This document shows positions 1-64,000 of a DNA stretch of 64,000 nucleotides, piece by piece. Positions within the stretch are counted from its first letter, which is position 1. Each line of letters begins with the position of its first letter. The DNA comes from Labrys monachus (lineage in GTDB: Bacteria > Pseudomonadota > Alphaproteobacteria > Rhizobiales > Labraceae). The DNA lies in assembly GCF_030814655.1 (NCBI RefSeq), contig NZ_JAUSVK010000001.1, forward strand, positions 565,043 to 629,042. Reading direction: 5' to 3'. The notes below the pieces were generated by a model that did no database searches, had not been told where the DNA came from, and worked only from the letters and a program-made list of their open reading frames with translations. A program made the translations under genes and the position numbers.

Positions 1-144
1 GGACGGTCACTGCGGCGGATTGCGCGCCCCTTTCGGGAGGCGCTTTCCGTCTCGGTGATCATCTGCGGACAAAGGGTCTGGTGGCAAGCGATGGCAATAA
101 TCGATCCCAGGCAACGATAACTCGCAAGAAAGGGAAGGGCCTGC

Positions 145-273
145 GTGCGGCTGAACGAACCCGGCCCGGCCGCTCTCATGGGAGCCGTCATTGTTCTGAT
201 CTTGCTCTTTTTCGGAATTTTCGTCTGGTTATACCTATTTTTTCATCCAGCAAACGTCACAATGGAGGCATGA
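145..273 (+). CDS. small single-span membrane protein (42 aa, hypothetical)
   Basis: A short reading frame starts at GTG 145, six bases after an AGGGAAGGG Shine-Dalgarno-like stretch, and stops at 271-273. An internal ATG at 178 would give only 31 residues. The product has a short polar N-terminus, then about 20 hydrophobic residues (VIVLILLFFGIFVWLYLFF), then a short tail, so it would be a single-pass inner-membrane peptide. Its stop lies one base before the ATG of the next gene (275), and that gene's GGAGG sits inside the last codons here, so the two would be translationally coupled. No family is recognised. It could be a chance frame, but hydrophobic content, ribosome site and spacing together favour a real gene. 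Confidence 0.4.
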   Translation: MRLNEPGPAALMGAVIVLILLFFGIFVWLYLFFHPANVTMEA

Positions 274-274
274 C

Positions 275-592
275 ATGGAGCCGTTCATGTGTCGCTATGA
301 AGAATTGTCGAAAGAGGATCTGCTGAACGAAATTCGAAAGAAGGAGAATATGATTCTCATGCTTTCGATGGAGGTGGATAAGACCTATTTATTCGACAGG
401 GCGTCCTACGATGCCACAAAGTTATTTGTAAAGGACGCTCAGGACGCCTGGCTGATGACGTTCATATTTTCGTCCCTGTTTATAATGGCGGGCATTTCCA
501 CCGGGCTGCAAGTGTACAGCTCGACGTTTATCTCCATCGTCTGGCTGGTCCATTGCCTGGCGCAGTGGCGAAGCGACCGGCATTGCCCGTGA
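275..592 (+). CDS. hypothetical membrane protein, 105 aa
   Basis: The ATG at 275 is preceded by GGAGG at 264-268, a good ribosome binding site. The first 55 residues are charged and probably helical (ELSKEDLLNEIRKKENMILML). Residues about 60-95 hold two hydrophobic stretches (WLMTFIFSSLFIMAGI and FISIVWLVHCLAQW) that look like a transmembrane hairpin. The C-terminus is short and basic. I do not recognise a family, and no catalytic motif is visible. It follows a probable 42-residue single-span protein with a one-base gap and is closed by the hairpin at 628-658, so the pair looks like a small two-gene membrane unit. Function is unknown. Confidence 0.5.
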   Translation: MEPFMCRYEELSKEDLLNEIRKKENMILMLSMEVDKTYLFDRASYDATKLFVKDAQDAWLMTFIFSSLFIMAGISTGLQVYSSTFISIVWLVHCLAQWRSDRHCP

Positions 593-627
593 CGCCCTTC
601 GTCCTGGCCTGAGGGACGCGGCGTGGC

Positions 628-658
628 AAAAAATCGCGCTTCGATGGAAGCGCGATTT
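628..658. terminator. bidirectional intrinsic terminator
   Basis: AAATCGCGCTTC (631-642), a GATG loop and GAAGCGCGATTT (647-658) form a perfect 12-bp hairpin. On the minus strand it runs into TTTTTT, which suits the end of the AraC gene. On the plus strand the U-tract is weaker. It lies exactly between the convergent genes ending at 592 and 667. Confidence 0.8.
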
Positions 659-666
659 GCTCTGGT

Positions 667-1674
667 CTAGCGGGCGAAAGTTCGGTTGTTCAACGCGCTC
701 TTCAGGGTCTGGGACGGCAATTGGCCGTAGCGCCGTTTGTAGAGGCGGGCGAAATCACCCAGATTCGTAAAATACGCGCCCGCGACGCCGGTCAGATTTT
801 CGCCGTCCCTCGCAAATTGCAGACGCCGGTGCACCGCTTCAAGGCGCCGGAGCGTCACCCATTGCATGGGCGTCCTGTCGAAAGCCGCCCGAAACGCATA
901 TTGCAGACGACGAGACGACAGACCGGTGACGGCCTCGAGATCGGTCAGCGTAATCCGGCGCGCCAGATTGGCGTCGATATAGTCGCATGCCGTGTCGATG
1001 GCCGTCCGCGACTTCTCCACCGGGCCTGTGTCCGCCAGCAGCAATTGCGGACACATGACATAGAGGGCAGCCCGGAGAATGGCATCATCGAAGCCAGCCC
1101 GCTCGATAAGGGCCGCGTCGCAATTGAGGGTGTCGAGGAGGGCGCAGTGCTGAATCAGGAGGCGGCCCAAATCCACGCCTTGCGCCTTCAACTTCAGGGT
1201 GCGAGGCGCGGCGAAGTCGAGCGCTTCGAAGGAGGCGGACCGGGGCCGCCCGCCGATCATGGTCGCCACCATCGGCTCCAGCACGGCAGGGTCGATATCG
1301 ATGCCGATGACGGAGCGCGCGGTCGAGGAGGCCCTGCATCCGATGGGGGGCAGGAATACGCCGGATCTGCCCTTTTCCCATTCGAGCGTTCGGCCGCCGC
1401 TCTGGGTCACGGTGGCGCCGTGCAGCGGAACGAGCAGGATGCCGAGGGGGGTCTGGCCTGCGTCCGCCGTCAGGGCGGACGATGCGCTCGCCACGAACCG
1501 GGCGTTCCGGGTTCTGACGACGGCCGCCTTGCTGAAGAATTGCGCCGAGCCGTTCGCCTGCCGGTACGACACGATCGACATGTCCGACAAGGCCTCCGAC
1601 ATCCGGTCCGGATTCTTGAAGGCGGTATGATTGCCGTTGCTGAACGCAAGCTGCGGGGTCTGCCGAGTGTACAC
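667..1674 (-). CDS. AraC family transcriptional regulator
   Basis: A 335-residue AraC/XylS-type regulator. The N-terminal two thirds resemble the cupin-like 'AraC-binding-like' sensor domain. The last ~100 residues carry the double helix-turn-helix: a first helix pair near ARRITLTDLEAVTGLSSRRL and a second near GVAGAYFTNLGDFARLYKRRYG, followed by the usual LPSQTL end. The first codon used is GTG; an in-frame ATG 24 codons later (MSEALSDM, 1602) sits closer to the conserved domain and could be the true start. The gene is monocistronic, ends at the hairpin at 628-658, and has a long AT-rich region upstream that could hold its promoter. Effector and targets cannot be read from the sequence. Confidence 0.85.
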   Translation of the reverse strand: MYTRQTPQLAFSNGNHTAFKNPDRMSEALSDMSIVSYRQANGSAQFFSKAAVVRTRNARFVASASSALTADAGQTPLGILLVPLHGATVTQSGGRTLEWEKGRSGVFLPPIGCRASSTARSVIGIDIDPAVLEPMVATMIGGRPRSASFEALDFAAPRTLKLKAQGVDLGRLLIQHCALLDTLNCDAALIERAGFDDAILRAALYVMCPQLLLADTGPVEKSRTAIDTACDYIDANLARRITLTDLEAVTGLSSRRLQYAFRAAFDRTPMQWVTLRRLEAVHRRLQFARDGENLTGVAGAYFTNLGDFARLYKRRYGQLPSQTLKSALNNRTFAR

Positions 1675-2330
1675 CTGTCTCGATTCCGTCTCAGTCGTGT
1701 CGGCCGGTCTGCTTTCCGTCGGCGATGGATACCTTCGTCCGCGGCATGATCGTCATCGCCGGTCGAGGCTCGGCCCGATCGTCGGTCTCCGGCCTGCATT
1801 GGTAGCGACGCCGGGCGGCCGACAGGGCCGCGGCGGAGGATGTCGATGGAAGCCAAGCCGCCGCGATATCCGGTTCCGTCCGGCAGCGGAGGGGCGCCGG
1901 ACACGGCGCGAGGCGTTGCGAGTCGAAAGCAGCGCCTGGAGCTCGTCATCTGCGACGAGAATCGCTGCCGAGACCGGCAAAAGACGAGGGACGGAAGCAA
2001 GAGATTTCATTCGCCCGCTTATATCAATGTAACACCCGGCAAACGTGCCAAATTTTTATCGAAACTTAAATGTTTTAAATCATATAAATTTTTATATATA
2101 TTGAACGCGATCTGAGCGACATCCTTGCGGGACGGCGCAGTTGCGCGACGGGCTCGGCGGCGGGTCAATCTGTAAGCGAAGGCGTGGAGCGGCCCGCCAC
2201 TTGCAAAAAGGCTTCGGCGTCGTCAGGTGGCGACAGGGCGTGCGCTTCGACCGCTGCTCTCCCTCGGCCCGCTTCTGGGCGCGGGGACTGAGCGGCCGTA
2301 GCCTCAGCCAGGCTCGATATCGCCGCCTCT
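1675..2330. other. gene-free stretch with AT-rich core
   Basis: About 650 bases without a convincing gene. Several frames are open, but they are arginine/proline-rich products typical of unselected GC-rich DNA. A minus-strand frame from 2010 begins MKSLASVPRLLPVSAAI, but it lacks a good ribosome site and degenerates into Arg/Pro-rich sequence. The block at about 2040-2112 is strikingly AT-rich for this genome (TTTAAATCATATAAATTTTTATATATAT) and is the best candidate for a promoter or protein-binding region. Confidence 0.4.
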
Positions 2331-2708
2331 CTAGCCTGGATGTTCGGCCGAAAATGCACGCGCCGCCATCAGGACGGGCAGCAGGCGCCTTCCCCTCTCC
2401 GAGAGGCGATATTCGACGCGCAGCGGCTTTTCCCCAAAGTCGGTGCGCTCGATCAGGCGATCCTGCTCCAATTCGCGAAGGTGCTGCGTCAGCATTTTCT
2501 GCGAGATGCCGGGCATATCCCGCCGCAATTGCGAGCTGCGCAGCACGGGATCGGCGTAGAGGCGGAAGAGGATCGGCAGCTTCCAGCGGCCCTGCATCAT
2601 CCGCACCACCCGGATCACATGCGCGGCCGACCCCTCGGGCCCGAGGCAGGCGCTGCGTTCCTCATCGGTCGCAGGCACTTTTAAGTGCGTACTTGTCTCG
2701 CCCGTCAT
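2331..2708 (-). CDS. HxlR family transcriptional regulator (module 1)
   Basis: A 125-residue winged-helix regulator of the HxlR (DUF24) family. Its core is recognisable: GRWKLPILFRLYADPVLRSS, then LRRDMPGISQKMLTQHLREL as the recognition helix, and RVEYRLSERGRRLLPVL as wing and C-terminal helix. I chose ATG 2708; a TTG three codons upstream is possible. It is transcribed away from the SDR gene starting at 2756, leaving only 47 bases for both promoters, so it very probably controls that oxidoreductase. Members of this family often sense electrophiles or redox state through a cysteine; here a single Cys lies near the N-terminus (ERSACLG). Confidence 0.85.
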   Translation of the reverse strand: MTGETSTHLKVPATDEERSACLGPEGSAAHVIRVVRMMQGRWKLPILFRLYADPVLRSSQLRRDMPGISQKMLTQHLRELEQDRLIERTDFGEKPLRVEYRLSERGRRLLPVLMAARAFSAEHPG

Positions 2709-2755
2709 CGCGCTCAACCTAGCAGGGATCAGCGGCAGAGAGTGGGTTTTCGACG

Positions 2756-3571
2756 ATGGATTTGCAATTGGACGGCAGGAAGGCGCTGGTCACCGGCAGC
2801 AGCAAGGGGATCGGCGAAGCCGTGGCGAGGAAGCTCGCCCTGGAGAAGGCGATCGTCATCGTCCATGGCCGGGACAGGGCGCAGGCGGAACGGGTCGCCC
2901 ATGACATCGTCGCGCAGGGCGGACGCGCCCATGCCGTCATCGGGGATCTCACCGACGACGGCGCGGTGCAGCGCCTGGTCGGGGAGGCGGAAGATCTCGC
3001 CGGCGGCATCGACATCCTGGTCAACAATGCCGGCGGCTCGGGTGGCGCCAGGGAGGGCTGGGCCGATACCCGGCCGGCCGCGTGGGCGGCCGCCTTCGAC
3101 CGCAACGTCCTGGCCGCGCTGCGGGTCTCCACGCGCCTCCTGCCTGCGATGCGGCAGGCCGGATGGGGACGCGTGATCAATATTTCGAGCCTGGCGGCGA
3201 CGATGCCGCCGCCCACGGCGCCCGACTATTCGGCCGCCAAAGCAGCCATGAACGCCATGACGGTTTCGATGGCGAAGGCGGTGGCGGCGGAGGGGGTCAC
3301 CGTCAACGCCGTCTCTCCCGGCACCATCCACAGCCCCGCCCTCGATATCCGCTTCCGTGAAGTGGCGGCGGAGCGTGGCCTGGCCGAGGCAGACGCACCG
3401 TGGGAGGCGATCGAGCGTGCCGTCCTGCCGATCTTCGCCCAGGTTCCCGTCGGCCGGGTCGGCCGGCTGGAGGAGATCGCGGCTGCCGTCGCCTTCCTCG
3501 CCAGTCCGAGCGCGGGCTACATCACCGGCATCAACCTGCGGATCGACGGCGGTCTGTCGCCCGGCCTCTAG
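2756..3571 (+). CDS. SDR family NAD(P)-dependent oxidoreductase
   Basis: A 271-residue classical short-chain dehydrogenase/reductase. The cofactor motif TGSSKGIG is near residues 14-21, NNAGG follows at about 91, and the catalytic pair is Tyr158 and Lys162 (YSAAK) with Ser in INISS upstream. The C-terminal YITGINLRIDGG is the standard SDR end. The related annotated class is 3-oxoacyl-ACP reductase-like (FabG-like), but the substrate cannot be told from sequence. It is divergent from an HxlR repressor, which suggests inducible expression by the compound it reduces or oxidises. Confidence 0.88.
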   Translation: MDLQLDGRKALVTGSSKGIGEAVARKLALEKAIVIVHGRDRAQAERVAHDIVAQGGRAHAVIGDLTDDGAVQRLVGEAEDLAGGIDILVNNAGGSGGAREGWADTRPAAWAAAFDRNVLAALRVSTRLLPAMRQAGWGRVINISSLAATMPPPTAPDYSAAKAAMNAMTVSMAKAVAAEGVTVNAVSPGTIHSPALDIRFREVAAERGLAEADAPWEAIERAVLPIFAQVPVGRVGRLEEIAAAVAFLASPSAGYITGINLRIDGGLSPGL

Positions 3572-3600
3572 CGGGTTGCGACCGGGGTGGTCCCGCGCGG

Positions 3601-3993
3601 CTACGTCTCGAAGCGGCTCGTCGGGTCGCGATCGCGGTCGTATCGCCGCGCCAGCGGGAAGGGCGGCAGCCAGGATTCGCGGCGCAGGATCCAGCTCTCA
3701 TAGGTCGGCATCAGCTGGTCGGGGGCATCCAGCGATCCCAGGTTCACTTCGATTTCGTCGCCGCTGCGTGCGAAGACCGAGGAGCCGCAGCGGGGACAGA
3801 AGAACCGCCCGGCATAGTCGCGCGTCTCGCCCTCGATCGCCACCGCGTCCTGCGGGAAGATGGCGGACGCGTGAAAGAGGGCGCCGTGATGCTTGCGGCA
3901 GTCGAGACAATGACAGAGCCCGACCCGGTAGGGACGTCCCGACGCCACAAGCCGGACATTGCCGCACAGGCAGCCGCCGGTGAATCGCTCCAT
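3601..3993 (-). CDS. GFA family protein (glutathione-dependent formaldehyde-activating fold)
   Basis: A 130-residue zinc-binding GFA-domain protein. The start at 3993 gives MERFTGGCLCGN, the family's usual beginning. The frame is open for 74 codons upstream, but that part is Arg/Ala-rich and not conserved-looking. Zinc ligands are visible as CLCG near the start, CHCLDCRK in the middle and FFCPRCGSSVF near residue 75. Relatives are often annotated as S-(hydroxymethyl)glutathione synthase-like, but most have no proven activity. It converges on the SDR gene ending at 3571. A second GFA gene lies at 34.1 kb. Confidence 0.82.
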   Translation of the reverse strand: MERFTGGCLCGNVRLVASGRPYRVGLCHCLDCRKHHGALFHASAIFPQDAVAIEGETRDYAGRFFCPRCGSSVFARSGDEIEVNLGSLDAPDQLMPTYESWILRRESWLPPFPLARRYDRDRDPTSRFET

Positions 3994-4658
3994 ACCGCCT
4001 CGCCTCCGAAATCGTGCGGGGGAGTCCCGCAATGAACCACCGTGACAGATGCGCGAGCCGAGACAAGCGGGGGCAGCGGCGTCGCCGGCCCCACCGACGG
4101 CCGAGCGGCTCGTCCGGCCCCCTGCCGCCTCCCCCAAGGCAGCCAGATTACGTCTAGGGCGAAACGGACTCCTTTCCAAGGCGGCGGAACGGAGCGCGAC
4201 GTCGGGATCGGGCATGTTTTGCCTCGGCTGCCTCTCGTATTGCTCTTCCGGCGCTCGGCGGCCGAGCTTCTGGAGGCCTTCGGGCCGGTGCGCCTCATTC
4301 GGAACATCCGCTCCCGCTTCGGCCTGCGCGACAGCCTCGCGCTCCTGAAAGAGGCCTTCGCCGGCCCTCTGCCGGCACGGTATTATCCCCTGCTGCTGCC
4401 CTGGCGCCCTTCGGGGCGATGGCGCCGGCGCCGCCGACCGAAGTCAGCGTGACGTTCGGGGGGAGGGGGAAGACGGCGCCCCCTCCTTGGCATGGCGGCG
4501 GCTCGGGGACATCGGCCAGGTCCGACACGTGGAACCTGGCCCCGAACCCGACGCGGCTCGCCGCGCTGTTCGCGTCGGGAAACGGGGGCTCGCACCTGCT
4601 ATGGCGCCGAAGCGAAGAGCGGAGCGTTGTTGAGGGCAGAGGCCCTGACCTGTTGAGA
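3994..4658. other. gene-free stretch
   Basis: About 660 bases without a supported gene. Plus-strand frames here begin with Ala/Arg/Pro-rich sequence; one contains a leucine-rich segment (ELLEAFGPVRLIRNIRSRFG), but no family, start site or codon pattern backs it. Short hairpins are present, but none has a U-tract. It could be the eroded remains of a gene between the GFA gene and the second HxlR module. Confidence 0.35.
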
Positions 4659-5096
4659 TCATCGCGCGCCGACAGGGGCGCATGCCGCCGTTTGCCCAAC
4701 CTCCCGCGCGGGATGCTCGGCGCCTCCGCGCTCGTCGTAGCTGCGCTGCGCCGCCAGGATTTCCGGTGAATGATCGGAGGCCCAGGCGTAGAGGGCTTCG
4801 AACGGCGCTCGAAGCGAGAGGCCGAGAGGGGTAATGGAATATTCCACCGCCACCGGCGAGCTTGCGATCACGCGCCTGTTGACCAGCCCGTTGCGCTCGA
4901 GGCGCCGGAGCGCTTCGGTCAGCGCCTTGTGCGTGATGCCGTCGAGCCGCCGCATGATCGCGTTGAACCGCGAGGGCCTCGGGCAGAGGACCGTCAGAAT
5001 CAGCACCGACCATTTATTGGCGATCTGATCGAGGACCGGCCGCGCCGACTGCACCTCGGCGAAGGGCTGGTGCTCCATGATGGAAGGTTGAGGCAA
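4659..5096 (-). CDS. HxlR family transcriptional regulator (module 2)
   Basis: A 145-residue HxlR-type winged-helix protein: ANKWSVLILTVL, RFNAIMRRLDGITHKALTEALRRLERNGL and VEYSITPLGLSL mark the core. It starts with TTG at 5096, which has AGGAG six bases upstream; the ATG seven codons in (5078) has no ribosome site. The C-terminal ~20 residues are an unconserved tail. There is no cysteine in the usual N-terminal sensor position. It diverges from the SDR gene starting near 5305 across an AT-rich spacer containing GATATACGATATATA, the likely overlapping promoter/operator. Confidence 0.85.
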   Translation of the reverse strand: MPQPSIMEHQPFAEVQSARPVLDQIANKWSVLILTVLCPRPSRFNAIMRRLDGITHKALTEALRRLERNGLVNRRVIASSPVAVEYSITPLGLSLRAPFEALYAWASDHSPEILAAQRSYDERGGAEHPAREVGQTAACAPVGAR

Positions 5097-5121
5097 TGGC
5101 GGCTCCTGTCCGAACAGAGGA

Positions 5122-5145
5122 GATATACGATATATATTTGGTCCA
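5122..5145. promoter_or_regulatory. AT-rich divergent promoter/operator region
   Basis: GATATACGATATATATTTGG at 5122-5141 is the only AT-rich block between the HxlR gene starting at 5096 and the SDR gene starting near 5305. It holds repeated ATAT half-sites and a good -10-like TATATT. It sits right at the HxlR start, as expected for an autoregulated repressor. This is inference from base composition and position. Confidence 0.35.
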
Positions 5146-5304
5146 CGATTTCAATATGCCGGGGGCGGGTCGCCACCCGCGGCGGCCGATGTCGTATGGG
5201 CGCCCAAGGCTCCGCCCGTATATCTAGGCACCGCACGGTGCGTAATTGTGCTTTGGAATGAAGGACTTATCTTGAGTTCTCGTACATTGACGGGAGCAGA
5301 GATC

Positions 5305-6036
5305 TTGGCCCAATTGACTGGAAAGACCGCCTTGGTGACCGGCGGAAACAGCGGCATCGGCTTGGCGGTCGCCAGGCGTTTCGCCGCAGAGGGAGCGCGC
5401 GTCTTCGTGACGGGTCGGCGCCAGGCCGAGCTCGACGAGGCGGTTCGCGTCATCGGCGGCGACGCCGTGGCGATTCAGGGCGACGTCACCAGCGCATCCG
5501 ATCTCGACCGGCTGTTCGCCACCATCGCGGAGCGCGCCGGCAAGCTCGATATTCTCGTCACCTCCTCGGGACGCGCCGAGCCGGCAAGCATCCATGACAT
5601 CACCGAGGATCACTTCGACGGGATTTTCGACCTCAATGTGAGGGGCATGGTGTTCACCGTGCAGAAGGCGCTGCCGCTGATGCCGCCGGGCGGCGCGATC
5701 GTGCTCATCGGATCGATTGCCGGTGCGATCGGCACGCCGGCATATGGGACCTATGGCGCCAGCAAGGCCGCGGTCCGCGCCTATGCGCGCACATGGACCA
5801 ACGAACTCGCCGAACGCGGCATTCGCGTCAATGTGCTCAGCCCCGGGCCCATCGACACGCCGATGTTCGACGCGGTGAGCGACGCGTTCCGGAAATTCGT
5901 GACGGACAGGATCCCGCTCGGCCGCATGGGCAAACCCGAGGAAGTCGCCGCCGCTGCGCTGTTCCTCGCGACGGATGAAAGCAGCTTCATAGCCGGCGCC
6001 GAGATCGTCATCGACGGTGGCATGAATCAGGTTTGA
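5305..6036 (+). CDS. SDR family NAD(P)-dependent oxidoreductase
   Basis: A 243-residue classical short-chain dehydrogenase. TGGNSGIG binds the cofactor at about residues 12-19, GSIAGA carries the catalytic Ser, and Tyr150/Lys154 lie in YGASK. SSFIAGAEIVIDGG is the usual C-terminus. I prefer the TTG at 5305, with GGAG eight bases upstream, because it places the glycine motif at the usual distance; an in-frame GTG at 5248 would add 19 residues. In place of the usual NNAG motif it has TSSGRAEP, an atypical but known variant. It is divergent from the HxlR gene 4659-5096, its likely repressor, and converges on the third HxlR gene. Confidence 0.87.
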   Translation: MAQLTGKTALVTGGNSGIGLAVARRFAAEGARVFVTGRRQAELDEAVRVIGGDAVAIQGDVTSASDLDRLFATIAERAGKLDILVTSSGRAEPASIHDITEDHFDGIFDLNVRGMVFTVQKALPLMPPGGAIVLIGSIAGAIGTPAYGTYGASKAAVRAYARTWTNELAERGIRVNVLSPGPIDTPMFDAVSDAFRKFVTDRIPLGRMGKPEEVAAAALFLATDESSFIAGAEIVIDGGMNQV

Positions 6037-6051
6037 AGCGGATGTGTTCGA

Positions 6052-6081
6052 GCGCGGCGCCGCCCGCATGGGGCGCCGCGC
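6052..6081. terminator. hairpin between convergent genes
   Basis: GCGCGGCGCC (6052-6061) and GGCGCCGCGC (6072-6081) form a perfect 10-bp stem with a 10-base loop, followed by CGTCTTCT. It lies between the SDR gene ending at 6036 and the HxlR gene ending at 6098, so it can serve both. Confidence 0.6.
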
Positions 6082-6097
6082 CGTCTTCTCATCGCGC

Positions 6098-6481
6098 TCA
6101 AGCCGGCGAGGCCTCGTCATAGGCGCGCTGGGCCGCCAGCACGGCGTCCATATTGCGTTCCGCCCAGTGCGCGAGGGCCGATACCGTCTCGGTCAATGTC
6201 CGGCCGAGCGGGGTCAGCGCATATTCGACGGTGACGGGAACCGTCGCGAACACCGCGCGCGAGACGAGCCCGTCGCGCTCCAGCTTCTTCAGGGTCTGCG
6301 ACAGGACTTTCTGCGAGATGCCCTTGATGTCGCGCCGGATGTGGTTGAAGCGCACCGGGCCCTCGTCCAGACGGTCGAGGATGAGCACCGCCCATTTGTC
6401 GGCGAGGCGGTCCAGCACCAGCCGCGTGGGACAGCGGTTCTCATAGACATCATAGGCGTGCTGCATCATGGCCATCGTCAT
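6098..6481 (-). CDS. HxlR family transcriptional regulator (module 3)
   Basis: A roughly 127-residue HxlR-family regulator. ENRCPTRLVLDRLADKWAVL is the family's N-terminal signature with the conserved Cys that many members use as a redox or electrophile sensor. GISQKVLSQTLKKLERDGL is the recognition helix and VEYALTPLGRTL the wing region. ATG 6481 gives MTMAMMQHAYDVYEN; a TTG at 6520 would extend it by 13 residues through an inverted repeat that looks like an operator, so I prefer the shorter form. It is divergent from the NmrA-like gene at 6604. Confidence 0.87.
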   Translation of the reverse strand: MTMAMMQHAYDVYENRCPTRLVLDRLADKWAVLILDRLDEGPVRFNHIRRDIKGISQKVLSQTLKKLERDGLVSRAVFATVPVTVEYALTPLGRTLTETVSALAHWAERNMDAVLAAQRAYDEASPA

Positions 6482-6492
6482 CGGTCCGCATC

Positions 6493-6590
6493 GGTTTCCA
6501 ATCGGAAACCATGTGAGCAAAAAGTGCCCTCTTTTAAGTTTCCATGCAAATGGTATCTATCGTTTCGATAGATGGTTTCAAATGGAAACC
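6493..6590. promoter_or_regulatory. cluster of three operator-like inverted repeats
   Basis: Three near-perfect palindromes lie between the divergent HxlR and NmrA-like genes. GGTTTCC-AATC-GGAAACC occupies 6493-6510, ATCTATCG-TTT-CGATAGAT 6555-6573, and GGTTTC-AAATG-GAAACC 6574-6590. The first and third share the GGTTTC/GAAACC half-site and flank the intergenic region, a layout that suits one HxlR dimer per site repressing both genes. The ribosome binding site of the NmrA-like gene (GAGGAG, 6591) follows immediately after the third. Confidence 0.6.
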
Positions 6591-6603
6591 GAGGAGAGAT
6601 GTC

Positions 6604-7440
6604 ATGGCGAAGGTTCTTGTGATCGGGGCGACCGGCACGGTCGGCAAGCATGTCGTCGAGGGGCTGCTGGCGAAGGGCGAGGCGGTCAAGGCGGCCTCGC
6701 GCACCGGAAAGCCGGTCGGGGACGCCGAGCGCGTCGTGTTCGAATACGGCAAGCCGGAGACCTTCGAGGCTGCCTTCGAAGGCGTCGACCGGGCCTATGT
6801 GCTGCTGGCCTCGGGCCATGTGGATGCGAAAGGCCTGCTGCTGCCGCTCATCGCGGCCGCCGCGGCGCGCAAGGTCAAGGTGGTCCTGCAGAGCGTGCTG
6901 GGCGTCGATGCCGATGATGCCATCCCCTACCGACAGGTGGAAATCGCCCTGGAGACGTCGGGCACGCCCTATGTCATCCTGCGTCCCAACTGGTTCGCCG
7001 ACAATTTCCACACCTTCTGGAAGCCCGGCATCGATCACGGGCAGATCGCACTGCCGGCCGCCGACGGCAAGTCGAGCTTCATCGACGCTCGCGATATCGC
7101 CGCCGGCGCCGTGGCCGCACTGACCTCGTCCGATTTCGACGGCCGGGCGTTCAACCTGACCGGGCCGGAGGCTCTGTCCTATGCGGAGGCGGCGCTCATC
7201 CTCTCGGAGGTCATCGGCAGGCCGATCGCCTACAACGCCATCGACGACGCCACCTTCATCGGCATTCTGACCGGTGCGGGGGTTCCGGCCGACTACGCCG
7301 CCTTCCTCGCCTCGATCTTCCATCCGGTTCGCGCCGGCTGGACGGCGGCCGTCACCGGCGATGTCGAGACGCTGACCGGCAGGCCGCCGCGCTCGCTGCG
7401 GACCTATGCCACCGACAATGCCTCGCTGCTGAAGGCCTGA
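6604..7440 (+). CDS. NmrA-like / atypical SDR NAD(P)-binding protein
   Basis: A 278-residue protein of the NmrA-like (atypical SDR, quinone oxidoreductase 2-like) group. The Rossmann motif VLVIGATGTVGKHV is at residues 4-17 and PYVILRPNWFADNF, typical of the family, near residue 125. The catalytic YxxxK of classical SDRs is not evident. GAGGAG at 6591-6596 supports ATG 6604 over an ATG at 6544 that would run through the operator repeats. Relatives act as NAD(P)H:quinone or azo reductases or as redox sensors. Divergent from an HxlR regulator. Confidence 0.85.
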   Translation: MAKVLVIGATGTVGKHVVEGLLAKGEAVKAASRTGKPVGDAERVVFEYGKPETFEAAFEGVDRAYVLLASGHVDAKGLLLPLIAAAAARKVKVVLQSVLGVDADDAIPYRQVEIALETSGTPYVILRPNWFADNFHTFWKPGIDHGQIALPAADGKSSFIDARDIAAGAVAALTSSDFDGRAFNLTGPEALSYAEAALILSEVIGRPIAYNAIDDATFIGILTGAGVPADYAAFLASIFHPVRAGWTAAVTGDVETLTGRPPRSLRTYATDNASLLKA

Positions 7441-7460
7441 TAGGGGCCCCGCTCCGGCCC

Positions 7461-7484
7461 GATCGGCTGCCTGTGCAGCCGATC
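7461..7484. terminator. hairpin between convergent genes
   Basis: GATCGGCTGC-CTGT-GCAGCCGATC is a perfect 10-bp stem with a four-base loop, 20 bases after the NmrA-like gene. No U-tract follows, so it may be a weak terminator or an mRNA 3' end protector. Confidence 0.45.
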
Positions 7485-7539
7485 ACGGCGCACCGTCCGC
7501 CGGCCGAGGCGGCGCTCTTCCCCTTCGGCAAGAGTGGGG

Positions 7540-8106
7540 TCAGCGGACCGGCGGCCTGTGATCGCCCGGCACATCATGGCTGCCGTCCAACGGAACGAAG
7601 CCGGCCCTGGCAGCGCGGCGGAGATGCGAGCGGACCACCAGCCGATGAAAGGGCGCAATGGCCGTGAGGTAGATGCGGCCGATGCGGTTGTGGCACCGAA
7701 CGGCAGTGGTGGCGAAAACGAGATCGGGGCCGCCGATCGGCCTTTGCACCATCAGGGAAATCCGGAAATCCAAATGCCGGTCGTCCTCCCCGAGGATCAA
7801 TTCGTCATCATGGGATGAGAGCACCCGGAAGAAGTCGATGCGGTCGCCGCCTTCGGAGGACCGGCGCAGATCGCCCGTGGTCCTCAGTCCGAAACAGCGG
7901 ACAATGCCGTCCCGGATCGATAGGAGGGCTTTGAACCAGAGCGCCGGCTGGCCGAGAACGGCGTGGGCGATGGTGCGAATATCGGCGTTCGAGCCAGCAG
8001 GAAGCGCCGCCACGAAGGAATCGAGCAGATCCGCGTCCTCGTACCAGCCAGCCATGCGGCTTTGTTCGGGCGGCGCCAGCCGGGTGACGATCGGGGAACG
8101 CATCAT
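7540..8106 (-). CDS. DUF2867 family protein
   Basis: A 188-residue protein resembling the DUF2867 family, a group of unknown biochemical function often linked to SDR/NmrA genes. Visible landmarks are DADLLDSFVAALP near the N-terminus, GDRIDFFRVLSSHDDELILGEDDRHLDFRISL in the middle, and GRIYLTAIAPFHRLVVRSHLRRA near the C-terminus; the last motif is characteristic. No signal peptide or membrane segment is present. It follows the LysR gene (8151-9098) on the same strand with a 44-base gap, so the two may be cotranscribed. Confidence 0.7.
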   Translation of the reverse strand: MMRSPIVTRLAPPEQSRMAGWYEDADLLDSFVAALPAGSNADIRTIAHAVLGQPALWFKALLSIRDGIVRCFGLRTTGDLRRSSEGGDRIDFFRVLSSHDDELILGEDDRHLDFRISLMVQRPIGGPDLVFATTAVRCHNRIGRIYLTAIAPFHRLVVRSHLRRAARAGFVPLDGSHDVPGDHRPPVR

Positions 8107-8150
8107 GGCAGCACGATAGCTTGGGGATCGTCGAGCTGCAAAGGCGGCTG

Positions 8151-9098
8151 TCAGGGATATTGCCGGGCTCGCTTTTCGGCCGCCCCGGAATGACGGTCGC
8201 CATTCGATCCGAACGCATCACGTTCGAGCATGTCGACGATGGTCTGGGTTGCCACCGACAAGCGGCTGTGGCGCGGGTAGCAAACCGACCAGCCGGGGAA
8301 CACCGGCAGATATTCCGTCAACAGGAACTCGAGCTCGCCCTGGTAAGCCATCGCGTTCGGTTCCAGCACGAAGGCGATCCCGATCGACTGCCGCGCGGCA
8401 TTCACGGCTATGTCGCAGTGGGAGACGGTCAACGGTCCGGCAACATCGACCAGGGTGGTGCAGCCATCGATCTGGAAGGCCCACCTGTACGGATGCTCCG
8501 TGTTGGGCTGCCGCCACTGGATACATCGGTGCCGGAGGAGGTCCGACGGTGTTGCGGGTCGTCCGTGCCGAGCAAGGTAGTCTGGTGAAGCGACGACGAC
8601 GTGCCGGACAGGATTGCCGACCGGCAAGGCGCATGTCGAGGGATCGACCGCTTCCGTCAGCCTGATATCCAGATCGAAGCCGCTGCGCACGATGTCGATG
8701 ATGGCGTCATCGACCACGATATCGAGGTGAATATCCGGGTAGACCCGATTCAGCTCTCCAAGCCGCATTTCCAGCAAGCTCGTATAGGCCGGCCGAGGCA
8801 CATGCAGGCGGACCAGGCCCGATGGCTGTGCGCTCAGCTCATGGAGGTCGACCACCGCGGCCTCCATCTCGTCCATCGCCGGCTTGAATTTGTTGAAGAG
8901 ACGCACGCCGGCGCCCGTCATGGCGACGCTGCGCGTGGTTCGGTGCAGCAGTTGGACCCCGAGCCGTTCTTCCAGCTTCTTGACGGTCTGGCTGAGCGAC
9001 GATGGCGCGATCCTCAAATGCTTTGCGGCGCGTGCAAAACTCCGCTTTTCGACAACGGCGACGAACGCGGCAAGTTCGGCATAGTCGGATCCGCGCAT
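8151..9098 (-). CDS. LysR family transcriptional regulator
   Basis: A 315-residue LysR-type regulator: an N-terminal winged helix-turn-helix (ELAAFVAVVEKRSFARAAKHL, then the recognition segment SLSQTVKKLEERLGVQLLHR) and a periplasmic-binding-fold effector domain from about residue 90. It diverges from the secreted metallo-beta-lactamase-fold gene at 9268, which is the most likely target because LysR regulators usually control the divergent neighbour. The TTATACTCC...CTCATAA block right upstream (9097-9120) is the likely promoter region. The last ~20 residues are an unconserved tail. Confidence 0.88.
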   Translation of the reverse strand: MRGSDYAELAAFVAVVEKRSFARAAKHLRIAPSSLSQTVKKLEERLGVQLLHRTTRSVAMTGAGVRLFNKFKPAMDEMEAAVVDLHELSAQPSGLVRLHVPRPAYTSLLEMRLGELNRVYPDIHLDIVVDDAIIDIVRSGFDLDIRLTEAVDPSTCALPVGNPVRHVVVASPDYLARHGRPATPSDLLRHRCIQWRQPNTEHPYRWAFQIDGCTTLVDVAGPLTVSHCDIAVNAARQSIGIAFVLEPNAMAYQGELEFLLTEYLPVFPGWSVCYPRHSRLSVATQTIVDMLERDAFGSNGDRHSGAAEKRARQYP

Positions 9099-9267
9099 TA
9101 TACTCCAATACCCTCATAAACTCGTCGGATTATAGCGGATAGACGCCATGGCGCAATGCCGCCAGAACAAGCGCCGGCTTGGTCCGAGAGGCGCGATCCC
9201 CGCTGTGCAAGCGCCGCTGTCCGGAGCCTCGGCAAGCCGACGAGTGCCGACAAAAGGAGAGCTTCCG

Positions 9268-10122
9268 ATGTTCCACGCCCTGAAAACTGCTGCTCTGATC
9301 CTCACGGCGGGCTTGATCGCCGCCGGCAGCGCGCAAGCCCGACCTGCCACGCCGGCGGCAGCCGTCAAGCTGTGGCGGCTGGACTGCGGTTCCTTTACGG
9401 CTCCAACCGACAATTTCTCGGATATCTTCGGGCATCCGGGGCAGCGGGGCGCGTATGTCGACAGCTGCTATCTCGTCCGTCATGGGAAGGATGTGATGTT
9501 GTGGGACGCGGGTCTGCCGCGTGCCCTTATCGGCCGACGGGCTGATCCCTCCCTGCCGATCCGCATGACGTTGATCCGCTCCGTGACGGATCAACTCGCC
9601 GCGCTCGGCCTGAAGCCGTCCGACGTCACTGTCCTCGGCATCAGCCACAATCATTCCGATCACACCGGACAGGCGGCCGATTTCCCGAACGCCCGCCTGC
9701 TGATGGCCGGCGTCGACTTCGAGGCGTTGACGCATACGCCTCCGCCGTTTTTCACCGATCCGGCTTCGCTCTCTCCCTGGCTTGCCGGCGACGGCAGGAA
9801 GGAGCTTGTCTCGGGCGACCACGACGTCTTCGGCGATGGCACCGTCGTGATGGTGGCGCTTCCGGGGCACACGGCTGGCAACCATGGCCTGCTGGTTCGC
9901 CTCGCTCACCGCAGACCCGTTCTCATCTCGGGAGATGCCATTCATTCGGCGGCACAATTGAAGACCCGCGCCGTGTCGCCCTTCAATGCGAGCCGATCCG
10001 ACTCCCTCGCGTCGATCGACCGGATGATCGGAATCATGCGCGCGACACACGCAACGCTGGTGACCGAGCACGACCCGGCTTCCGTCGCAAAACTTCCCGT
10101 CTTCCCAGCCGCTGCCGACTGA
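9268..10122 (+). CDS. exported metallo-beta-lactamase-fold hydrolase
   Basis: A 284-residue MBL-fold hydrolase. AGGAGA at 9255-9260 supports ATG 9268. Residues 1-24 form a Sec signal peptide ending at AQA, so the enzyme is periplasmic or secreted. The metal site is SHNHSDH (HxHxDH), with a further His in LPGHTAGNH, Asp in ISGDAIHS and a final His in VTEHD. The arrangement resembles the quorum-quenching AHL lactonase (AttM/AiiA-like) branch, but relatives also hydrolyse other esters. Divergent from a LysR gene, its probable regulator. Confidence 0.85.
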   Translation: MFHALKTAALILTAGLIAAGSAQARPATPAAAVKLWRLDCGSFTAPTDNFSDIFGHPGQRGAYVDSCYLVRHGKDVMLWDAGLPRALIGRRADPSLPIRMTLIRSVTDQLAALGLKPSDVTVLGISHNHSDHTGQAADFPNARLLMAGVDFEALTHTPPPFFTDPASLSPWLAGDGRKELVSGDHDVFGDGTVVMVALPGHTAGNHGLLVRLAHRRPVLISGDAIHSAAQLKTRAVSPFNASRSDSLASIDRMIGIMRATHATLVTEHDPASVAKLPVFPAAAD

Positions 10123-10562
10123 CGGACGAGACGACAGGCCAAGGGGCGACGGCAGCTCCGCCGATCGGCGGCCGGTGAGCGGCGAGCGTCTTCTCGCCTC
10201 CTTGGCAGCCAGCGCTGCTTTCGCCTTGAAGGCCGGGTGTGGTTCCGGCGCGGCCATCTCGGCATCTTCTCTGCTGTTCGCCAAGCCATCTTCCCACGGA
10301 TCGGTGCAGGCACCGCTTCCCGGCCCGCTCCGGCGCCCTTGGCGGCAGCGCCGTGTCCTGCCTGCTTTGACAGGAACTTGACAGGAAAGGCGCTGGCCCG
10401 GCGCCCGCTTTCCCCGAAAATCCCGAGGAGACTCAAATCCTTACACCAGAGTGCGCCCCTGTGGCCAACGCCGGCGTTCCAAACAGGACAGTTCGCACCT
10501 TCATCACGAAGCTGTTACCATCCGCTCGGTCAGTGCAGATTTCCCCAAGAGACCTCCTGGCC
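10123..10562. other. intergenic region with tandem -35-like repeat
   Basis: About 440 bases with no supported gene. The visible structure is a direct repeat TTGACAGGAA at 10367-10376 and again at 10378-10387 (11-bp period). Each copy contains a perfect TTGACA -35 box, but I see no convincing -10 at the usual distance. The segment at 10530-10560 contains GAGACCTCCTGG, an anti-Shine-Dalgarno-like CCTCC just ahead of the hairpin described next. Confidence 0.35.
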
Positions 10563-10616
10563 CGCACCGGCCGGTATATTGCCCAACCCCATGAGCCCGG
10601 CCGGTGCGTTCTTTTT
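10563..10616 (+). terminator. strong hairpin plus U-tract; possible end of a small RNA
   Basis: CGCACCGGCCGG (10563-10574) pairs perfectly with CCGGCCGGTGCG (10597-10608) around a 22-base loop and is followed by TTCTTTTT. It is a strong intrinsic terminator, but no coding gene ends just upstream (the nearest ends at 10122). Either it terminates a short non-coding transcript starting in 10370-10550 or it is a remnant. The CCTCC motif ahead of the stem is of the kind found in alphaproteobacterial trans-acting small RNAs. Confidence 0.5.
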
Positions 10617-10875
10617 CGGCACGGGCCGAGCCGGGATGCGGCGGCGGTGTCGTCTCGGCACCGGCTCGCGCGTACCCATCTGCCTGCGGCCGATACCGGT
10701 CGGCGCGGTCGACAGGCGCCCGTGCCGGCGCGACCCAAGGTTTTATTCAGGGAAAAGAATCGTTCAACGGGTTGCTCTGACAATGGTCCGAGCTCCTGTC
10801 GGTGTCGGCGGAGTATTCCCCATCGACTGCCTCCGACACAACCTGGGGATAATGCTGTCGCAAGACTGCAATTCC

Positions 10876-10894
10876 CGTTCAGGAACCGTTCAGG
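10876..10894 (+). promoter_or_regulatory. tandem CGTTCAGG direct repeat (OmpR-type site)
   Basis: CGTTCAGG at 10876-10883 recurs at 10887-10894, an 11-bp period (one helical turn), 44 bases before the proline-rich protein gene. Tandem repeats in this phase are the usual binding layout for OmpR/PhoB-type response regulators. The regulator itself is not identifiable. Confidence 0.45.
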
Positions 10895-10937
10895 GGCTGG
10901 AGCGTTTCATGGCACTGCTCTTCAGGAGGGAGCCGCA

Positions 10938-11237
10938 ATGAAAGTTCTCGCTGCGATAGTGTCTGGCGCGGCCCTTCTCGGGCTCGCGGCATCCGCACAG
11001 GCCATGCCGGCGGTCTCGGTGCAGGGACAGGATCTGGTGATCAAGGTGGCCGGCGGCTGCGGCCCAGGCTGGCATCCCAATCCGTGGGGGCGCTGCGTGC
11101 CCAACCGGCGCGTCTACGGCCATGCGCCTCCCCCCCCGCCGCCGTGGGCGCCGCCGCCGCCGCGGCACCGTCCCCCGCCGCCGCCTCCGTGGGGTGCGCC
11201 GCCGCCTCCGGGGGATGCTCCGCCGCCGCCCTATTGA
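10938..11237 (+). CDS. secreted proline-rich protein
   Basis: A 99-residue exported protein. AGGAGG at 10924-10929 supports ATG 10938. Residues 1-22 are a Sec signal peptide ending AQA. The mature part begins with a short conserved-looking segment, GCGPGWHPNPWGRCVPNR, which could form a disulphide-bonded loop, and ends with about 35 residues that are mostly proline broken by Trp, Arg, His and Gly. Similar GCGxGxHxNxxGRCVPN proteins are common, uncharacterised cell-envelope proteins of Rhizobiales. It is a single-gene unit with its own terminator at 11243-11270 and a tandem CGTTCAGG site upstream. Confidence 0.8.
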   Translation: MKVLAAIVSGAALLGLAASAQAMPAVSVQGQDLVIKVAGGCGPGWHPNPWGRCVPNRRVYGHAPPPPPPWAPPPPRHRPPPPPPWGAPPPPGDAPPPPY

Positions 11238-11242
11238 ACGAG

Positions 11243-11270
11243 AGCCCCGGCGCTATGCCGGGGCTTTTTT
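11243..11270 (+). terminator. intrinsic terminator
   Basis: AGCCCCGGC (11243-11251), loop GCTAT and GCCGGGGCT (11257-11265) form a perfect 9-bp stem followed by TTTTT. It closes the proline-rich protein gene. Confidence 0.92.
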
Positions 11271-11368
11271 GCAGGGCGTGGCGCGCTTCGCTCCGAGCGC
11301 ATGATCCGGATGACCGGGCAAGGCGCGCCCGGCTCAAGGCGGTGCGGCAAAGCGCACTGCACCGACGA

Positions 11369-12559
11369 TCATCGGATCCCCTCCCGGGCCGCTGACGGCG
11401 CGAGAATGTGCTCGACGAGATGGACCCAATAGCGCAGGCCGGCCGGAATGATCGCATCGTTGAAGACATATCGGTCGCCGTGCAGTCCTTCGCCCGGACC
11501 GACATCGCCGGCACCGAGCCAGGCATAGGTGCCTCCGGCCGCGCGGATCATATAGGCAAAGTCCTCGCAGCCGAGGCTGGGGGCGAAGTCGGTGATGACG
11601 TTGTGAAGGCCGACGGCCTTTTCGGCGGCGGCGATGGCCCGGGCGGTCGCGTCGGCCGTGTTGATCACGGCGGGGTAGCCCCTGGCGTATCGGAGGGTCG
11701 CCGTCACGCCATAGGCTGCCGCGACACCGCGGCAGATATCGTCGAGGGTGTTGGCGCAATGGTCCGACAGCATCGGATCGAAGAAGCGGCAGGTGCCTTG
11801 CAGCCATACCCGCTTCGGCACGATGTTCCCGACATTGCCGCCGTGGATCTGCGTCAGGCTGACGACGAGCGCCGACAAGGGATCCACCGAACGGCTGACG
11901 ATGCGCTGGATCGCCTGGATGAAGGCTCCTGACGCCAGCACGGGATCGTCGCCGAGATGCGGCATGGCGACATGCGCGCCTGTCCCCTCGAAGCTCACCT
12001 CGAAGCCGTCGACGGCGGCCATCTGCGGCCCGACACGGGCAGCGATGGCACCGACCCGGACCCCTGGCCAATTGTGCACGGCATAGACCGCCTCGACCGG
12101 GAACCGCTCCAGCATGCCCTCCTCGATCATGCGCCGCCCCCCGCCCTCATTCTCCTCGGCGGGCTGAAACATGAAGACGGCGGTGCCGTCGAAGTCCGGT
12201 CTCCGGCTGAGCAGCTTCGCCGCCCCCAGCAGCATGGCGGTGTGGCCGTCATGGCCGCAGGCGTGCATCACGCCCGGGTTGGCGGAGGCGTAGGCGACAT
12301 TCGCACGTTCGAGAACCGGAAGTGCGTCGAGTTCCGCCCGAAGGCCGACGGCGCGAGAGCCCGATCCGGCCTTCAGCACGCCGACGACGCCGGTTCCGGC
12401 GATGCCTTGGTGGACCTCGAGCCCGAACGATCGGAGCTTTTCCGCCACGAAGCGGGCGGTTTCATGCTCCTGGAAACCCAGTTCGGGATGGGCGTGGAGA
12501 TGGTGGCGCCAGCCGACGACTTCGGGCGTGATGGCGGTGATGGGGTCTTGAGGAAGCAT
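11369..12559 (-). CDS. M20 family metallo-amidohydrolase (hippurate hydrolase-like)
   Basis: A 396-residue M20D peptidase/amidohydrolase. Domain order is the usual catalytic part, inserted dimerisation lid, catalytic part. RHHLHAHPELGFQEHETARFV opens the enzyme, MHACGHDGHT supplies the metal-binding Cys/His and catalytic Asp, FQPAEENEGGG carries the base Glu, and CEDFAY near the C-terminus closes the site. Family members hydrolyse N-acyl amino acids (hippurate, N-acetyl amino acids, IAA conjugates). It diverges from the AsnC regulator at 12775, which probably controls it in response to an amino acid. Confidence 0.9.
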   Translation of the reverse strand: MLPQDPITAITPEVVGWRHHLHAHPELGFQEHETARFVAEKLRSFGLEVHQGIAGTGVVGVLKAGSGSRAVGLRAELDALPVLERANVAYASANPGVMHACGHDGHTAMLLGAAKLLSRRPDFDGTAVFMFQPAEENEGGGRRMIEEGMLERFPVEAVYAVHNWPGVRVGAIAARVGPQMAAVDGFEVSFEGTGAHVAMPHLGDDPVLASGAFIQAIQRIVSRSVDPLSALVVSLTQIHGGNVGNIVPKRVWLQGTCRFFDPMLSDHCANTLDDICRGVAAAYGVTATLRYARGYPAVINTADATARAIAAAEKAVGLHNVITDFAPSLGCEDFAYMIRAAGGTYAWLGAGDVGPGEGLHGDRYVFNDAIIPAGLRYWVHLVEHILAPSAAREGIR

Positions 12560-12774
12560 GAGGGATTCCGGGGCCCGTTGTTTCGAGGATGATCCGCAGC
12601 GGTCAGGCCATGCCCGGCAAGCGGCGTGGAAGCGCGGCCGGGCTGCGCGATCGGCCTTCCCTGTTCCATCGCCTCAGCCTATGCGAAACGCCGCGCCATT
12701 CGGTTTCGAAAATTGCTGGCCAAAGGCCTATTGCCGGCATAAATTTGAAGGTACGGGCCGAATTGAAGCAGAAT

Positions 12775-13239
12775 ATGCCAAGCATGATGGATGCCATCGA
12801 CAGACGCATTCTCCGCGTCCTGCAGCGGGATGGCCGGATCTCGAATGTGGACCTGGCCAGGGAAGTCGGGCTCTCGCCATCGCCGTGCCTGCGCCGCGTG
12901 AAGCTCCTGGAGGAGTCCGGGATGATCGAGCGCTATGTCGCGGTTCTCGACCCGGCGAAGGCCGGCCTGGCGCTCACCTTGTTCGCGCGCGTGTCCCTCA
13001 CGGCCCAGGATGCCGAAACGATCGAGCGCTTCGTGGCCGCGATGGAAAAGCTTCCGCAGGTGATGGAGTGCTACATCATTCTGGGCGACAGCGACGCTCT
13101 TCTGCGCGTCGTGGTGGCGGATCTCGACGCGTATCGCCAGTTCCAGTCGCGATACCTGACCCGGACCAACGGCATTCAATCGGTGAAGACGGACCTTCCG
13201 AGCCAGACGGTCAAACGGACATACGCCTTGCCGGTCTAA
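12775..13239 (+). CDS. Lrp/AsnC family transcriptional regulator
   Basis: A 154-residue feast/famine regulator. The N-terminal HTH is AIDRRILRVLQRDGRISNVDLAREVGLSPSPCLRR, and the C-terminal RAM (amino-acid binding) domain spans about residues 70-150. ATG 12775 gives the family's normal length; the frame is open upstream to 12589, but that part is not conserved-looking, and the ribosome site is weak for every candidate. It diverges from the M20 amidohydrolase, the most likely target. Confidence 0.87.
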   Translation: MPSMMDAIDRRILRVLQRDGRISNVDLAREVGLSPSPCLRRVKLLEESGMIERYVAVLDPAKAGLALTLFARVSLTAQDAETIERFVAAMEKLPQVMECYIILGDSDALLRVVVADLDAYRQFQSRYLTRTNGIQSVKTDLPSQTVKRTYALPV

Positions 13240-13282
13240 CCCGGCCGCGCGGATATCGCGCCGGCGCGCCTGCCATGCAGGA

Positions 13283-14197
13283 TCAATGCTTGCCGGCGCC
13301 CGGCTGTCTTCCGAAGCGGTCCGCGACGTGATCGATGAACCGGCGCAACGTCTGCGTCGGCGGGCGGGCCGCAGCGAACAGAAGATGCAGGGGGCGCGCG
13401 GGCGTTTCATACTCGGGCAGGACCTGCACCAGCCGGCCTGCGGCGAGGTCGTCCGCCAGGATCAGGTCCGCCTGCAGGACGATGCCGTGCCCGTCCAGCG
13501 CCGCCGCCCGCAGCACACGCGCGTCGTTCACCTGAAACCTGCTGCGCGGCTGGACCTTGTGAATCTCTCCCTCCCGGCCGAAGCGCCACTCGGCGAAAGG
13601 CTGCCCGGAGGCGAAGACGAAGCCGAGGCAATCATGCGCCGCGAGGTCCGCCGGCGTTCGCGGCATGCCCCGGGCGGCGAGATAGCCGGGCGAGGCGCAT
13701 GCGATCAGGCGGTAGGGCAGGAGCGCGCGGGCGGTGAGCCCGGAATCCCTGAGCGGCCCGAGGCGGATGACGGCGTCATAGCCTTCTCCGACGACATCGA
13801 CATAGCGGTCGGTCAGGTCGAGGGCGATCTCGACCTGCGGGTGGATGCGCAGGAAGTCCGCGATCAGGGGCGCGAGGGCGATGCTGCCGAAGGTCACCGG
13901 CGCGCTGACGCGCAAGCGTCCGCGCGGGGCGGTGGCGGATTCGCGGGCGACGGCTTCGGCCGCCTCGACCTCGCCGAGCACCAGGCGGCAGCGTTCATGG
14001 AAGGCCCGTCCGATCGCGGTGAGGCTCTGGCGCCGGGTCGACCGATGGAGGAGCCGCGCGCCGAGCCGTTCCTCCAGGAAGCTCACATGCTTGCCGACCA
14101 TCTGGGACGAGAGGCCGAGCGCCGCCCCCGCCGCGGTGAAGGAGCCGAGATCGGCGGCCTTCACGAAGACGGCCATGCTGGTGAGGCGATCCATCAT
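13283..14197 (-). CDS. LysR family transcriptional regulator
   Basis: A 304-residue LysR regulator of the CrgA/DsdC-like subgroup. The start MMDRLTSMAVFVKAADLGSF, helix-turn-helix LGLSSQMVGKHVSFLEERLG and the motif LLHRSTRRQSLTAIG are diagnostic. The effector domain begins near residue 88 (RGRLRVSAPVTFG). It is transcribed away from the NIPSNAP gene at 14381 with a small leader frame between them, so it likely regulates that unit. Confidence 0.88.
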   Translation of the reverse strand: MMDRLTSMAVFVKAADLGSFTAAGAALGLSSQMVGKHVSFLEERLGARLLHRSTRRQSLTAIGRAFHERCRLVLGEVEAAEAVARESATAPRGRLRVSAPVTFGSIALAPLIADFLRIHPQVEIALDLTDRYVDVVGEGYDAVIRLGPLRDSGLTARALLPYRLIACASPGYLAARGMPRTPADLAAHDCLGFVFASGQPFAEWRFGREGEIHKVQPRSRFQVNDARVLRAAALDGHGIVLQADLILADDLAAGRLVQVLPEYETPARPLHLLFAAARPPTQTLRRFIDHVADRFGRQPGAGKH

Positions 14198-14305
14198 TCC
14201 AAACGGCTGGTTTCAAATCATGAAGGATTTCCTCCCCTAATAACCCTGCTGCGTCAACCCATCTGTCTCCCAGCCGCAGACGGCAACACGGACCAGGAGA
14301 TGAAA

Positions 14306-14377
14306 ATGCCTTTCTTGCACGCAACCATGGCGCATCCGGAGGCCCCTCCCGGGCGCCCCGCCGCGGCGGAGGCCTGA
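14306..14377 (+). CDS. short leader frame ahead of the NIPSNAP gene (23 aa)
   Basis: ATG 14306 lies seven bases after AGGAG (14294-14298) and opens a 23-codon frame (MPFLHATMAHPEAPP...) ending TGA at 14375-14377, three bases before the NIPSNAP ATG. The peptide has no recognised family. The good ribosome site and tight junction suggest it is translated and couples translation of the next gene; an ATG at 14300 is also possible. It could equally be a fortuitous frame. Confidence 0.35.
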   Translation: MPFLHATMAHPEAPPGRPAAAEA

Positions 14378-14380
14378 GCG

Positions 14381-14989
14381 ATGCGCGAACTCTACGAACT
14401 CACGACGCTGGCGTTCCCGCTTCTCTGCGTATCGCAGGTCGCGAAGGCGGCGCGGGCCTGGGCCTCGATGCCCGACGCCGCCGGCACCCTGCTGGGCTGC
14501 TGGCGCACGGAGATCGGCCCGCTCGGCCGCCTGCTGATCCTGCGCCGCTTCGACGACGCCGGCGCCCTGCAGCGGGAGCGCCACCGCGCGCTGTCGAGCG
14601 CCAATCCGTTCAACGCCGGCGGCGTGATCACGGCGCTGGAGATGGACAGCTACAGCCCCTTTCTCTTCCTGCCGCCGGCGCGCGCCGGCGCCGACGACGC
14701 GGTCTACGAAGTCCGGACCTACCGGCTGAAGCCGGGCGGCCTGCCGCCGACGCTCGCCGGCTGGCAAGCCGCGATCGCGCCGGCCCGGGACTACACGGCG
14801 CATCTGATGATCAACATGCATGCGCTCGACGGGCCGCCCCGGATCACCCACATCTGGGGCTTCGACAGCCTCGCCCAGCGCGCCTCGCTGCGCAGCGCCG
14901 CCTACGCCGCGGGAACCTGGCCACCGAAGGGCGGCCCGGAAAACATCCTCGATGCGACATCGGTGATCGCGCTGCCCGAGAGCGGGTGA
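14381..14989 (+). CDS. NIPSNAP family protein
   Basis: A 202-residue protein with two ferredoxin-like dimeric alpha/beta barrel halves: MRELYELTTLAFP opens the first and DDAVYEVRTYRLKPGGLPPTL the second, the latter being the classic NIPSNAP start. ITHIWGFDSLAQRASLR in the second half is also typical. The biochemical role of bacterial NIPSNAP proteins is not settled. GGAGG at 14368-14372 supports ATG 14381. It is divergent from a LysR regulator. Confidence 0.82.
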   Translation: MRELYELTTLAFPLLCVSQVAKAARAWASMPDAAGTLLGCWRTEIGPLGRLLILRRFDDAGALQRERHRALSSANPFNAGGVITALEMDSYSPFLFLPPARAGADDAVYEVRTYRLKPGGLPPTLAGWQAAIAPARDYTAHLMINMHALDGPPRITHIWGFDSLAQRASLRSAAYAAGTWPPKGGPENILDATSVIALPESG

Positions 14990-14992
14990 CGT

Positions 14993-15203
14993 CTGTTCCG
15001 GCTGCCGGCGGAGCCGAACGGGCGCAACGGGCTGCGTTCCTCCTCCCGGTTGATGGTGGAAAGGATCACCACCGTGCCGAAGTCCAAGCTCGGCGAGCGG
15101 ATCGGGCGGCTGGAGAACGAGGGACCTGATGCGGCTCAATCAGGCCCTCATGCTGCTCCTCGGCCTGGCGGTGTCGCCGAGAACGAGCCGGAAAGGGGAA
15201 TGA
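14993..15203 (+). pseudogene. broken 3' part of a MazF/PemK-type toxin gene
   Basis: Only the C-terminal ~70 codons of a MazF/PemK endoribonuclease toxin remain. The frame from 14993 reads LFRLPAEPNGRNGLRSSSRLMVERITTVPKSKLGERIGRLENE, matching the end of the family (RLMVDKITTVPKSKLG is the typical core). A single extra G near 15121 (GAGGGACCTG in place of GAGGACCTG) then shifts the frame, and the downstream frame continues LMRLNQALMLLLGLAVSP to TGA at 15201. The N-terminus and any antitoxin are missing, and the preceding gene's stop abuts the remnant directly. Confidence 0.75.
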
Positions 15204-15273
15204 CGAGGAGCGTCGCTTCAGGACGCTTGCGGCGAACGGCGGCGCGAGCGCAGTGCCCGTTCGGGGAGTGAAA

Positions 15274-15288
15274 TGGCGGAGAGAGAAG
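15274..15288 (+). repeat. possible island attachment site (partial copy of the tRNA-Ser 3' end)
   Basis: TGGCGGAGAGAGAAG at 15274-15288 matches TGGCGGAGAGGGAGG at 23506-23520 in 13 of 15 positions (first 10 identical) and in the same orientation. The second copy is the CCA-bearing 3' end of tRNA-Ser on the minus strand. The two copies bracket the restriction operon, as attL/attR of an island inserted at a tRNA would. The match is short, so chance is not excluded. Confidence 0.4.
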
Positions 15289-15377
15289 ACTGGCCCAATT
15301 CAAGCGCCTCGAAAGGTACAACGAGCCGCGTCCACGCCCATCTTGGCTTGAAATGTCCTCTACGCCCATGGTCGGCA

Positions 15378-15653
15378 TCACTTGGGCTCGCAAACCGGGT
15401 TGACGATCATCAAATATTTCTGGCCAACCCCCAGCATGCTCCAGCCTTCTTGCGTGACGCTGCCGTGGCAAACAACTTCCTTGCCGGCAAGCTCTTCGGA
15501 TATCTTTTGTTGGTCTGGTGAATCGAAGGCCATCCGGAGTTCTGTGGCCACCCTGTTTTCCCAAGCAGGCCCGTTTTGAACAGAAAAGCAGAAAAACCGT
15601 TGGAGTGAGCCCAAATGCGTGGGCACTACTAAATTTACGCCGCCGCCCGCCAT
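15378..15653 (-). CDS. hypothetical protein, up to 91 aa, 3' of hsdR
   Basis: A minus-strand frame just downstream of hsdR. Its last ~60 residues look like real protein (ATELRMAFDSPDQQ then ISEELAGKEVVCHGSVTQEG and GVGQKYLMIVNPVCEPK) and suggest a small beta-rich fold, perhaps the end of an OB-like domain. The N-terminal part reads less well and ATG 15653 has no ribosome site, so the start is uncertain or the gene is a truncated remnant at the island edge. No family is recognised. Confidence 0.35.
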   Translation of the reverse strand: MAGGGVNLVVPTHLGSLQRFFCFSVQNGPAWENRVATELRMAFDSPDQQKISEELAGKEVVCHGSVTQEGWSMLGVGQKYLMIVNPVCEPK

Positions 15654-15684
15654 CGTGCGGCTTGCCGTGCAGGAGCGACTTAGA

Positions 15685-18600
15685 TCAGGAGGCCCCTGTT
15701 TCGCGCACCTCGCGCAAGGCCCGACTGAAGAGGTGGTTGAAGATACGATCGCGATCTTCCGCGTTGGTCATAATGATGCTTTGAAGGCTGCTGTCGCGCT
15801 GATATTGCTTGATCGTCTCTTCAAGGAGACGGCGCACGAAGGTCGGGCGAGAGACATCCGGCGGATTGTTCCGCAGCACTGCCGCCATTTCCTCATCGAG
15901 CGCCTTGCGCTTTACCTGTTCGAGACGGATGAAGTCCTCTTCCGTAAACTGCGTCCCGTGCCGCTCATTGAATGAGCGGACAATCTCTGAAAGTGCCTTC
16001 GCCTCGTCCTCGGTATAGGGCTTGGCCCCAAATTCACTGATCCCGGTAAGCGGCACGGTGTCGCCCGCCACAAGCGACGCGGAGCCAGCTTCTTTCTGTT
16101 GAACGCGGACGGCGCGCAGGCGCAGCATTTCGTCCGTGATCTCGACTTCCGGCGGCTGTTCGCGGTTGGGCAACATCCGGTCCAGCCAATCGGTGTAGGC
16201 ATAGAGCTTTTCCAAGCTGGTATCTCCCAGCCGGACAATTTGTGCGACGAAACTGTAGAACCGCTTGTAGCTTCTCAAAAGCTGCCGGAACTCTTCCTGC
16301 CGGCCTTCGTCATCCTCGGCTTCAAACCGCGCCACGGCGTTGCGGACCAGAGATTCCAGCGTCACACGATCCTGAGTGGACAGCGTTCCCTTGAAGAAGG
16401 TCGTGGCAAATCGCTCGATCTCGCTGCTGTCGAGATAGCCGAACGTGCGGATGCGCGTCTCCAACTGATAGATCTGGTTCTTGTCGGAAACCGCTTCGAG
16501 GCTGGACACCTCGTAGAAGGGGCGGAACGCTTCCTTGATATCATCCATCGTGTTCTGAAAATCGAGGATGAAGGTTCGTTCCTTGCCCTGGTAAATCCTG
16601 TTCAGCCGGGACAGGGTCTGGACGGCCTGCAACCCCGCCAGCTTCTTGTCGATATACATCCCGGACAATTTCGGCTGGTCAAAGCCGGTCTGATATTTTT
16701 CCGCGACGATGAGAATTTGATATTCTGCGGTATCGAAGCGCTTGGGCAACTCGCTTTCGCCGAACCCATTCAACTCGGCCTCGGTGTAGGTATTGCCATC
16801 GACGTGCAGCTCGCCGGAAAAAGCGACGAGCGCCTTAACGTCGCGATACCCCTTGTCCTCGATATAGGTCTTGAGCGCGAAATAATAGCGAAGGGCGCTT
16901 TCCCGGCTTGATGTCACGATCATGGCCTTCGCCTGGCCATCCAGTTCCGGTCTGACATGGCGCTGGAAATGCTCGACCATCACCTCGACCTTCTGGCTCA
17001 GAGCGGTCGGATGCAGGGCCGCGAAGCGCGCGACCTTCCGTTGCGTACGCCGCGTATCTAGTTCCGGGTCATCGTCGATTGTCTTTTCCAGGGCGTAATA
17101 CGCCTTGTAGGTCATGTAGTTTTGAAGCACGTCGAGGATGAAACCCTCCTCGATCGCCTGCCGCATGGAATAGAGATGAAACGGATGCGGCAGCCCATTT
17201 GCGCCGATCGTGCCGAAACGCTCAAGTGTGACATTGCGGGGCGTCGCCGTGAAGGCGAAGTAGCTGATGTTCACTTGCGGGCCGCGCTGGCGCTGGTATT
17301 CCGCGATCAGGTCTTCGATCTCGTCGGTCGTCGCGGCCTCTTCGTCGCGGCTGAGGGCGTCGCTCAAGGCTTGGGCGCTCTTGCCGGACTGAGAGCCATG
17401 CGCCTCGTCGATCAGCACGGCGAAGCGCCGCGTTCCCTGTCCGCTGATGACACGAAGATGATCGGTCGAAAACTTCTGGATCGTGGTGATGATGATCTTC
17501 GCCTGCCCCTCGATCGCCGCCTTCAATTGCCGTGAGGTTCCGTCGATCTTGCGAACGACGCCGGGCGTCTGCTCGAACTGGGCAATGGTGTTCTGAAGCT
17601 GGCGATCGAGAACGACGCGATCCGTCACCACGATCGCGGTGTCGAATATCGGCTGGTCGAAAGGATCGTGCAACGTCACCAGCCGATGCGCCGTCCAGGC
17701 GATCGTGTTGGATTTTCCCGATCCCGCCGAATGTTGGATCAGATAATTGTTGCCGCTGCCGTTGGCGCGAGCATGGGCCAGCATCTTCAGAACCGCGTCG
17801 ATCTGATGGAAACGCGGAAAGATAAGCGCTTCCTTGCCGTTCGTGCCGTCGAGGTGGAGGAACCGCCCGATGATGTCGAGAAGGATATCGCGGGAGAAAA
17901 CCGCCTGTCCTTCGGGTTGATTTGCCCAGAGATAGGCGACACGAAACTCCCCTTCGATATCCGGGTTTCCCGCGCCGCCGTCATGCCCGCGATTGAAGGG
18001 AAGGAACCGAGTCTTACCGTTATGGAGGCGGGTGGTCATCGACACGTTGTCCTGATCCACCGCGAAATGGACCAGGGCCCCTCGCTTGAACGTCAGCAGC
18101 GGTTCATTGGCGGGCGCCCGGTCATGGCGATACTGACGCTCGGCATGACGGAAATTCTGGCCGGTCAGGGTGTTCTTCAGTTCCAGCGTCGCCACGGGTA
18201 AGCCGTTGACGAACAATCCCACGTCGATGGCATTCTCGTTCTTCGCGCTGTAGCGAAGCTGACTGATGACGCTGAGGATATTGCCCTCGAACAGCGTCAC
18301 CAAAGCCGGGTTGACGCCGGACGCCGGCTTGAAGGCGGCGAGGAAGAATTTCAGGTTCGGAACCAGCTTCAGCCCGTTGCGCAGCACATCCAGCGTGCCG
18401 CGCTGCTTCAATCCCTGCTCAAACTGCTTGAAGAACTCGGCTTCGGCGGAAGGACCGTAATGGCCTTCCAGCTTCGCCCATTCGTCGGGTTGCGTCGCTT
18501 TGACGAACTCGATCACCAGGGTTTTGTCGAGCGCGGAGGCGCGGTCATAGTCCTCGGGCCGGCGGGGACGATAGCCCTGGCATTCCACCAACGCTTTGCA

Positions 18601-18693
18601 CAGATGGATCTCCAGCACCTCTTCCCGGTGGACGGTGTCTTCGGAAAAGCCCTTGGCATAGGGATGAGAGGTCGATGGCTGTTCGTAATTCAT
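15685..18693 (-). CDS. hsdR: type I restriction enzyme, R (endonuclease/translocase) subunit
   Basis: A 1002-residue HsdR. The N-terminal endonuclease region (residues about 1-250) contains [14 protein letters not shown], the PD-(D/E)xK core with its E-x-K. Helicase motifs follow: [14 protein letters not shown] (Walker A), LIDEAHGSQ (DEAH), FTATPRN (motif III), and later [14 protein letters not shown] and [12 protein letters not shown]. The C-terminal helical domain binds HsdM. GGGGAGA eight bases upstream supports ATG 18693, which overlaps the stop of the preceding gene as ATGA. It cleaves unmodified DNA at a distance from the target in complex with M and S. Confidence 0.95.
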
Positions 18694-19310
18694 GGCCGAT
18701 CTCCCCTTGCCATGCGGATCAGCCAATTTCTCTCCACAAGCGCGGCGTTTAACGCCGCCATTGCAGCCTTCAGATGCAGTAGATCGACATGTATCTCGTC
18801 GGTGATCGGCTTGCCATCCTTGGCCTTCGGCGTACCGTACTCGCCATAGCGAAACGCCTCCGATCCCGGATCGATTGCCGCCAACTCGTCGCAGCGCTTG
18901 ATGATCCAAGGCGGCACTGTTTCATCGGCTTGCCGCTTGTGATGCGCGTAGCTGCGAGCGAGTTTGCCGAGGTCATGGATGTCCTTCTCGGCGCGGGCTT
19001 TGGGCGGAAGTCCTGACTTCAGAAGAAGCTCGAAAGAATGCCGATAGAGAAACAGCGCCGCGTTCGCGACCTGATAATCCGCGACGCGCCGGTCAAGGAT
19101 GGAGTCGATCAGCGCTTCCGCCGCCGCAAAATACTGCTCGGCAAGGGCGCCGTCGCGTTCAGCTTGCATCGATGGACGCGCAAAGCCGCCAATCACGAAA
19201 CCAAGCGGACCGCTCCACTCGTCGGGCCGCTCATGCTTTTCGTTCATCGGCTCGAAGAGCGGACGGGTCATCGCGTCTTTGCTGTGGGTGTTGGAAGCCA
19301 TATCCATCAT
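18690..19310 (-). CDS. HEPN-like protein inside the type I restriction operon
   Basis: A 206-residue protein placed between hsdS and hsdR. ATG 19310 overlaps the hsdS stop as ATGA, and its own stop overlaps the hsdR ATG in the same way, so it is cotranslated with the restriction genes. A helical core at residues about 55-130 carries [13 protein letters not shown] and [13 protein letters not shown]. These resemble HEPN-family proteins, and R119-x4-H124 fits the RX4-6H motif of HEPN ribonucleases. The C-terminal part ([16 protein letters not shown]) is another helix. No membrane segment is present. It might be a toxin or nucleotide-processing partner of the restriction system, or a structural accessory. 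The family call is by eye and tentative. Confidence 0.55.
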
Positions 19311-21211
19311 AAAAGCCTCGGCGTCATGGTGGGTGTTGTTCTCGGACCCTGGCCTCGCGGAATGAGGTTGTGGCGCCTGATCCACTCAAGCCAAGTCGTC
19401 AGGTCGGCGGCAGTGAACTTCTCGCCCTTCTCTGTGTGCCACTCGTGCAGCACACCGTTGATGATCGCAGCGTCGTCAGGTGTTTCGCCGTCAATCAAAG
19501 CGTCGTTCCAGACAGCGTAGAGCGTGGTGACAGCTTCGGTTGCGCGGCGGTCAAGGTCGGCGAGCATGGCGATAAGGTTACGCAGCGCCTCGGCCTTGGG
19601 ACCTAACAATGTGGCAAGTTCGGTCTTGTGCTGCCCAGCCTTCGCGAGTGGTGTATAGGTAACGGCGGTGCCAGTCCCGTCCGTCTGATTGGCACGATAG
19701 TAACCTGCGGCTTCAAGGCTACGCTCCGTTTCCTCTCTCAAGGCACGGTCGAGCGGCCCCGCTGCCTCGCGGAGATAGTTCCCCCGAAGCGCGTCGATGC
19801 CGAGATGAGTTTCGGCAAGGTAAGTGATCTTATGCATCTTCACTCGTGCGCGCTTTGGATCGTCGGGTAGTCGGTGGATGATCTCCGCTCCAACGACGAG
19901 GCGGGCCCTACCCCTATCTAATGTGGATGTAACGGCCTGCAGCTTCTCGTGGATGTCGATCTGGCCCGCGACGGCTGCGGTGATAAGGGCGGCACGATAC
20001 TCCCGCAATCTCTCCACAGACTCGGTGATCTTTCTTGCTGCACCACGAAACGCACCGGTGAGTTGGTCAAGTTGCTGAACAATCGCGTCCTGCTGGTCCA
20101 GGGGCGGAAGCGGCAGACGAAAGGTCCGGATATCTGGCATGTAGATCGTCTGGTGTGTTGACCCCATCATGAGTCGCCGGAAAACAGGCTTCATGGAACG
20201 CAGTACGTAGTAGAGAAACTTCGGTCGGACGCGATGGCCGCAAATCCACCCCGCAAAATCCTGCGTGGTCGCCATCGGGACAGACAGGATTGCGGGGAAT
20301 CCGACTGACGCAGTTCGCGAAAGGATGACGGTGTCCGCTGGAAGCAAGCGAGCGGCTGAGTTCTCCATGCCGAGCGCACTGATCTTCTCGGCGGTCTCGT
20401 GAACGTAAATCCGACCGCCATCCCGTATTTGCCAGACGTCAGCCAGAGAGAACCATGGGATTACACACTCCTCCGGCACCCAATAGCTTTCTTCCTTACG
20501 ACTAGGCGTATGCCCGGTTTCTTGGCGTGCGACATGGGTGAACTTGGGAGCGGACCAGTGCGCTGGGATCGACCCAATCCACTCGACGCCTGAATTTTTC
20601 CTCGATCCCTCTGGGCTCTGTGCCGTAACGACACCCAGAAATGTTGCCTCCTCGCGCTCTGCCAGAACGGCAGCCTGCCGCTCCTTCTTCGCGATCAGCT
20701 TTTCGATGCGGGCGGTTTCGCGGTCGAGGAAGGCGGCGATGGCCTTTTGAGTTGCCAGATCTGTAATCGGAAGCTGGAAATCCTTGATCGCATCGTCTGA
20801 GATGCGTCGGAGCCCGCCAGCTCCGGTCATGCTGGCGATCCCAGCGGCCCGAAATGCCTCGGATGAGAGCAGGTATCTGAGATAGTTTGGATCGACCTTC
20901 CGGCGATCAGGCCGGATTACATGGACCTCGGATGTCGCGAAACCGATCCGGTTGGGGAGATTCGTCACCAGAGCTTTCTTGCCGTTCTCGAAACAAGGTG
21001 TGACCTTGGCGAGTAGCAGGTCCCCTTCGGCGAAATAGCTGTAGCTACCGTCCCCGAGTTCATCGGCAGGCCGCTCCAAGCTCGTATCGAGACCGCCAAG
21101 GCCGTCGGCGAGCGCATCCATGGGAGCGAAAGTCACGTTCCCGTATCCGGCGAGTTCGCCCGCTTCTGTTTTCGACGGGTTGAGGCGTGTTAAAAAACGC
21201 AGGCGCGTCAT
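19307..21211 (-). CDS. hsdS: type I restriction enzyme, S (specificity) subunit with C-terminal extension
   Basis: A 634-residue specificity subunit, well above the usual ~400-450. It has two target recognition domains (about residues 1-155 and 205-385), each followed by the conserved coiled spacer: KAIAAFLDRETARIEKLIAK after the first and DAIVQQLDQLTGAFRGAARK after the second, ending AVAGQIDI near 428. Some 200 further residues form a separate domain with KMHKITYLAETHLGID and AAGPLD, a long helical part and a C-terminal LHEWHTEKGEKF segment. The KxHKxxYLAE...AGPLD pattern recalls Panacea/SocA-like antitoxin domains, but I cannot confirm that. The ATG overlaps the hsdM stop as ATGA. Confidence 0.9.
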   Translation of the reverse strand: MTRLRFLTRLNPSKTEAGELAGYGNVTFAPMDALADGLGGLDTSLERPADELGDGSYSYFAEGDLLLAKVTPCFENGKKALVTNLPNRIGFATSEVHVIRPDRRKVDPNYLRYLLSSEAFRAAGIASMTGAGGLRRISDDAIKDFQLPITDLATQKAIAAFLDRETARIEKLIAKKERQAAVLAEREEATFLGVVTAQSPEGSRKNSGVEWIGSIPAHWSAPKFTHVARQETGHTPSRKEESYWVPEECVIPWFSLADVWQIRDGGRIYVHETAEKISALGMENSAARLLPADTVILSRTASVGFPAILSVPMATTQDFAGWICGHRVRPKFLYYVLRSMKPVFRRLMMGSTHQTIYMPDIRTFRLPLPPLDQQDAIVQQLDQLTGAFRGAARKITESVERLREYRAALITAAVAGQIDIHEKLQAVTSTLDRGRARLVVGAEIIHRLPDDPKRARVKMHKITYLAETHLGIDALRGNYLREAAGPLDRALREETERSLEAAGYYRANQTDGTGTAVTYTPLAKAGQHKTELATLLGPKAEALRNLIAMLADLDRRATEAVTTLYAVWNDALIDGETPDDAAIINGVLHEWHTEKGEKFTAADLTTWLEWIRRHNLIPRGQGPRTTPTMTPRLL

Positions 21212-23247
21212 CCCGCCACCTCTTTCAGGAGGTTCGCGATGTCCGCCTCCAGCGTCTTCAACTCGGTGTCGATCTCGGCCAGCGGGCGCGGCGCGACATA
21301 GCGATAGAAGTAGCGGTTGAAATTGATCTCGTAGCCGACGCGGCCGACGCCCTTGTCAGCGTCATCCCGGTAAGTCTCATCCACCCATGCGTCCGGCACG
21401 AAGGGTGTCACCTCGCGGGCGACATGATCTTTCCAATCCTCCTTGAGCGGCACAAGCTCATGGTCGCGCAGTTCGGGGTCCGGCTCCGGCCGGCCATCCC
21501 CATCGAGACAGATGGCGGCGGACTCGTCCCGCTCTGACAGTGCGGAAAGGATCGCTTTTCTGACCGGTGCGCCGATCTTCACACCCGCGCCCTTGAGCGC
21601 CTTGGTCAGGGCGGCCTCGAATGCGGGGCGTTCCTTGAACAGAGTGGTCGGCAGACGATTGGCGATGACGTTCAACACGTCATCCTGGTCGGCGGGGTCC
21701 AGCTTCAGGAAAGGCTTGGCGAGCTTCAGCCGCTCGATGCGTTCGGGACCGGATTGGAAATTCAGCCGGAGCGGGCGCTCCACCCTGATCTCGCGGAAGC
21801 CGAAATCGGTGGCATCGGAAATCTTCGACACCGCGCTCCACGGCCCGCCGCCGTTCGCCATCTCGTGGAAGATATGCGTGATGGTCTCGCGCCCATCATC
21901 GCGTATTTCCCGGCGCTTCGAGCCAAGGCTTTTGCGCATGGGCGCCCAGAAGCGTTCGCCCGATGCGTCGATGAGCTGGACCTTGCCGCGCCGTTTCCGC
22001 TCCTTGCGGTTGGTCAACAGCCAGACATAGGTTTGGATGCCGGTGTTGTAGAAAAGGTCGGTCGGCAGCGCGACGATGGCCTCGACCCAGTCGTTTTCCA
22101 GCATCCAGCGGCGGATTTCGCTTTCGCCCGATCCGGCACCGCCGGTGAAGAGCGGCGAGCCGTTCATGACGATGCCGATGCGCGAACCGACTTCATCGGT
22201 CCGCATCTTGGAAATCATGTGCTGGAGAAAGAGAAGCTGGCCGTCCGAGATGCGCGGTAGGCCCGCGCCGAAGCGGCCGTCCTTGCCCTGGGTCGCCGCT
22301 TCCTCCCGGATCGGCTCCTGATACTTTTTCCAATCCACGCCATAGGGCGGATTGGACAGCATGTAGTGGAAGCGCCGGTCCTTGTGGGCGTCCTGGGTCA
22401 GCGTGTTGCCGAAGGTGATGTTTTCCGGGTCATGGCCCGTCACCAGCATGTCGGATTTGCAGATGCCGAAGGACTCCCCGTTCAGCTCCTGGCCGAAAAG
22501 CTCGACGCGGATATCGGGATTGAACTCTTTCAGCGCTTCCTCGGCGAGCGCGAGCATCCCGCCCGTGCCGCACGCCGGATCATAAATCTGCCGGATGATC
22601 CCCCGACCCCGGAGCTTTTCGTCATCGTTGACGATGATGAGGTCCACGATCAGCCGGATCACTTCGCGCGGCGTGAAGTGCTCGCCGGCGGTTTCGTTGG
22701 AGATCTCCGAGAAGCGGCGGATCAGGTCTTCAAACAGATAACCCATCGTCAGTGTCGAGACGGCTTCCGGCCGAAGGTTGAGCGAGGCGAATTGCTCGAA
22801 CACCTTCCACAAGAGGCTGGCGTCGGCGAGGCGCTTCAGCTGATCCGTGAAAAGGAACTTGTCGAGAAATACATCCCGAACGGAGTCCGAGAAGGCCGTG
22901 ATGTAGGCGATAAGATTCTTATGAATGTCGGACGGGTTCTGCGCCCCGATTTTGGTGAACGTCAGCGAGCTGGTGTTGTAAACGCGGATGCCGCCGCCGA
23001 TAACGCCACACAGCATCATATCGCGGGTTAGCTCATCTATGCCGGGCGGCAATCCGGCATAGGCTTTCAGAACGGCATCTTTTGTGGGTTCAAGGATGCA
23101 ATCTAGACGACGCAGTACCACAAAAGGCAAGATAACCTTGCCATATTCTGATTGCTTGAAGTCACCGCGAAGGGTCTCGGCAATCTGCCAAACAAAGTTC
23201 GATAGAACTTTTGCCTTCGATGCTACACCTTGATCCACGCAAATCAC
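21208..23247 (-). CDS. hsdM: type I restriction enzyme, M (DNA adenine methyltransferase) subunit
   Basis: A 679-residue N6-adenine methyltransferase. The N-terminal helical domain (NFVWQIAETLRGDFKQSEYG) precedes the SAM-binding motif DPACGTGGML and the catalytic NPPY (in MLSNPPYGVDWKKY). The C-terminal ~180 residues include EINFNRYFYRY and a coiled end that docks with HsdS. It starts with GTG: 23247 is the longest form, but a GTG three codons later (23238) has better spacing from AGGTGAG. It is first in the hsdM-hsdS-HEPN-hsdR operon; methylation protects host sites and forms the core of the restriction complex. Confidence 0.95.
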   Translation of the reverse strand: MICVDQGVASKAKVLSNFVWQIAETLRGDFKQSEYGKVILPFVVLRRLDCILEPTKDAVLKAYAGLPPGIDELTRDMMLCGVIGGGIRVYNTSSLTFTKIGAQNPSDIHKNLIAYITAFSDSVRDVFLDKFLFTDQLKRLADASLLWKVFEQFASLNLRPEAVSTLTMGYLFEDLIRRFSEISNETAGEHFTPREVIRLIVDLIIVNDDEKLRGRGIIRQIYDPACGTGGMLALAEEALKEFNPDIRVELFGQELNGESFGICKSDMLVTGHDPENITFGNTLTQDAHKDRRFHYMLSNPPYGVDWKKYQEPIREEAATQGKDGRFGAGLPRISDGQLLFLQHMISKMRTDEVGSRIGIVMNGSPLFTGGAGSGESEIRRWMLENDWVEAIVALPTDLFYNTGIQTYVWLLTNRKERKRRGKVQLIDASGERFWAPMRKSLGSKRREIRDDGRETITHIFHEMANGGGPWSAVSKISDATDFGFREIRVERPLRLNFQSGPERIERLKLAKPFLKLDPADQDDVLNVIANRLPTTLFKERPAFEAALTKALKGAGVKIGAPVRKAILSALSERDESAAICLDGDGRPEPDPELRDHELVPLKEDWKDHVAREVTPFVPDAWVDETYRDDADKGVGRVGYEINFNRYFYRYVAPRPLAEIDTELKTLEADIANLLKEVAG

Positions 23248-23505
23248 TCACCTTTGGCCGATTCGCGCGCAAGTGAGCATCGGGACGATGATCGTCTCGG
23301 CCCGGCCGGACACTAACCCAGTGTACGATAACATACCGGTGCTTAATAGATTGGAAATGTCAAGGGCCGCAATCTGGCCAGCCTCACCCTCTAGGAAGCG
23401 TGATTCCCGTGAACATGCGTTTAACGTCACGGCGGAATCGACGGCTCGCTATGCCGCTTGGTGTCATATAGCGCTCGGCGGAACTACCGCGCTGTAGAGG
23501 CTAAT
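23248..23505. promoter_or_regulatory. hsdM upstream region at the island/tRNA junction
   Basis: About 260 bases between the tRNA-Ser 3' end and hsdM. It is clearly less GC-rich than the flanks and must hold the promoter of the restriction operon. No integrase or other open gene is visible. Sequence such as GTACGATAACATACCGG (23325-23341) is a plausible promoter core, but no box pair is convincing by eye. Confidence 0.4.
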
Positions 23506-23595
23506 TGGCGGAGAGGGAGGGATTCGAACCCCCGATGGAGTTGCCCCCATGCCGCATTTCGAGTGCGGTGCATTCGACCACTCTGCCACCTCTCC
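23506..23595 (-). tRNA. tRNA-Ser (anticodon CGA)
   Basis: Read on the minus strand, GGAGAGG (23595-23589) pairs with CCTCTCC at the 3' end, followed by G and an encoded CCA ending at 23506. The anticodon arm is CCGCA-CTCGAAA-TGCGG, giving anticodon CGA for the UCG codon. GGTTCGAATCC is the T-arm. The 90-base length reflects the long variable arm (CATGGGGGCAACTCCATC) of class II tRNAs. The restriction island lies directly beyond its 3' end. Confidence 0.95.
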
Positions 23596-23811
23596 GCAGC
23601 GGGTCCGGCGCTTCATATAGATATGCGCCGCGCGAGACAAGATCGGATTTGCGCCGGCGCGCCATAAAATCGGCCGGGCGGGTTCGGCGGGGCCGCCGAG
23701 GCGGATGCGGCTCGAATCCGGTCGTTGGAATTCGATTGCTTGGCGGTTTCGTCCGGCGCCAAACTCTTCTAGAAGGGGCGCAGTGCCTTTCCGGCCCGGG
23801 CCTTCGTTGGT

Positions 23812-25065
23812 ATGCTTCGCTATTCCGGATTTCGTCTCGCCTATGAGGCGCTGCGCGGCCACCGCGGGTGGGGCCCCGCCTGGCGCAAGGCGGCGCCCAA
23901 GGCCTCCTACGATGTCGTCATCGTCGGCGGCGGGGGCCACGGCCTCGCCACGGCCTACTATTTGGCGAAGAACCACGGCATCACCGATGTCGCGGTGATC
24001 GAGCGCGGCGGCATCGGGCTCGGCAATGTCGGGCGCAACACCACCATCATCCGCTCCAATTATTTCTCGCGCGAGAACATCCGCTTCTACGATTTCTCGC
24101 TGAAATTGTGGGAAGGGCTGGAGGCCGATCTCAACTACAACGCCATGGTCTCCCAGCGCGGCGCGCTCAATCTCGTCCATGCCGACGGCCAGCGCGACCT
24201 GCTGGCCCGGCGCGCCAACATGATGCGGCTCGAAGGGGTGGACACCGAACTGCTCGACAAGGTGGCCGTGAAGAGGCTGGTGCCGCTGATCGACACCGAG
24301 AACGGCCGCTTCCCCGTCCTCGGCGGCTTCCTGCAGCGGCGCGGCGGCACGGTGCGTCACGATGCCGTCGCCTGGGGCTATGCGCGGGCGGCCGATGCGC
24401 GGGGCGTCGACATCGTCGAGCAATGCGAGGTCACCGGCATCCGGCGCGAAGGCGGGGCGGTCGCCGGCGTCGAGACGACGCGCGGCTTCGTCGGCGCCCG
24501 CAAGGTGGTGCTGGCGGTGGCCGGCCATTCCTCGCGCCTCGCCGAGATGGCGGGGTTCCGCCTGCCGATCGAGACGCATGTGCTGCAGGCCTTCGTCTCC
24601 GAGGGCGTCAAGCCGCTGATCGATCTCGTCGTCACCTATGGCGCCGGCCATTTCTACATCAGCCAGTCGGACAAGGGCGGCCTCGTCTTCGGCGGCGCGC
24701 TCGACGGCTACAACACCTATGCGCGGCGCGGCAGCCTGCCGATGGTGGAGGACGTGCTCGCGGCGGGGGTGACGCTGATGCCGGGCCTCGGCCGGCTGCG
24801 CGTGCTGCGCCAATGGGGCGGGGCGATGGACATGTCGCTCGACGGCAACCCGATCATCGCGGCGACGCCGGTGACCAACCTCTATCTCAACGGCGGCTGG
24901 TGCTATGGCGGCTTCAAGGCGATTCCGGCCGGCGGCTTCACCACCGCTTATCTCGTCGCCACCGGCGCGCCGCATCCGCTCATCGCGCATTTCGGCCTGG
25001 AGCGCTTCCGCGACGGGCGGGTCATCGACGAGCGCGGCGTCGGCCCCTATGCGTGGGCGCATTAG
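23812..25065 (+). CDS. soxB: sarcosine oxidase, beta subunit
   Basis: A 417-residue FAD protein of the heterotetrameric sarcosine oxidase. The N-terminal LRYSGFRLAYEALRGHRGWGPAWR is typical of SoxB, followed by the dinucleotide motif VVIVGGGGHGLATAYYLAKNHG (residues about 35-55). GNVGRNTTIIRSNY matches the stretch carrying the covalent FMN histidine region in this subunit family, and GGWCYGGFKA near the C-terminus is also conserved. The enzyme oxidises sarcosine to glycine, passing the methyl group as methylene-tetrahydrofolate or formaldehyde. It opens the operon continuing with soxD, soxA-G and the dimethylglycine dehydrogenase-like gene. Confidence 0.93.
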   Translation: MLRYSGFRLAYEALRGHRGWGPAWRKAAPKASYDVVIVGGGGHGLATAYYLAKNHGITDVAVIERGGIGLGNVGRNTTIIRSNYFSRENIRFYDFSLKLWEGLEADLNYNAMVSQRGALNLVHADGQRDLLARRANMMRLEGVDTELLDKVAVKRLVPLIDTENGRFPVLGGFLQRRGGTVRHDAVAWGYARAADARGVDIVEQCEVTGIRREGGAVAGVETTRGFVGARKVVLAVAGHSSRLAEMAGFRLPIETHVLQAFVSEGVKPLIDLVVTYGAGHFYISQSDKGGLVFGGALDGYNTYARRGSLPMVEDVLAAGVTLMPGLGRLRVLRQWGGAMDMSLDGNPIIAATPVTNLYLNGGWCYGGFKAIPAGGFTTAYLVATGAPHPLIAHFGLERFRDGRVIDERGVGPYAWAH

Positions 25066-25230
25066 GATGGTGAGGATGGCACAGGCACCCGTCGGCCCCG
25101 ACGCGATGCGGCGCGGATACGGGGCCGCAGGCGAAAAGCCGCTCCTGCGGTCGAACGGTCCCGTGTCTGCGATGCGGCAGGGATGCCGCATCGCGCACGG
25201 GATGACCGTGCGTTTTGATTCGAGCCGGCC

Positions 25231-25512
25231 ATGCTGAGGATCCCCTGTCCGCATTGCGGCGTCCGCGACGAGATCGAGTTCCGCTATCGCGGCGACGCGT
25301 CGGTGCGCCGGCCGGCGGGCGAGGCCGGCATGGAGGCCTTCCTCGCGCATGTCTATGAGCGGGCCAATCCGGCCGGCTGGCATCTCGAATGGTGGCAGCA
25401 TGCCGCCGGCTGCCGGCAGGTGCTGAAGGTGCGGCGCCACACGGTGACGCATGAGATCGGCGCCGTCGGCCTGCCCGGCGACGATCTCCCGCTGCCGGAG
25501 GCCTCGGCATGA
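25231..25512 (+). CDS. soxD: sarcosine oxidase, delta subunit
   Basis: A 93-residue SoxD. IPCPHCGVRDEIEF at the N-terminus supplies two of the zinc-binding cysteines. YERANPAGWHLEWWQHAAGCRQVLKVRRHT contains the conserved W-x-H-x-x-GC part with the remaining ligands. It is a structural subunit that binds zinc and helps assemble the complex. Its stop overlaps the soxA start (ATGA at 25509). A 165-base gap separates it from soxB. Confidence 0.93.
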   Translation: MLRIPCPHCGVRDEIEFRYRGDASVRRPAGEAGMEAFLAHVYERANPAGWHLEWWQHAAGCRQVLKVRRHTVTHEIGAVGLPGDDLPLPEASA

Positions 25513-28500
25513 GGGGGCCGTTCCGCTTGCCGCAGGGCGGCCATGTCGACCGCGCCGAGACCCTGTCCTTCCGCTTCGACGGCCGCATCCATCACGGCCA
25601 TCCCGGCGATACGCTCGCCTCGGCGCTGCTCGCCGGCGGGGTGCGGCTGTTCGGCCGCTCGTTCAAATATCACCGCCCGCGCGGCCTGTTCACCGCCGGC
25701 CCCGAGGAGCCCTCGGCGCTGGTCGAACTGCGCAGCGGGGCGCGCCGCGAGCCCAATATTCCGGCGACGACGATCGAATTGTTCGAGGGGCTGGAGGCCC
25801 GCAGCCAGAACCGCTGGCCCTGCCTCGGCTTCGATGTCGGCGCGGTCAACAACCTCCTGTCGCGCTTCCTGCCGGCCGGCTTCTACTACAAGACCTTCAT
25901 GTGGCCGCCGGCGCTGTGGGAAAGGCTGTACGAGCCGCTGATCCGCCGCGCCGCCGGCCTCGGACGCGCCGCGGCGGCGCCCGATCCCGACCGTTACGAC
26001 ACCCTGCACGCCCATTGCGACGTGCTGGTGGTCGGCTCCGGCCCGGCCGGGCTCGCCAAGGCGCTGGAGGCGGCGCGCGGCGGCGCGCGGGTGATGCTGC
26101 TCGAACAGGATTTCGCCTTCGGCGGCTCCGCGCTGGTCGATCCCGCCGGCCGGGACGGGCTGACGGCGGCGCTGGGCGAGCTCTCCACCCTGCCGGATGT
26201 GACGCTCCTCAACCGCACCACCGCCTTCGGCCTCTATGACGGCCTCGTGGTCGGGGCGGTCGAGCGCGTCTCCGACCATCTCGCCGCGCCCGGCCCGCGC
26301 ATGGTGCGCCAGCGCCAATGGATCATCCGGCCCGGACGGATCGTGCTCGCCACCGGCGCGCTGGAGCGCCTGATCGCCTTTCCCGGCAATGACAGGCCCG
26401 GGGTGATGCTCGCCTCGGCCGCCGCCGCCTATGTCGCGCGCTTCGGCGTCGCGCCCGGGCGCCGGGCGGTGTTCTTCGTCAACAACGACCAGGCCTACCG
26501 GCCGGCGATGCAGCTGCGGGAGGCCGGGGTCGAGATCGCCGGCATCGTCGACATCCGCCCCGATTCGGCCGCCGGCCGGGTGGCGGCGGACGCCGGCGTC
26601 CCCGTCTGGTTCGGCTCGCAGGTCGTCGGCACCGAAGGCGCGCCGCTGCATGTCGTCACCGTCGCGCCGGCGGCGGGCGGGCGCCCGCATATGGTGCTCG
26701 CCGACCTCCTGTGCGTCTCCGGCGGCTACAATCCGCAGATCCAGCTCGCCAGCCAGGCCCGCCTGCCGCTGCAGTGGGACGCGGCGAGCGCGACCTTCCT
26801 CGCCGCCGGCGGCGCCGGCATCGAACTCGCGGGCGACGCGGCCGGGCTTGCCGCGCCTGCGACGCCGCTCCAGCCCTTGTGGGAGGTGCGGCCGGCCGGG
26901 CGCAGCGGCAAGGCCTTCGTCGACCTGCAGCACGACGTCACCGCGGAGGACCTGCGCCTCGCCCACCGCGAGGGCTATCGCCACGTCGAGCACGCCAAGC
27001 GCTACACCACGGCGGGCATGGCGACCGACCAGGGCCGCAGCGGCGGCCTCGTCGCCAGCGCCATCCTGGCCGAGGCGCGCGGCGAGAGCGTCGCCGCCGT
27101 CGGCCTGCCGACCTTCCGGCCCTATGCCGCGCCGGTGTCCTTCGGCGCGCTCGCCGGCGCCGAGACCGGCGATCATTTCAGGCCGAAGCGCCGCCTGCCG
27201 CTGCATGACTGGCACGCCCGGCGCGGGGCGGTGTTCGTCAGGCTCGGCCTGTGGCTGCGGCCGCTCGTCTATTCGGCGGCCCGCGACACCAGCTGGGCGC
27301 CGGTCCTCGCCGAGGCGCGGGCGGTGCGCGGCTCGGCCGGCCTCACCGACACCTCCTCCCTCGGCAAGATCGACGTGCAGGGGGCCGACGCGGCCGTCTT
27401 CCTCGACCGCATCTACGCCAACACCGTCTCGACCCTGCCGGTCGGCCGCGCGCGCTACGGGCTGATGCTGCGCGAGGACGGCATCGTCTTCGACGACGGC
27501 ACCGTGTCGCGCCTGGCGGCGGACCATTTCTTCCTCACCACCACCACCGCCAATGCCGGCGCGGCGATCGAGCATCTCGAATTCCACCACCAGACCGCCT
27601 GGCCGGACCTCGACGTGCAGATCGCCAATGTCGCCGACCAATGGGCGCAGTTCGCCGTAGCCGGGCCGATGGCGCGGGCGGTGCTGGCGGGCCTCGTCGG
27701 CCTCGATCTCGACGACGCCGCCTTTCCCTTCATGGCGGTGGCGGAGACGCGCATCGCCGGCGTCGCCGGCCGGCTCTTCCGCATCAGCTTCTCCGGCGAG
27801 CTCGCCTATGAGGTCTCGGTGCCCGCCGGCTATGCCGAACCGGTGTGGGAGGCGATCCTGGCGGCGGGCGAGCCCTTCGGCATCGCGCCCTATGCACTCG
27901 ACGCGCTCAACCTCTTGCGCATCGAGAAGGGCCATGTCGCCGGCAGCGAGCTGAACGGCCAGACCACGGCGGCCGATCTCGGCCTCGGCCGCATGGCGAA
28001 GAAGCAGGGCGATTTCATCGGCCGCGCGCTGTCGGCCCGGCCGGGCCTCGCCGATCCCGACCGCCCGGTGCTGGTCGGCGTCAAGGTCGAGGATCCGCAC
28101 AAGCGGCTGCGCGCCGGCGCGCTCCTGCTCCCCGATGCCGAGGCCAGGGAAAGCCTCGGCTTCGTCACCGCCGCCTGTCCGGCGACGGAGGATGGCGGCT
28201 TCATCGGGCTGGCGCTGCTGGCCGCCGGCGCCGGGCGCATCGGCGCGAGGCTCCGCGCCGCCGATCCGGTCCGCGGCGAGGCATGCGACGTCACCATCGT
28301 CGCCCCGCATTTCGTCGATCCCGGCAATCTGCGCGTGCGCGACGCCTCGCCGGCGCCGAAGGCGGCGGCCGTGCCCTGGCGCGCGCCGTCGCCCGGCCTG
28401 CGATCCCTGATCCCCGATCGGGCGTCCGACCGCAGCGCGCAGGTCCGCCTCGCCGAATACAGCCCCGACATCGCCGAACTGACGGCGCGCCGCGGCAGCG

Positions 28501-28982
28501 AGGGGGCCCTGCGCCGCGCTTTGCTGGCCGAGTTCGGGCTGGCGCTGCCGGGCCCCGGGCGGGCGACGACCGCAGGGCCGTTGCGCGCCCTGTCGGTCGC
28601 GCCGCGGAGCTGGCTGGTGATCGACATGCATGCCGCGCCGGGCGGCCTCGCCGTCAGCCTCAAGCATGCGGTGGGCGAGGCCGGCTCGGTGGTGGACCAG
28701 TCCTTCGGCTATGGCGTGCTGCGCCTCTCCGGCCCCAGGGCGCGGGCGGCGCTGTCGAAAGGCTGCCGGCTGGACCTGCATCCCCGTTCGTTCGGTCAAC
28801 AGAGCGTTGCGCGTAGCATCGTCGCGCAAGTGCCGGTGCTCGTGTATCAGGTGGACGACCAGCCGAGCTATGACCTGTTCGCTCCCTCGACACTGGCGCA
28901 GTCCTTCGCCGACTTTCTGGTCGAAAGCGCGGCGGAATACGGCCTCGCCTTCAGCGACAGCCAGGGGAACGAGACGCCATAG
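25509..28982 (+). CDS. soxA: sarcosine oxidase alpha subunit fused to gamma subunit
   Basis: A 1157-residue protein, about 180 residues longer than ordinary SoxA. Residues 1-110 form the 2Fe-2S-ferredoxin-like N-domain (GRSFKYHRPRGLFTAGPEEP). A dinucleotide-binding domain starts near 172 (VVGSGPAGLAKALEAA), and the C-terminal folate-binding GcvT/aminomethyltransferase domain runs from about 566 to 945. After a linker, residues about 980-1157 (AEYSPDIAELTARRG then LRALSVAPRSWLVID and DQSFGYGVLRLSGPRARA) are clearly a SoxG gamma subunit, normally a separate gene. No separate soxG is present nearby, which supports a true fusion. No stop or frameshift marks the junction. Confidence 0.92.
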   Translation: MRGPFRLPQGGHVDRAETLSFRFDGRIHHGHPGDTLASALLAGGVRLFGRSFKYHRPRGLFTAGPEEPSALVELRSGARREPNIPATTIELFEGLEARSQNRWPCLGFDVGAVNNLLSRFLPAGFYYKTFMWPPALWERLYEPLIRRAAGLGRAAAAPDPDRYDTLHAHCDVLVVGSGPAGLAKALEAARGGARVMLLEQDFAFGGSALVDPAGRDGLTAALGELSTLPDVTLLNRTTAFGLYDGLVVGAVERVSDHLAAPGPRMVRQRQWIIRPGRIVLATGALERLIAFPGNDRPGVMLASAAAAYVARFGVAPGRRAVFFVNNDQAYRPAMQLREAGVEIAGIVDIRPDSAAGRVAADAGVPVWFGSQVVGTEGAPLHVVTVAPAAGGRPHMVLADLLCVSGGYNPQIQLASQARLPLQWDAASATFLAAGGAGIELAGDAAGLAAPATPLQPLWEVRPAGRSGKAFVDLQHDVTAEDLRLAHREGYRHVEHAKRYTTAGMATDQGRSGGLVASAILAEARGESVAAVGLPTFRPYAAPVSFGALAGAETGDHFRPKRRLPLHDWHARRGAVFVRLGLWLRPLVYSAARDTSWAPVLAEARAVRGSAGLTDTSSLGKIDVQGADAAVFLDRIYANTVSTLPVGRARYGLMLREDGIVFDDGTVSRLAADHFFLTTTTANAGAAIEHLEFHHQTAWPDLDVQIANVADQWAQFAVAGPMARAVLAGLVGLDLDDAAFPFMAVAETRIAGVAGRLFRISFSGELAYEVSVPAGYAEPVWEAILAAGEPFGIAPYALDALNLLRIEKGHVAGSELNGQTTAADLGLGRMAKKQGDFIGRALSARPGLADPDRPVLVGVKVEDPHKRLRAGALLLPDAEARESLGFVTAACPATEDGGFIGLALLAAGAGRIGARLRAADPVRGEACDVTIVAPHFVDPGNLRVRDASPAPKAAAVPWRAPSPGLRSLIPDRASDRSAQVRLAEYSPDIAELTARRGSEGALRRALLAEFGLALPGPGRATTAGPLRALSVAPRSWLVIDMHAAPGGLAVSLKHAVGEAGSVVDQSFGYGVLRLSGPRARAALSKGCRLDLHPRSFGQQSVARSIVAQVPVLVYQVDDQPSYDLFAPSTLAQSFADFLVESAAEYGLAFSDSQGNETP

Positions 28983-29004
28983 CCGCCGGGGCTCGCGATA
29001 GGGA

Positions 29005-31425
29005 ATGCGACTGATGAAGACTGACGTGAGGGCCGTCGTGATCGGCGGGGGTGTCGTGGGATGCTCCATCCTCTACCATCTCGCCAAGATCGGCTGGACC
29101 GACGTCGCCCTCATCGAGAAGAACGAGCTGACCTCGGGCTCGACCTGGCACGCCGCCGGCGGCATGCACACCTTCAACGGCGACGCCAACGTCTCCCGGC
29201 TGCAGAAATACACCATCGACCTCTATCGCGAGCTGGAGGCGCTCACCGGCCAGTCCTGCGGCATCCACGCCAATGGCGGCCTGATGCTGGCCGCCAACGA
29301 GGGCGAGATGGACTATCTGCGCCTCGTCGCCAGCCGCGCGCGCTATCTCGGCATGGACACCGAGATCATCCCGGTGGCCGAGGCCAAGCGGCGCAACGTG
29401 CTGATCGAGGAGCGGTTCTTCACCGGCGCGCTGTGGCGGGCCGATGGCGGCCATGTCGATCCGTGGAGCACGACGCATGCCTATGCGGCGGCGGCGCGCA
29501 AGCTCGGGGCCGAGATCCACCGCTTCACCCGCGTCACCGGGCTCAGCCAGCGCCTCGACGGCTCCTGGGACGTCGCCACCGACAAGGGCACGATCCACGC
29601 CGAGCATGTGGTGAATGCCGGCGGCCTGTGGGCGCGCGAGGTCGGCCGCATGGTCGGCATCGAATTGCCGGTGCTGGCGATGGAGCATCACTACATCGTC
29701 ACCGAGGCGATCCCCGAGCTCGAAGGCCTCGAACGCGAGATCATCAACACCACCGATTTTTCCGGCGAGATCTATGTGCGCCAGGAGGGCAAGGGCGCGC
29801 TGCTCGGCACCTATGAGCACAATTGCACGCCCTGGTCGGTCGACCGCACGCCGGACGACTTCGCCACGCAGCTCCTGCCCGACGCCTTCGACCGCATCGC
29901 GCCCGAGCTCGAGGTCGGCTTCGAGCATTTCCCCGCCGTCGGCCGGGCCGGCGTCAGGAAGTCGGTCAACGGCCCCTTCACCTTCGCGCCCGACGGCAAT
30001 CCGCTGGTCGGGCCGGTCAAGGGCCTGCCGAATTTCTGGGTCGCCTGCGCTGTCATGGCCGGCTTCAGCCAGGGCGGCGGCATCGGCCTCATCCTGTCGC
30101 GCTGGATGGCGGAGAACGATCCGGGCCAGGACGTCATCGCCATGGACGTCGCCCGCTTCGGCACCTTCGCCACGCCGCGCTACACCAAGGCCAAGGTGAT
30201 CGAGAATTATCGCCGCCGCTTCCGCCTCGCTTATCCCAACGAGGAGCTGCCGGATGCGCGCCCCCTGCGCCGCACCCCGGTCTATGACCGCCTGAAGGCG
30301 GCCGGCGCGGTGTTCGGCGCCAATTTCGGCCTCGAACATGCGCTCTGGTTCGCCCCCGCCGGTGTCGAGCCCCGGGAGGAGCCGACCTATCGGCGCTCCA
30401 ACGCCTTCGCCCATGTCAAGGCGGAGTGCCTGGCGGTACGCGAGGCCGTCGGCCTCTACGAGACCTCGAACTACGGCAAATACGAGATATCGGGCGCGGG
30501 CGCCCGCGCCTGGCTCGACACGCTGCTCGCCTGCCGGCTGCCGAAGCCCGGCCGCATGGCGATCGCGCCGATGCTCAACGAGGCCGGCCGCATCGTCGGC
30601 GATCTCTCCATCGCCTGCCTCGCCTTCGATCGCTACCTCCTGATCGGCTCGGGCTTCGCCGAGGCCTTCCACCTGCGCTGGTTCTGGCAGCGCAAGCCGC
30701 CGGCCGACGTGCATGTGCGCTCCGCCGCCTCGACGCTGACCGGCTTTTCCGTCGCCGGCCCCAATGCCCGCACGCTGATGCAGCGGCTGGTGCGCGAGGA
30801 CCTCGCCCCCGACGCGTTCAGGCTGTTCGCGGTGAAGGAGACCGCTGTCGGCATGTCCCCCGCCATCTTCACGCGCGCCGGCTTCACCGGCGAGCTCGGC
30901 TATGAGATCTGGGTGACGCCGGACTATCAGGCGACGCTCTATGACGAGATCATGGAGGCGGGCGGGGATCTCGGCCTGACGCTGTTCGGCGGCCGCGCGC
31001 TGTCCTCGCTCCGGCTCGAAAAGGCCTATGGCTCCTTCAACAAGGACTTCCGGCCCGATTATACGCCCGCCGGGACCGGCCTCGACCTCTTCGTCGATTT
31101 TGCCAAGCCCGGCTTCACCGGCCGCGACGCGGTGCTGGCCGAGCGCGAGAAGGGGCCGAAGAAGCGCTTCGCCGTGCTGGAGGTCGACAGCGACACCGAG
31201 GTGATCGGCTATGAGCCGATCCTCAAGGGCGGCGAGGTGGTCGGCCACGTCACTTCCGGCGGCTACGGCCATTATGTCGGCAAGAGCCTCGCCATCGGCT
31301 ACGTCAAGGCCGAGCATGCCGAGGACGGCGCGGAATTCACCATCGACATCTTCGGGCAGGACCGGCCGGCGATCCTGCGCAAGGCGCCGCTGCACGATCC
31401 GAACGGGGGAAGGCTGCGCGGATGA
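29005..31425 (+). CDS. FAD-dependent dimethylglycine/sarcosine dehydrogenase-like protein with GcvT domain
   Basis: An 806-residue two-domain flavoenzyme of the dimethylglycine dehydrogenase family. Residues 8-380 are a DAO-type FAD domain with VVIGGGVVGCSILYHLA and SGSTWHAAGGMH; in this family a His in or near the WHAAG segment carries covalent FAD. From about residue 440 a GcvT-like folate domain follows (GEVVGHVTSGGYGH and GYVKAEHA near the end), which captures the released methyl group on tetrahydrofolate. The order and the upstream sox genes suggest it acts on dimethylglycine, giving sarcosine for the oxidase. ATG 29005 follows the soxA stop by 22 bases. The next gene overlaps its stop (ATGA). 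Confidence 0.88.
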   Translation: MRLMKTDVRAVVIGGGVVGCSILYHLAKIGWTDVALIEKNELTSGSTWHAAGGMHTFNGDANVSRLQKYTIDLYRELEALTGQSCGIHANGGLMLAANEGEMDYLRLVASRARYLGMDTEIIPVAEAKRRNVLIEERFFTGALWRADGGHVDPWSTTHAYAAAARKLGAEIHRFTRVTGLSQRLDGSWDVATDKGTIHAEHVVNAGGLWAREVGRMVGIELPVLAMEHHYIVTEAIPELEGLEREIINTTDFSGEIYVRQEGKGALLGTYEHNCTPWSVDRTPDDFATQLLPDAFDRIAPELEVGFEHFPAVGRAGVRKSVNGPFTFAPDGNPLVGPVKGLPNFWVACAVMAGFSQGGGIGLILSRWMAENDPGQDVIAMDVARFGTFATPRYTKAKVIENYRRRFRLAYPNEELPDARPLRRTPVYDRLKAAGAVFGANFGLEHALWFAPAGVEPREEPTYRRSNAFAHVKAECLAVREAVGLYETSNYGKYEISGAGARAWLDTLLACRLPKPGRMAIAPMLNEAGRIVGDLSIACLAFDRYLLIGSGFAEAFHLRWFWQRKPPADVHVRSAASTLTGFSVAGPNARTLMQRLVREDLAPDAFRLFAVKETAVGMSPAIFTRAGFTGELGYEIWVTPDYQATLYDEIMEAGGDLGLTLFGGRALSSLRLEKAYGSFNKDFRPDYTPAGTGLDLFVDFAKPGFTGRDAVLAEREKGPKKRFAVLEVDSDTEVIGYEPILKGGEVVGHVTSGGYGHYVGKSLAIGYVKAEHAEDGAEFTIDIFGQDRPAILRKAPLHDPNGGRLRG

Positions 31426-32993
31426 GCGGGGATCGCGCGGCGGGCGAGAACGCACCTCCCGGCCATGGCGGCCGAGGCGGGCGGCGCGAGCGCGGCACCC
31501 GCAACACCGGGGCCGCGACGCCGCCGATGCCGCGCCTCGTCAACCGTTTCAATCCCGTCGACATCCTCTCGCCGGAGCAGGTCGAGCGCATCCTCGATGC
31601 AGCCTTCACCCTGCTCGAGACCGACGGCATGAAGATCCTCAGCCCGCGGGCCCGCGAGGCCTACCGCCGCCACGGGGCGATGGTCGACGAGGAGAGCCGC
31701 ATCGTGCGCCTCGGGCGCGACATCGTCGAGGCGATGCTCGCCACGGCGCCGTCGAGCTTCGTGCTGCATGCCCGCAACCCGGCGCGCGACCTGCATGTCG
31801 GCGGCCATGTCGTGAATTTCGGCCCCGTCAACGGCGCGCCGAACATCCGCGACCTCGATCGCGGCCGCCGCTACGGCGACATCGAGGGCTTCCGCGACAT
31901 CCTCCGCATCACCAACGGGCTCGGCCTGCTGCATTGGCAGGGCGGGGTGGTGGTCGAGCCGGTGGACGTGCCGGTGCCGGTGCGCCATCTCGAAATGTAC
32001 CGCGCCCATATCGAGCTGTCCGACCTCGTCTGGGCGGCGCGCGGCGTCGGCGGCGTGCAGGCGCGCGACGCGCTGGCGCTCTCGGCCATCGAGCACGGCA
32101 CCAGCGTGGAAGCGCTCGCCGAACGGCCGACGCTGATGACGGTGACCAACGTCAACTCGCCGCGCGTGGTGGACGAGGAGATCCTCGACAACATCATGAC
32201 GATGGCGGGCCACGGCCAATGCGTCGTCATCACCCCCTTCACCCTGATGGGTGCGATGGCGCCGGTGACGCTGGCCGGCGCGCTGGTGCAGCAGACGGCG
32301 GAGGCCTGCGCCATCATAGCGCTGTGCCAGATGCTGCGGCCGGGCGCGCCCTGCGTGATGGGCGGCTTCACCTCCAATGTCGACATGAAGACGGGCTCGC
32401 CCGCCTTCGGCACGCCGGAATATGTCAATGCGGCGCTCGCCACCGCGCAGATCGCCCGCCGCCTCGGCGTGCCCGTGCGCACCAGCGCCGTCAACGCCAG
32501 CCCGGCGCCGGACGCGCAGGCGACGTGGGAGACCAGCTTCTCGCTGTGGGCGGCGATCATGAGCCACAGCCACCTCATCAACCATGCGGCCGGCTGGCTG
32601 GAGGGCGGGCTGTCGGCGAGCCTGGAAAAGATCGTCATCGACGCCGAACTGCTGCGCGGCTGGGCCGAGATCCTGAAGCCGATCGAGTTCGGCGACGACG
32701 AGCTCGCCCTCGACGCCATCCGCGGCGTGGCGCCCGGCGGCCATTTCTTCGGCTCGCCCCACACCCTCGCCCGCTACGAAAACGCCTTCTACCGGCCCAT
32801 CCTGTCCGACTGGTCGAATTACGAGAACTGGCGCGACGCCGGCGAGCGCACCGCGACCGACCGCGCCCTCGACATATGGAAGAAGACCCGCGACGCCTAT
32901 GTGCCGCCGCCGCTCGACCCCGCCGTGCGCGAGGCGGTGGACGCCTATATCGCGCGGCGGACGGAAGAGGAGCTCGTCCCCGGCACACGCTGA
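31422..32993 (+). CDS. trimethylamine methyltransferase (MttB) superfamily protein, non-pyrrolysine
   Basis: A 523-residue MttB-superfamily corrinoid methyltransferase homologue. The first 35 residues are Gly/Arg-rich and unconserved. The barrel begins around FNPVDILSPEQVERILDAAFTLLETDG. Conserved stretches include GGVVVEPVDVP, TNVNSPRVVDEE and GGFTSNVDMKTGSPAFGTPEY. The frame is read through without an in-frame amber codon, so it lacks pyrrolysine and belongs to the branch whose characterised members demethylate glycine betaine or other quaternary amines. Its ATG overlaps the preceding stop, tying it to dimethylglycine metabolism. No cognate corrinoid protein is encoded in the window. Confidence 0.85.
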   Translation: MSGDRAAGENAPPGHGGRGGRRERGTRNTGAATPPMPRLVNRFNPVDILSPEQVERILDAAFTLLETDGMKILSPRAREAYRRHGAMVDEESRIVRLGRDIVEAMLATAPSSFVLHARNPARDLHVGGHVVNFGPVNGAPNIRDLDRGRRYGDIEGFRDILRITNGLGLLHWQGGVVVEPVDVPVPVRHLEMYRAHIELSDLVWAARGVGGVQARDALALSAIEHGTSVEALAERPTLMTVTNVNSPRVVDEEILDNIMTMAGHGQCVVITPFTLMGAMAPVTLAGALVQQTAEACAIIALCQMLRPGAPCVMGGFTSNVDMKTGSPAFGTPEYVNAALATAQIARRLGVPVRTSAVNASPAPDAQATWETSFSLWAAIMSHSHLINHAAGWLEGGLSASLEKIVIDAELLRGWAEILKPIEFGDDELALDAIRGVAPGGHFFGSPHTLARYENAFYRPILSDWSNYENWRDAGERTATDRALDIWKKTRDAYVPPPLDPAVREAVDAYIARRTEEELVPGTR

Positions 32994-33012
32994 GGGGAGG
33001 GCACCGTTCACG

Positions 33013-33175
33013 CGCCCGATTTTCCTTCTCCCATTCGGAAGAAGGTGGCGCGCAGCGCCGGATGAGGGCCTCAACTTCGACGATTGAAGCACTTTTGTCG
33101 AGCTATCTGCGTCAAAATTTAGGCCCTCATCCCCCCTGCCGGGACCTTCTCCCGGCCCGGGAGAAGGCGCCTTGT
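33013..33175. repeat. composite palindromic intergenic repeat
   Basis: CTTCTCCCattcGGAAGAAGG, GGCGCgcaGCGCC, then GGATGAGGGCCT (33060-33071) answered by AGGCCCTCATCC (33121-33132), and a second CTTCTCCCGG/CCGGGAGAAG hairpin (33147-33166). The string AAGGTGGCGCG-AGCGCCGGATGAGGGC is a familiar short repeat in Rhizobiales genomes. Related sequence occurs at 47.28-47.44 kb. Confidence 0.65.
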
Positions 33176-33229
33176 TCTCGTATCTTGGCGCTATGGCGGG
33201 CGGCGGTTTCCCATGCATGGGCACAGCCA

Positions 33230-33273
33230 AATCAAATAGCATTGACTAATTGATTAGTATTCGCTATTTGATT
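33230..33273. promoter_or_regulatory. nested palindromic operator/promoter of the ArsR gene
   Basis: AATCAAATAGC (33230-33240) is the exact reverse complement of GCTATTTGATT (33263-33273). Within it lies ACTAAT-TG-ATTAGT (33245-33258). TTGACT at 33242-33247 is a good -35. The whole block ends five bases before the ArsR ATG, as expected for an autoregulated ArsR/SmtB-type repressor. Confidence 0.65.
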
Positions 33274-33277
33274 CCCC

Positions 33278-33607
33278 ATGACCGAGGCCGAAACCGTCAC
33301 TGCCGTCATGCGCGCCCTTGCCGATCCCACGCGGCGGGCCGTGTTCGAGCGCATCGTCAAGGCCGACGAGATCACCGTCGTCGAGCTGACCCGCGGCAGC
33401 AACGTCACGCAGGGCGCCATTTCCCAGCATCTCAAATCCCTGAAACAGGCCGGCCTCGTCTGCGAGCGTCCCGAGGGGCGCAACGTCTATTACCGCGCCC
33501 AGCCGGGCGGCCTGGCGCCGCTGGCCGACTGGATGAGCCATTACGGCGTCTTCTGGCGCGAACGTTTCGCCGATCTGAGAAACCTGCTGAAGGAAATCGA
33601 TCCATGA
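33278..33607 (+). CDS. ArsR family transcriptional regulator
   Basis: A 109-residue winged-helix protein of the ArsR/SmtB family: VMRALADPTRRAVFERI is the hallmark N-terminus, VVELTRGSNVTQGAISQHLKSLKQAGLV the recognition helix region and GRNVYYRAQPGGLAPL the wing. No metal-binding cysteine motif (ELCVCDL) is present, so it probably does not sense metals. It belongs to the subgroup paired with SRPBCC (AHSA1) proteins, and its stop overlaps the next gene's ATG (ATGA at 33604). A nested palindrome immediately upstream is its likely operator. Confidence 0.9.
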   Translation: MTEAETVTAVMRALADPTRRAVFERIVKADEITVVELTRGSNVTQGAISQHLKSLKQAGLVCERPEGRNVYYRAQPGGLAPLADWMSHYGVFWRERFADLRNLLKEIDP

Positions 33608-34080
33608 ACCAAGCCGTGAATCCGGACACGCAGGCCATCGTGGTCGACGAGGTCTTCCCGCATGCGCCGGCGGTGATCTGGAAGGCCCTGACCAGCGGCG
33701 ATCTGGTCGGCCGCTGGCTGATGGCGCCGAAGGGCTTCGAGCCCGTGCCGGGCAGCCATTTCACCTTTCAGACCACGCCGGCCGGCGCATGGGACGGCAC
33801 CATTCATTGCGAGGTGCTGGAAGTCGTGCCGCAGGAGCGGCTGTCCTATGCGTGGAAGGGCGGCCATGAGGGCAATGACGGCTATGGCTCGAAACTGGAG
33901 ACGGTGGTCACCTTCACCCTCTCCAGGACCGGGACGGGCACGCGCCTGCGCCTCGTCCATGCCGGCTTCGTGCTCCCGAAGAACGACACCGCCTATCGCA
34001 GCATGAGCGAAGGCTGGAAGAAGGTGGTCAGGAAGCTCGACATCGTGGCCGCCGAAGAGGCGTCGCAGACGCGGCATTGA
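33604..34080 (+). CDS. SRPBCC (AHSA1-like) domain protein
   Basis: A 158-residue START/Bet v1-like protein of the AHSA1 group. The N-terminal PHAPAVIWKALTSGDLVGRWL, central WDGTIHCEVLEVVPQERLSYAWKGG and C-terminal SEGWKKVVRKLD are typical. The fold forms a hydrophobic ligand cavity; the ligand is unknown. It is translationally coupled to the ArsR gene, a very common pair in which the repressor controls the pair in response to an unidentified small molecule. Confidence 0.88.
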   Translation: MNQAVNPDTQAIVVDEVFPHAPAVIWKALTSGDLVGRWLMAPKGFEPVPGSHFTFQTTPAGAWDGTIHCEVLEVVPQERLSYAWKGGHEGNDGYGSKLETVVTFTLSRTGTGTRLRLVHAGFVLPKNDTAYRSMSEGWKKVVRKLDIVAAEEASQTRH

Positions 34081-34097
34081 AGCGAGAGGAGATCGCC

Positions 34098-34511
34098 ATG
34101 AACACGCTTTATACCGGCGGCTGCGCCTGCGGCGCGATCCGCTACGAGATCGCCGGCGAGCCGGCCGTCATGGTCGACTGCCAGTGCCGGCAATGCCAGC
34201 GCGACAGCGGCACCGGGCATCAGTCGCATCTGACTTTCGTCGCGGCGGCGGTGACGGTGGAGGGCGAGGCGTCGCACTGGCAGACCGTCGGCGACGGCGG
34301 CACCGTCAAGCGGCGCGCCTTCTGCCCGACATGCGGTTCCTCCGTCTACCTGACCTTTCCCGCCATGCCCAACGTGTTCATCGTCACCCCGGCCAGCCTC
34401 GACGACCCGAGCCGCTACAGGCCGCAACTGGTGTCCTGGACGGCGGTCGGCCAGCCCTGGGATCGCCTCGATCCGGCCGTGCCGACATTCGACAGGATGC
34501 CGACTCGGTGA
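34098..34511 (+). CDS. GFA family protein
   Basis: A 137-residue GFA-domain zinc protein with GGCACGAIRYEI, DCQCRQCQRDSG and FCPTCGSSVYLTF supplying the cysteines. GAGGAGA before ATG 34098 sets the start. Although the fold is named for glutathione-dependent formaldehyde activation, activity is unproven for most members; neighbouring demethylation genes that release C1 units make a role in formaldehyde handling an attractive inference. It follows the ArsR/SRPBCC pair by 17 bases and may share its transcript. Confidence 0.82.
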   Translation: MNTLYTGGCACGAIRYEIAGEPAVMVDCQCRQCQRDSGTGHQSHLTFVAAAVTVEGEASHWQTVGDGGTVKRRAFCPTCGSSVYLTFPAMPNVFIVTPASLDDPSRYRPQLVSWTAVGQPWDRLDPAVPTFDRMPTR

Positions 34512-34608
34512 ATGGAGCCTCCCGATCTGCGCGACGGCGGGAGCGGCGCCTCTCCCCATCGGCGTCCGGATGGCTTAAAGAAGGGCGATCGGATCGGTGG
34601 AGGCCCTC

Positions 34609-35268
34609 ATGAACGGTGCTCAGGATCTCGGCGGCATGATGGGCTTCGGGCCGATCGCGCCGGAAAAGGACGAGTCCCTCTTCCACGCGCCGTGGGAGCG
34701 GCGGGCGCTGGCGGTGACGCTGGCGATGGGGGCGACGGGCGCCTGGCCGCTCGATGCCGGCCGCTATGCCCGCGAGACGCTGCCGCCGGCGGAGTATCTC
34801 ACCTCGTCCTATTACGAGATCTGGATCAAGGCGCTCGCCAAGCTGGTCGTCGCCCGCGGGCTCGCCAGCGAGGCGGAACTGGCCGAAGGCCGCGCCGTCG
34901 GGCCGCCGGCGCCGGTCAAGCGCGTCCTGCGGGCCGCCGACGTGCCCGCGGCGCTCGCCGCCGGCACGCGCTGCGACCGGCCGGCGACGCGGCCCGCCCG
35001 CTTTGCCGGGGGCGATGTCGTCCGCGCCCGCAACGAGCACAAGCTCACCCATACGAGGCTGCCGCGCTATGCGCGCGGGCGCCTCGGCACGGTGGTGGCG
35101 GCGCATACGATGTTCGTCCTGCCCGACACCAATGCCCATGACGAAGGCGAGAACCCCGAATGGCTCTATACCGTGAAGTTCGCCGGCACCGAATTGTGGG
35201 GGCCGCAGGCCGACCCCGCCTTGACCGTCATGCTCGATCTCTGGGAGAGCTATCTTGACCCCGCTTGA
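34609..35268 (+). CDS. nthB: nitrile hydratase, beta subunit
   Basis: A 219-residue NHase beta subunit. MNGAQDLGGMMGFGPI is the family's fixed start, with GGTGGAGG upstream of ATG 34609. The N-terminal helical part (ESLFHAPWERRALAVTLAM and YYEIWIKALAKL) wraps around alpha. The C-terminal SH3-like barrel has GDVVRARNEHKLTHTRLPRYARGRLGTV and ends with TELWGPQADPALTVMLDLWESYL. The heterodimer hydrates nitriles to amides. No alpha gene is adjacent; the alpha subunit is at 57930-58565. The accessory gene overlaps its 3' end. Confidence 0.93.
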   Translation: MNGAQDLGGMMGFGPIAPEKDESLFHAPWERRALAVTLAMGATGAWPLDAGRYARETLPPAEYLTSSYYEIWIKALAKLVVARGLASEAELAEGRAVGPPAPVKRVLRAADVPAALAAGTRCDRPATRPARFAGGDVVRARNEHKLTHTRLPRYARGRLGTVVAAHTMFVLPDTNAHDEGENPEWLYTVKFAGTELWGPQADPALTVMLDLWESYLDPA

Positions 35269-35515
35269 GGCCGTTCCCTCCATTCCGCGCGACCGCGGCG
35301 AGCCGGTGTTCCGCGAGCCCTGGGAGGCGCGGGCCTTCGCTCTGGCGGTTTCGCTGCATGAGAAGGGCGTCTTCACCTGGCCCGAATGGGCGCAGGCCCT
35401 CGGCGCGGAGATTCGCGCCGCGCCCGCCGACGACGGCTCGCATTATTACGAGCGCTGGCTGTCGGCCCTGGAGAAGATGATGGCCGCCAAGGGCCTCGCC
35501 GCGAAAGGCGGGTAG
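35255..35515 (+). CDS. nitrile hydratase accessory protein
   Basis: An 86-residue homologue of the small NHase accessory (activator) proteins that resemble the N-terminus of the beta subunit: EPVFREPWEARAFALAVSLHEKGVFTW and SHYYERWLSALEKMMAAKGL. In cobalt NHases such proteins bind alpha and deliver cobalt. It starts at TTG 35255, 14 bases inside nthB, so it is translationally coupled. It is shorter than the P14K/NhlE type. A palindromic repeat follows at once (35520). Confidence 0.85.
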   Translation: MTPLEAVPSIPRDRGEPVFREPWEARAFALAVSLHEKGVFTWPEWAQALGAEIRAAPADDGSHYYERWLSALEKMMAAKGLAAKGG

Positions 35516-35519
35516 GGAG

Positions 35520-35591
35520 GGGCGATCACCGATCGCCCTTCTTGGAAACGCAGAGCATGCCGGAGAGGAAGAGGTCGATCGGTGATCGACC
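35520..35591. repeat. GATC-centred palindrome pair (dispersed repeat, copy 1)
   Basis: GGGCGATC-ACC-GATCGCCC at 35520-35538 and GGTCGATC-GGT-GATCGACC at 35573-35591, separated by a 34-base spacer containing TTGGAAACGCAGAGC. The same two palindromes, in varying order and with a similar spacer, recur at 52703, 53967 and 56982. Confidence 0.75.
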
Positions 35592-35598
35592 CTCCGGG

Positions 35599-37035
35599 CT
35601 ATCGCACGAGGACGTTGCGGAACTGCCAGGGATCGGAGGTGTCGATGTCCTCGGGGAAGAAGCCCGGCAGGTCCTCGAGCGGGTTCCAGTCGGTGTAGAA
35701 GCCCTTGACCGGACCGAGATAGGGACGCTGGACCTCGAGGCAGCGGCGGTAATCCATGTCGTCGGCCTCGACGATGCCGGCATTCGGATTTTCCAGCGCC
35801 CAGACCATGCCGGCGAGCACGGCGGAGGTCACCTGCAGGCCGGTGGCGTTCTGGTGGGGGGCGAGGTCCCGCGTTTCCTCGATCGACAGCTGCGAGCCGT
35901 ACCAATAGGCGTTCATCCTGTGGCCGTAGAGGAGCACGCCGAGCTCGTCCTTGCCGTCGACGATGTCGCGCTCGTCGAGGATGACGTGCTTTTCCTGGGG
36001 CTTGCCGCCGCGGCCGAACATCTCGTGCAGCGAGAGCACGGCATCGTTGCAGGGATGGTAGGCGTAGTGGCAGGTCGGCCGGTAGACCGCCTCGCCGTCC
36101 TTGCGCACGGTGAGGAAGTCGGCGATCGAGATCGATTCGTTGTGGGTGACGAGGAAGCCGTATTGCGCGCCGGGCGTCGGGCACCAGCTGCGCACGCGCG
36201 TGTTGGCGCCGGGCTGCAGGAGATAGATCGCCGCGCCGCAGCCCTCGCTGTGGGTGCGGCCGTTCTCCGGCATCCATTTCTCATGCGTGCCCCAGCCGAG
36301 CTCGGCCGGCTGCATGCCCTCGGAGACGAAGCCCTCGACCGACCAGGTGTTGACGAAGACGCCGGAAGGCTTGGGGTCGCGGGCGCGCTGGGTGTCGCGT
36401 TCGGCGATATGGATGCCCTTGATGCCGAGGGCCTGGGCGAGGGCGGCCCATTCCTCGCGGCTCTTCGGCTCGGGGGCGTGGTGGCCGGTATCCCGGTTGA
36501 TGTCGATCAGCGCCTGCTTGACGAACCAGGACACCATGCCCGGATTGGCGCCGCAGCAGGAAACCGCCGTGGTGCCACCCGGATTCCGGCGCCGGGCCGC
36601 GAGCACGGTTTCGCGCAGCGCATAATTGGAGCGCACCTCCGGCCCGGCGCTCTTGTCGAAATAGAAGCCGAGCCAGGGCTCGACCACGGTGTCGATGTAG
36701 AGCGCGCCGATGCTCCGGCACAATTCCATGATGTCGAGCGAGGACGTGTCGACCGACAGGTTGACGCAGAAGCCCTGGCCCTCGCCCTCGGTCAGCAGCG
36801 GCTGCAGGAGGTCGACGTAATTGTCACGCGTCACCGCCTTCTGGATGAAGCGGACGCCATGGTCCTTGAGGAATTTGAGGTCGCCCTCGAGCGGATCCGG
36901 GTCGATGATGACGAGACGGTTTCTGTCGAACGTGAAATGACGTTCGATCAGCGGCAGCATGCCGCGCCCGATCGAGCCGAAGCCGATCATGACGATGGGG
37001 CCTGAAATCGTACCATAGACGGGCCACTGAGCCAT
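35599..37035 (-). CDS. homospermidine synthase
   Basis: A 478-residue NAD-dependent homospermidine synthase. GFGSIGRG at residues 18-25 binds NAD, followed by IIDPDPLEGD. SCCGANPGMVSWFVKQAL and GWGTHEKWMPENG are signature segments, and WYGSQLSIEETR and NATGLQVTSAVL mark the substrate half. It condenses two putrescine molecules to sym-homospermidine, the main long polyamine of many Rhizobiales. GGAGG upstream supports ATG 37035. It is downstream of the ornithine decarboxylase that supplies putrescine. Confidence 0.93.
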   Translation of the reverse strand: MAQWPVYGTISGPIVMIGFGSIGRGMLPLIERHFTFDRNRLVIIDPDPLEGDLKFLKDHGVRFIQKAVTRDNYVDLLQPLLTEGEGQGFCVNLSVDTSSLDIMELCRSIGALYIDTVVEPWLGFYFDKSAGPEVRSNYALRETVLAARRRNPGGTTAVSCCGANPGMVSWFVKQALIDINRDTGHHAPEPKSREEWAALAQALGIKGIHIAERDTQRARDPKPSGVFVNTWSVEGFVSEGMQPAELGWGTHEKWMPENGRTHSEGCGAAIYLLQPGANTRVRSWCPTPGAQYGFLVTHNESISIADFLTVRKDGEAVYRPTCHYAYHPCNDAVLSLHEMFGRGGKPQEKHVILDERDIVDGKDELGVLLYGHRMNAYWYGSQLSIEETRDLAPHQNATGLQVTSAVLAGMVWALENPNAGIVEADDMDYRRCLEVQRPYLGPVKGFYTDWNPLEDLPGFFPEDIDTSDPWQFRNVLVR

Positions 37036-37250
37036 CAAATCCTCCAGAAATCCTCGATACACAGCGTTTACGGGCTGCCGCCGCAGGCTGCAAGTCTTTG
37101 TCTGCCTGTGTGAAAGCACGATGACGGGATCGCGGGAGCGCCCGCCCGGGCTCGTCCGGATGCGCGGCGCATCGGAAAGGGCAGGCCCGGGACGGTGCCC
37201 CGGGCCTGCGGCGGGCGGTGTGGACCCGTCTCAGCGCGGCCGGCCTCGCA

Positions 37251-37817
37251 TCAGGCTGCGAAGCGCAGCGCGCTGTCATTGGCGACATTCGCGACGAGGG
37301 CGGCGAAGTCCGGCGCGGCCACGAAATCGCCGGTGGCATTGACGAGGCCATGGGCGCCGACGAGCGCGTCCGGCGCCAGCTCCATGCCGAGGAAGCGGTT
37401 GCGCTCCACCGGCCCGGGCAGCCAGAGGCGCTCGGTGAGGTCGGTGGAAAAGCCGAACCGGCTGTAATAGGGCGCATCGCCCACCAGCAGGACCGCCTTG
37501 TGGCCGAGCTCCTGGGCATGGCCGAGGGCATGCCACATCATGCGCGCGCCGAGGCCTTCGCTGCGCCGGGCTCCGTCGACGGCCAGCGGCCCGAGCAGGA
37601 GCGCGGGACGGCCCGGGCCGGCCGAGATGTTCCACAGGCGCAGCGTGCCGATCAGCCGGCCGTCGTCGACGGCGGCGAAGGCGAGGCCGGCGGCCGGCAG
37701 GCGGCCTTCGCGCAGGCGCTCGCAGGTCTTGGCGAAGCGCGACGGCCCGAAGGCGGCGTCGAGCAGCTTCTCGCGAGCGTCGAGGTGGGAGAAGGTTTCG
37801 GAAACGATACGGATCAT
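37251..37817 (-). CDS. GNAT family N-acetyltransferase
   Basis: A 188-residue GCN5-related acetyltransferase. The acetyl-CoA loop is visible as RSEGLGARMMWHAL near residue 88. LLLGPLAVDGARR (beta 4) and YYSRFGFS after it are typical of the YhbS-like branch. The substrate is unknown. Its position between ornithine decarboxylase and homospermidine synthase on the same strand, as in many alphaproteobacteria, suggests a link with polyamines, but that is inference. Confidence 0.87.
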   Translation of the reverse strand: MIRIVSETFSHLDAREKLLDAAFGPSRFAKTCERLREGRLPAAGLAFAAVDDGRLIGTLRLWNISAGPGRPALLLGPLAVDGARRSEGLGARMMWHALGHAQELGHKAVLLVGDAPYYSRFGFSTDLTERLWLPGPVERNRFLGMELAPDALVGAHGLVNATGDFVAAPDFAALVANVANDSALRFAA

Positions 37818-37964
37818 GGCCGTGGCTCCTCAGAGGGTAGAGCGACAGCCCTCGCACCGACAAAGCGGCCGTACGGGACGATGAAAGGGGATCCGGGAGA
37901 GCGGACAGGCGTCCGCCCTGGAACCGGTGCGCTTGGACGGCGCGGGCGGGAGGCCCGCCCGGCT

Positions 37965-39095
37965 TCAGATCACGACGGAGGCCAGCGGCGGGAAGCCGTT
38001 GAAGCCGATGGTCGAGTAGGTCGTCGTGTAGGCGCCGCAGGCCTCGATCAGGACCTTGTCGCCGATCGACAGGCTGACGGGAAGATCATAGGGCGTCTTC
38101 TCGTAGAGCACGTCGACCGAATCGCAGGTCGGTCCGGCCAGGACGCAGGGCGCCCTGGCGTCGCCGTCCCGCTCGGTGCGGATCGGATAGCGGATCGCCT
38201 CGTCCATCGTCTCGGCGAGGCCGTGGAACTTGCCGATGTCGAGATAGACCCATCGGATCTCGTCGTTTGCGGCCTTCTTCGACACCAGCACGACTTCGGC
38301 TTCGATCATGCCGGCATCGCCGACCATGCCGCGGCCCGGCTCGATGATCGTTTCGGGCAGCTGGTTGCCGAAATGCTGGCGCAGCGATTCGAAGATCGCA
38401 TCGCCATAGGCCGGCACGCCCGGCATCGCCCGCAGATATTTCGCCGGGAAGCCGCCGCCCATATTGACCATCGACAGCACGATGCCGCGCTCGGCCATCT
38501 CGCGGAAGATGTCCGCGGCGATCGCCAGCGCGCTGTCCCAGGCCTGGACGTTGCCCTGCTGCGAGCCGACATGGAACGACACGCCATGGGCGACGAGGCC
38601 CAGACGCTGGGCGTGCTCGAGCACCTGCGGCGCCATTTCGGGGGCGCAGCCGAACTTCTTGGAGAGCGGCCAGTCGGCACCGGCGCCGTCGCACAGGATG
38701 CGGCAGAACACGCGGGAACCGGGGGCGGCGCGGGCGATCTTCTCGACCTCGGCCTCGCAGTCGACCGCGAACAGGCGCACGCCATAGTCGAAGGCACGCG
38801 CGATGTCGCGCTCCTTCTTGATGGTGTTGCCGAAGGAGACGCGGTCCGCGCCGGCACCGGTCGCCAGCGCCTGCTCGATCTCGACGACGGAAGCGCAATC
38901 GAAGGAGGAGCCGAGCCCGGCCAGGAGGTTGAGGATCTCCGGCGCCGGATTGGCCTTCACGGCGTAGAAGACGCGCGTGTCCGGCAGCGCATGGGCGAAC
39001 GCATGATAGTTCCGCTCGACGACGTCGAGATCGACGACGAGGCGGGGGCCGTCGGCGGGGTTGGCGCGCAGGAAGTCGCGGATGCGGTCGGTCAT
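37965..39095 (-). CDS. ornithine (lysine/ornithine) decarboxylase, type III PLP
   Basis: A 376-residue alanine-racemase-fold decarboxylase. FYAVKANP contains the PLP lysine (Lys47). FHVGSQ and NMGGGFPAKY hold cofactor loops, GPTCDSVD brings the catalytic Cys from the partner subunit, and GAYTTTYSTIGFNGF is the usual C-terminus. It makes putrescine from ornithine, and probably cadaverine from lysine. GGGGAGA before ATG 39095 fixes the start. A ~600-base untranslated leader precedes it, which is unusual for this gene-dense region and matches the regulated speF-type leaders of this group. Confidence 0.92.
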   Translation of the reverse strand: MTDRIRDFLRANPADGPRLVVDLDVVERNYHAFAHALPDTRVFYAVKANPAPEILNLLAGLGSSFDCASVVEIEQALATGAGADRVSFGNTIKKERDIARAFDYGVRLFAVDCEAEVEKIARAAPGSRVFCRILCDGAGADWPLSKKFGCAPEMAPQVLEHAQRLGLVAHGVSFHVGSQQGNVQAWDSALAIAADIFREMAERGIVLSMVNMGGGFPAKYLRAMPGVPAYGDAIFESLRQHFGNQLPETIIEPGRGMVGDAGMIEAEVVLVSKKAANDEIRWVYLDIGKFHGLAETMDEAIRYPIRTERDGDARAPCVLAGPTCDSVDVLYEKTPYDLPVSLSIGDKVLIEACGAYTTTYSTIGFNGFPPLASVVI

Positions 39096-39360
39096 GATGG
39101 GTCTCCCCAGATCCAAAGGTGTCATGGACCGGAGCGTCTTCCTTGCCGCCGCGGGGTGGAGCCGCGGCAGACAGATGAAGGCGCGCCGCCCACCGCCGGT
39201 CAGGCCAGAGCCTCACCGCGACGGGATGCAAAACGCCACGCAACGGAGCAAACCGCTGCATGGTTGGAACTGCCTTGGATTGGATCGGGAAACCCGGTCC
39301 GCACGCCTGGCAATGAGAAACAAGCCTCTTCAGTCGCTGGATCTGGAATCCAGCCGAGAC

Positions 39361-39690
39361 CAAAAAAGCCCGCTTCGTCGTTGCTTCAAGCTGCGTCCCC
39401 CGCGGAGTACGGGGTTCACCGGTCGCCTCCGGCTGCCGATCGTTGTTCGGGGCTCGGTGACTTACGCCACCTCAAAGGTCACTGCCGCAACCTTTGTGCA
39501 CCCCTGGCGACCGTCCAGCCTCTTGTCTGGATGTCCACCGACCGGCACGCGGCCACAGGCACGTGCGAAATTGGGCAAGGCGGGAGATATGGAATCGGGC
39601 CGTCATATGCAAGAAAAAATCGCGGCCCCGATGAAAAAAATGGCTCCCGGCCGGTGAAATCCCGAGTCCGAGGCAGAACGGCGGGCGGCG
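39361..39690 (-). ncRNA. structured leader RNA upstream of ornithine decarboxylase (speF-type candidate)
   Basis: Nothing codes between 39096 and 39695, yet the minus strand is rich in hairpins. GGTGGC-GTAA-GTCACC (39471-39456) has a GNRA tetraloop, CCCC...GGGG closes around 39414-39397, and a final helix formed by GCTT/AAGC runs into TTTTTT at 39367-39362, an apparent attenuator about 265 bases before the decarboxylase ATG. The speF motif is the known structured leader of alphaproteobacterial ornithine decarboxylase genes; position and style fit, but I could not match it to a covariance model. The 5' limit given is approximate. Confidence 0.5.
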
Positions 39691-39695
39691 CCTGC

Positions 39696-40259
39696 CTAAA
39701 AGGCGTCTTCCGCCAGTTCCATGACCTGCTCGCGTATATCCTCCGGCCAGGGTTCCACCAGCATGGCGAATCGCCCGGCCTCGCCGGCGAAGAGGGCGCG
39801 AGACGCCTCCTCGAAATCCGTCTCGTTGCCGGCCGTCGCCACCATGAAGCGATAGGTCGCCTCGCGGGCCTCGCGGATGCGGTCCTGCGCCTCGCTCGTG
39901 CGCCGGGCCTCGTCGACGAGCTTGCGCAGCATCACCGAGGCGCCGCCCGGCTGGGAGGACAGCCACTCCCAATGGCGGGGCAGCAGCGTCACCTCGCGCG
40001 CGACCACCCCGAGCCTGGGACGGCCGGGACCGCGCGGCTGCGGCGGCTCGGGCGCCTCCTCTTCGAGGCGGGCGCGGATATCGTCCGGCGTGCCGCGCAG
40101 GTCGAGATCGACCGGCCGCCCGGTGGCGCAGTCGAAGATGAGGATGGGGGCTTCCTCGCCGGCGTCCTGGGCATCCTTGACGGCGAGCGCAACCGCGAGG
40201 GCCTCACCCCTGGCGAGGCGGCGGGTGCCGGCGAAGGCAATGAGGGCAGCGTTCATCAT
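39696..40259 (-). CDS. DUF2239 family protein
   Basis: A 187-residue DUF2239 protein. MNAALIAFAGTRRLARGEALAVALAVK, ILIFDCATGRPVDLDLRGTPDD and GRPRLGVVAREVTLLPRHWEWLSSQPGGASVMLRKLV are the three landmark blocks of the family. The last residues are acidic. No signal peptide or membrane helix is present and function is unknown. Several ATGs are clustered at the start; I used 40259, nine bases after GCAGG. It has its own promoter: TTGACT, 17 bases, TATTTA on the minus strand (40318-40290), overlapped by an inverted repeat. Confidence 0.8.
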   Translation of the reverse strand: MMNAALIAFAGTRRLARGEALAVALAVKDAQDAGEEAPILIFDCATGRPVDLDLRGTPDDIRARLEEEAPEPPQPRGPGRPRLGVVAREVTLLPRHWEWLSSQPGGASVMLRKLVDEARRTSEAQDRIREAREATYRFMVATAGNETDFEEASRALFAGEAGRFAMLVEPWPEDIREQVMELAEDAF

Positions 40260-40289
40260 GGGCATCATCCTGCACAACGGATGCAGATA

Positions 40290-40331
40290 TAAATACCCGG
40301 ATAAAATAAAAAAGTCAAGTTACATCCGGGT
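40290..40331 (-). promoter_or_regulatory. promoter with ACCCGGAT/ATCCGGGT operator, DUF2239 gene
   Basis: Minus strand: -35 TTGACT, a 17-base spacer and -10 TATTTA. ACCCGGAT (40295-40302) and ATCCGGGT (40324-40331) are exact inverted copies on either side of the -35 box, and the DNA between is nearly all A/T. This is the layout of a repressed promoter. Confidence 0.6.
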
Positions 40332-40431
40332 TAAATCAGGCGACAAGCCGGCAAATTCGGGGTCATCTTGTGCAGGCCGCCCTTGCCAGGCGGTGGGACA
40401 AGGGGTTTTGGACCGTGACGGTTCGGGATTT

Positions 40432-40523
40432 GTCATTGCCGGGCTCGCCCCGGCACGCCAGCCGGGCCGCTGGCCCTTATCCCGGACGAAGTCCGGATAC
40501 CCCGGGACAAGCCCGGGTAGGAC
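40432..40523. repeat. short palindromic intergenic repeat
   Basis: GTCATTGCCGGGCTCGCCCCGG at one end and CCCGGGACAAGCCCGGGTAGGAC at the other form an imperfect ~90-base inverted element, with an inner TCCGGAC/GTCCGG hairpin. Repeats beginning GTCATTGCCGGGCTTGACCCGG are widespread between genes in Rhizobiales. Confidence 0.6.
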
Positions 40524-40567
40524 AACATTGCGTCCCTTCCTGTCGTGGCGCAGGGGGGCGGCCCCGC

Positions 40568-41854
40568 TCACGTCTCCTTGGCGCCGTCCCGCTCGACCGG
40601 CGTGATCCGGAGGGAGGCGATGCGGTTCTTCTGCTTGCGCAGGATCTGGAAGCGATAGCCGTAGAAGGTGAAGGTCTGCCCGGCTTCCGGGATGGTGCGG
40701 GCCTCGTGGATGACGAGCCCGGCAATCGTCGTCGCCTCCTCGTCCGGCAATTGCCAGTCCATGGCGCGGTTGAGATCGCGGATCGGCACCGAACCGTCGA
40801 CGTTGACGGCGCCGTCGGCCTGCGGCCGGACGCCGGTGACGACGAGGTCGTGCTCGTCGGAGATGTCGCCGACGATCTCCTCGATGATGTCCTCGAGAGT
40901 GACGATGCCGAGCACGGAGCCGTATTCGTCGACGACGAAGGCGAAATGCATCTTCTTGCGGCGGAAGGACCGGAGCTGGTCGACCAGAGGCGTGGTGTCC
41001 GGCACGAACCAGGCGGGCAGGGCGATGTCGCCGATATCGAGCTTGTCCGGGTCGTTGCCGACGGCGTCGAGGGCGCGCAGCAGGTCCTTGGCATGGAGGA
41101 TGCCGACGATGTTGTCGGGCGTGTCCTTCCAGACGGGGATGCGGGTATAGGGCGCGGCCAGCACGGCCTGCACGATCTGCGAGGGGCCCTCGTCGATGTC
41201 GACCGAGAACATGGTGGTGCGGTGGACCATGACGTCCCCGACCGTCAGTTCCTGCAGGTCGAGCAGGCCGCCGAACATGTCGCGGTCGGTCTTCTCGACG
41301 GAGCCTTCCTTGTGCAGGAGGTCGACGGTGCCGCGAAGCTCCTCCGTGGCGGAAAGCAGCGAGGTGTGCTCGCCGATGCGCAGGCCGAAGATGCGCAGGA
41401 TGAGGCGGACCACCCAGCTCAGCGTCGCGGTCAGCGGCGAGAAGACGGTGATGACGAAGCGCACCGGCCAGGCCACCGCGAGCGCGAAGCGCTCGGGATA
41501 GTTGATGGCGATGGTCTTCGGCATGATCTCGACGAAGACGATGCTGAGCACCGAGATGACGATGGTGGCATAGAAGATGCCGACGTCGCCGAAGATCTCC
41601 AGGAGCACGCCGGTCGTCATCGCGGCGGCGGCGGTGTTGACGATGCTGGTGCCGATCAGCAGCGAGCCGATCATCGCCTCGCGGATGTCGAGGAGGCCGT
41701 TGACGACGCGCGCGCGGCGGCTGCCGCTTCGCTCCAGGCTGAGCAGCCGGGCGCGGGAGGCCGCCGTCAGCGCGGTCTCGGACCCGGCGAAGAAGAAGCC
41801 GGCGGCCAGCAGCAGGAAGATGATGAAGGCGGAGATCCACGTCTGCGCGTGCAT
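40568..41854 (-). CDS. hemolysin family protein (CNNM/CBS/CorC_HlyC transporter)
   Basis: A 428-residue inner-membrane protein. Residues 1-190 form the DUF21/CNNM membrane domain with about four helices (SAFIIFLLLAAGFFFAGSETAL; IFYATIVISVLSIVFVEIMPKTIAINYPE). Two CBS domains follow (around 215-335: GDVMVHRTTMFSVDIDE and VDEYGSVLGIVTLEDIIEEIVGDISDE), then a C-terminal CorC_HlyC domain (AIAGLVIHEARTIPEAGQTF). Relatives export magnesium or cobalt; the hemolysin name is historical. ATG 41854 lies five bases beyond the aroB stop, so it is probably in the aroK-aroB transcript. Confidence 0.9.
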   Translation of the reverse strand: MHAQTWISAFIIFLLLAAGFFFAGSETALTAASRARLLSLERSGSRRARVVNGLLDIREAMIGSLLIGTSIVNTAAAAMTTGVLLEIFGDVGIFYATIVISVLSIVFVEIMPKTIAINYPERFALAVAWPVRFVITVFSPLTATLSWVVRLILRIFGLRIGEHTSLLSATEELRGTVDLLHKEGSVEKTDRDMFGGLLDLQELTVGDVMVHRTTMFSVDIDEGPSQIVQAVLAAPYTRIPVWKDTPDNIVGILHAKDLLRALDAVGNDPDKLDIGDIALPAWFVPDTTPLVDQLRSFRRKKMHFAFVVDEYGSVLGIVTLEDIIEEIVGDISDEHDLVVTGVRPQADGAVNVDGSVPIRDLNRAMDWQLPDEEATTIAGLVIHEARTIPEAGQTFTFYGYRFQILRKQKNRIASLRITPVERDGAKET

Positions 41855-41859
41855 GGCCT

Positions 41860-43008
41860 TCAGGGTCCCGTCACAGGAGCGGCAGCGTCGGGCCCGTCGG
41901 CGAGCTTCTCGGCCAGGAAATGTCTCACCGCGGCGGGATCGACGTCGTCGGCGATGAAGCTCTCGCCGATGCCGCGGGTGAGGATGAAGGTCAGCCGGCC
42001 GCGCTTCACCTTCTTGTCCTGGGTGATGGCCGTCATCAGCGCATCGGCCGAGCCGGCGCCGCCGGGGATCTGTCCGATGCGCGTGGGCAGGCCGACCTCG
42101 GCGAGGTGGGCGGCGACGCGGGAGGGCGTCTCCTGCGAGCACAGGCCGAGGCGGGCGGAGAATTCATGGGCGAGCACCATGCCGATCGCCACGCCCTCGC
42201 CATGCACCAGGCGGCGCGAATCATAGCCTGTGACCGCCTCCAGCGCATGGCCGAAGGTATGGCCGAGATTGAGCAGCGCGCGTTCGCCGGTCTCGGTCTC
42301 GTCGCGCGCGACGATGCCGGCCTTCGACCGGCAGGAGATGGCGATCGCCTCCTCGCGCGCGGCGCCGCCGGCCATGACGTCGCGCCAGCGGCGTTCGAGC
42401 CAGCCGAAGAAGGCGGCGTCGTTGATCAGGCCGTATTTGGCGACTTCGGCGTAGCCGGCGCGGAATTCCCGCTTCGACAGAGTGTCGAGCACGCTGGTGT
42501 CGGCCAGCACGAGGCTCGGCTGGTGGAAGGCGCCGACGAGGTTCTTGCCATGGCGGGAATTGATGCCCGTCTTGCCGCCGACGGAGGAATCGACCTGGGC
42601 CAGCAGGCTGGTCGGGATCTGGACGAAGCGCATGCCGCGCCGGATCACCGCGGCGGCAAAGCCGGCGAGATCGCCGATGACGCCGCCGCCGAAGGCGACG
42701 ACGAGGTCGCCGCGCTCGACGCGGGTGGCGATCAGGTCCTCGCAGACGCGGGCGAAGGTGGTGAAGCTCTTCGAGGCCTCGCCGGGCTCGACCGTCACCG
42801 TCTGGTGCGCCAGGCCGGCCCGGTCGAGGCTCTCGGCGAGGGTTGCGAGGTGAAGGCCGGCGACATTGGTGTCGGTGACGATGGCGAGCCGCGCCTGCGG
42901 CGCCAAAGCGGCGATGCGCGTCCCCGCTTCCGCCAGCAGCCCCGGCCCGATCGAGATCTCGTAGGAGCGCTCGCCCAGGACCACGGGAACGGTAATCGGC
43001 GAAGTCAT
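41860..43008 (-). CDS. aroB: 3-dehydroquinate synthase
   Basis: A 382-residue DHQ synthase, the second step of the shikimate pathway (DAHP to 3-dehydroquinate, NAD- and zinc-dependent). EPGEASKSFTTFARVCEDL, AFGGGVIGDLAGFAAAVIRRG and QIPTSLLAQVDSSVGGKTGIN are the classic motifs. NLGHTFGHALEA and HGEGVAIGM contain zinc-binding His residues. The start ATG overlaps the aroK stop (ATGA at 43008-43005), so the two are coupled. Confidence 0.97.
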   Translation of the reverse strand: MTSPITVPVVLGERSYEISIGPGLLAEAGTRIAALAPQARLAIVTDTNVAGLHLATLAESLDRAGLAHQTVTVEPGEASKSFTTFARVCEDLIATRVERGDLVVAFGGGVIGDLAGFAAAVIRRGMRFVQIPTSLLAQVDSSVGGKTGINSRHGKNLVGAFHQPSLVLADTSVLDTLSKREFRAGYAEVAKYGLINDAAFFGWLERRWRDVMAGGAAREEAIAISCRSKAGIVARDETETGERALLNLGHTFGHALEAVTGYDSRRLVHGEGVAIGMVLAHEFSARLGLCSQETPSRVAAHLAEVGLPTRIGQIPGGAGSADALMTAITQDKKVKRGRLTFILTRGIGESFIADDVDPAAVRHFLAEKLADGPDAAAPVTGP

Positions 43009-43634
43009 GGCGTGGCGTCCGGTTTGGCTTTCAGGAGATGGGCTTCGAGGGCCCCGACGACCTCCTCCAGCACGCTGTCATGCGCGACGTCCCGTGACAG
43101 GACCGTGACATCGGCGTGGGCATAGGTCGGATAGCGCAGCTCGATCAGCTTCCTCAGCGTCGCTTCGGGGTCCGCCGTCTGCAGGAGCGGCCGGGTCGGC
43201 TTGCGGCGCACGCGGCGCATCAGCACGTCGAGTTCGGCCTTGAGCCAGATCGAGATGCCGCGCTCGGCGATGAGGGCGCGGGTTTCCTCGTTCATGTAAG
43301 CGCCGCCGCCGGTGGCGAGCACGATCGGCCGGTCGCAGGCGAGCAGGCGGGCGATGACGCGCCGCTCCTTGTCGCGGAAGAAGGCCTCGCCGTCGCTGGC
43401 GAAGATCTCGGGAATGGACTTCTGCGCCGCTTCCTCGATTTCGGTGTCCGCATCGCGAAAGTCGAGGCCGAGCCGCATCGCCAGCCGTTTTCCCACGGCG
43501 CTCTTGCCTGCGCCCATCATGCCGACGAGCACGATGGAGCGTCCCGCCAGCGCGGCGGCCAGCTTCCTTTCGCGCTCGGCCGGAGCAAGGGATGTCGCCG
43601 CTTCGCCCATTTCGTCCTGCATCAACAAGGTCAT
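43005..43634 (-). CDS. aroK: shikimate kinase
   Basis: A 209-residue shikimate kinase. VLVGMMGAGKSAVGKRLAMRLG is the P-loop, DADTEIEE binds shikimate and magnesium, FFRDKERRVI and ATGGGAY follow, and RKPTRPLL is the lid region. It phosphorylates shikimate for chorismate synthesis. Start choice is uncertain: ATG 43634 is used, but an internal ATG at 43610 has a better AGGA spacing. It is the first gene of aroK-aroB-CBS transporter. Confidence 0.95.
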   Translation of the reverse strand: MTLLMQDEMGEAATSLAPAERERKLAAALAGRSIVLVGMMGAGKSAVGKRLAMRLGLDFRDADTEIEEAAQKSIPEIFASDGEAFFRDKERRVIARLLACDRPIVLATGGGAYMNEETRALIAERGISIWLKAELDVLMRRVRRKPTRPLLQTADPEATLRKLIELRYPTYAHADVTVLSRDVAHDSVLEEVVGALEAHLLKAKPDATP

Positions 43635-43919
43635 CGCTCTATTGAACCGGAGAGCCCGCCGCGCGCAAGACCCCCGCAGCGGGCCGGACGCCCCTTCGCG
43701 CGAGGCCGACGCCGCGCAGCGCCGCCCCGCGACGGCCTCGCGGGGCGGATTGCCCGAAGCGGCGACATGCGGCAAGATATTGAAAGTCAACCGGATTTCC
43801 TTCGCATGCTCCGATCTGCGGGGCGCCGGCGAAATCGAACCCGCCCGGCGTGCGGCGTGACACGTTTCCTTCATGCTTTCGCATCAGGCTCCCCATTTTC
43901 GTTGGTCCGAGGTTCCGCG

Positions 43920-44063
43920 ATGCCAAGCCTCACCCGCTTCCTGATCGTCCTCGCCGTGATCGGCCTCGTCCTTTTCGGCCTCGTCTATGCGCTGGGGACC
44001 TATGTCAGGCCGGCGACGCGGCCGATGAGCGTCGACGTGCCGCTGACGAGGCTCGGGCGATGA
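43920..44063 (+). CDS. 47-aa single-span membrane protein, conserved beside xerD
   Basis: A 47-residue frame: basic start (MPSLTRF), one hydrophobic helix (LIVLAVIGLVLFGLVYALG), then a short hydrophilic tail with VRPATRPMSVDVPLTRL. GAGG seven bases upstream supports ATG 43920. Small proteins with this layout are found ahead of xerD in many Rhizobiales, which argues that it is real. Function is unknown. It is divergent from aroK and 79 bases upstream of the FUSC gene. Confidence 0.65.
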   Translation: MPSLTRFLIVLAVIGLVLFGLVYALGTYVRPATRPMSVDVPLTRLGR

Positions 44064-44142
44064 CGGCGGGCGCGGGATGGGCGGGGTTGGGGCATGACGA
44101 AAATTCGAGGGCAGCGCGGTTCCAATTCGCACGGCGGATGTT

Positions 44143-46209
44143 ATGGGCATGATGATGCCTGACCGGATATCCCTCCGCCTGCGCGCCGCGGCTCTGGCCC
44201 CGCGCGTCTCGATGCCGCCCCGGGCGGACTGGATCTTCGCCCTGCGCAGCACCGCGGCGGGGCTGGTGGCGCTGGCGATCGCGCAGGCTCTCGGCCTGGA
44301 GCAGCCGCAATGGGCGATGATGACGGTGTTCATCGTCAGCCAGCCGGTGGCGGGCATGGTGCTCGCCAAGGGCCTGTTCCGCCTGGGCGGAACCCTGGCC
44401 GGGGCGCTCGCCTCCATTGCCATGGTCAAGCTGACCGGCGCTTTCCATCCGGCCTTCGTGGCGACGCTGGCGATCTGGATCGCGATGTGCACCTATGTCG
44501 CCTCGATCCTGCGCAATCCGGAATCCTACGGCGCCGTGCTGGCGGGCTATACCGTCGCGATCATCGGCCTGCCGGCCTATGACAATGCCGCCTTGGTGAC
44601 CGATCTCGCCACGGCCCGCTGCATCGAGATCATGCTCGGCATCGCCTGCGCGGGCATCGCCAGCCGGCTGTTCCTGCCGCAGCTCGCGCGCGACCTCCTC
44701 GTCGAGCGCGTCGGCGCGGGGCTGCGCGACATCGCGCGCTATGCCAGCGGCGCCATGAAGGGCACGCCGGCGGCGGATCTGGACATGGCCTATCAGCGGC
44801 TGATCGTCGATATCGAGGCCCTCGCGGCGATGCGCGCCTATGCGCGGCTGGAGGCGCCCGGCCTCGTCACCCACGGGCGCATGGCCCGGCACACCATCGG
44901 CCACATGCTCTCCTCGATTTCCGCCATCCACACCCTCCTGGCCCATGCCAGCGCGCCGGACAGCACCTGGCGCCCGCTGCTGGGACGGATCGCCGCCATG
45001 CTCGACGAGATGGTGCAGCGCCCCTGGCAGACCGAGGACGTCCGTCCCTGGCTGCGGCGGATCGAGGCGGCGGCGGCGGAGGCGCAGGCCATGCGCGAGG
45101 CTCCGGTGCCGGCGCACGAGGACCGGGTGGGCGCCGCCGCGCGCCTGACCTTGCTGGTCGAGTTCCTGGCCGCCGTCAAGGCCGTCCTCCACGGGCTCGC
45201 CGCCCTCCGGCTGCGCGCGCCCGATCCCCAGCGGGACTGGCGGCCGCCGGCCCTCCTGATCGACCGCGACAAGAGCGGCGCGCTCATCAACGCCACCCGC
45301 GCCGCGATCGCCACGGCCATCGTCACCGCCTATTGGATCGCCACGCGCTGGGCCGATCTCGGCGGCGCCGCCGTCATGGTCTCGGTGGTGTCGAGCCTGT
45401 TCGCCACCATGCCGAACCCGATGCGCTCGGCCTTCGACTATTTCAAGGGCGGGGTGATCTCCATCCTGCCGGCCTTCGTCGTCGGGCAGCTCGTGCTGCC
45501 CGCCCTGCCGGGCTTCGGCTGGGTGCTGGCGGCGGTGACGCCCGTGCTGGTGCCCGCCGCCCTGATGATGGCCAATCCGCGCTTCTCGAGCATCGCGACG
45601 TCGGTGGTCATCAATTTCCTGCTCTTCGTCAATCCGCACCAGCCGATGGTCGCGGCGCCGGGGCTGTTCGTCAACGCCGTCGCGGCGGTGCTCGGGGGCA
45701 TCCTGCTCAGCCTGCTCGTCTTCATGGTGGTGTTGCCCCCGCGGCCGGAGCGCGTCATCGAGCGGGTGGTCGAGGCCTTTCGCGCCGACCTGACGCGACT
45801 GTGCCTGCATGATCGCCTGCCCAAGGCCTCGGCCTTCGAGAGCCTCGCCTATGACCGCATCAACCAGCTGATGGCGCCGCTCGAGCGGGTCGGCGGCGCG
45901 AGCCAATACACGCTCGACGGCAGCCTGGCGGCGGTGAGCATGGGGCTGGAGATCCTGCGCCTGCGCCGCCTCGCGGCCGCCGGCGAGCTGTCGCACCGCC
46001 ACGCCGGCAGCGTCACCACCGCCCTGGGACAGCTCGCCCATCTCCTGATGATGCGCGGCCCGCATGCCAAGGCCCTGCGCGACATGATCCTCGCCCTTCG
46101 GACGCTGTCGGCAGGCATGGCCGACGGACATGCCTCGGGCCATCTGCAGGCCGCGGCTTCCCTGCGGGTGATCGCGGCGGTGCTGGAAGACCACCCCCTC
46201 TATTTCTGA
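44143..46209 (+). CDS. FUSC family membrane protein (putative aromatic/fusaric acid-type exporter)
   Basis: A 688-residue protein with two blocks of transmembrane helices (about residues 30-180 and 385-530) separated by a cytoplasmic helical region (about 185-330), the usual FUSC/AaeB layout. LRSTAAGLVALAIAQALGLEQPQWAMMTVFIVSQPVAGMVLAKGLFRLGGTLAGA is the family's opening. The C-terminal ~140 residues are again cytoplasmic. Members export aromatic acids or related toxic compounds, usually with a membrane fusion protein, which is not encoded here. It is inserted between the small xerD-linked protein and xerD. Confidence 0.88.
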   Translation: MGMMMPDRISLRLRAAALAPRVSMPPRADWIFALRSTAAGLVALAIAQALGLEQPQWAMMTVFIVSQPVAGMVLAKGLFRLGGTLAGALASIAMVKLTGAFHPAFVATLAIWIAMCTYVASILRNPESYGAVLAGYTVAIIGLPAYDNAALVTDLATARCIEIMLGIACAGIASRLFLPQLARDLLVERVGAGLRDIARYASGAMKGTPAADLDMAYQRLIVDIEALAAMRAYARLEAPGLVTHGRMARHTIGHMLSSISAIHTLLAHASAPDSTWRPLLGRIAAMLDEMVQRPWQTEDVRPWLRRIEAAAAEAQAMREAPVPAHEDRVGAAARLTLLVEFLAAVKAVLHGLAALRLRAPDPQRDWRPPALLIDRDKSGALINATRAAIATAIVTAYWIATRWADLGGAAVMVSVVSSLFATMPNPMRSAFDYFKGGVISILPAFVVGQLVLPALPGFGWVLAAVTPVLVPAALMMANPRFSSIATSVVINFLLFVNPHQPMVAAPGLFVNAVAAVLGGILLSLLVFMVVLPPRPERVIERVVEAFRADLTRLCLHDRLPKASAFESLAYDRINQLMAPLERVGGASQYTLDGSLAAVSMGLEILRLRRLAAAGELSHRHAGSVTTALGQLAHLLMMRGPHAKALRDMILALRTLSAGMADGHASGHLQAAASLRVIAAVLEDHPLYF

Positions 46210-46279
46210 GGACGGTCCCGCGATGGCCGCCGCCGGGCCTGTTTTCCGCCCGTTAACCCCCTCGGACTAGGCTGCCGCC

Positions 46280-47218
46280 ATGCCGAAGCCCCCGAGCGAC
46301 GCCCGCCTGATCGACGCCTTCCTCGACATGGTCTCCGCCGAACGCGGCGGCGCCGAGAACACGCTCGAGGCCTATCGCCGCGACCTCACCGACTGGCACG
46401 ATTTCCTCGCCGGCCGCGGCAGCTCGATCGCGGCCGCGACGGCCGAGGAGGCGCGCGGCCATCTCGCCGCCCTCTCGGAGCTCGGCTTCAAGGCGACGAC
46501 GATGGCGCGGCACCTGTCGGCGATCCGCCAGCTGCACAAGTTCCTCTATGCCGAAGGCTATCGCAGCGACGATCCGACCTCGGTGCTGGACGGGCCGAAG
46601 CGCGGGCGCACCCTGCCGAAGGTGCTGAGCGTCGAGGAGGTCGACCGCCTGCTCGGCGCCGCGGCCGAAGGCATCGGCGACGCCGGGCGCTCCGTGCTCG
46701 AAAGGCTGCGGGCGGCCCGGATGAGCGCGCTGCTCGAGACGCTCTACGCGTCGGGGCTGCGGGTGTCGGAGCTGGTCGCCCTGCGGCGGGGCGCGGCCCG
46801 GCCCGACCTCGCCATGCTGTCGGTGGTCGGCAAGGGCTCGAAGGAGCGGCTGGTGCCGCTGACGGAGGCGGCACGGCGGGCGATGCGGGTCTGGCTCGAC
46901 CTCCTCGCCGAGGCCGGCCGCGACAAGGCCTCACCCTGGCTGTTTCCCTCCTTCGGGCAGAGCGGGCATCTCAGCCGCCAGCATTTCGCCCGCGACCTGA
47001 AGCTGCTCGCCGCCGCCGCCGGCATCCGGGCGGACCGCATCAGCCCGCATGTGCTGCGCCATGCCTTTGCGAGCCATCTCCTGCAGAACGGCGCGGACCT
47101 GCGCTCGGTGCAGATGATGCTCGGCCATGCCGACATCGCCACGACGCAGATCTACACCCATGTGCTGGACGAGCGCATGAAGGCGATGGTGCGCGACCTG
47201 CATCCGCTCGGCGATTGA
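46280..47218 (+). CDS. xerD: site-specific tyrosine recombinase XerD
   Basis: A 312-residue XerC/D recombinase. The N-terminal SAM-like core-binding domain (FLDMVSAERGGAENTLEAYRRDL and HLSAIRQLHKFLYAEG) is followed by the catalytic domain with Arg in YASGLRVSELVAL, Lys in GKGSKERLVPL, HxLR in SPHVLRHAFASHLL, His in LGHADIATTQIYTHV and the nucleophile Tyr in the last motif. It resolves chromosome dimers at dif. Housekeeping context (aroK/aroB divergent) and sequence indicate XerD, not an island integrase. Confidence 0.92.
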   Translation: MPKPPSDARLIDAFLDMVSAERGGAENTLEAYRRDLTDWHDFLAGRGSSIAAATAEEARGHLAALSELGFKATTMARHLSAIRQLHKFLYAEGYRSDDPTSVLDGPKRGRTLPKVLSVEEVDRLLGAAAEGIGDAGRSVLERLRAARMSALLETLYASGLRVSELVALRRGAARPDLAMLSVVGKGSKERLVPLTEAARRAMRVWLDLLAEAGRDKASPWLFPSFGQSGHLSRQHFARDLKLLAAAAGIRADRISPHVLRHAFASHLLQNGADLRSVQMMLGHADIATTQIYTHVLDERMKAMVRDLHPLGD

Positions 47219-47276
47219 TGCGGCGCCACGTTCCATCAACGCGTTGCGAGACGGCGGCCTCTCCGTCCCTGCCGCG

Positions 47277-47436
47277 ACGCCGATGTCCCCTCGCCCCGCG
47301 GAGCGGGGAGAGGATAGAGGAGAGGGGCAGCACCGAGGCCGGACCGTAATGATCGGCCGAGACATCTGCCGCATCTCGGTTGCGCAGCCCCTCATCCTTA
47401 CCTTCTCCCCGCCAGCGGGGAGAAGGGGCGGCCGGC
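47277..47436. repeat. palindromic intergenic repeat pair
   Basis: CCCCTCGCCCCGCGGAGCGGGGAGAGG (near 47283-47311) and, reversed, CCCCTCATCCTTACCTTCTCCCCGCCAGCGGGGAGAAGG (about 47390-47428), each with a strong CCCCGC/GCGGGG hairpin. They share the CCCTCATCC...CTTCTCCC signature of the element at 33.0 kb. They fill the space between the convergent xerD and DUF2778 genes. Confidence 0.6.
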
Positions 47437-47475
47437 GTCGAGTTCCATTACCGCGCCGCGAGCGCTGGCGGGCGC

Positions 47476-48699
47476 TCAGCCGCCGGTCATATGCGGCACC
47501 ACCACCAGGTGGGAGACCTCGCCGTTCAGATAGGCCTGCAGGAAGCGGGGATAGTGCTTGAAGGACACGCAGCCATTGGAGGCGCCCTGCGGGCCGAGCA
47601 TGTAGCTGTGGGCGAGAATGCCGTCGCGGCCATACATGCTGCCATTGCCGACGGGGGTGAGCCTGAGCGCCTGCACGCCGTGGAAGAGCTGCCGGCGCAG
47701 GGAGAGTTCGTAGACATTGGGCGGCGTCGCCCCGCGGTTCTTCTGGGTGACCAGGCGGGGATTGTCGAAGCTGCTGCCCAGGCCGGAATGGGCCTCGAGC
47801 CGCTCGCCGTTCGGCAGATAGACGGTGTGCGCGGCGATGTCGTAATAGGCGGTGCGGTTGCCCAGGCTCGGCGCCCAGTTCGGCTTGGCGGGCGGCGCGG
47901 GCGCGTCGTCCGGCTGCGCATAGGCGAGCACGCTTTCGGTCGGCGGCTTCAAGGCATCGAAGAGCCTGGGAATGAGGCCGCGGTCGTCGCGCGGGGGAGC
48001 GCCGATGCTGGCCATGGCGGCCTCGGCCTTGGCGCGCTCGTCGCCGCCGCGGGAGAAGGACCGCGTCGAGCCGTGCCGGGATCCGGTGTCGGTGAGGACG
48101 GCGGCGTGGACCGGCGGCAGCGGAAGGCTGTCCGCCGATGCGACGACCTCGCGCCTCGGCGGGAGGGGGATCGGCAGCGCCGGCGCGGGCGCTGCGGCCG
48201 GGACGATGGCGGCGGCCGTTGCAGCCGGCGCGGTTGCCGCGGCCGGCGCTGGGTCGGGGAGCGTCGCGACCTGCGCATGGATCTCGACCGGGGCGAGGAT
48301 GGCGGGCGTCGGCTCGTCGTTGGCCGCCACGACGGAAGCCGCCGCGAGCGCCGGCGTCGGCGCGGATCGCGCGTCGCTGGCCGCGAGGTTCTGGGGCGCC
48401 GGCGGCTTTTCGGCCGCGATCTCGCGTCCGAGTTCCGCCACGCTCTCCTGCATCCGGCGCCGGGCGGCCAAGGCGAGCGCCTTCTGGGCGGACAAGTCCT
48501 GCGTGCGGATATCGGGGACCGAGCCGAGAGAAGACGCCGCCAGGGAGCCGATCGCCGTCGCCGCCACCACCAGGCCGGAGGCAACGGTACCGGAACCGAG
48601 GAGGACCGCAGCGAAAACGACCAGACGAGACTTGCCGCGCCGCAAGGTTCTACTGTCGAAGGAAGCGGTGTTGCTCGATAGGGTGGTCGTATACGTCAT
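47476..48699 (-). CDS. DUF2778 (L,D-transpeptidase-like, Tlde1-type) cell-envelope protein
   Basis: A 407-residue protein. Residues 22-55 are a membrane anchor (RLVVFAAVLLGSGTVASGLVVAA). About 200 residues of Ala/Pro-rich low-complexity linker follow. The C-terminal ~130 residues are a DUF2778 domain: TAYYDIAAHTVYLPNGERLEAHSGLG, YELSLRRQLFHGVQALRLTP, ILAHSYMLGPQGASNGCVSFKHY. The His and Ser-x-Gly-Cys motif are those of L,D-transpeptidase-like catalysis. DUF2778 includes the Tlde1 type VI effectors, but a long anchored housekeeping form like this is standard in Rhizobiales and more likely remodels peptidoglycan. Confidence 0.82.
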   Translation of the reverse strand: MTYTTTLSSNTASFDSRTLRRGKSRLVVFAAVLLGSGTVASGLVVAATAIGSLAASSLGSVPDIRTQDLSAQKALALAARRRMQESVAELGREIAAEKPPAPQNLAASDARSAPTPALAAASVVAANDEPTPAILAPVEIHAQVATLPDPAPAAATAPAATAAAIVPAAAPAPALPIPLPPRREVVASADSLPLPPVHAAVLTDTGSRHGSTRSFSRGGDERAKAEAAMASIGAPPRDDRGLIPRLFDALKPPTESVLAYAQPDDAPAPPAKPNWAPSLGNRTAYYDIAAHTVYLPNGERLEAHSGLGSSFDNPRLVTQKNRGATPPNVYELSLRRQLFHGVQALRLTPVGNGSMYGRDGILAHSYMLGPQGASNGCVSFKHYPRFLQAYLNGEVSHLVVVPHMTGG

Positions 48700-48930
48700 T
48701 GTCCTCGTACTCAGACAGCCTGCGTCGGCCGATGAATGCCTGCTCTCCAGGCTCCGTCGCACCCGCCCGTGACCGATAGACTGACGAAAGTTGGTAACTA
48801 TTTCCTTTACGCCGTGTATAATCTTGGGAGACCCTTCTATCCGCGGCCTCCGGACCGGCATTTGCGGCACGGTGTTACCGGCGCTCCGCGGCGGATGGCG
48901 TCGCCGGAAAGCGGCCGGGGGCCTTTGATT

Positions 48931-49401
48931 TCAGACCGGCAGGCCCTGATCGGCCTTGACCTCTTCCATCACCGTATAGGTCCGCGTCTCGCGCACGCCC
49001 GCGAGGGTCCACAGCGCCTCGCCGAGAAAACGGCGATAGGCGGCCATGTCGGCGACGCGCACCTTGAGGAGATAGTCGAAGCCGCCGGCGACCATGTGGC
49101 ACTCGATTACGTCCGGTGTGCGGCGAACCGCGTCCGAAAATCGGTCGAAGACGTCCGGCGTCGTCTTGTCGAGGAGGACCTCGACGAAGACCAGGAAGGA
49201 ACGGCCGAGCTTGGCGGCGTCGAGCCGCGCGCCGAAGCCGGTGATGAAGCCCTCGCGCGTCAGCCGTTTGATCCGCTCGGTGGTCGCCGTCGGCGACAGG
49301 CCGATGCGCTCGGCGAGATCCACCGTTGCGAGCCGGCCGTCGGCCTGCAGCAGAGCGAGGATCCTGCGGTCGGTGCGATCGATCGGGGAGGGCGCGGTCA
49401 T
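48931..49401 (-). CDS. putR: Lrp/AsnC family regulator of proline catabolism
   Basis: A 156-residue feast/famine regulator: DRTDRRILALLQADGRLATVDLAERIGLSPTATTERIKRL is the DNA-binding half, and the RAM domain follows (FLVFVEVLLD; VIECHMVAGGFDYLLKVRV). ATG 49401 was chosen because upstream codons are not family-like. It is transcribed away from putA over a 167-base AT-rich spacer holding a 28-base inverted repeat, matching the known putR-putA pair of alphaproteobacteria, in which PutR activates putA with proline as coinducer. Symbol by context. Confidence 0.85.
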   Translation of the reverse strand: MTAPSPIDRTDRRILALLQADGRLATVDLAERIGLSPTATTERIKRLTREGFITGFGARLDAAKLGRSFLVFVEVLLDKTTPDVFDRFSDAVRRTPDVIECHMVAGGFDYLLKVRVADMAAYRRFLGEALWTLAGVRETRTYTVMEEVKADQGLPV

Positions 49402-49456
49402 GGGAAATCCTCGGTCTTGGGGCCGGCAGGCGGGCGGATGGAGGTCTCCGCCACTA

Positions 49457-49484
49457 TCACTATAAAATACATAAATCATAGTGA
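49457..49484. promoter_or_regulatory. putA/putR operator-like inverted repeat
   Basis: TCACTAT (49457-49463) and ATAGTGA (49478-49484) are exact inverted arms around an A/T-rich centre (AAAATACATAAATC). It is midway between the divergent putR and putA starts, a likely PutR binding site. Confidence 0.55.
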
Positions 49485-49568
49485 AAGGCGCTAAAAAATG
49501 GCAAAAATCACCGTCGAAAAACTAGGACATCGATGCCACATTGAGGTTCTCCTTCGAGGGATTCCCCC

Positions 49569-52500
49569 ATGTCCGCCCTGCCCAGCTTCCACGCTCCCTA
49601 TGCCGAGGACGACGGCGCCATCGTCTCCCGCCTCCTGGCCGATCCCGTCATCGACCAGGCCGGCGAGGCGCGCATCGACGCCGCCGCCACGCGCCTGATC
49701 GAGGCCATCCGCGCCAGCGCCGGCTCGATCGGCGGCATCGAGGATTTCCTGCGCGAATATTCGCTGTCGACCAAGGAAGGCCTCGCGCTGATGATCCTGG
49801 CCGAGGCGCTGCTGCGCGTGCCGGACAAGGAGACCGCCGATGCCCTCATCGAGGACAAGCTCGGCCAGGGCGACTGGCGCCATCGCGAGACCCGCTCGGA
49901 CGCCTTCCTGGTCTCCGCCTCGGCCTGGGCCCTCGGCATGACCGCCCGGGTGATCCACCCGGGGGAGACGCCGGAGGGCATCGTCGCCTCGCTCGCCAAG
50001 CGCATCGGCCTGCCGGCGGTCCGCACCGCCACGCGGCAGGCGATGAAGGTGCTGGGCTCGCATTTCGTGCTCGGGCAGACCATCGGCGAGGCGCTGAAGC
50101 GGTCGGCGTCGGGCGGGGCCCGCGGCTTTCGCTATTCCTTCGACATGCTGGGCGAGGGCGCCCGCACCGCCGAGGACGCCCGGCGCTATTTCAAGAGCTA
50201 TGCGGACGCGATCGACGCTATCGGCCGGGCGGCCGGCAACGAGCCCTTGCCCGCGCGGCCGGGCATCTCGGTGAAGCTCTCGGCGCTGCATCCGCGCTAC
50301 GAGGCCTTGAGCCGCGAGCGCGTGATGGCCGAGCTGGTGCCGCTGGTGCGCGACCTCGCCCGCAAGGCGCGGGGCTATGAGCTCAACTTCACCGTCGACG
50401 CCGAGGAGGCCGACCGTCTGGAATTGTCGCTGGAGGTGATCGCGGCCGTGCTCGCCGATCCCGCCCTCGAGGGCTGGACCGGCTTCGGCCTCGCCATCCA
50501 GGCCTATCAGAAGCGCGCCTTCGCGGTGATCGAGCATGTCGAGGCGCTGGCGAAGGCCCTGGGCCGGCAGCTGATGGTGCGCCTCGTCAAGGGCGCCTAT
50601 TGGGACACCGAGGTCAAGCGGGCGCAGGAGCGCGGCCTCGACGACTATCCGGTGTTCACCCGCAAGCCGGTGACCGATCTCAACTACATCCGCTGCGCCC
50701 GGCGCATGCTGGCGGCGCGTCCGCATCTCTACCCGCAATTCGCCACCCACAACGCCCTCAGCATCGCCACCATCATCGAGATCGCCGGCGGGGTGGACGG
50801 CTACGAGTTCCAGCGCCTGCACGGCATGGGCGACCTCGCCTACAAGGCGCTGATGAAGGAGCGCCCGGGCACGGCCTGCCGGGTCTATGCGCCGGTCGGC
50901 GGCCATGCCGATCTCCTCGCCTATCTGGTGCGGCGCCTCCTGGAGAACGGCGCGAATTCGAACTTCGTCTCCGTCGCCGCCGATCCGGCGGTGCCGGTGA
51001 GCGACCTCCTGCGCCGGCCGGCAGCCCAGATCGGCAGCGCCGCCCGGGCGCGGCACGCGCGCATCCCGCTGCCGAAGGCGCTGTACGGCGCCGAGCGCGC
51101 CAACTCGGCCGGGGTCGAGCTCGGCTCGCGGGAGGCCGTGGCCGCCCTCCAGGCCGACCTTGCGGCCGGCGCGAGGCCGGTGGCGGCGACGCCGCTCATC
51201 GGCGGCAGGCCGGCGGCAGGGCAGGCCCGGCCGGTCTGCGCCCCGGCCGACGGCACGACGGTGGTCGGCACCGTGGCGGAGGCGGACGAGGACGGCGCGC
51301 GGGCCGCCATGCAGGCGGCGGCCGAGGGCTTCCGGGCCTGGGACCGCAGCGACGTCGCGCGCCGGGCCGGCGCGCTGGAAAAGGCTGCCGATCTCCTGGA
51401 GCAGCGGCGCGGCCTTCTGCTCGCTTTGCTGCAGGCCGAGGCGGGCAAGACCATCGACGACGCCGTCGCGGAACTGCGCGAAGCCGTCGATTTCTGCCGC
51501 TATTACGCGGCGCAGGCGCGGCGGATCTTCGGGGCCGGCGAGGTCATGCCCGGCCCGACCGGCGAAGAGAACCGCCTCCTCCATCGCGGGCGCGGGGTGT
51601 TCGTGTGCATCAGCCCGTGGAATTTCCCGCTGGCGATCTTCCTCGGCCAGGTCGCGGCGGCGCTCGCCGCCGGCAACAGCGTCGTCGCCAAGCCGGCCGA
51701 GCAGACGCCGCTCATCGCCTATGAGGCGGTGAAGATCCTGATCGAGGCCGGCGTGCCCGGCTCGGCGCTGCAGTATGTGCCGGGCGACGGGCGCATCGGC
51801 GCGGGGCTGGTCGCCCATCCGGCGGTGGCCGGGGTTGCCTTCACCGGCTCGACCGAGACGGCCTGGGCGATCAACCGGGCGCTGGCGGCGCGCAACGGCG
51901 CCATCGTGCCGCTGATCGCCGAGACCGGCGGCATCAATGCGATGATCGTCGACGCCACGGCGCTCCCCGAGCAGGTGGCGGACGACGTCGTGGTTTCCGC
52001 CTTCCGCTCGGCCGGCCAGCGCTGCTCGGCGCTGCGCCTGCTCTGCGTGCAGGACGACGTCGCCGACAAGATCGTCACCATGATCAAGGGGGCGGCGCAG
52101 GAGCTCAAGCTCGGCGACCCCCGCGACCTCTCCGTCCAGATCGGCCCGGTGATCGATGCCGAGGCCAAGGCCGGGCTGGAAGCGCATATCGCCGCGATGG
52201 CCGGGACGGCGAAGATCCACCTCGCCACCCCGGCGCTCGATCAAGGCAGCTTCGTCGGCCCGCATATCCTGGAGATCGGCAAGGTCGGCGATCTCACCCG
52301 CGAGGTGTTCGGCCCGGTGCTGCATGTGGTGCGCTGGAAGGCCGGCGGCCTCGACGCCCTGCTCGACGCCATCGCCGCCAGCGGCTACGGCCTGACGCTC
52401 GGCGTGCACAGCCGCATCGATACGACGATCGAGACGGTGGCCGAGCGCATGCCGGCGGGCAATGTCTATGTGAACCGCAACATGATCGGCGCGGTGGTCG

Positions 52501-52655
52501 GCACCCAGCCCTTCGGCGGCACCGGCCTCTCCGGCACCGGCCCCAAGGCGGGCGGCCCGAACTACCTCAAGCGCTTCGCCACCGAGCAGGTCGTCGCCGT
52601 CAACACCGCGGCGGCCGGCGGCAATGCCAGCCTGATCGCCATGGGCGAGGATTAG
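49569..52655 (+). CDS. putA: bifunctional proline dehydrogenase / L-glutamate-gamma-semialdehyde dehydrogenase
   Basis: A 1028-residue PutA of the short type. It lacks an N-terminal ribbon-helix-helix DNA-binding domain, so it does not self-repress; control falls to the divergent Lrp-type gene. The FAD proline dehydrogenase barrel spans about residues 130-450 ([45 protein letters not shown]). The aldehyde dehydrogenase domain spans about 505-985 ([69 protein letters not shown] with the catalytic Cys). It oxidises proline to glutamate via P5C. GAGGG before ATG 49569. Confidence 0.96.
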   Translation: [1028 protein letters not shown]

Positions 52656-52702
52656 AGCGTCGGCTTCCAGTCCATGGGCGCTGACGTAGACACGCGATGG
52701 AG

Positions 52703-52778
52703 GGTCGATCCCCGATCGACCTTTTCCTCTCTCCTGCAGGCGCCGCGTTTCCAAGAGGGGCGATCGGGTGATCGCCCC
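52703..52778. repeat. GATC-centred palindrome pair (dispersed repeat, copy 2)
   Basis: GGTCGATC-CCC-GATCGACC at 52703-52721 and GGGGCGATC-GGGT-GATCGCCCC at 52757-52778, with GCGTTTCCAAGAG between them. It is preceded by CTTCCAGTCCATGGGCGC (from 52667), a motif that also flanks copy 3. Confidence 0.75.
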
Positions 52779-52908
52779 GCCACGGTCGCGCTTTTCCCCG
52801 CAAGGTCAGCGCCTATGGGCGAGACGCCCGCCGTCCAGGGAAAGGCTCTTTCCCCCTTCCGGCGGCCATGGCATGGATGGGCTTTCATCCCATCCCTGGA
52901 GAGCCGGC

Positions 52909-53907
52909 ATGGCGAAGACACGTTGGGGCATCATTTCCACCGCGCTGATCGGCACGGGCAAGGTCATTCCCGGCATTCAGCGGGCGCGCACGGCCGAGGT
53001 GGTGGCCATCGCCTCACGCGACCAGGGGCGGGCGAGGGCCGCCGCCGATGCGCTCGGCATTCCCAAGGCCTATGGCTCCTACGAGGCGCTGCTGGCCGAT
53101 CCCGACATCGATGCGATCTATAATCCCCTGCCCAACCACCTGCATGTGCCGGTGACGCTCCAGGCCGCTGCCGCCGGCAAGCATGTGCTGTGCGAAAAGC
53201 CGATCGGGCTCGACGCAACGGATGCCGAAAGGCTGCTGGCGGTGCCGAAGGGGATCCATGTGATGGAAGCCTTTATGGTGCGCTTCCATCCGCAATGGCT
53301 CAGGGCGCGCGAGGCGGCGCGCTCCGGCGAGCTCGGCGAGGTCCGGGCTATCCAGTGCTTCTTTTCCTATTTCAACACCGACCCCGCCAATATCCGCAAC
53401 CAGGCCGATATCGGCGGCGGCGGCATCATGGACATCGGCTGCTATCCGATCGTCACCAGCCGCTTCATCTTCGAGGCCGAGCCGCAGCGGGTGATCGCCC
53501 TCATCGACCGCGACCCGGTGTTGGGCGTCGACCGCATCGCTTCGGCGATCCTGGACTATGGCGACGGCCGCCGGGCCGACTTCACCGTCTCGACCCAGCT
53601 GACGCCGCTGCAGCGGGTCGACATCGTCGGCACCAGGAAGCGCTTCGAGGTTACCATTCCCTTCAACGCGCCGCAGGCCGAGGCGGTGACGGTCTTCACC
53701 GACGACGGCTCCGAGCTCGGCGACGCCTCGGCCGTCGCCACCCGCATCGATCCCGTCGACCAGTATGCCGAGCAGGCGGACGTGTTCTCGGCCGTGGTGC
53801 GCGGCGAGATCGACCTGCCCTACGGCCCGGCCGACGCCGTGCAGAACATGAAGATCATCGACGCGCTGTTCCGCTCGGAGAAGAGCGGCCGGTGGGAGAC
53901 GCCGTAG
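52909..53907 (+). CDS. Gfo/Idh/MocA family oxidoreductase
   Basis: A 332-residue NAD(P)-dependent oxidoreductase: WGIISTALIGTGKVIPGI is the Rossmann start, YNPLPNHLHVP and GKHVLCEKPIGLD carry the conserved EKP lysine, and GGGIMDIGCYPIVTSRF contains the usual active-site Asp-x-Gly-x-x-x/His-like segment. The C-terminal half is the beta-sheet substrate domain. Family members act on sugars, inositols and their derivatives (trans-1,2-dihydrobenzodiol/xylose dehydrogenase branch by overall look); the exact substrate is unknown. ATG 52909. It is a single gene flanked by repeat copies 2 and 3. Confidence 0.88.
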   Translation: MAKTRWGIISTALIGTGKVIPGIQRARTAEVVAIASRDQGRARAAADALGIPKAYGSYEALLADPDIDAIYNPLPNHLHVPVTLQAAAAGKHVLCEKPIGLDATDAERLLAVPKGIHVMEAFMVRFHPQWLRAREAARSGELGEVRAIQCFFSYFNTDPANIRNQADIGGGGIMDIGCYPIVTSRFIFEAEPQRVIALIDRDPVLGVDRIASAILDYGDGRRADFTVSTQLTPLQRVDIVGTRKRFEVTIPFNAPQAEAVTVFTDDGSELGDASAVATRIDPVDQYAEQADVFSAVVRGEIDLPYGPADAVQNMKIIDALFRSEKSGRWETP

Positions 53908-53966
53908 GGAGCGCGGACTTCCAGTCCGTTGGCGCCAAGCTTGCCGTGGGAGGCGCGACGATGGAG

Positions 53967-54038
53967 GGGCGATCACCGATCGCCCATCCTGGAAATGCAG
54001 AGCTTGCGACAAAAAAGAAGGGCGATCGGTGATCGCCC
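53967..54038. repeat. GATC-centred palindrome pair (dispersed repeat, copy 3)
   Basis: GGGCGATC-ACC-GATCGCCC at 53967-53985 and GGGCGATC-GGT-GATCGCCC at 54020-54038, spacer TGGAAATGCAGAGC-like. Flanked by GGACTTCCAGTCCGTTGGCGCC (from 53917) and GGACTTCCAGTCGC (from 54069). Confidence 0.75.
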
Positions 54039-54137
54039 CTCCATCTCGCGCATATGTCTGCGCCTACGGACTTCCAGTCGCTCTTCCCATGCGGCAGGCG
54101 CGGTGTTTCAAGAGCGACAGCAAGCCCGCTCCCGGCG

Positions 54138-55457
54138 TCATTTCGGCGAGACCAGCGCTTCTTCCAGGATGTCGAGGCCTTCCTTGAGTACGCGCGGCTG
54201 GATGGTGAGCGGGGCGAGCAGGCGCACCGTCTCGCCGAACACGCCGCAGGTGAGGATCATCAGGCCGCGGTCCAGGCAGTCGGCGGCGAGGGCCTTCGCC
54301 GCAGCGGCATCGGGGTCGCCGCCGCCATGGGCGGTGACGAGCTCGAACGCCGTCATGCCGCCGAGGCCGCGGACGTCGCCGATCGGCCGGCCGGTCTTGC
54401 GGCGCCTGATCGCCTTCAGCCGCTTGAGGATCGCCTCGCCCTGGCGGAGCGATTTTTCGAGGAGGTCCTCGGTCTCGAAGGCCTCGATCACGCCGAGCGC
54501 GGCGGCGCAGGCGACGGGATTGCCGGCATAGGTGCCGCCGAGGCCGCCCGGCTCCGGCGCGTCCATGACGGCGGCCTTGCCGACGATGCCGGCGAGGGGA
54601 AAGCCGCCGGCGAGGCTCTTGGCCGTGGTGATGAGGTCGGGCTCGACGCCGGAATGCTCCATCGCGAACCATTTCCCGGTCCGCCCGAAGCCCGACTGGA
54701 TCTCGTCGGCGATGAGCAGGATGCCGTGCTCGTCGCACAGCGCCCGCAGGCGCTGGAGCAGCTCCTTCGAGGCGACATAGAAGCCGCCCTCGCCCTGCAC
54801 GGGCTCGATCACGATGGCGGCGACGGCCTTGGGGTCGACATCGGTCTTGAACAGCCATTTGAAGGCTTCGAACGTGTCGTCGACGGAGATGCCCTTGTGC
54901 TCGATCGGGTAGGGCACGCGCCAGATGCCGGGCGGGAAGGGGCCGAACCTGGTCTTGTACGGCACCACCTTGCCGGTCATCGCCATGGTGAGCAGCGTGC
55001 GGCCGTGGAAGGCGCCGCTGAACACCACCACGTCCGAGCGGCCGGTGGCGGCCCGCGCGATCTTGATGGCGTTCTCCACGGCTTCGGCGCCGGTGGTCAC
55101 CAGCATGGTCTTCTTCGGGCCGGCGATGGGCGCGATCGCATTGAGCTTCTCGGCCAGCATCACGGCCGGCTCATAGGGCGTCACCATCAGGCAGGTATGG
55201 GTGAAGCGCTCGAGCTGCTCATAGACGCGCTTCATCACCAGGGGGTGGCGGTGGCCGGTGTTGAGCACGGCGATGCCGCCGCCGAAATCGATGAAGCGCC
55301 GGCCCTCGACGTCCCAGATCTCGGAATTTTTCGCCTTGGCGGCGAAGACGGGCTGGCCGGCGCTCATGCCGCGCGAAAAGGCATTGGCGCGCCGTTCGAG
55401 GAGTTCGTCGGTCTGCGTGCGGTTGGCACCGCGCGCCTTCGAGGCGGGAGCATCCAT
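54138..55457 (-). CDS. gabT: 4-aminobutyrate aminotransferase
   Basis: A 439-residue class III PLP aminotransferase of the GabT type. TTGAEAVENAIKIARAATGR contacts the cofactor phosphate, VVFSGAFHGRTLLTMAMTGK contains the conserved HGR, EPVQGEGGFYVA and IADEIQSGFGRTGKWFAMEH hold the Asp that binds the pyridine ring, and TTAKSLAGGFPLAG the Schiff-base Lys. It transfers the amino group of GABA to 2-oxoglutarate, giving succinate semialdehyde. GGAG eight bases before ATG 55457. No gabD is adjacent. Confidence 0.93.
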   Translation of the reverse strand: MDAPASKARGANRTQTDELLERRANAFSRGMSAGQPVFAAKAKNSEIWDVEGRRFIDFGGGIAVLNTGHRHPLVMKRVYEQLERFTHTCLMVTPYEPAVMLAEKLNAIAPIAGPKKTMLVTTGAEAVENAIKIARAATGRSDVVVFSGAFHGRTLLTMAMTGKVVPYKTRFGPFPPGIWRVPYPIEHKGISVDDTFEAFKWLFKTDVDPKAVAAIVIEPVQGEGGFYVASKELLQRLRALCDEHGILLIADEIQSGFGRTGKWFAMEHSGVEPDLITTAKSLAGGFPLAGIVGKAAVMDAPEPGGLGGTYAGNPVACAAALGVIEAFETEDLLEKSLRQGEAILKRLKAIRRRKTGRPIGDVRGLGGMTAFELVTAHGGGDPDAAAAKALAADCLDRGLMILTCGVFGETVRLLAPLTIQPRVLKEGLDILEEALVSPK

Positions 55458-55591
55458 GGTTTTTCTCCAGAGTTCGGCAGACGTCGTCCTGGTGGTGGAA
55501 AGACGCCTCGCTGCCCGGCCGAGCCTTTGGGTTCGCCTTTTTTGCGCCCGGATGAAATGCGGCTCATCTGTGGCGCGGCGGCAACGAAGAG

Positions 55592-55607
55592 CTAACCATT
55601 CTGTTAA
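55592..55607. promoter_or_regulatory. possible CtrA-like site upstream of the SleB-type gene
   Basis: On the minus strand the sequence reads TTAACAGAATGGTTAG, one mismatch from the alphaproteobacterial CtrA consensus TTAA-N7-TTAA. It lies in the 245-base spacer between gabT and the divergent SleB-type lipoprotein gene. Single near-matches are common, so this is weak. Confidence 0.25.
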
Positions 55608-55702
55608 AAAGCCACCGATGTGAAGAAGTTTTGCAGTTCGGTTGTATTTTCGCCACATAAAAGATTACCCGTCGTTAACCTTCCACGGTCACAAACGAGC
55701 GC

Positions 55703-56878
55703 ATGAAAACAGACACCATCAAATCTGCCGTACGCCTCTTCGCGATTGCGCTGGCGACGTCCGGCCTTGGCGGCTGCGCCCTCTTTCCCGCCGTGCATAC
55801 GGCCCAGGTCACCAATGAGCGTGATTGCCTGGCGCGGGCGATGTATTTCGAGTCCAACCGCAGCAGCGACGACGGCATGCTCGCGGTCGGCACGGTGGTG
55901 ATGAACCGTCGCGATTCCGGCCGCTATCCGCGGTCGATCTGCGGCGTCGTCGGGCAGCGCGTGCAGTTCGCCCCCGGCGTGCTGTCGCGGCAGATGAACG
56001 ATGCCGGCCGGGGCCGCGCCTACCGCGTCGCCGATGCCGTCCTGGCCGGCAAGCGCTATCCGGGCATGAACGGTGTCTATTTCTTCCACACCGCCGGCTA
56101 CACCTATCCCTATTCCAACATGCATTACGTGGCGGTGGCGGGCGGCAACGCCTTCTACGAGAAGCGCCGCTCGCCGGGCGGACAGCCGGTGGAGGCGCCG
56201 ACCCTGCTGGCCCAGGCCGATCCGATGCCGGCTCCCGAGCCGGCGCCGGTGGCGGTGCGCGAGACGCGCAAATATGCGCGGCCGGTGGCGGCCCAGCCGC
56301 TGCCGCGGCTCGTCGCCGACACCATGGATGACGACGGGCAGCGCGACGCGCTGCCGCCGATGCGTGCGGCGACGGCGAAGCATGTTCGGCCGCATTCCGC
56401 CCAGATGGCGCGGATCGATCGGCAGGACGACGCCGATTTCGCGCCTGAGGCGCTGCCGCCGGTCCGCGGCCATGGCCAGCCGGCCAAGCGGGCCCGTGCC
56501 TCCGGCATGCAGGTCGCCCAGAATGATCGCCAGGACGCCGACAGGCTGCCGGAAGCGCTGCCGCCCTTGCGGCCGCGCGGTTCGGTCGGCGAGGTCCGCC
56601 TTGCCGAGCCGCCGCGGCACAGCCGCATGGCGGAGTCCGAGATGGCGCAGCCTGCCGGCGCCCAGTTCCGCTTCGAGCAGGGCCCGCGCGGCATCGAGCC
56701 GCGTTCCCCGGGCCGGGAGCCGGCGAAGGTCCAGCGACCGCGCGCCGTGGTGGCGCAGTCGCGCGCCGTGCCGACGGTGCGGATCGAGAGCGTGCCGGTC
56801 GAGGCGGATATGGGCGGCCTGTCCGCCCCCCGTCCGGCCAAGCCGCGCTCGGCGCTGGAGCCGCAGCCGCTATATTGA
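55703..56878 (+). CDS. lipoprotein cell-wall hydrolase (SleB/Hydrolase_2 family)
   Basis: A 391-residue protein. A lipoprotein signal ends LGGCALF, with the lipidated Cys at about residue 25. Residues about 38-150 form a SleB/CwlJ-type hydrolase domain: CLARAMYFESNRSSDDGMLAVGTVVMNRR contains the catalytic Glu, and SICGVVGQRVQFAPG and FFHTAGYTYPYSNMHYVAVAGGNAFY follow. These enzymes are lytic transglycosylase/amidase-like and remodel peptidoglycan. The remaining ~230 residues are low-complexity Pro/Arg/Ala-rich, with a loosely repeated LPPxRxxGxx unit, probably a disordered tail. It is divergent from gabT. Confidence 0.85.
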   Translation: MKTDTIKSAVRLFAIALATSGLGGCALFPAVHTAQVTNERDCLARAMYFESNRSSDDGMLAVGTVVMNRRDSGRYPRSICGVVGQRVQFAPGVLSRQMNDAGRGRAYRVADAVLAGKRYPGMNGVYFFHTAGYTYPYSNMHYVAVAGGNAFYEKRRSPGGQPVEAPTLLAQADPMPAPEPAPVAVRETRKYARPVAAQPLPRLVADTMDDDGQRDALPPMRAATAKHVRPHSAQMARIDRQDDADFAPEALPPVRGHGQPAKRARASGMQVAQNDRQDADRLPEALPPLRPRGSVGEVRLAEPPRHSRMAESEMAQPAGAQFRFEQGPRGIEPRSPGREPAKVQRPRAVVAQSRAVPTVRIESVPVEADMGGLSAPRPAKPRSALEPQPLY

Positions 56879-56981
56879 ATCCGGACACTGCAGGAAGGCG
56901 CTGCTTCCGCCTGCGGTCCCGTGTCTGCACCGCACCTTTGCAAGGTGCGCACGGGATGACAATGCTGGCGGGATGGGAAGA

Positions 56982-57103
56982 GGTCGATCGGTGATCGACC
57001 CGGCCCGCGTCCATCCCGGCGCAGACTGCCGCGGATGGAGGGGCGATCACCGATCGCCCGTCTTGGAGACGCCGCGCTGGCCGGATGGGAAGAGGTCGAT
57101 CGG
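56982..57103. repeat. GATC-centred palindromes (dispersed repeat, copy 4 and a partial copy)
   Basis: GGTCGATC-GGT-GATCGACC at 56982-57000, GGGCGATC-ACC-GATCGCCC at 57041-57059 and a third, truncated GGTCGATCGGTGCGAC near 57093-57108. GATGGGAAGAGGTCGATCGGTG occurs twice here (from about 56972 and 57084), so a unit was probably duplicated in place. Confidence 0.7.
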
Positions 57104-57114
57104 TGCGACGCTGC

Positions 57115-57930
57115 TCAGGCGATGGTCGGATAGCCGCGGTCGCGGGCTTCGCGATCCCAGGCCAGCGTCGTGGCGAAATCGTCCTGCTCCACTGCCGCGA
57201 AGCCCTGCAGGCGCAAGGTCGCCGCGAGATCGGCGAACCAGGGCTGGCGATGCGCCGCGGCGAAGGCGGCCTTGAGGCGCAGGACGGTTTCCGCCGGCAG
57301 GCCGGGCACGGCGACGAAGGAGGGGATCGGCGCCATGCCGGTGCTGCCGATGACGCGGATGCCGTCGGTGAGGTCGGGGCGGTGCGCGCGGATCAGGTCG
57401 TGCCAATAGGCGTCGAGCGGTCCGACGTCGATCTCGCCGGCCAGCACCTTGTCGAGGATGCCGCGCGCGGTGACGAGGTTGCCGCGCACCTGCGCATAGA
57501 GCGTCGGACGGTCGGGCGTGCGGTAGGCCAGCAAATGGTGGCGCAGCGCGTTGAAGCCGGAATGGGAATGCTCCACCGTCCAGCCGATGCGATGGCCGAA
57601 GGTGTCCTCGATCCTTTGGAACGGGCTGTCGGCCCGCACGATGAGGTCCGAGCGGTAGAGCGGCTTGCCGCCGGCCCAGGGCCCGGCGGGAATGGGCGCG
57701 GCGATCGGCACCACGGCCGAGAGCTGGAAGGCGATGGGATAGCCGCACATGAAGACGCAGCCGAGATCCTCGCGCTCCCACAGCACCTCCAGCGGCTGGG
57801 GCGCCGGGTAGGGCACATAGTCGAAATCGGTGCCGGCCATGGCGAAGACGTGGCCGAGCAGCGCCTTCCAGGCTTCCTCGACCTCCGGCGTCACCGCATA
57901 CATGCGGGCATTGGCGATGAAGGCGGCCAT
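57115..57930 (-). CDS. PhnD/SsuA-like substrate-binding protein linked to nitrile hydratase
   Basis: A 271-residue periplasmic-binding-protein fold of the PhnD/SsuA/transferrin-like type: AGKPLYRSDLIVRADSPFQRIEDTFGHRIGWTVEHSHSGFNALRHHL carries the usual hinge and phosphonate-site style loop, and VGPLDAYWHDLIRAHRPDL is the second lobe. No signal peptide or lipobox is present at ATG 57930, so it appears cytoplasmic, which is odd for this fold. Its ATG overlaps the stop of the nitrile hydratase alpha gene by one base, so the two are coupled. No ABC permease or ATPase is nearby; it may act with the hydratase itself, for instance in substrate handling. Confidence 0.75.
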   Translation of the reverse strand: MAAFIANARMYAVTPEVEEAWKALLGHVFAMAGTDFDYVPYPAPQPLEVLWEREDLGCVFMCGYPIAFQLSAVVPIAAPIPAGPWAGGKPLYRSDLIVRADSPFQRIEDTFGHRIGWTVEHSHSGFNALRHHLLAYRTPDRPTLYAQVRGNLVTARGILDKVLAGEIDVGPLDAYWHDLIRAHRPDLTDGIRVIGSTGMAPIPSFVAVPGLPAETVLRLKAAFAAAHRQPWFADLAATLRLQGFAAVEQDDFATTLAWDREARDRGYPTIA

Positions 57931-58565
57931 CACAGCCCGCCCGGCTGGATGGCGAGGCCGGTGCCGATCATCGCATCGCGGGTGACGAGCTGGGCCAGCG
58001 CCATCTCGCTCCAACCCTTGGTGCCGTCGGGGCGGAGCGGAAGCACGAGATAGCGCAGCTCCGCCGTCGAATCCCAGACGCGGATCTCGGTTCCGGCGGG
58101 CAGGGTGACGCCGAATTCGGCGAGCACGCCGCGCGGGTCGATCACGGCACGCGAGCGGTAGGGCGCCGATTTGTACCAGACCGGCGGCAGGCCGAGCACC
58201 GACCAGGGATAGCAGGAGCACAGCGTGCACACGATCATGTTGTGCACGGAAGGCGTGTTCTCGACCACCTTCATATGCTCGCCCTGGCGGCCGGAATAGC
58301 CGAGGGAAGCGATGGCGGCGGTGGCATCCTCCAGCAGCCAATGGCGGAATTCCTCGTCGCGCCAGGCATGGGCGACGACATGGGCGCCGTTGCGCGGACC
58401 GACCTTGGTCTCATAGGTGTCGATGAAGACGTCCAGCGCCGCCGGATCGACATAGCCTTTCTCGACCAGCACGGCTTCCAGCTTCCGGACGCGCTCGGCC
58501 ATGGCCGAAGGCGGCGCGCCGTGATGGTCGTGCCCGTCGTCGTCGTGGTCGTGATGCGCGCTCAT
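57930..58565 (-). CDS. nthA: nitrile hydratase, alpha subunit (cobalt type)
   Basis: A 211-residue NHase alpha subunit. The metal loop is [14 protein letters not shown] with Cys113, Cys116 and Cys118. Thr at the second position of CTLCSC marks the cobalt type (iron enzymes have CSLCSC). [16 protein letters not shown] opens the family domain and [22 protein letters not shown] follows the loop. Residues 4-15 are a His/Asp-rich stretch ([12 protein letters not shown]) that may bind cobalt. AGAGGACA upstream supports ATG 58565. The beta subunit and accessory gene are 22 kb away at 34.6 kb. Confidence 0.94.
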
Positions 58566-58691
58566 GGCCGATATGTCCTCTGGCCATTGTTTCGCAGAGA
58601 TCGCCGCGCGAGGCAATCGTTCCGGGCGCCCTTGCCGGATGCGGGGTATGTCGTTAGATCATAGCCAGTGTGATCTGCCCGGAAGGCTTCG

Positions 58692-58982
58692 ATGCGCGCC
58701 ATTCTCGACATCGTCCTCATTCTTCTTCAGTTGTACGTCTATGTCGTGCTGGCGTCCGTGGTGTATTCCTACCTGATCGCGTTCAACATCATCAGCCGGC
58801 GCAATGCCATGGTGGTCGCCATCGGCGACGCGCTGTATCGGCTGACAGAACCGGTCTACGCGCCCATACGCCGCCGGCTGCCCAGTTTCGGCGCGCTCGA
58901 TTTCACCCCGTTCATCGTCATCCTCCTGGTGATGCTGATCGAGCGCGTCATCGTCTATTACATCTATCCCAACGTGTTCTGA
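58692..58982 (+). CDS. YggT family membrane protein
   Basis: A 96-residue YggT protein with two transmembrane helices (ILDIVLILLQLYVYVVLASVVYSYLIAF and FTPFIVILLVMLIERVIVYYIY) on either side of the hydrophilic loop RLTEPVYAPIRRRLPSFGALDF, whose EP-x-x-x-PIRR is the family signature. Role not firmly established; in other bacteria it is linked to cell division or ion homeostasis. It is followed after 8 bases by the DUF167 gene, the usual yggT-yggU order. Confidence 0.93.
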   Translation: MRAILDIVLILLQLYVYVVLASVVYSYLIAFNIISRRNAMVVAIGDALYRLTEPVYAPIRRRLPSFGALDFTPFIVILLVMLIERVIVYYIYPNVF

Positions 58983-58990
58983 GCGGCCCG

Positions 58991-59335
58991 GTGTCGGCCG
59001 CGGCCGCAGCCGGCCCTCCCTGGCGGCTCGTCGCCGAAGGCCTGCTCGTCACCGTGCGGCTGACGCCGCGCGGCGGCAGGGATGCCCTCGGCGGCATCGA
59101 GGTCCTGGCGGACGGCAAGGCCGTCCTCACCGCCCGGGTGCGCGCCGCACCGACGGACGGCGAGGCCAACCAGGCGCTGGCCAAGCTGCTCGCCAAGGCC
59201 CTGAAGGTGCCGGCCTCACGGGTGTCGATCGCCCATGGTGCCTCCAGTCGGGTGAAGACCGTGCTGATCGAGGGCGACGGCGGGGCGGCGGAGCGGATGC
59301 TGGCCTCGCTCGTCGGACAGGGCGATCGCCTCTGA
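58991..59335 (+). CDS. DUF167 (YggU) family protein
   Basis: A 114-residue YggU/DUF167 protein: GLLVTVRLTPRGGRDALGG, LTARVRAAPTDGEANQALAKLLAKALKVPASRVSI and GASSRVKTVLIEGD are the three conserved blocks. Starts at GTG 58991, 8 bases after the yggT stop; no ATG is available close to the domain. It is a small alpha/beta protein of unknown function in a conserved pair with YggT. Confidence 0.9.
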   Translation: MSAAAAAGPPWRLVAEGLLVTVRLTPRGGRDALGGIEVLADGKAVLTARVRAAPTDGEANQALAKLLAKALKVPASRVSIAHGASSRVKTVLIEGDGGAAERMLASLVGQGDRL

Positions 59336-59514
59336 CGCGATGTCGTCCCGGACGCGACGCGGCGCGCCGTGACGCATCGCAGATCCGGGATCGTCGGCCG
59401 GAGGCGATCGCCTTGCCCTTGGGATGGGACCCGTAGGAACATAAACGGCCACGCCCGCGTTAAGTCTCGAATATTTCAGGCAATTTCCTGCCTGGAACAA
59501 TCGGGAGAACCGGC

Positions 59515-59847
59515 ATGAAGTTGTTTTTGTCCATGGTGATCGGCGTGGCCGGGCTGGCCGGCGCGAGCGCGGCCCAGGCCGCCGAGGATCCGGCCGTCAC
59601 CGCCTGCAAGTCGACGGGGCTGATCGCGCTGAAGCAGAAGGCGCCGGAGATTACCGACCTCATCGTCGATCCCGAGAGCCTCGCGGTGTCGTCCGCCAAC
59701 ACCGAGATCGAGGACGTGCCGGTCAAGTCGGTGATCATGGGCGAGGCCTATATCAAGCGCGGCCAGAGCACCGGCAAGCCGGACCGCTTCGTCTGCCTCA
59801 TCGGGGAAAAGGGCAAGGTGCTGCTGACCTTCTTCACCGCGCAATAG
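59515..59847 (+). CDS. small secreted protein, hypothetical
   Basis: A 110-residue protein with a clear Sec signal peptide (MKLFLSMVIGVAGLAGASAAQA, cleavage after AQA) and GGGAGA ribosome site. The mature part has two cysteines (TACKSTGL and FVCLIGEKG) that could form a disulphide, and VKSVIMGEAYIKRG in the middle. The C-terminal VCLIGEKGKVLLTFFTA is typical of small exported proteins of Rhizobiales without known function. It is monocistronic. Confidence 0.75.
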   Translation: MKLFLSMVIGVAGLAGASAAQAAEDPAVTACKSTGLIALKQKAPEITDLIVDPESLAVSSANTEIEDVPVKSVIMGEAYIKRGQSTGKPDRFVCLIGEKGKVLLTFFTAQ

Positions 59848-59868
59848 GGCCGTCGGCGGCGCGCCGGA

Positions 59869-60735
59869 TCATGGTTTCTCCCGCCGCGGCCGCACCAGGC
59901 CTTCCTGCGCGACGGAGGCGATGAGCCGGCCGTCCTGCCAGATCTGCCCGCGCGCGAAGCCGCGGGCCCCGCCGGTGAACGGGCTCTCCTGGGCATAGAG
60001 CAGCCATTCGTCCATCTTGAGGGGCCCGTGGAACCAGAGGGCATGGTCGATCGAGGCGGCCTGCACGTCGAGGTCGAACACGCTCCTGCCATGGGCGACG
60101 AGGGTGGTGTCGAGCAGCGTCATGTCCGAGGCGTAGGCGAGCACCGCCTCGTGCACGGCGCGGTCGGCCGGCAGCGCGCCGGCCGCGCGGATCCAGACAT
60201 ATTGGCGCGGTTCCTGCGGAATGCGGGCGACATAGCGCGTGAGGTCGACCGGCCGCAGCTCGATCGGCCGCTCGCGCTCCCAATAGTCGCGCACGCTCTT
60301 GGGCATCAGCGCCAGGAAGCGCTCCTTGAGCTCGGTGTCGCTCGGCAATTGCTCGGGGCCGGGCACTTCGGGCATGCGCGCCTGGTGATGCCAGCCTTCC
60401 TCGGGCCGGTGATAGGAGCAGGACAGCGAGAAGATCGGCTCGCCGTGCTGGATGCCGATGGCGCGGCGGGTGGTGAAGCTCTTGCCGTCGCGCAGGCGGT
60501 CGACCTCGTAGATGATCGGCACGGAGGGATCGCCCGGCCGCAGGAAATAGCCGTGCAGGGAATGGACGCGGCGCTCCGGGTCGACGGTACGGCTCGCCGC
60601 CACCAGCGCCTGGCTGATCACCAGGCCGCCGAAGACCCGCTGCCAGCCGACCTGCGGGCTCCTGCCGCGATAAAGATTGTGTTCGAGCTGTTCGAGATCG
60701 AGTATCGAGAGGAGATTGTCGACGGGGTCGGGCAT
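59869..60735 (-). CDS. tesB: acyl-CoA thioesterase II
   Basis: A 288-residue TesB-type double hotdog thioesterase: LEHNLYRGRSPQVGWQRVFGGLVISQALVAA opens the first hotdog, SLHGYFLRPGDPSVPIIYEVDRLRDGKSFTTRRAIGIQHGEPIF is the family's central motif, and ASIDHALWFHGPLKMDEWLLYAQESPFTGGARGFARGQIW the second hotdog with the catalytic Asp/Thr/Gln region. It releases fatty acids from acyl-CoA. It is divergent from the UbiH-type gene. Confidence 0.94.
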   Translation of the reverse strand: MPDPVDNLLSILDLEQLEHNLYRGRSPQVGWQRVFGGLVISQALVAASRTVDPERRVHSLHGYFLRPGDPSVPIIYEVDRLRDGKSFTTRRAIGIQHGEPIFSLSCSYHRPEEGWHHQARMPEVPGPEQLPSDTELKERFLALMPKSVRDYWERERPIELRPVDLTRYVARIPQEPRQYVWIRAAGALPADRAVHEAVLAYASDMTLLDTTLVAHGRSVFDLDVQAASIDHALWFHGPLKMDEWLLYAQESPFTGGARGFARGQIWQDGRLIASVAQEGLVRPRREKP

Positions 60736-60800
60736 TTGACTTTCCTTGATGGGTCAGACGAGCCCCGGCTTCGAAGGATTGTCAAGCGTGAGGAGGCACA

Positions 60801-62015
60801 ATGAACAGCCGGCTCGATCTCGTCATTGCCGGCGGCGGTTTTGCCGGCCTCGGCCTCGCGATCGCGCTCAAGGCGGAACTCGGCGCTGATTTCGAGGTGG
60901 CGGTCGTCGATCCCGTTCTCGGCCGCGCCCCGCCGCACGACGCCCGCGCCTCGGCCATCGCTGCCGGAGCCCGCCGCTTCTTCGAGCGCCTGGGCGTCTG
61001 GGACAGCGTGCGCGCGGAAAGCCAGCCGATCCTCGACATGGTGGTGACCGATTCACGGGTCGACGACCCGATCCGGCCGACCTTCCTGACCTTCGGCGGC
61101 GATGTCGAGCCGGGCGAGCCCTTCGGCCACATGGTGGAGAACCGCCTCCTGCTCGACGCCCTGGCGACGCGCGCGGCGGCGCTCGGGGTGAGGCTGGTCG
61201 GCAGCGGCGCCTCGGTCGCCCGTTACGCCGTCGAAGGCGGCGGGGTCACCGCCTTCCTCTCGACCGGCGAGACGCTCGCGGCCCGGCTGATCGCCGCCGC
61301 GGACGGCGGCCGCTCCCGCCTGCGCGAACAGGCGGGGATCGCCATGTATGGCTGGGACTACGGGCAATCCGGCATCGTCACCACCGTGGCGCATGAGCGC
61401 GATCACGAAGGCCGCGCGGAGGAGCATTTCCTGCCCGCCGGCCCGTTCGCCATCCTGCCGCTGACCGGGCGCCGCTCCTCCTTGGTGTGGACGGAGCGCA
61501 CCGCCGAGGCCGAACGCATCGTCGCCCTGGACGATGCGGGCTTCCATGCCGAACTCGAGCGCCGCTTCGGGCTCAGGCTCGGCGAGATCTCGGTGATCGG
61601 CGCGCGTGCGGCCTTCCCGCTGGCGATGCGCATCGCGCGCAGCTTCGTCGCCGACCGGCTGGTCCTCGTCGGCGACGCCGCCCATATCGTGCATCCGATC
61701 GCCGGGCAGGGGCTCAATCTCGGCATACGCGATGCCGCGGCGCTGGCCGAATGCATCATCGACGCGGCGACGCTCGGGCTCGATATCGGCGCGCCGGACG
61801 TGCTGGCACGCTACCAGCGCTGGCGCCGCTTCGACACCGTGTCGATGGGCCTCGTCACCGACGGGCTCAACCGCCTGTTCTCGAACGATCTCGACCCGCT
61901 GCGCCTGGTGCGCGACGTCGGTCTCGGCCTGGTCGAACGGCTGCCGATGGCCAAGCGCTTCTTCATCAAGGAGGCCGCCGGCCTCAGCGGCAGCGTGCCC
62001 CGGCTGATGCAGTAG
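60801..62015 (+). CDS. UbiH/UbiF/COQ6-type FAD-dependent hydroxylase
   Basis: A 404-residue flavoprotein monooxygenase of ubiquinone biosynthesis type. LVIAGGGFAGLGLAIAL is the FAD fingerprint at residues 7-23, DARASAIAAGARRFFERLGVWD the UbiH-family second motif, IAAADGGRSRLRE the DG motif, and LVLVGDAAHIVHPIAGQGLNLGIRDAAALAE the GD motif characteristic of COQ6/UbiH. Which ring position it hydroxylates cannot be read from sequence; alphaproteobacteria often use one or two such enzymes for all steps. Confidence 0.9.
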   Translation: MNSRLDLVIAGGGFAGLGLAIALKAELGADFEVAVVDPVLGRAPPHDARASAIAAGARRFFERLGVWDSVRAESQPILDMVVTDSRVDDPIRPTFLTFGGDVEPGEPFGHMVENRLLLDALATRAAALGVRLVGSGASVARYAVEGGGVTAFLSTGETLAARLIAAADGGRSRLREQAGIAMYGWDYGQSGIVTTVAHERDHEGRAEEHFLPAGPFAILPLTGRRSSLVWTERTAEAERIVALDDAGFHAELERRFGLRLGEISVIGARAAFPLAMRIARSFVADRLVLVGDAAHIVHPIAGQGLNLGIRDAAALAECIIDAATLGLDIGAPDVLARYQRWRRFDTVSMGLVTDGLNRLFSNDLDPLRLVRDVGLGLVERLPMAKRFFIKEAAGLSGSVPRLMQ

Positions 62016-62027
62016 CGCCGAGGCCGC

Positions 62028-62057
62028 GCCGGCGCCCGTCGAGCGCCGGCTTCGTCT
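62028..62057 (+). terminator. hairpin after the UbiH-type gene
   Basis: GCCGGCGC (62028-62035), a seven-base loop and GCGCCGGC (62043-62050), then TTCGTCT. A perfect 8-bp stem with a poor U-tract, between convergent genes ending at 62015 and 62109. Confidence 0.5.
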
Positions 62058-62108
62058 CGCCCGGAGCGGCGCCGCTGTCCGCCGCTCCATTCCTCGTTCG
62101 CGGTGCCG

Positions 62109-64000
62109 TCACACCGCGTGGACTTTGGCTTCGCGTTCCCAGAACCGCAGTTCGCCGCACAGGGCGACGAAGCGCTTGGCGTCGTCGGGCGTCTTCAGCG
62201 CGAGGCAGCCGCCGTCGGGCAGGACGCCGGCCTTGTCCAAAAGCGGCTGGGCTGCAGCCGAGAAGGCGATGAACTTGGCATGCGCGAAGGCGTCGCTGAC
62301 GAAATCCTTGGCGGTGGCCTCGTTGAGAAGCGTTTTCGCACCCTCTGCCGAGAGAAGGACCGCGACGGCGTCGTAGAGCACCGAGGGGCCGCCATTGATC
62401 TTCTGCCTGGCGGGACGCAGGCTGCCGTCGCCGAGAGCCACCCCACCGACGCGCGGCGCCACGAGCTCGACCACCGCGCCCTGGGCTTCGGCGGCCGCGG
62501 TCAGCGCGTCGAGCAGGCCGGCGTCGGCGCCGTCGCTCACCAGCACGCCGAGCTTGCGGCCCCTGAAGCTCTTCGGCCCGTTCGCGACGATGCTCAGCAC
62601 CGGCGAGGGCGGCAGGTCCTCGATCACCTTGCGGGCCGGCTGCGCCGCCTTCGGCATGTCCTTCAGCCCCAGCCCCTCGGCCACGCTCCTGGCGAGATCG
62701 GGATGGATGTTGATCAGATGCGAGACGATGCGCGCGCGGATGGCGGGCGTCTCGACCTTGCTCAGCTCGAACACGAAGGCGTCCTGGATGTGCGTCTGCT
62801 CGACCGGCGTCTGGCTGACATAGAACTGGCGGGCCTGGCTGTAGTGGTCGGCGAAGAGTTCGCCCCTGACGCGCCGCTTGTCGCCCGCCTCGGGCGCCGG
62901 AAAGCTGCGGAAGCCCCTGTCCGGATCCTCGCGCGGGCCGCCCATCGCCCCGCCCCAGGAATTCGGCTCGTAGTTCGCCCGTCCCTTCGGATTGTGGAAG
63001 GCCATGTGGCCGTCCTGCTGCAGGGTGTGGAAGGGGCATTTCGGCGCGTTGATCGGCAGATGCGTGAAGTTGGGGCTGCCGAGGCGCTTCAGCTGCGTAT
63101 CGAGATAGGAGAAGTTGCGGCCCTGGAGCAGGGGATCGTTGGTGAAGTCGATGCCCGGCACGATATTGCCGGTGTGGAAGGCGACCTGCTCCGTCTCGGC
63201 GAAGAAATTGTCGACCGTGCGGTCGAGGACGAGGCGGCCGACGCGGCGGATCGGCACGCGCTCCTCGGGAATGAGCTTGGTGGCGTCGAGCACGTCGAAC
63301 TCGAAGCTGTCGGCGAAATCGTCGTCGAAGAGCTGGAGGCCGAGTTCCCATTCCGGAAAATTGCCGGTCTGGATCGCGTCCCAGAGGTCGCGGCGATGGA
63401 AATCGGGGTCGGCGCCGTTGATCTTCAGCGCCTCGTTCCAGACCACCGACTGCATGCCGAGCTTGGGCTTCCAGTGGAATTTCACGAAGGTCGACTTGCC
63501 CTTGCCATCGACGAAGCGGAAGGTGTGGACGCCGAACCCTTCCATGAAGCGGAACGAGCGCGGGATGGCGCGGTCCGACATGATCCACAGCGCCATATGC
63601 ATGGTTTCGGGCATCAGGGACATGAAGTCCCAGAAATTGTCATGCGCCGTCTGCGCCTGCGGAAAGCCGCGGTCGGGCTCCTGCTTGGCGGCGTGGATGA
63701 GATCGGGGAATTTGATGGCATCTTGGATGAAGAAGACGGGTATGTTGTTGCCGACGAGATCCCAATTGCCTTCCTTGGTGTAGAACTTCACGGCAAAGCC
63801 GCGCACGTCGCGTGCGAGGTCGGCCGAGCCCTTGTTGCCCGCCACCGTGGAGAAGCGCACGAACACCGGCGTCTTCTCGCCGGCGCGCTGGAAGAGGTCG
63901 GCCGAGGTCACGTCCGCAAGCGATTCATAGGCTTCGAAAAAGCCGTGGGCCCCGAAGCCGCGCGCATGCACCACGCGCTCGGGGATGCGCTCATGGTCGA
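62109..64000 (-). CDS. katE: large-subunit catalase (KatE/HPII type), 5' end beyond the window
   Basis: Partial: the frame is still open at the window end, so the N-terminus is missing. The visible 630 residues begin just before [16 protein letters not shown], which contains the catalytic His. The catalase core has [44 protein letters not shown] (catalytic Asn region) and the heme-ligand area near [19 protein letters not shown] [12 protein letters not shown]. After a helical linker, the last ~150 residues ([17 protein letters not shown] to the end) are the flavodoxin/GATase1-like domain found only in large clade-2 catalases. It degrades hydrogen peroxide in the cytoplasm. Confidence 0.93.

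Follow-up and report, generated by a model that had tools for sequence, protein, structure and literature searches.

The prevailing view of embedded effectors, PrrC among them, is that they guard restriction enzymes against inhibitors made by phages, and embedded defenses are reportedly also the subject of a 2024 preprint by Payne and colleagues. PrrC is described as embedded in a type I restriction-modification (R-M) operon (PMC3874165, PMC12707154), and its triad is given as R-x3-E-...-H (PMC2610378). DarTG2 is reported to lie in the slot between hsdS and hsdR, which the same paper calls a potential recombination hotspot (PMC12255303). TgvAB is likewise embedded in a type I cluster, and, as reported, it protected, less strongly, without the type I genes, with T1RM restriction activity playing no direct part (PMC11411939). 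Among HEPN proteins, at least 16 clades are linked to R-M systems and the HEPN-T family clusters with R-M operons, according to PMC3710099, which describes for HEPN-T and AbiV a layout with Glu in helix 2, His in an insert separating helices 2 and 3, and a retained Arg, suggests the insert His as a possible alternative active site in both, and regards some HEPN domains without the Rx4-6H motif as probably only binding RNA. Finally, Panacea antitoxins are reported to have partners among dozens of toxin types, and a sensor role is considered possible for the domain (PMC10440598, PMC8832971).

Here we analyze a type I R-M operon of Labrys monachus in a stretch of 64,000 nucleotides (the window; contig NZ_JAUSVK010000001.1, positions 565,043 to 629,042), in which a small gene, designated X, lies between hsdS and hsdR. 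Our preferred reading, to which we assign a probability of about 0.42, is that X may be a restriction-guarded HEPN effector with a C-terminal tail of HsdS as its likely restraint. The features discussed below, in window coordinates and with the evidence for each, are as follows.

21208..23247, minus strand: hsdM, DNA N6-adenine methyltransferase subunit, GTG start as called (Pfam, PADLOC)
19307..21211, minus strand: hsdS, specificity subunit of 634 residues, with the ordinary HsdS part at approximately residues 1–425 (Pfam, PADLOC)
19310..19921, minus strand: C-terminal HsdS extension, residues 431–634, weakly Panacea-like at profile level (profile, model)
18690..19310, minus strand: gene X, HEPN-T (PF05168-like) protein of 206 residues (translation, Pfam, alignment, model, profile)
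15685..18693, minus strand: hsdR, restriction/translocase subunit (Pfam, PADLOC, NCBIfam)
19029..19031, minus strand: E94 of X, in E-x3-K of helix 2, 26 of 26 aligned rows (alignment, model; coordinates counted from the start at 19310)
18975..18977, minus strand: H112 of X, in HDL of the insert between helices 2 and 3, 26 of 26 rows (alignment, model)
18849..18851, minus strand: R154 of X, in FRY just after helix 3, 26 of 26 rows (alignment, model)
18954..18956, minus strand: R119 of X, the catalytic Arg of the original prediction, R in 4 of 26 rows (alignment)
18939..18941, minus strand: H124 of X, the catalytic His of the original prediction, H in 6 of 26 rows (alignment)

The operon runs hsdM, hsdS, X, hsdR on the minus strand, and the identity of the three hsd genes is backed by Pfam, PADLOC, and NCBIfam together. 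The reading frame of X comprises 206 codons and a stop from 19310 down to 18690; its ATG at 19310 shares four bases (ATGA) with the hsdS stop, and its own stop shares four bases (ATGA) with the hsdR ATG at 18693, so the coordinates bear out the original prediction of a 206-residue gene with ATGA overlaps on both sides. A four-base overlap also joins hsdM to hsdS (21208–21211), and ATGA is thus found at all three operon junctions. X had further been described as locked into the operon by its overlaps. The co-translation implied by that description holds, but the lock is not particular to X: hsdS also overlaps hsdR by four bases in the related X-less operons L142, L150, and L155 (script-called), and the overlaps therefore represent the co-translation usual for this operon type. 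X itself is a real gene under purifying selection, because its ortholog in Mesorhizobium loti LU is 86% identical and because dN/dS is low, at 0.076–0.176 in six of the eight pairs computed; the other two pairs, the nearly identical L047/L048 and the diverged window/L039, gave 0.30.

The operon lies in a variable region beside a tRNA gene, a tRNA-Ser(cga) directly upstream of hsdM (23506–23595). This tRNA-Ser and the genes to its right are kept in three same-genus genomes, but window positions 10000–23498 had no match in the 14-kb stretches examined there, which therefore did not reveal a clean empty site. A 16-base, 88% match to the tRNA-Ser end at 15271 was judged to be due to chance.

We surveyed the space between hsdS and hsdR in related operons by fetching 20 regions of 26 HsdR places (L018, L021, L023, L026, L028, and the window's own place were not fetched), one of which was the second locus of the same genome. 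Both hsdS and hsdR were seen in 18 regions, 17 called by phmmer and the hsdS of L147 by eye; L144 and L153 did not show both and were not counted. One or more genes lay between hsdS and hsdR in 9 of the 18 operons, and the slot was counted as empty in 9, among them the ambiguous L158. The cargo comprised DarT and Macro (L156), a DarT/Macro-like pair recognized by eye (L157), a KwaB-like protein with a 190-residue one (L143), AAA_21 genes (L146 and L148), GmrSD (L152), DUF4268 (L151), an unknown 195-residue gene (L149), and an HNH-like gene recognized by eye (L147). The hsdS-hsdR gap is a cargo slot, and it is likely that X is defense cargo within it. Two of these slots deserve separate mention: the L. 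monachus genome itself carries, at ∼5.19 Mb (G000:C1; L156:6575-8263, minus strand), a second type I operon with a DarTG pair in its slot, and the KwaB-like gene (PF16162) and its neighbor in L143 (6005-7448, minus strand) are possibly a Kiwa pair.

X is rare. A single-sequence query matched 1 genome, its own, in a draw of 385 from the class and 1 of 5 genomes within the genus, and a two-row profile matched 4 of 398 genomes drawn from the phylum, one of these only at E 0.002. Among 72,556 plasmid records, one (Salipiger abyssi pPABY8) encodes a relative, whereas viral contigs and phage records contained no close relative and a distant one in a single viral contig. In a scan of genome contigs, 116 stretches matched, of which 24 encode X relatives (tblastn). 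The proposed search for Hsd operons carrying the same X was productive, returning twelve: the window, Salipiger (L002), M. loti LU (L035, on the same contig as L032), M. ephedrae (L036), Rhizobium alarense (L037), Acidomonas (L039), Paracoccus versutus (L040), a Rhizobiales MAG (L041), a Pleomorphomonas MAG (L042, with hsdR split by a stop), Xanthobacteraceae 501b (L043), a Gemmobacter MAG (L044, partial), and Roseovarius lutimaris (L049, with a 300-residue gene between hsdM and hsdS). X occurs without an Hsd operon in L038 and L045–L048, and relatives in L045, L047, L048, and L055 adjoin other restriction genes without Hsd. The distant relative in L055 (8845-9471) is convergent with ResIII and N6_N4_Mtase genes, which are probably a type III restriction pair. 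Homologs lacking the R119/H124 pair and found outside defense loci had been named in advance as evidence against the HEPN proposal; homologs without the pair are indeed found, but as to location, 12 are in Hsd operons, several are next to other restriction genes, and some have no visible defense neighbor.

In 10 of the 12 X operons, including the window, HsdS bears a tail of ∼200 residues, which is absent from L002 and L049; the nine other tails are 63–82% identical to that of the window. For 17 of the 18 surveyed related operons hsdS was included in the search, and the tail was detected in none of them. Across 297 genomes of the order it was found in five, two with X and three with a DUF4357-type protein in the slot (Pfam was run on one of these three loci), such that the slot was occupied in all five. 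A Fisher value for slot occupancy with versus without the tail (p = 0.0036) was set aside in favor of this five-genome set because 10 of the 13 tailed operons had been found through X or were the window itself. In the three DUF4357 loci (L065:5696-6610, L066, and L067) the order is Panacea-like-tailed HsdS, the DUF4357 protein (GIY-YIG-like by eye), and then hsdR.

The tail was confidently modeled (pLDDT 82.8, pTM 0.81), and profile comparison suggests that it is likely related to the Panacea antitoxin domain. The 13 tails scored 22.9 against 18 Panacea domains (18 of 19 PF13274 loci, L174 being left out), compared with at most 9.6 for 200 shuffles, 4.2 for the reversed profile, and at most 11.2 for 24 decoys. 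Taken separately, the three DUF4357-locus tails scored 31.2, the ten X-locus tails 11.9, and the window tail 7.5, out of register; the DUF4357-locus and X-locus groups match one another at E 7e-67. Against PF13274 itself (cut-off 25.7 bits), the L066 and L067 tails gave sub-threshold matches of 17.6 and 18.4 bits (E 0.0076 and 0.0044), and neither the L065 tail nor, at E up to 10, any of the ten X-locus tails matched. Sequence searches of solved structures with the S-tail alignment and with the X alignment each returned only unrelated proteins (E 0.17 or worse), and the viral contigs and phage records contained no close relative of the tail. By title, none of the matches listed in a literature search covering few subscription papers describes a Panacea-HsdS fusion. 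A distant relative of the tail (26% identity) is encoded on a Tunicatimonas pelagia plasmid (L183:5734-6540), where a helicase gene adjoins it and a DNA methyltransferase gene lies nearby.

Comparison of the window with its relatives revealed a mosaic. Identity to Acidomonas (L039) is 95% for hsdM and 97% for hsdR and falls to 54% for X and 64% for the tail, whereas identity to M. loti is 82, 89, 86, and 82%, respectively; the nearest relative of the window is therefore M. loti for the tail and X and Acidomonas for hsdM and hsdR. At the DNA level, identity between the window and L039 is 92% for hsdM and, starting with the first base of hsdR, 93%; it drops to 71% for the tail and to 74% for X, of which 39% is covered by the match. 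The window and M. loti are 75–83% identical in these genes. Because hsdM and hsdR are near-identical to those of L039 and the tail and X have diverged, the tail and X have been replaced, up to the hsdR start, in one of the two lineages, and the replacement of both probably happened together. This co-exchange comes from one comparison and may be no general rule, since in the eight other operons compared (L044, on a partial contig, was dropped) the agreement of X with the tail is no better than its agreement with hsdM and hsdR: without the window, X distances follow hsdM (r 0.96) and hsdR (r 0.78) better than the tail (r 0.67), and the correlation between tail and X distances (r 0.66) depends on the window.

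These results bear on the strongest of the alternatives, namely that X is an independent defense gene parked in the slot and sharing only transcription and translation with hsd, much as is reported for TgvAB. The unrelated genes in half of the surveyed slots, the X relatives beside other restriction genes, and the protection by TgvAB without type I genes (PMC11411939) all fit such a gene, but an HsdS tail seen in 10 of 12 X operons and in none of the 17 surveyed relatives searched speaks against it, and we consider it unlikely, if the most credible of the rivals. An effector guarded by the restriction enzyme, with the tail as its restraint, remains our preferred reading.

The HEPN assignment, made by eye in the original prediction, held up, and X very probably has the HEPN fold. 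X matches Pfam PF05168 at 15.5 bits (E 0.019), below the gathering score of 22 bits, and sub-threshold matches are found in 11 of the 26 aligned rows (E up to 1; best E 0.00072). A 24-row X profile compared with 28 PF05168 domains by hhalign (28 of 34 loci; L070, L071, L075, L088, L090, and L098 left out) scored 32.0 (E 5e-6, probability 70%) across all 119 columns, and 33.7 in the reverse direction, against at most 16.9 for 200 column shuffles, 1.9 for the reversed profile, and at most 7.8 for 14 decoy slices. This signal leans on the distant rows: the 11 closest rows alone scored 14.6 (E 0.0076), within the shuffle range of the full set, and the 8 distant rows alone scored 25.0, the two groups matching one another at E 3e-20. 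Structure prediction, suggested as a check, gave a confident AlphaFold2 model (pLDDT 81.6, pTM 0.80) with core helices at residues 49–72, 78–99, 134–146, and 177–193 and, between helices 2 and 3, an insert with helices 103–108 and 114–127; the four-helix core and insert were judged from the helix order of the model alone. A PF01934-type (R[ND]xxxH, HepT-like) HEPN was ruled out by a score of 1.8 against 25 PF01934 domains (25 of 30 loci; L123, L125, L126, L131, and L132 left out). Of the 28 PF05168 sequences, 23 carry [TS]H[DNS]L, 25 carry RY[PEDG], and 6 carry any Rx4-6H, whereas R[ND]xxxHxY is seen in 24 of the 25 PF01934 sequences. On these profile scores and motif compositions, assignment of X to the HEPN-T (PF05168) kind is supported. 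No AbiV profile could be made because PF18728 gave too few matches (one, below cut-off, in 120 genomes). The PADLOC candidate PDC-S19 weakly matched 28 residues of X (E 0.018) and was matched by 6 of the 26 rows (best 0.0074).

We then considered the residues conserved in the 26-row alignment, which reaches down to 22% identity to X (L058, a fragment, was dropped from alignments A4 and A5, and P0005 and L034 from A5). Y60, H91, E94, K98, H112, L117, R154, and Y155 are invariant in all 26 rows, X included. Because the X loci were found through two peptide patterns spanning the YRH and IDPGS stretches, conservation within those stretches is partly by construction; E94, K98, H112, R154, and Y155 fall outside both patterns. 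These five residues correspond to what has been proposed as an alternative active site in HEPN-T and AbiV. It is about an even proposition that X is a nuclease acting through E94, H112, and R154. The 17 residues originally highlighted in X ([17 protein letters not shown]) and its R119-x4-H124 are present as claimed. R119 and H124 occur together in 3 of the 26 rows (X, its M. loti ortholog, and L042), and any Rx4-6H anywhere occurs in 13; in 9 rows, X included (R106-x5-H112), such a motif ends at the invariant H112, and in none of the 26 does one start at R154. X therefore lacks the canonical mark of an RNase HEPN, a conserved Rx4-6H where helix 3 ends, and may be non-catalytic. A HEPN without catalytic activity, binding nucleic acid or an Hsd subunit and modulating the enzyme, would agree with the absence of a conserved motif and with the view that some motif-less HEPN domains probably only bind RNA (PMC3710099); the invariance of E94, K98, H112, and R154, however, seems more than a purely structural role needs, and we rate this reading as a little less likely again than an independent gene.

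Neighboring genes in some X operons raise a further possibility. An Mrr-type nuclease, recognized through similarity to the PF04471-bearing P0009, accompanies X in L035, L042, L002, and L049, a TIR protein (PF10137) in L041, and, in L002 (6176-6700) and L049 (8456-9010), a second HEPN-like gene encoding the 174-residue P0006, which by eye resembles a classical HEPN in its RNAVAH (RNxxxH) motif and for which Pfam gave no informative match. X might accordingly restrain or assist a neighboring nuclease instead of being the effector, but it is the only slot gene seen in 7 of the 12 operons (the window, L036, L037, L039, L040, L043, and L044), which makes such a helper role improbable. Other genes in or beside these operons include the 300-residue gene of L049 (5190-6092), which resembles Abi_2 (AbiD/AbiF-like) by eye, an Abi_C (PF14355) gene that immediately follows hsdR in Salipiger (L002:10230-11123), and a HipA-like (PF07804) gene a short way downstream of hsdR in L036 (12783-14105), with a similar one by eye in L037. 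Least probable by far is the classical HEPN RNase with R119/H124 as active site, as first proposed: X and two orthologs have the motif, but the pair is missing from the remaining 23 rows, sits in the insert helix of the model rather than at the junction of helices 3 and 4 where Rx4-6H belongs, and comes without a profile match to the R[ND]xxxH family.

Overall, the results lead us to favor X as a restriction-guarded HEPN-T accessory defense effector that occupies the hsdS-hsdR slot as cargo and is co-produced with the enzyme. X would most likely be a latent RNA-cutting toxin with an active site formed by E94, H112, and R154, perhaps with R90/H91, and not by R119/H124. In the resting cell the restriction complex would keep X silent, most likely via the Panacea-like tail of HsdS, and a phage that inhibits or strips the complex would release X and stop growth, a guard logic like that of PrrC; the RNase activity, the restraint by HsdS, and the trigger are what we infer here. 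That the HsdS tail restrains X is a tentative proposal, slightly less secure than the reading as a whole. More speculative still is its generalized form, in which HsdS would act as a Panacea-like antitoxin, by fusion, for a co-translated HEPN toxin or DUF4357 protein, loss or inhibition of the complex would fire the toxin, and tail and effector would travel from operon to operon as one cassette. If true, an antitoxin-like S tail with a swappable effector would be a simple and testable way to silence small ATPase-less effectors, and tail plus slot effector would provide a sequence rule for finding more such systems. In addition, the case of R119/H124 teaches that HEPN candidates need family-wide conservation as judge rather than a single R-x4-H.

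Compared with known systems, X resembles HEPN-T (PF05168) in the order of its four helices and in the placement of E-x3-K (helix 2), HDL (insert), and RY (after helix 3). It differs in that ∼48 residues precede the first helix of the core and that helix 2 contains R90-H91 (R in 25 and H in 26 of 26 rows), where the PF05168 sequences compared mostly have Q. The HsdS tail shares with Panacea (SocA-like, PF13274) a KLQK-x-LY...GPL pattern and a co-linear profile match but, unlike Panacea, is fused to HsdS and falls under the Pfam cut-off in every tail tested. As described for DarTG2 and TgvAB, X occupies the same slot or follows the same operon logic, although those effectors are unrelated to X and here HsdS itself has an added tail. 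Like PrrC of EcoprrI, as far as that system is described, X is a HEPN-type protein within a type I R-M operon, and R90-x3-E94-...-H112 of X resembles the PrrC triad by spacing only. PrrC is approximately twice as long as X, which at 206 residues has no N-terminal ABC ATPase (none in Pfam, NCBIfam, or PADLOC); and whereas PrrC is an anticodon nuclease that cleaves tRNA when the R-M enzyme is inhibited, X is a putative RNase.
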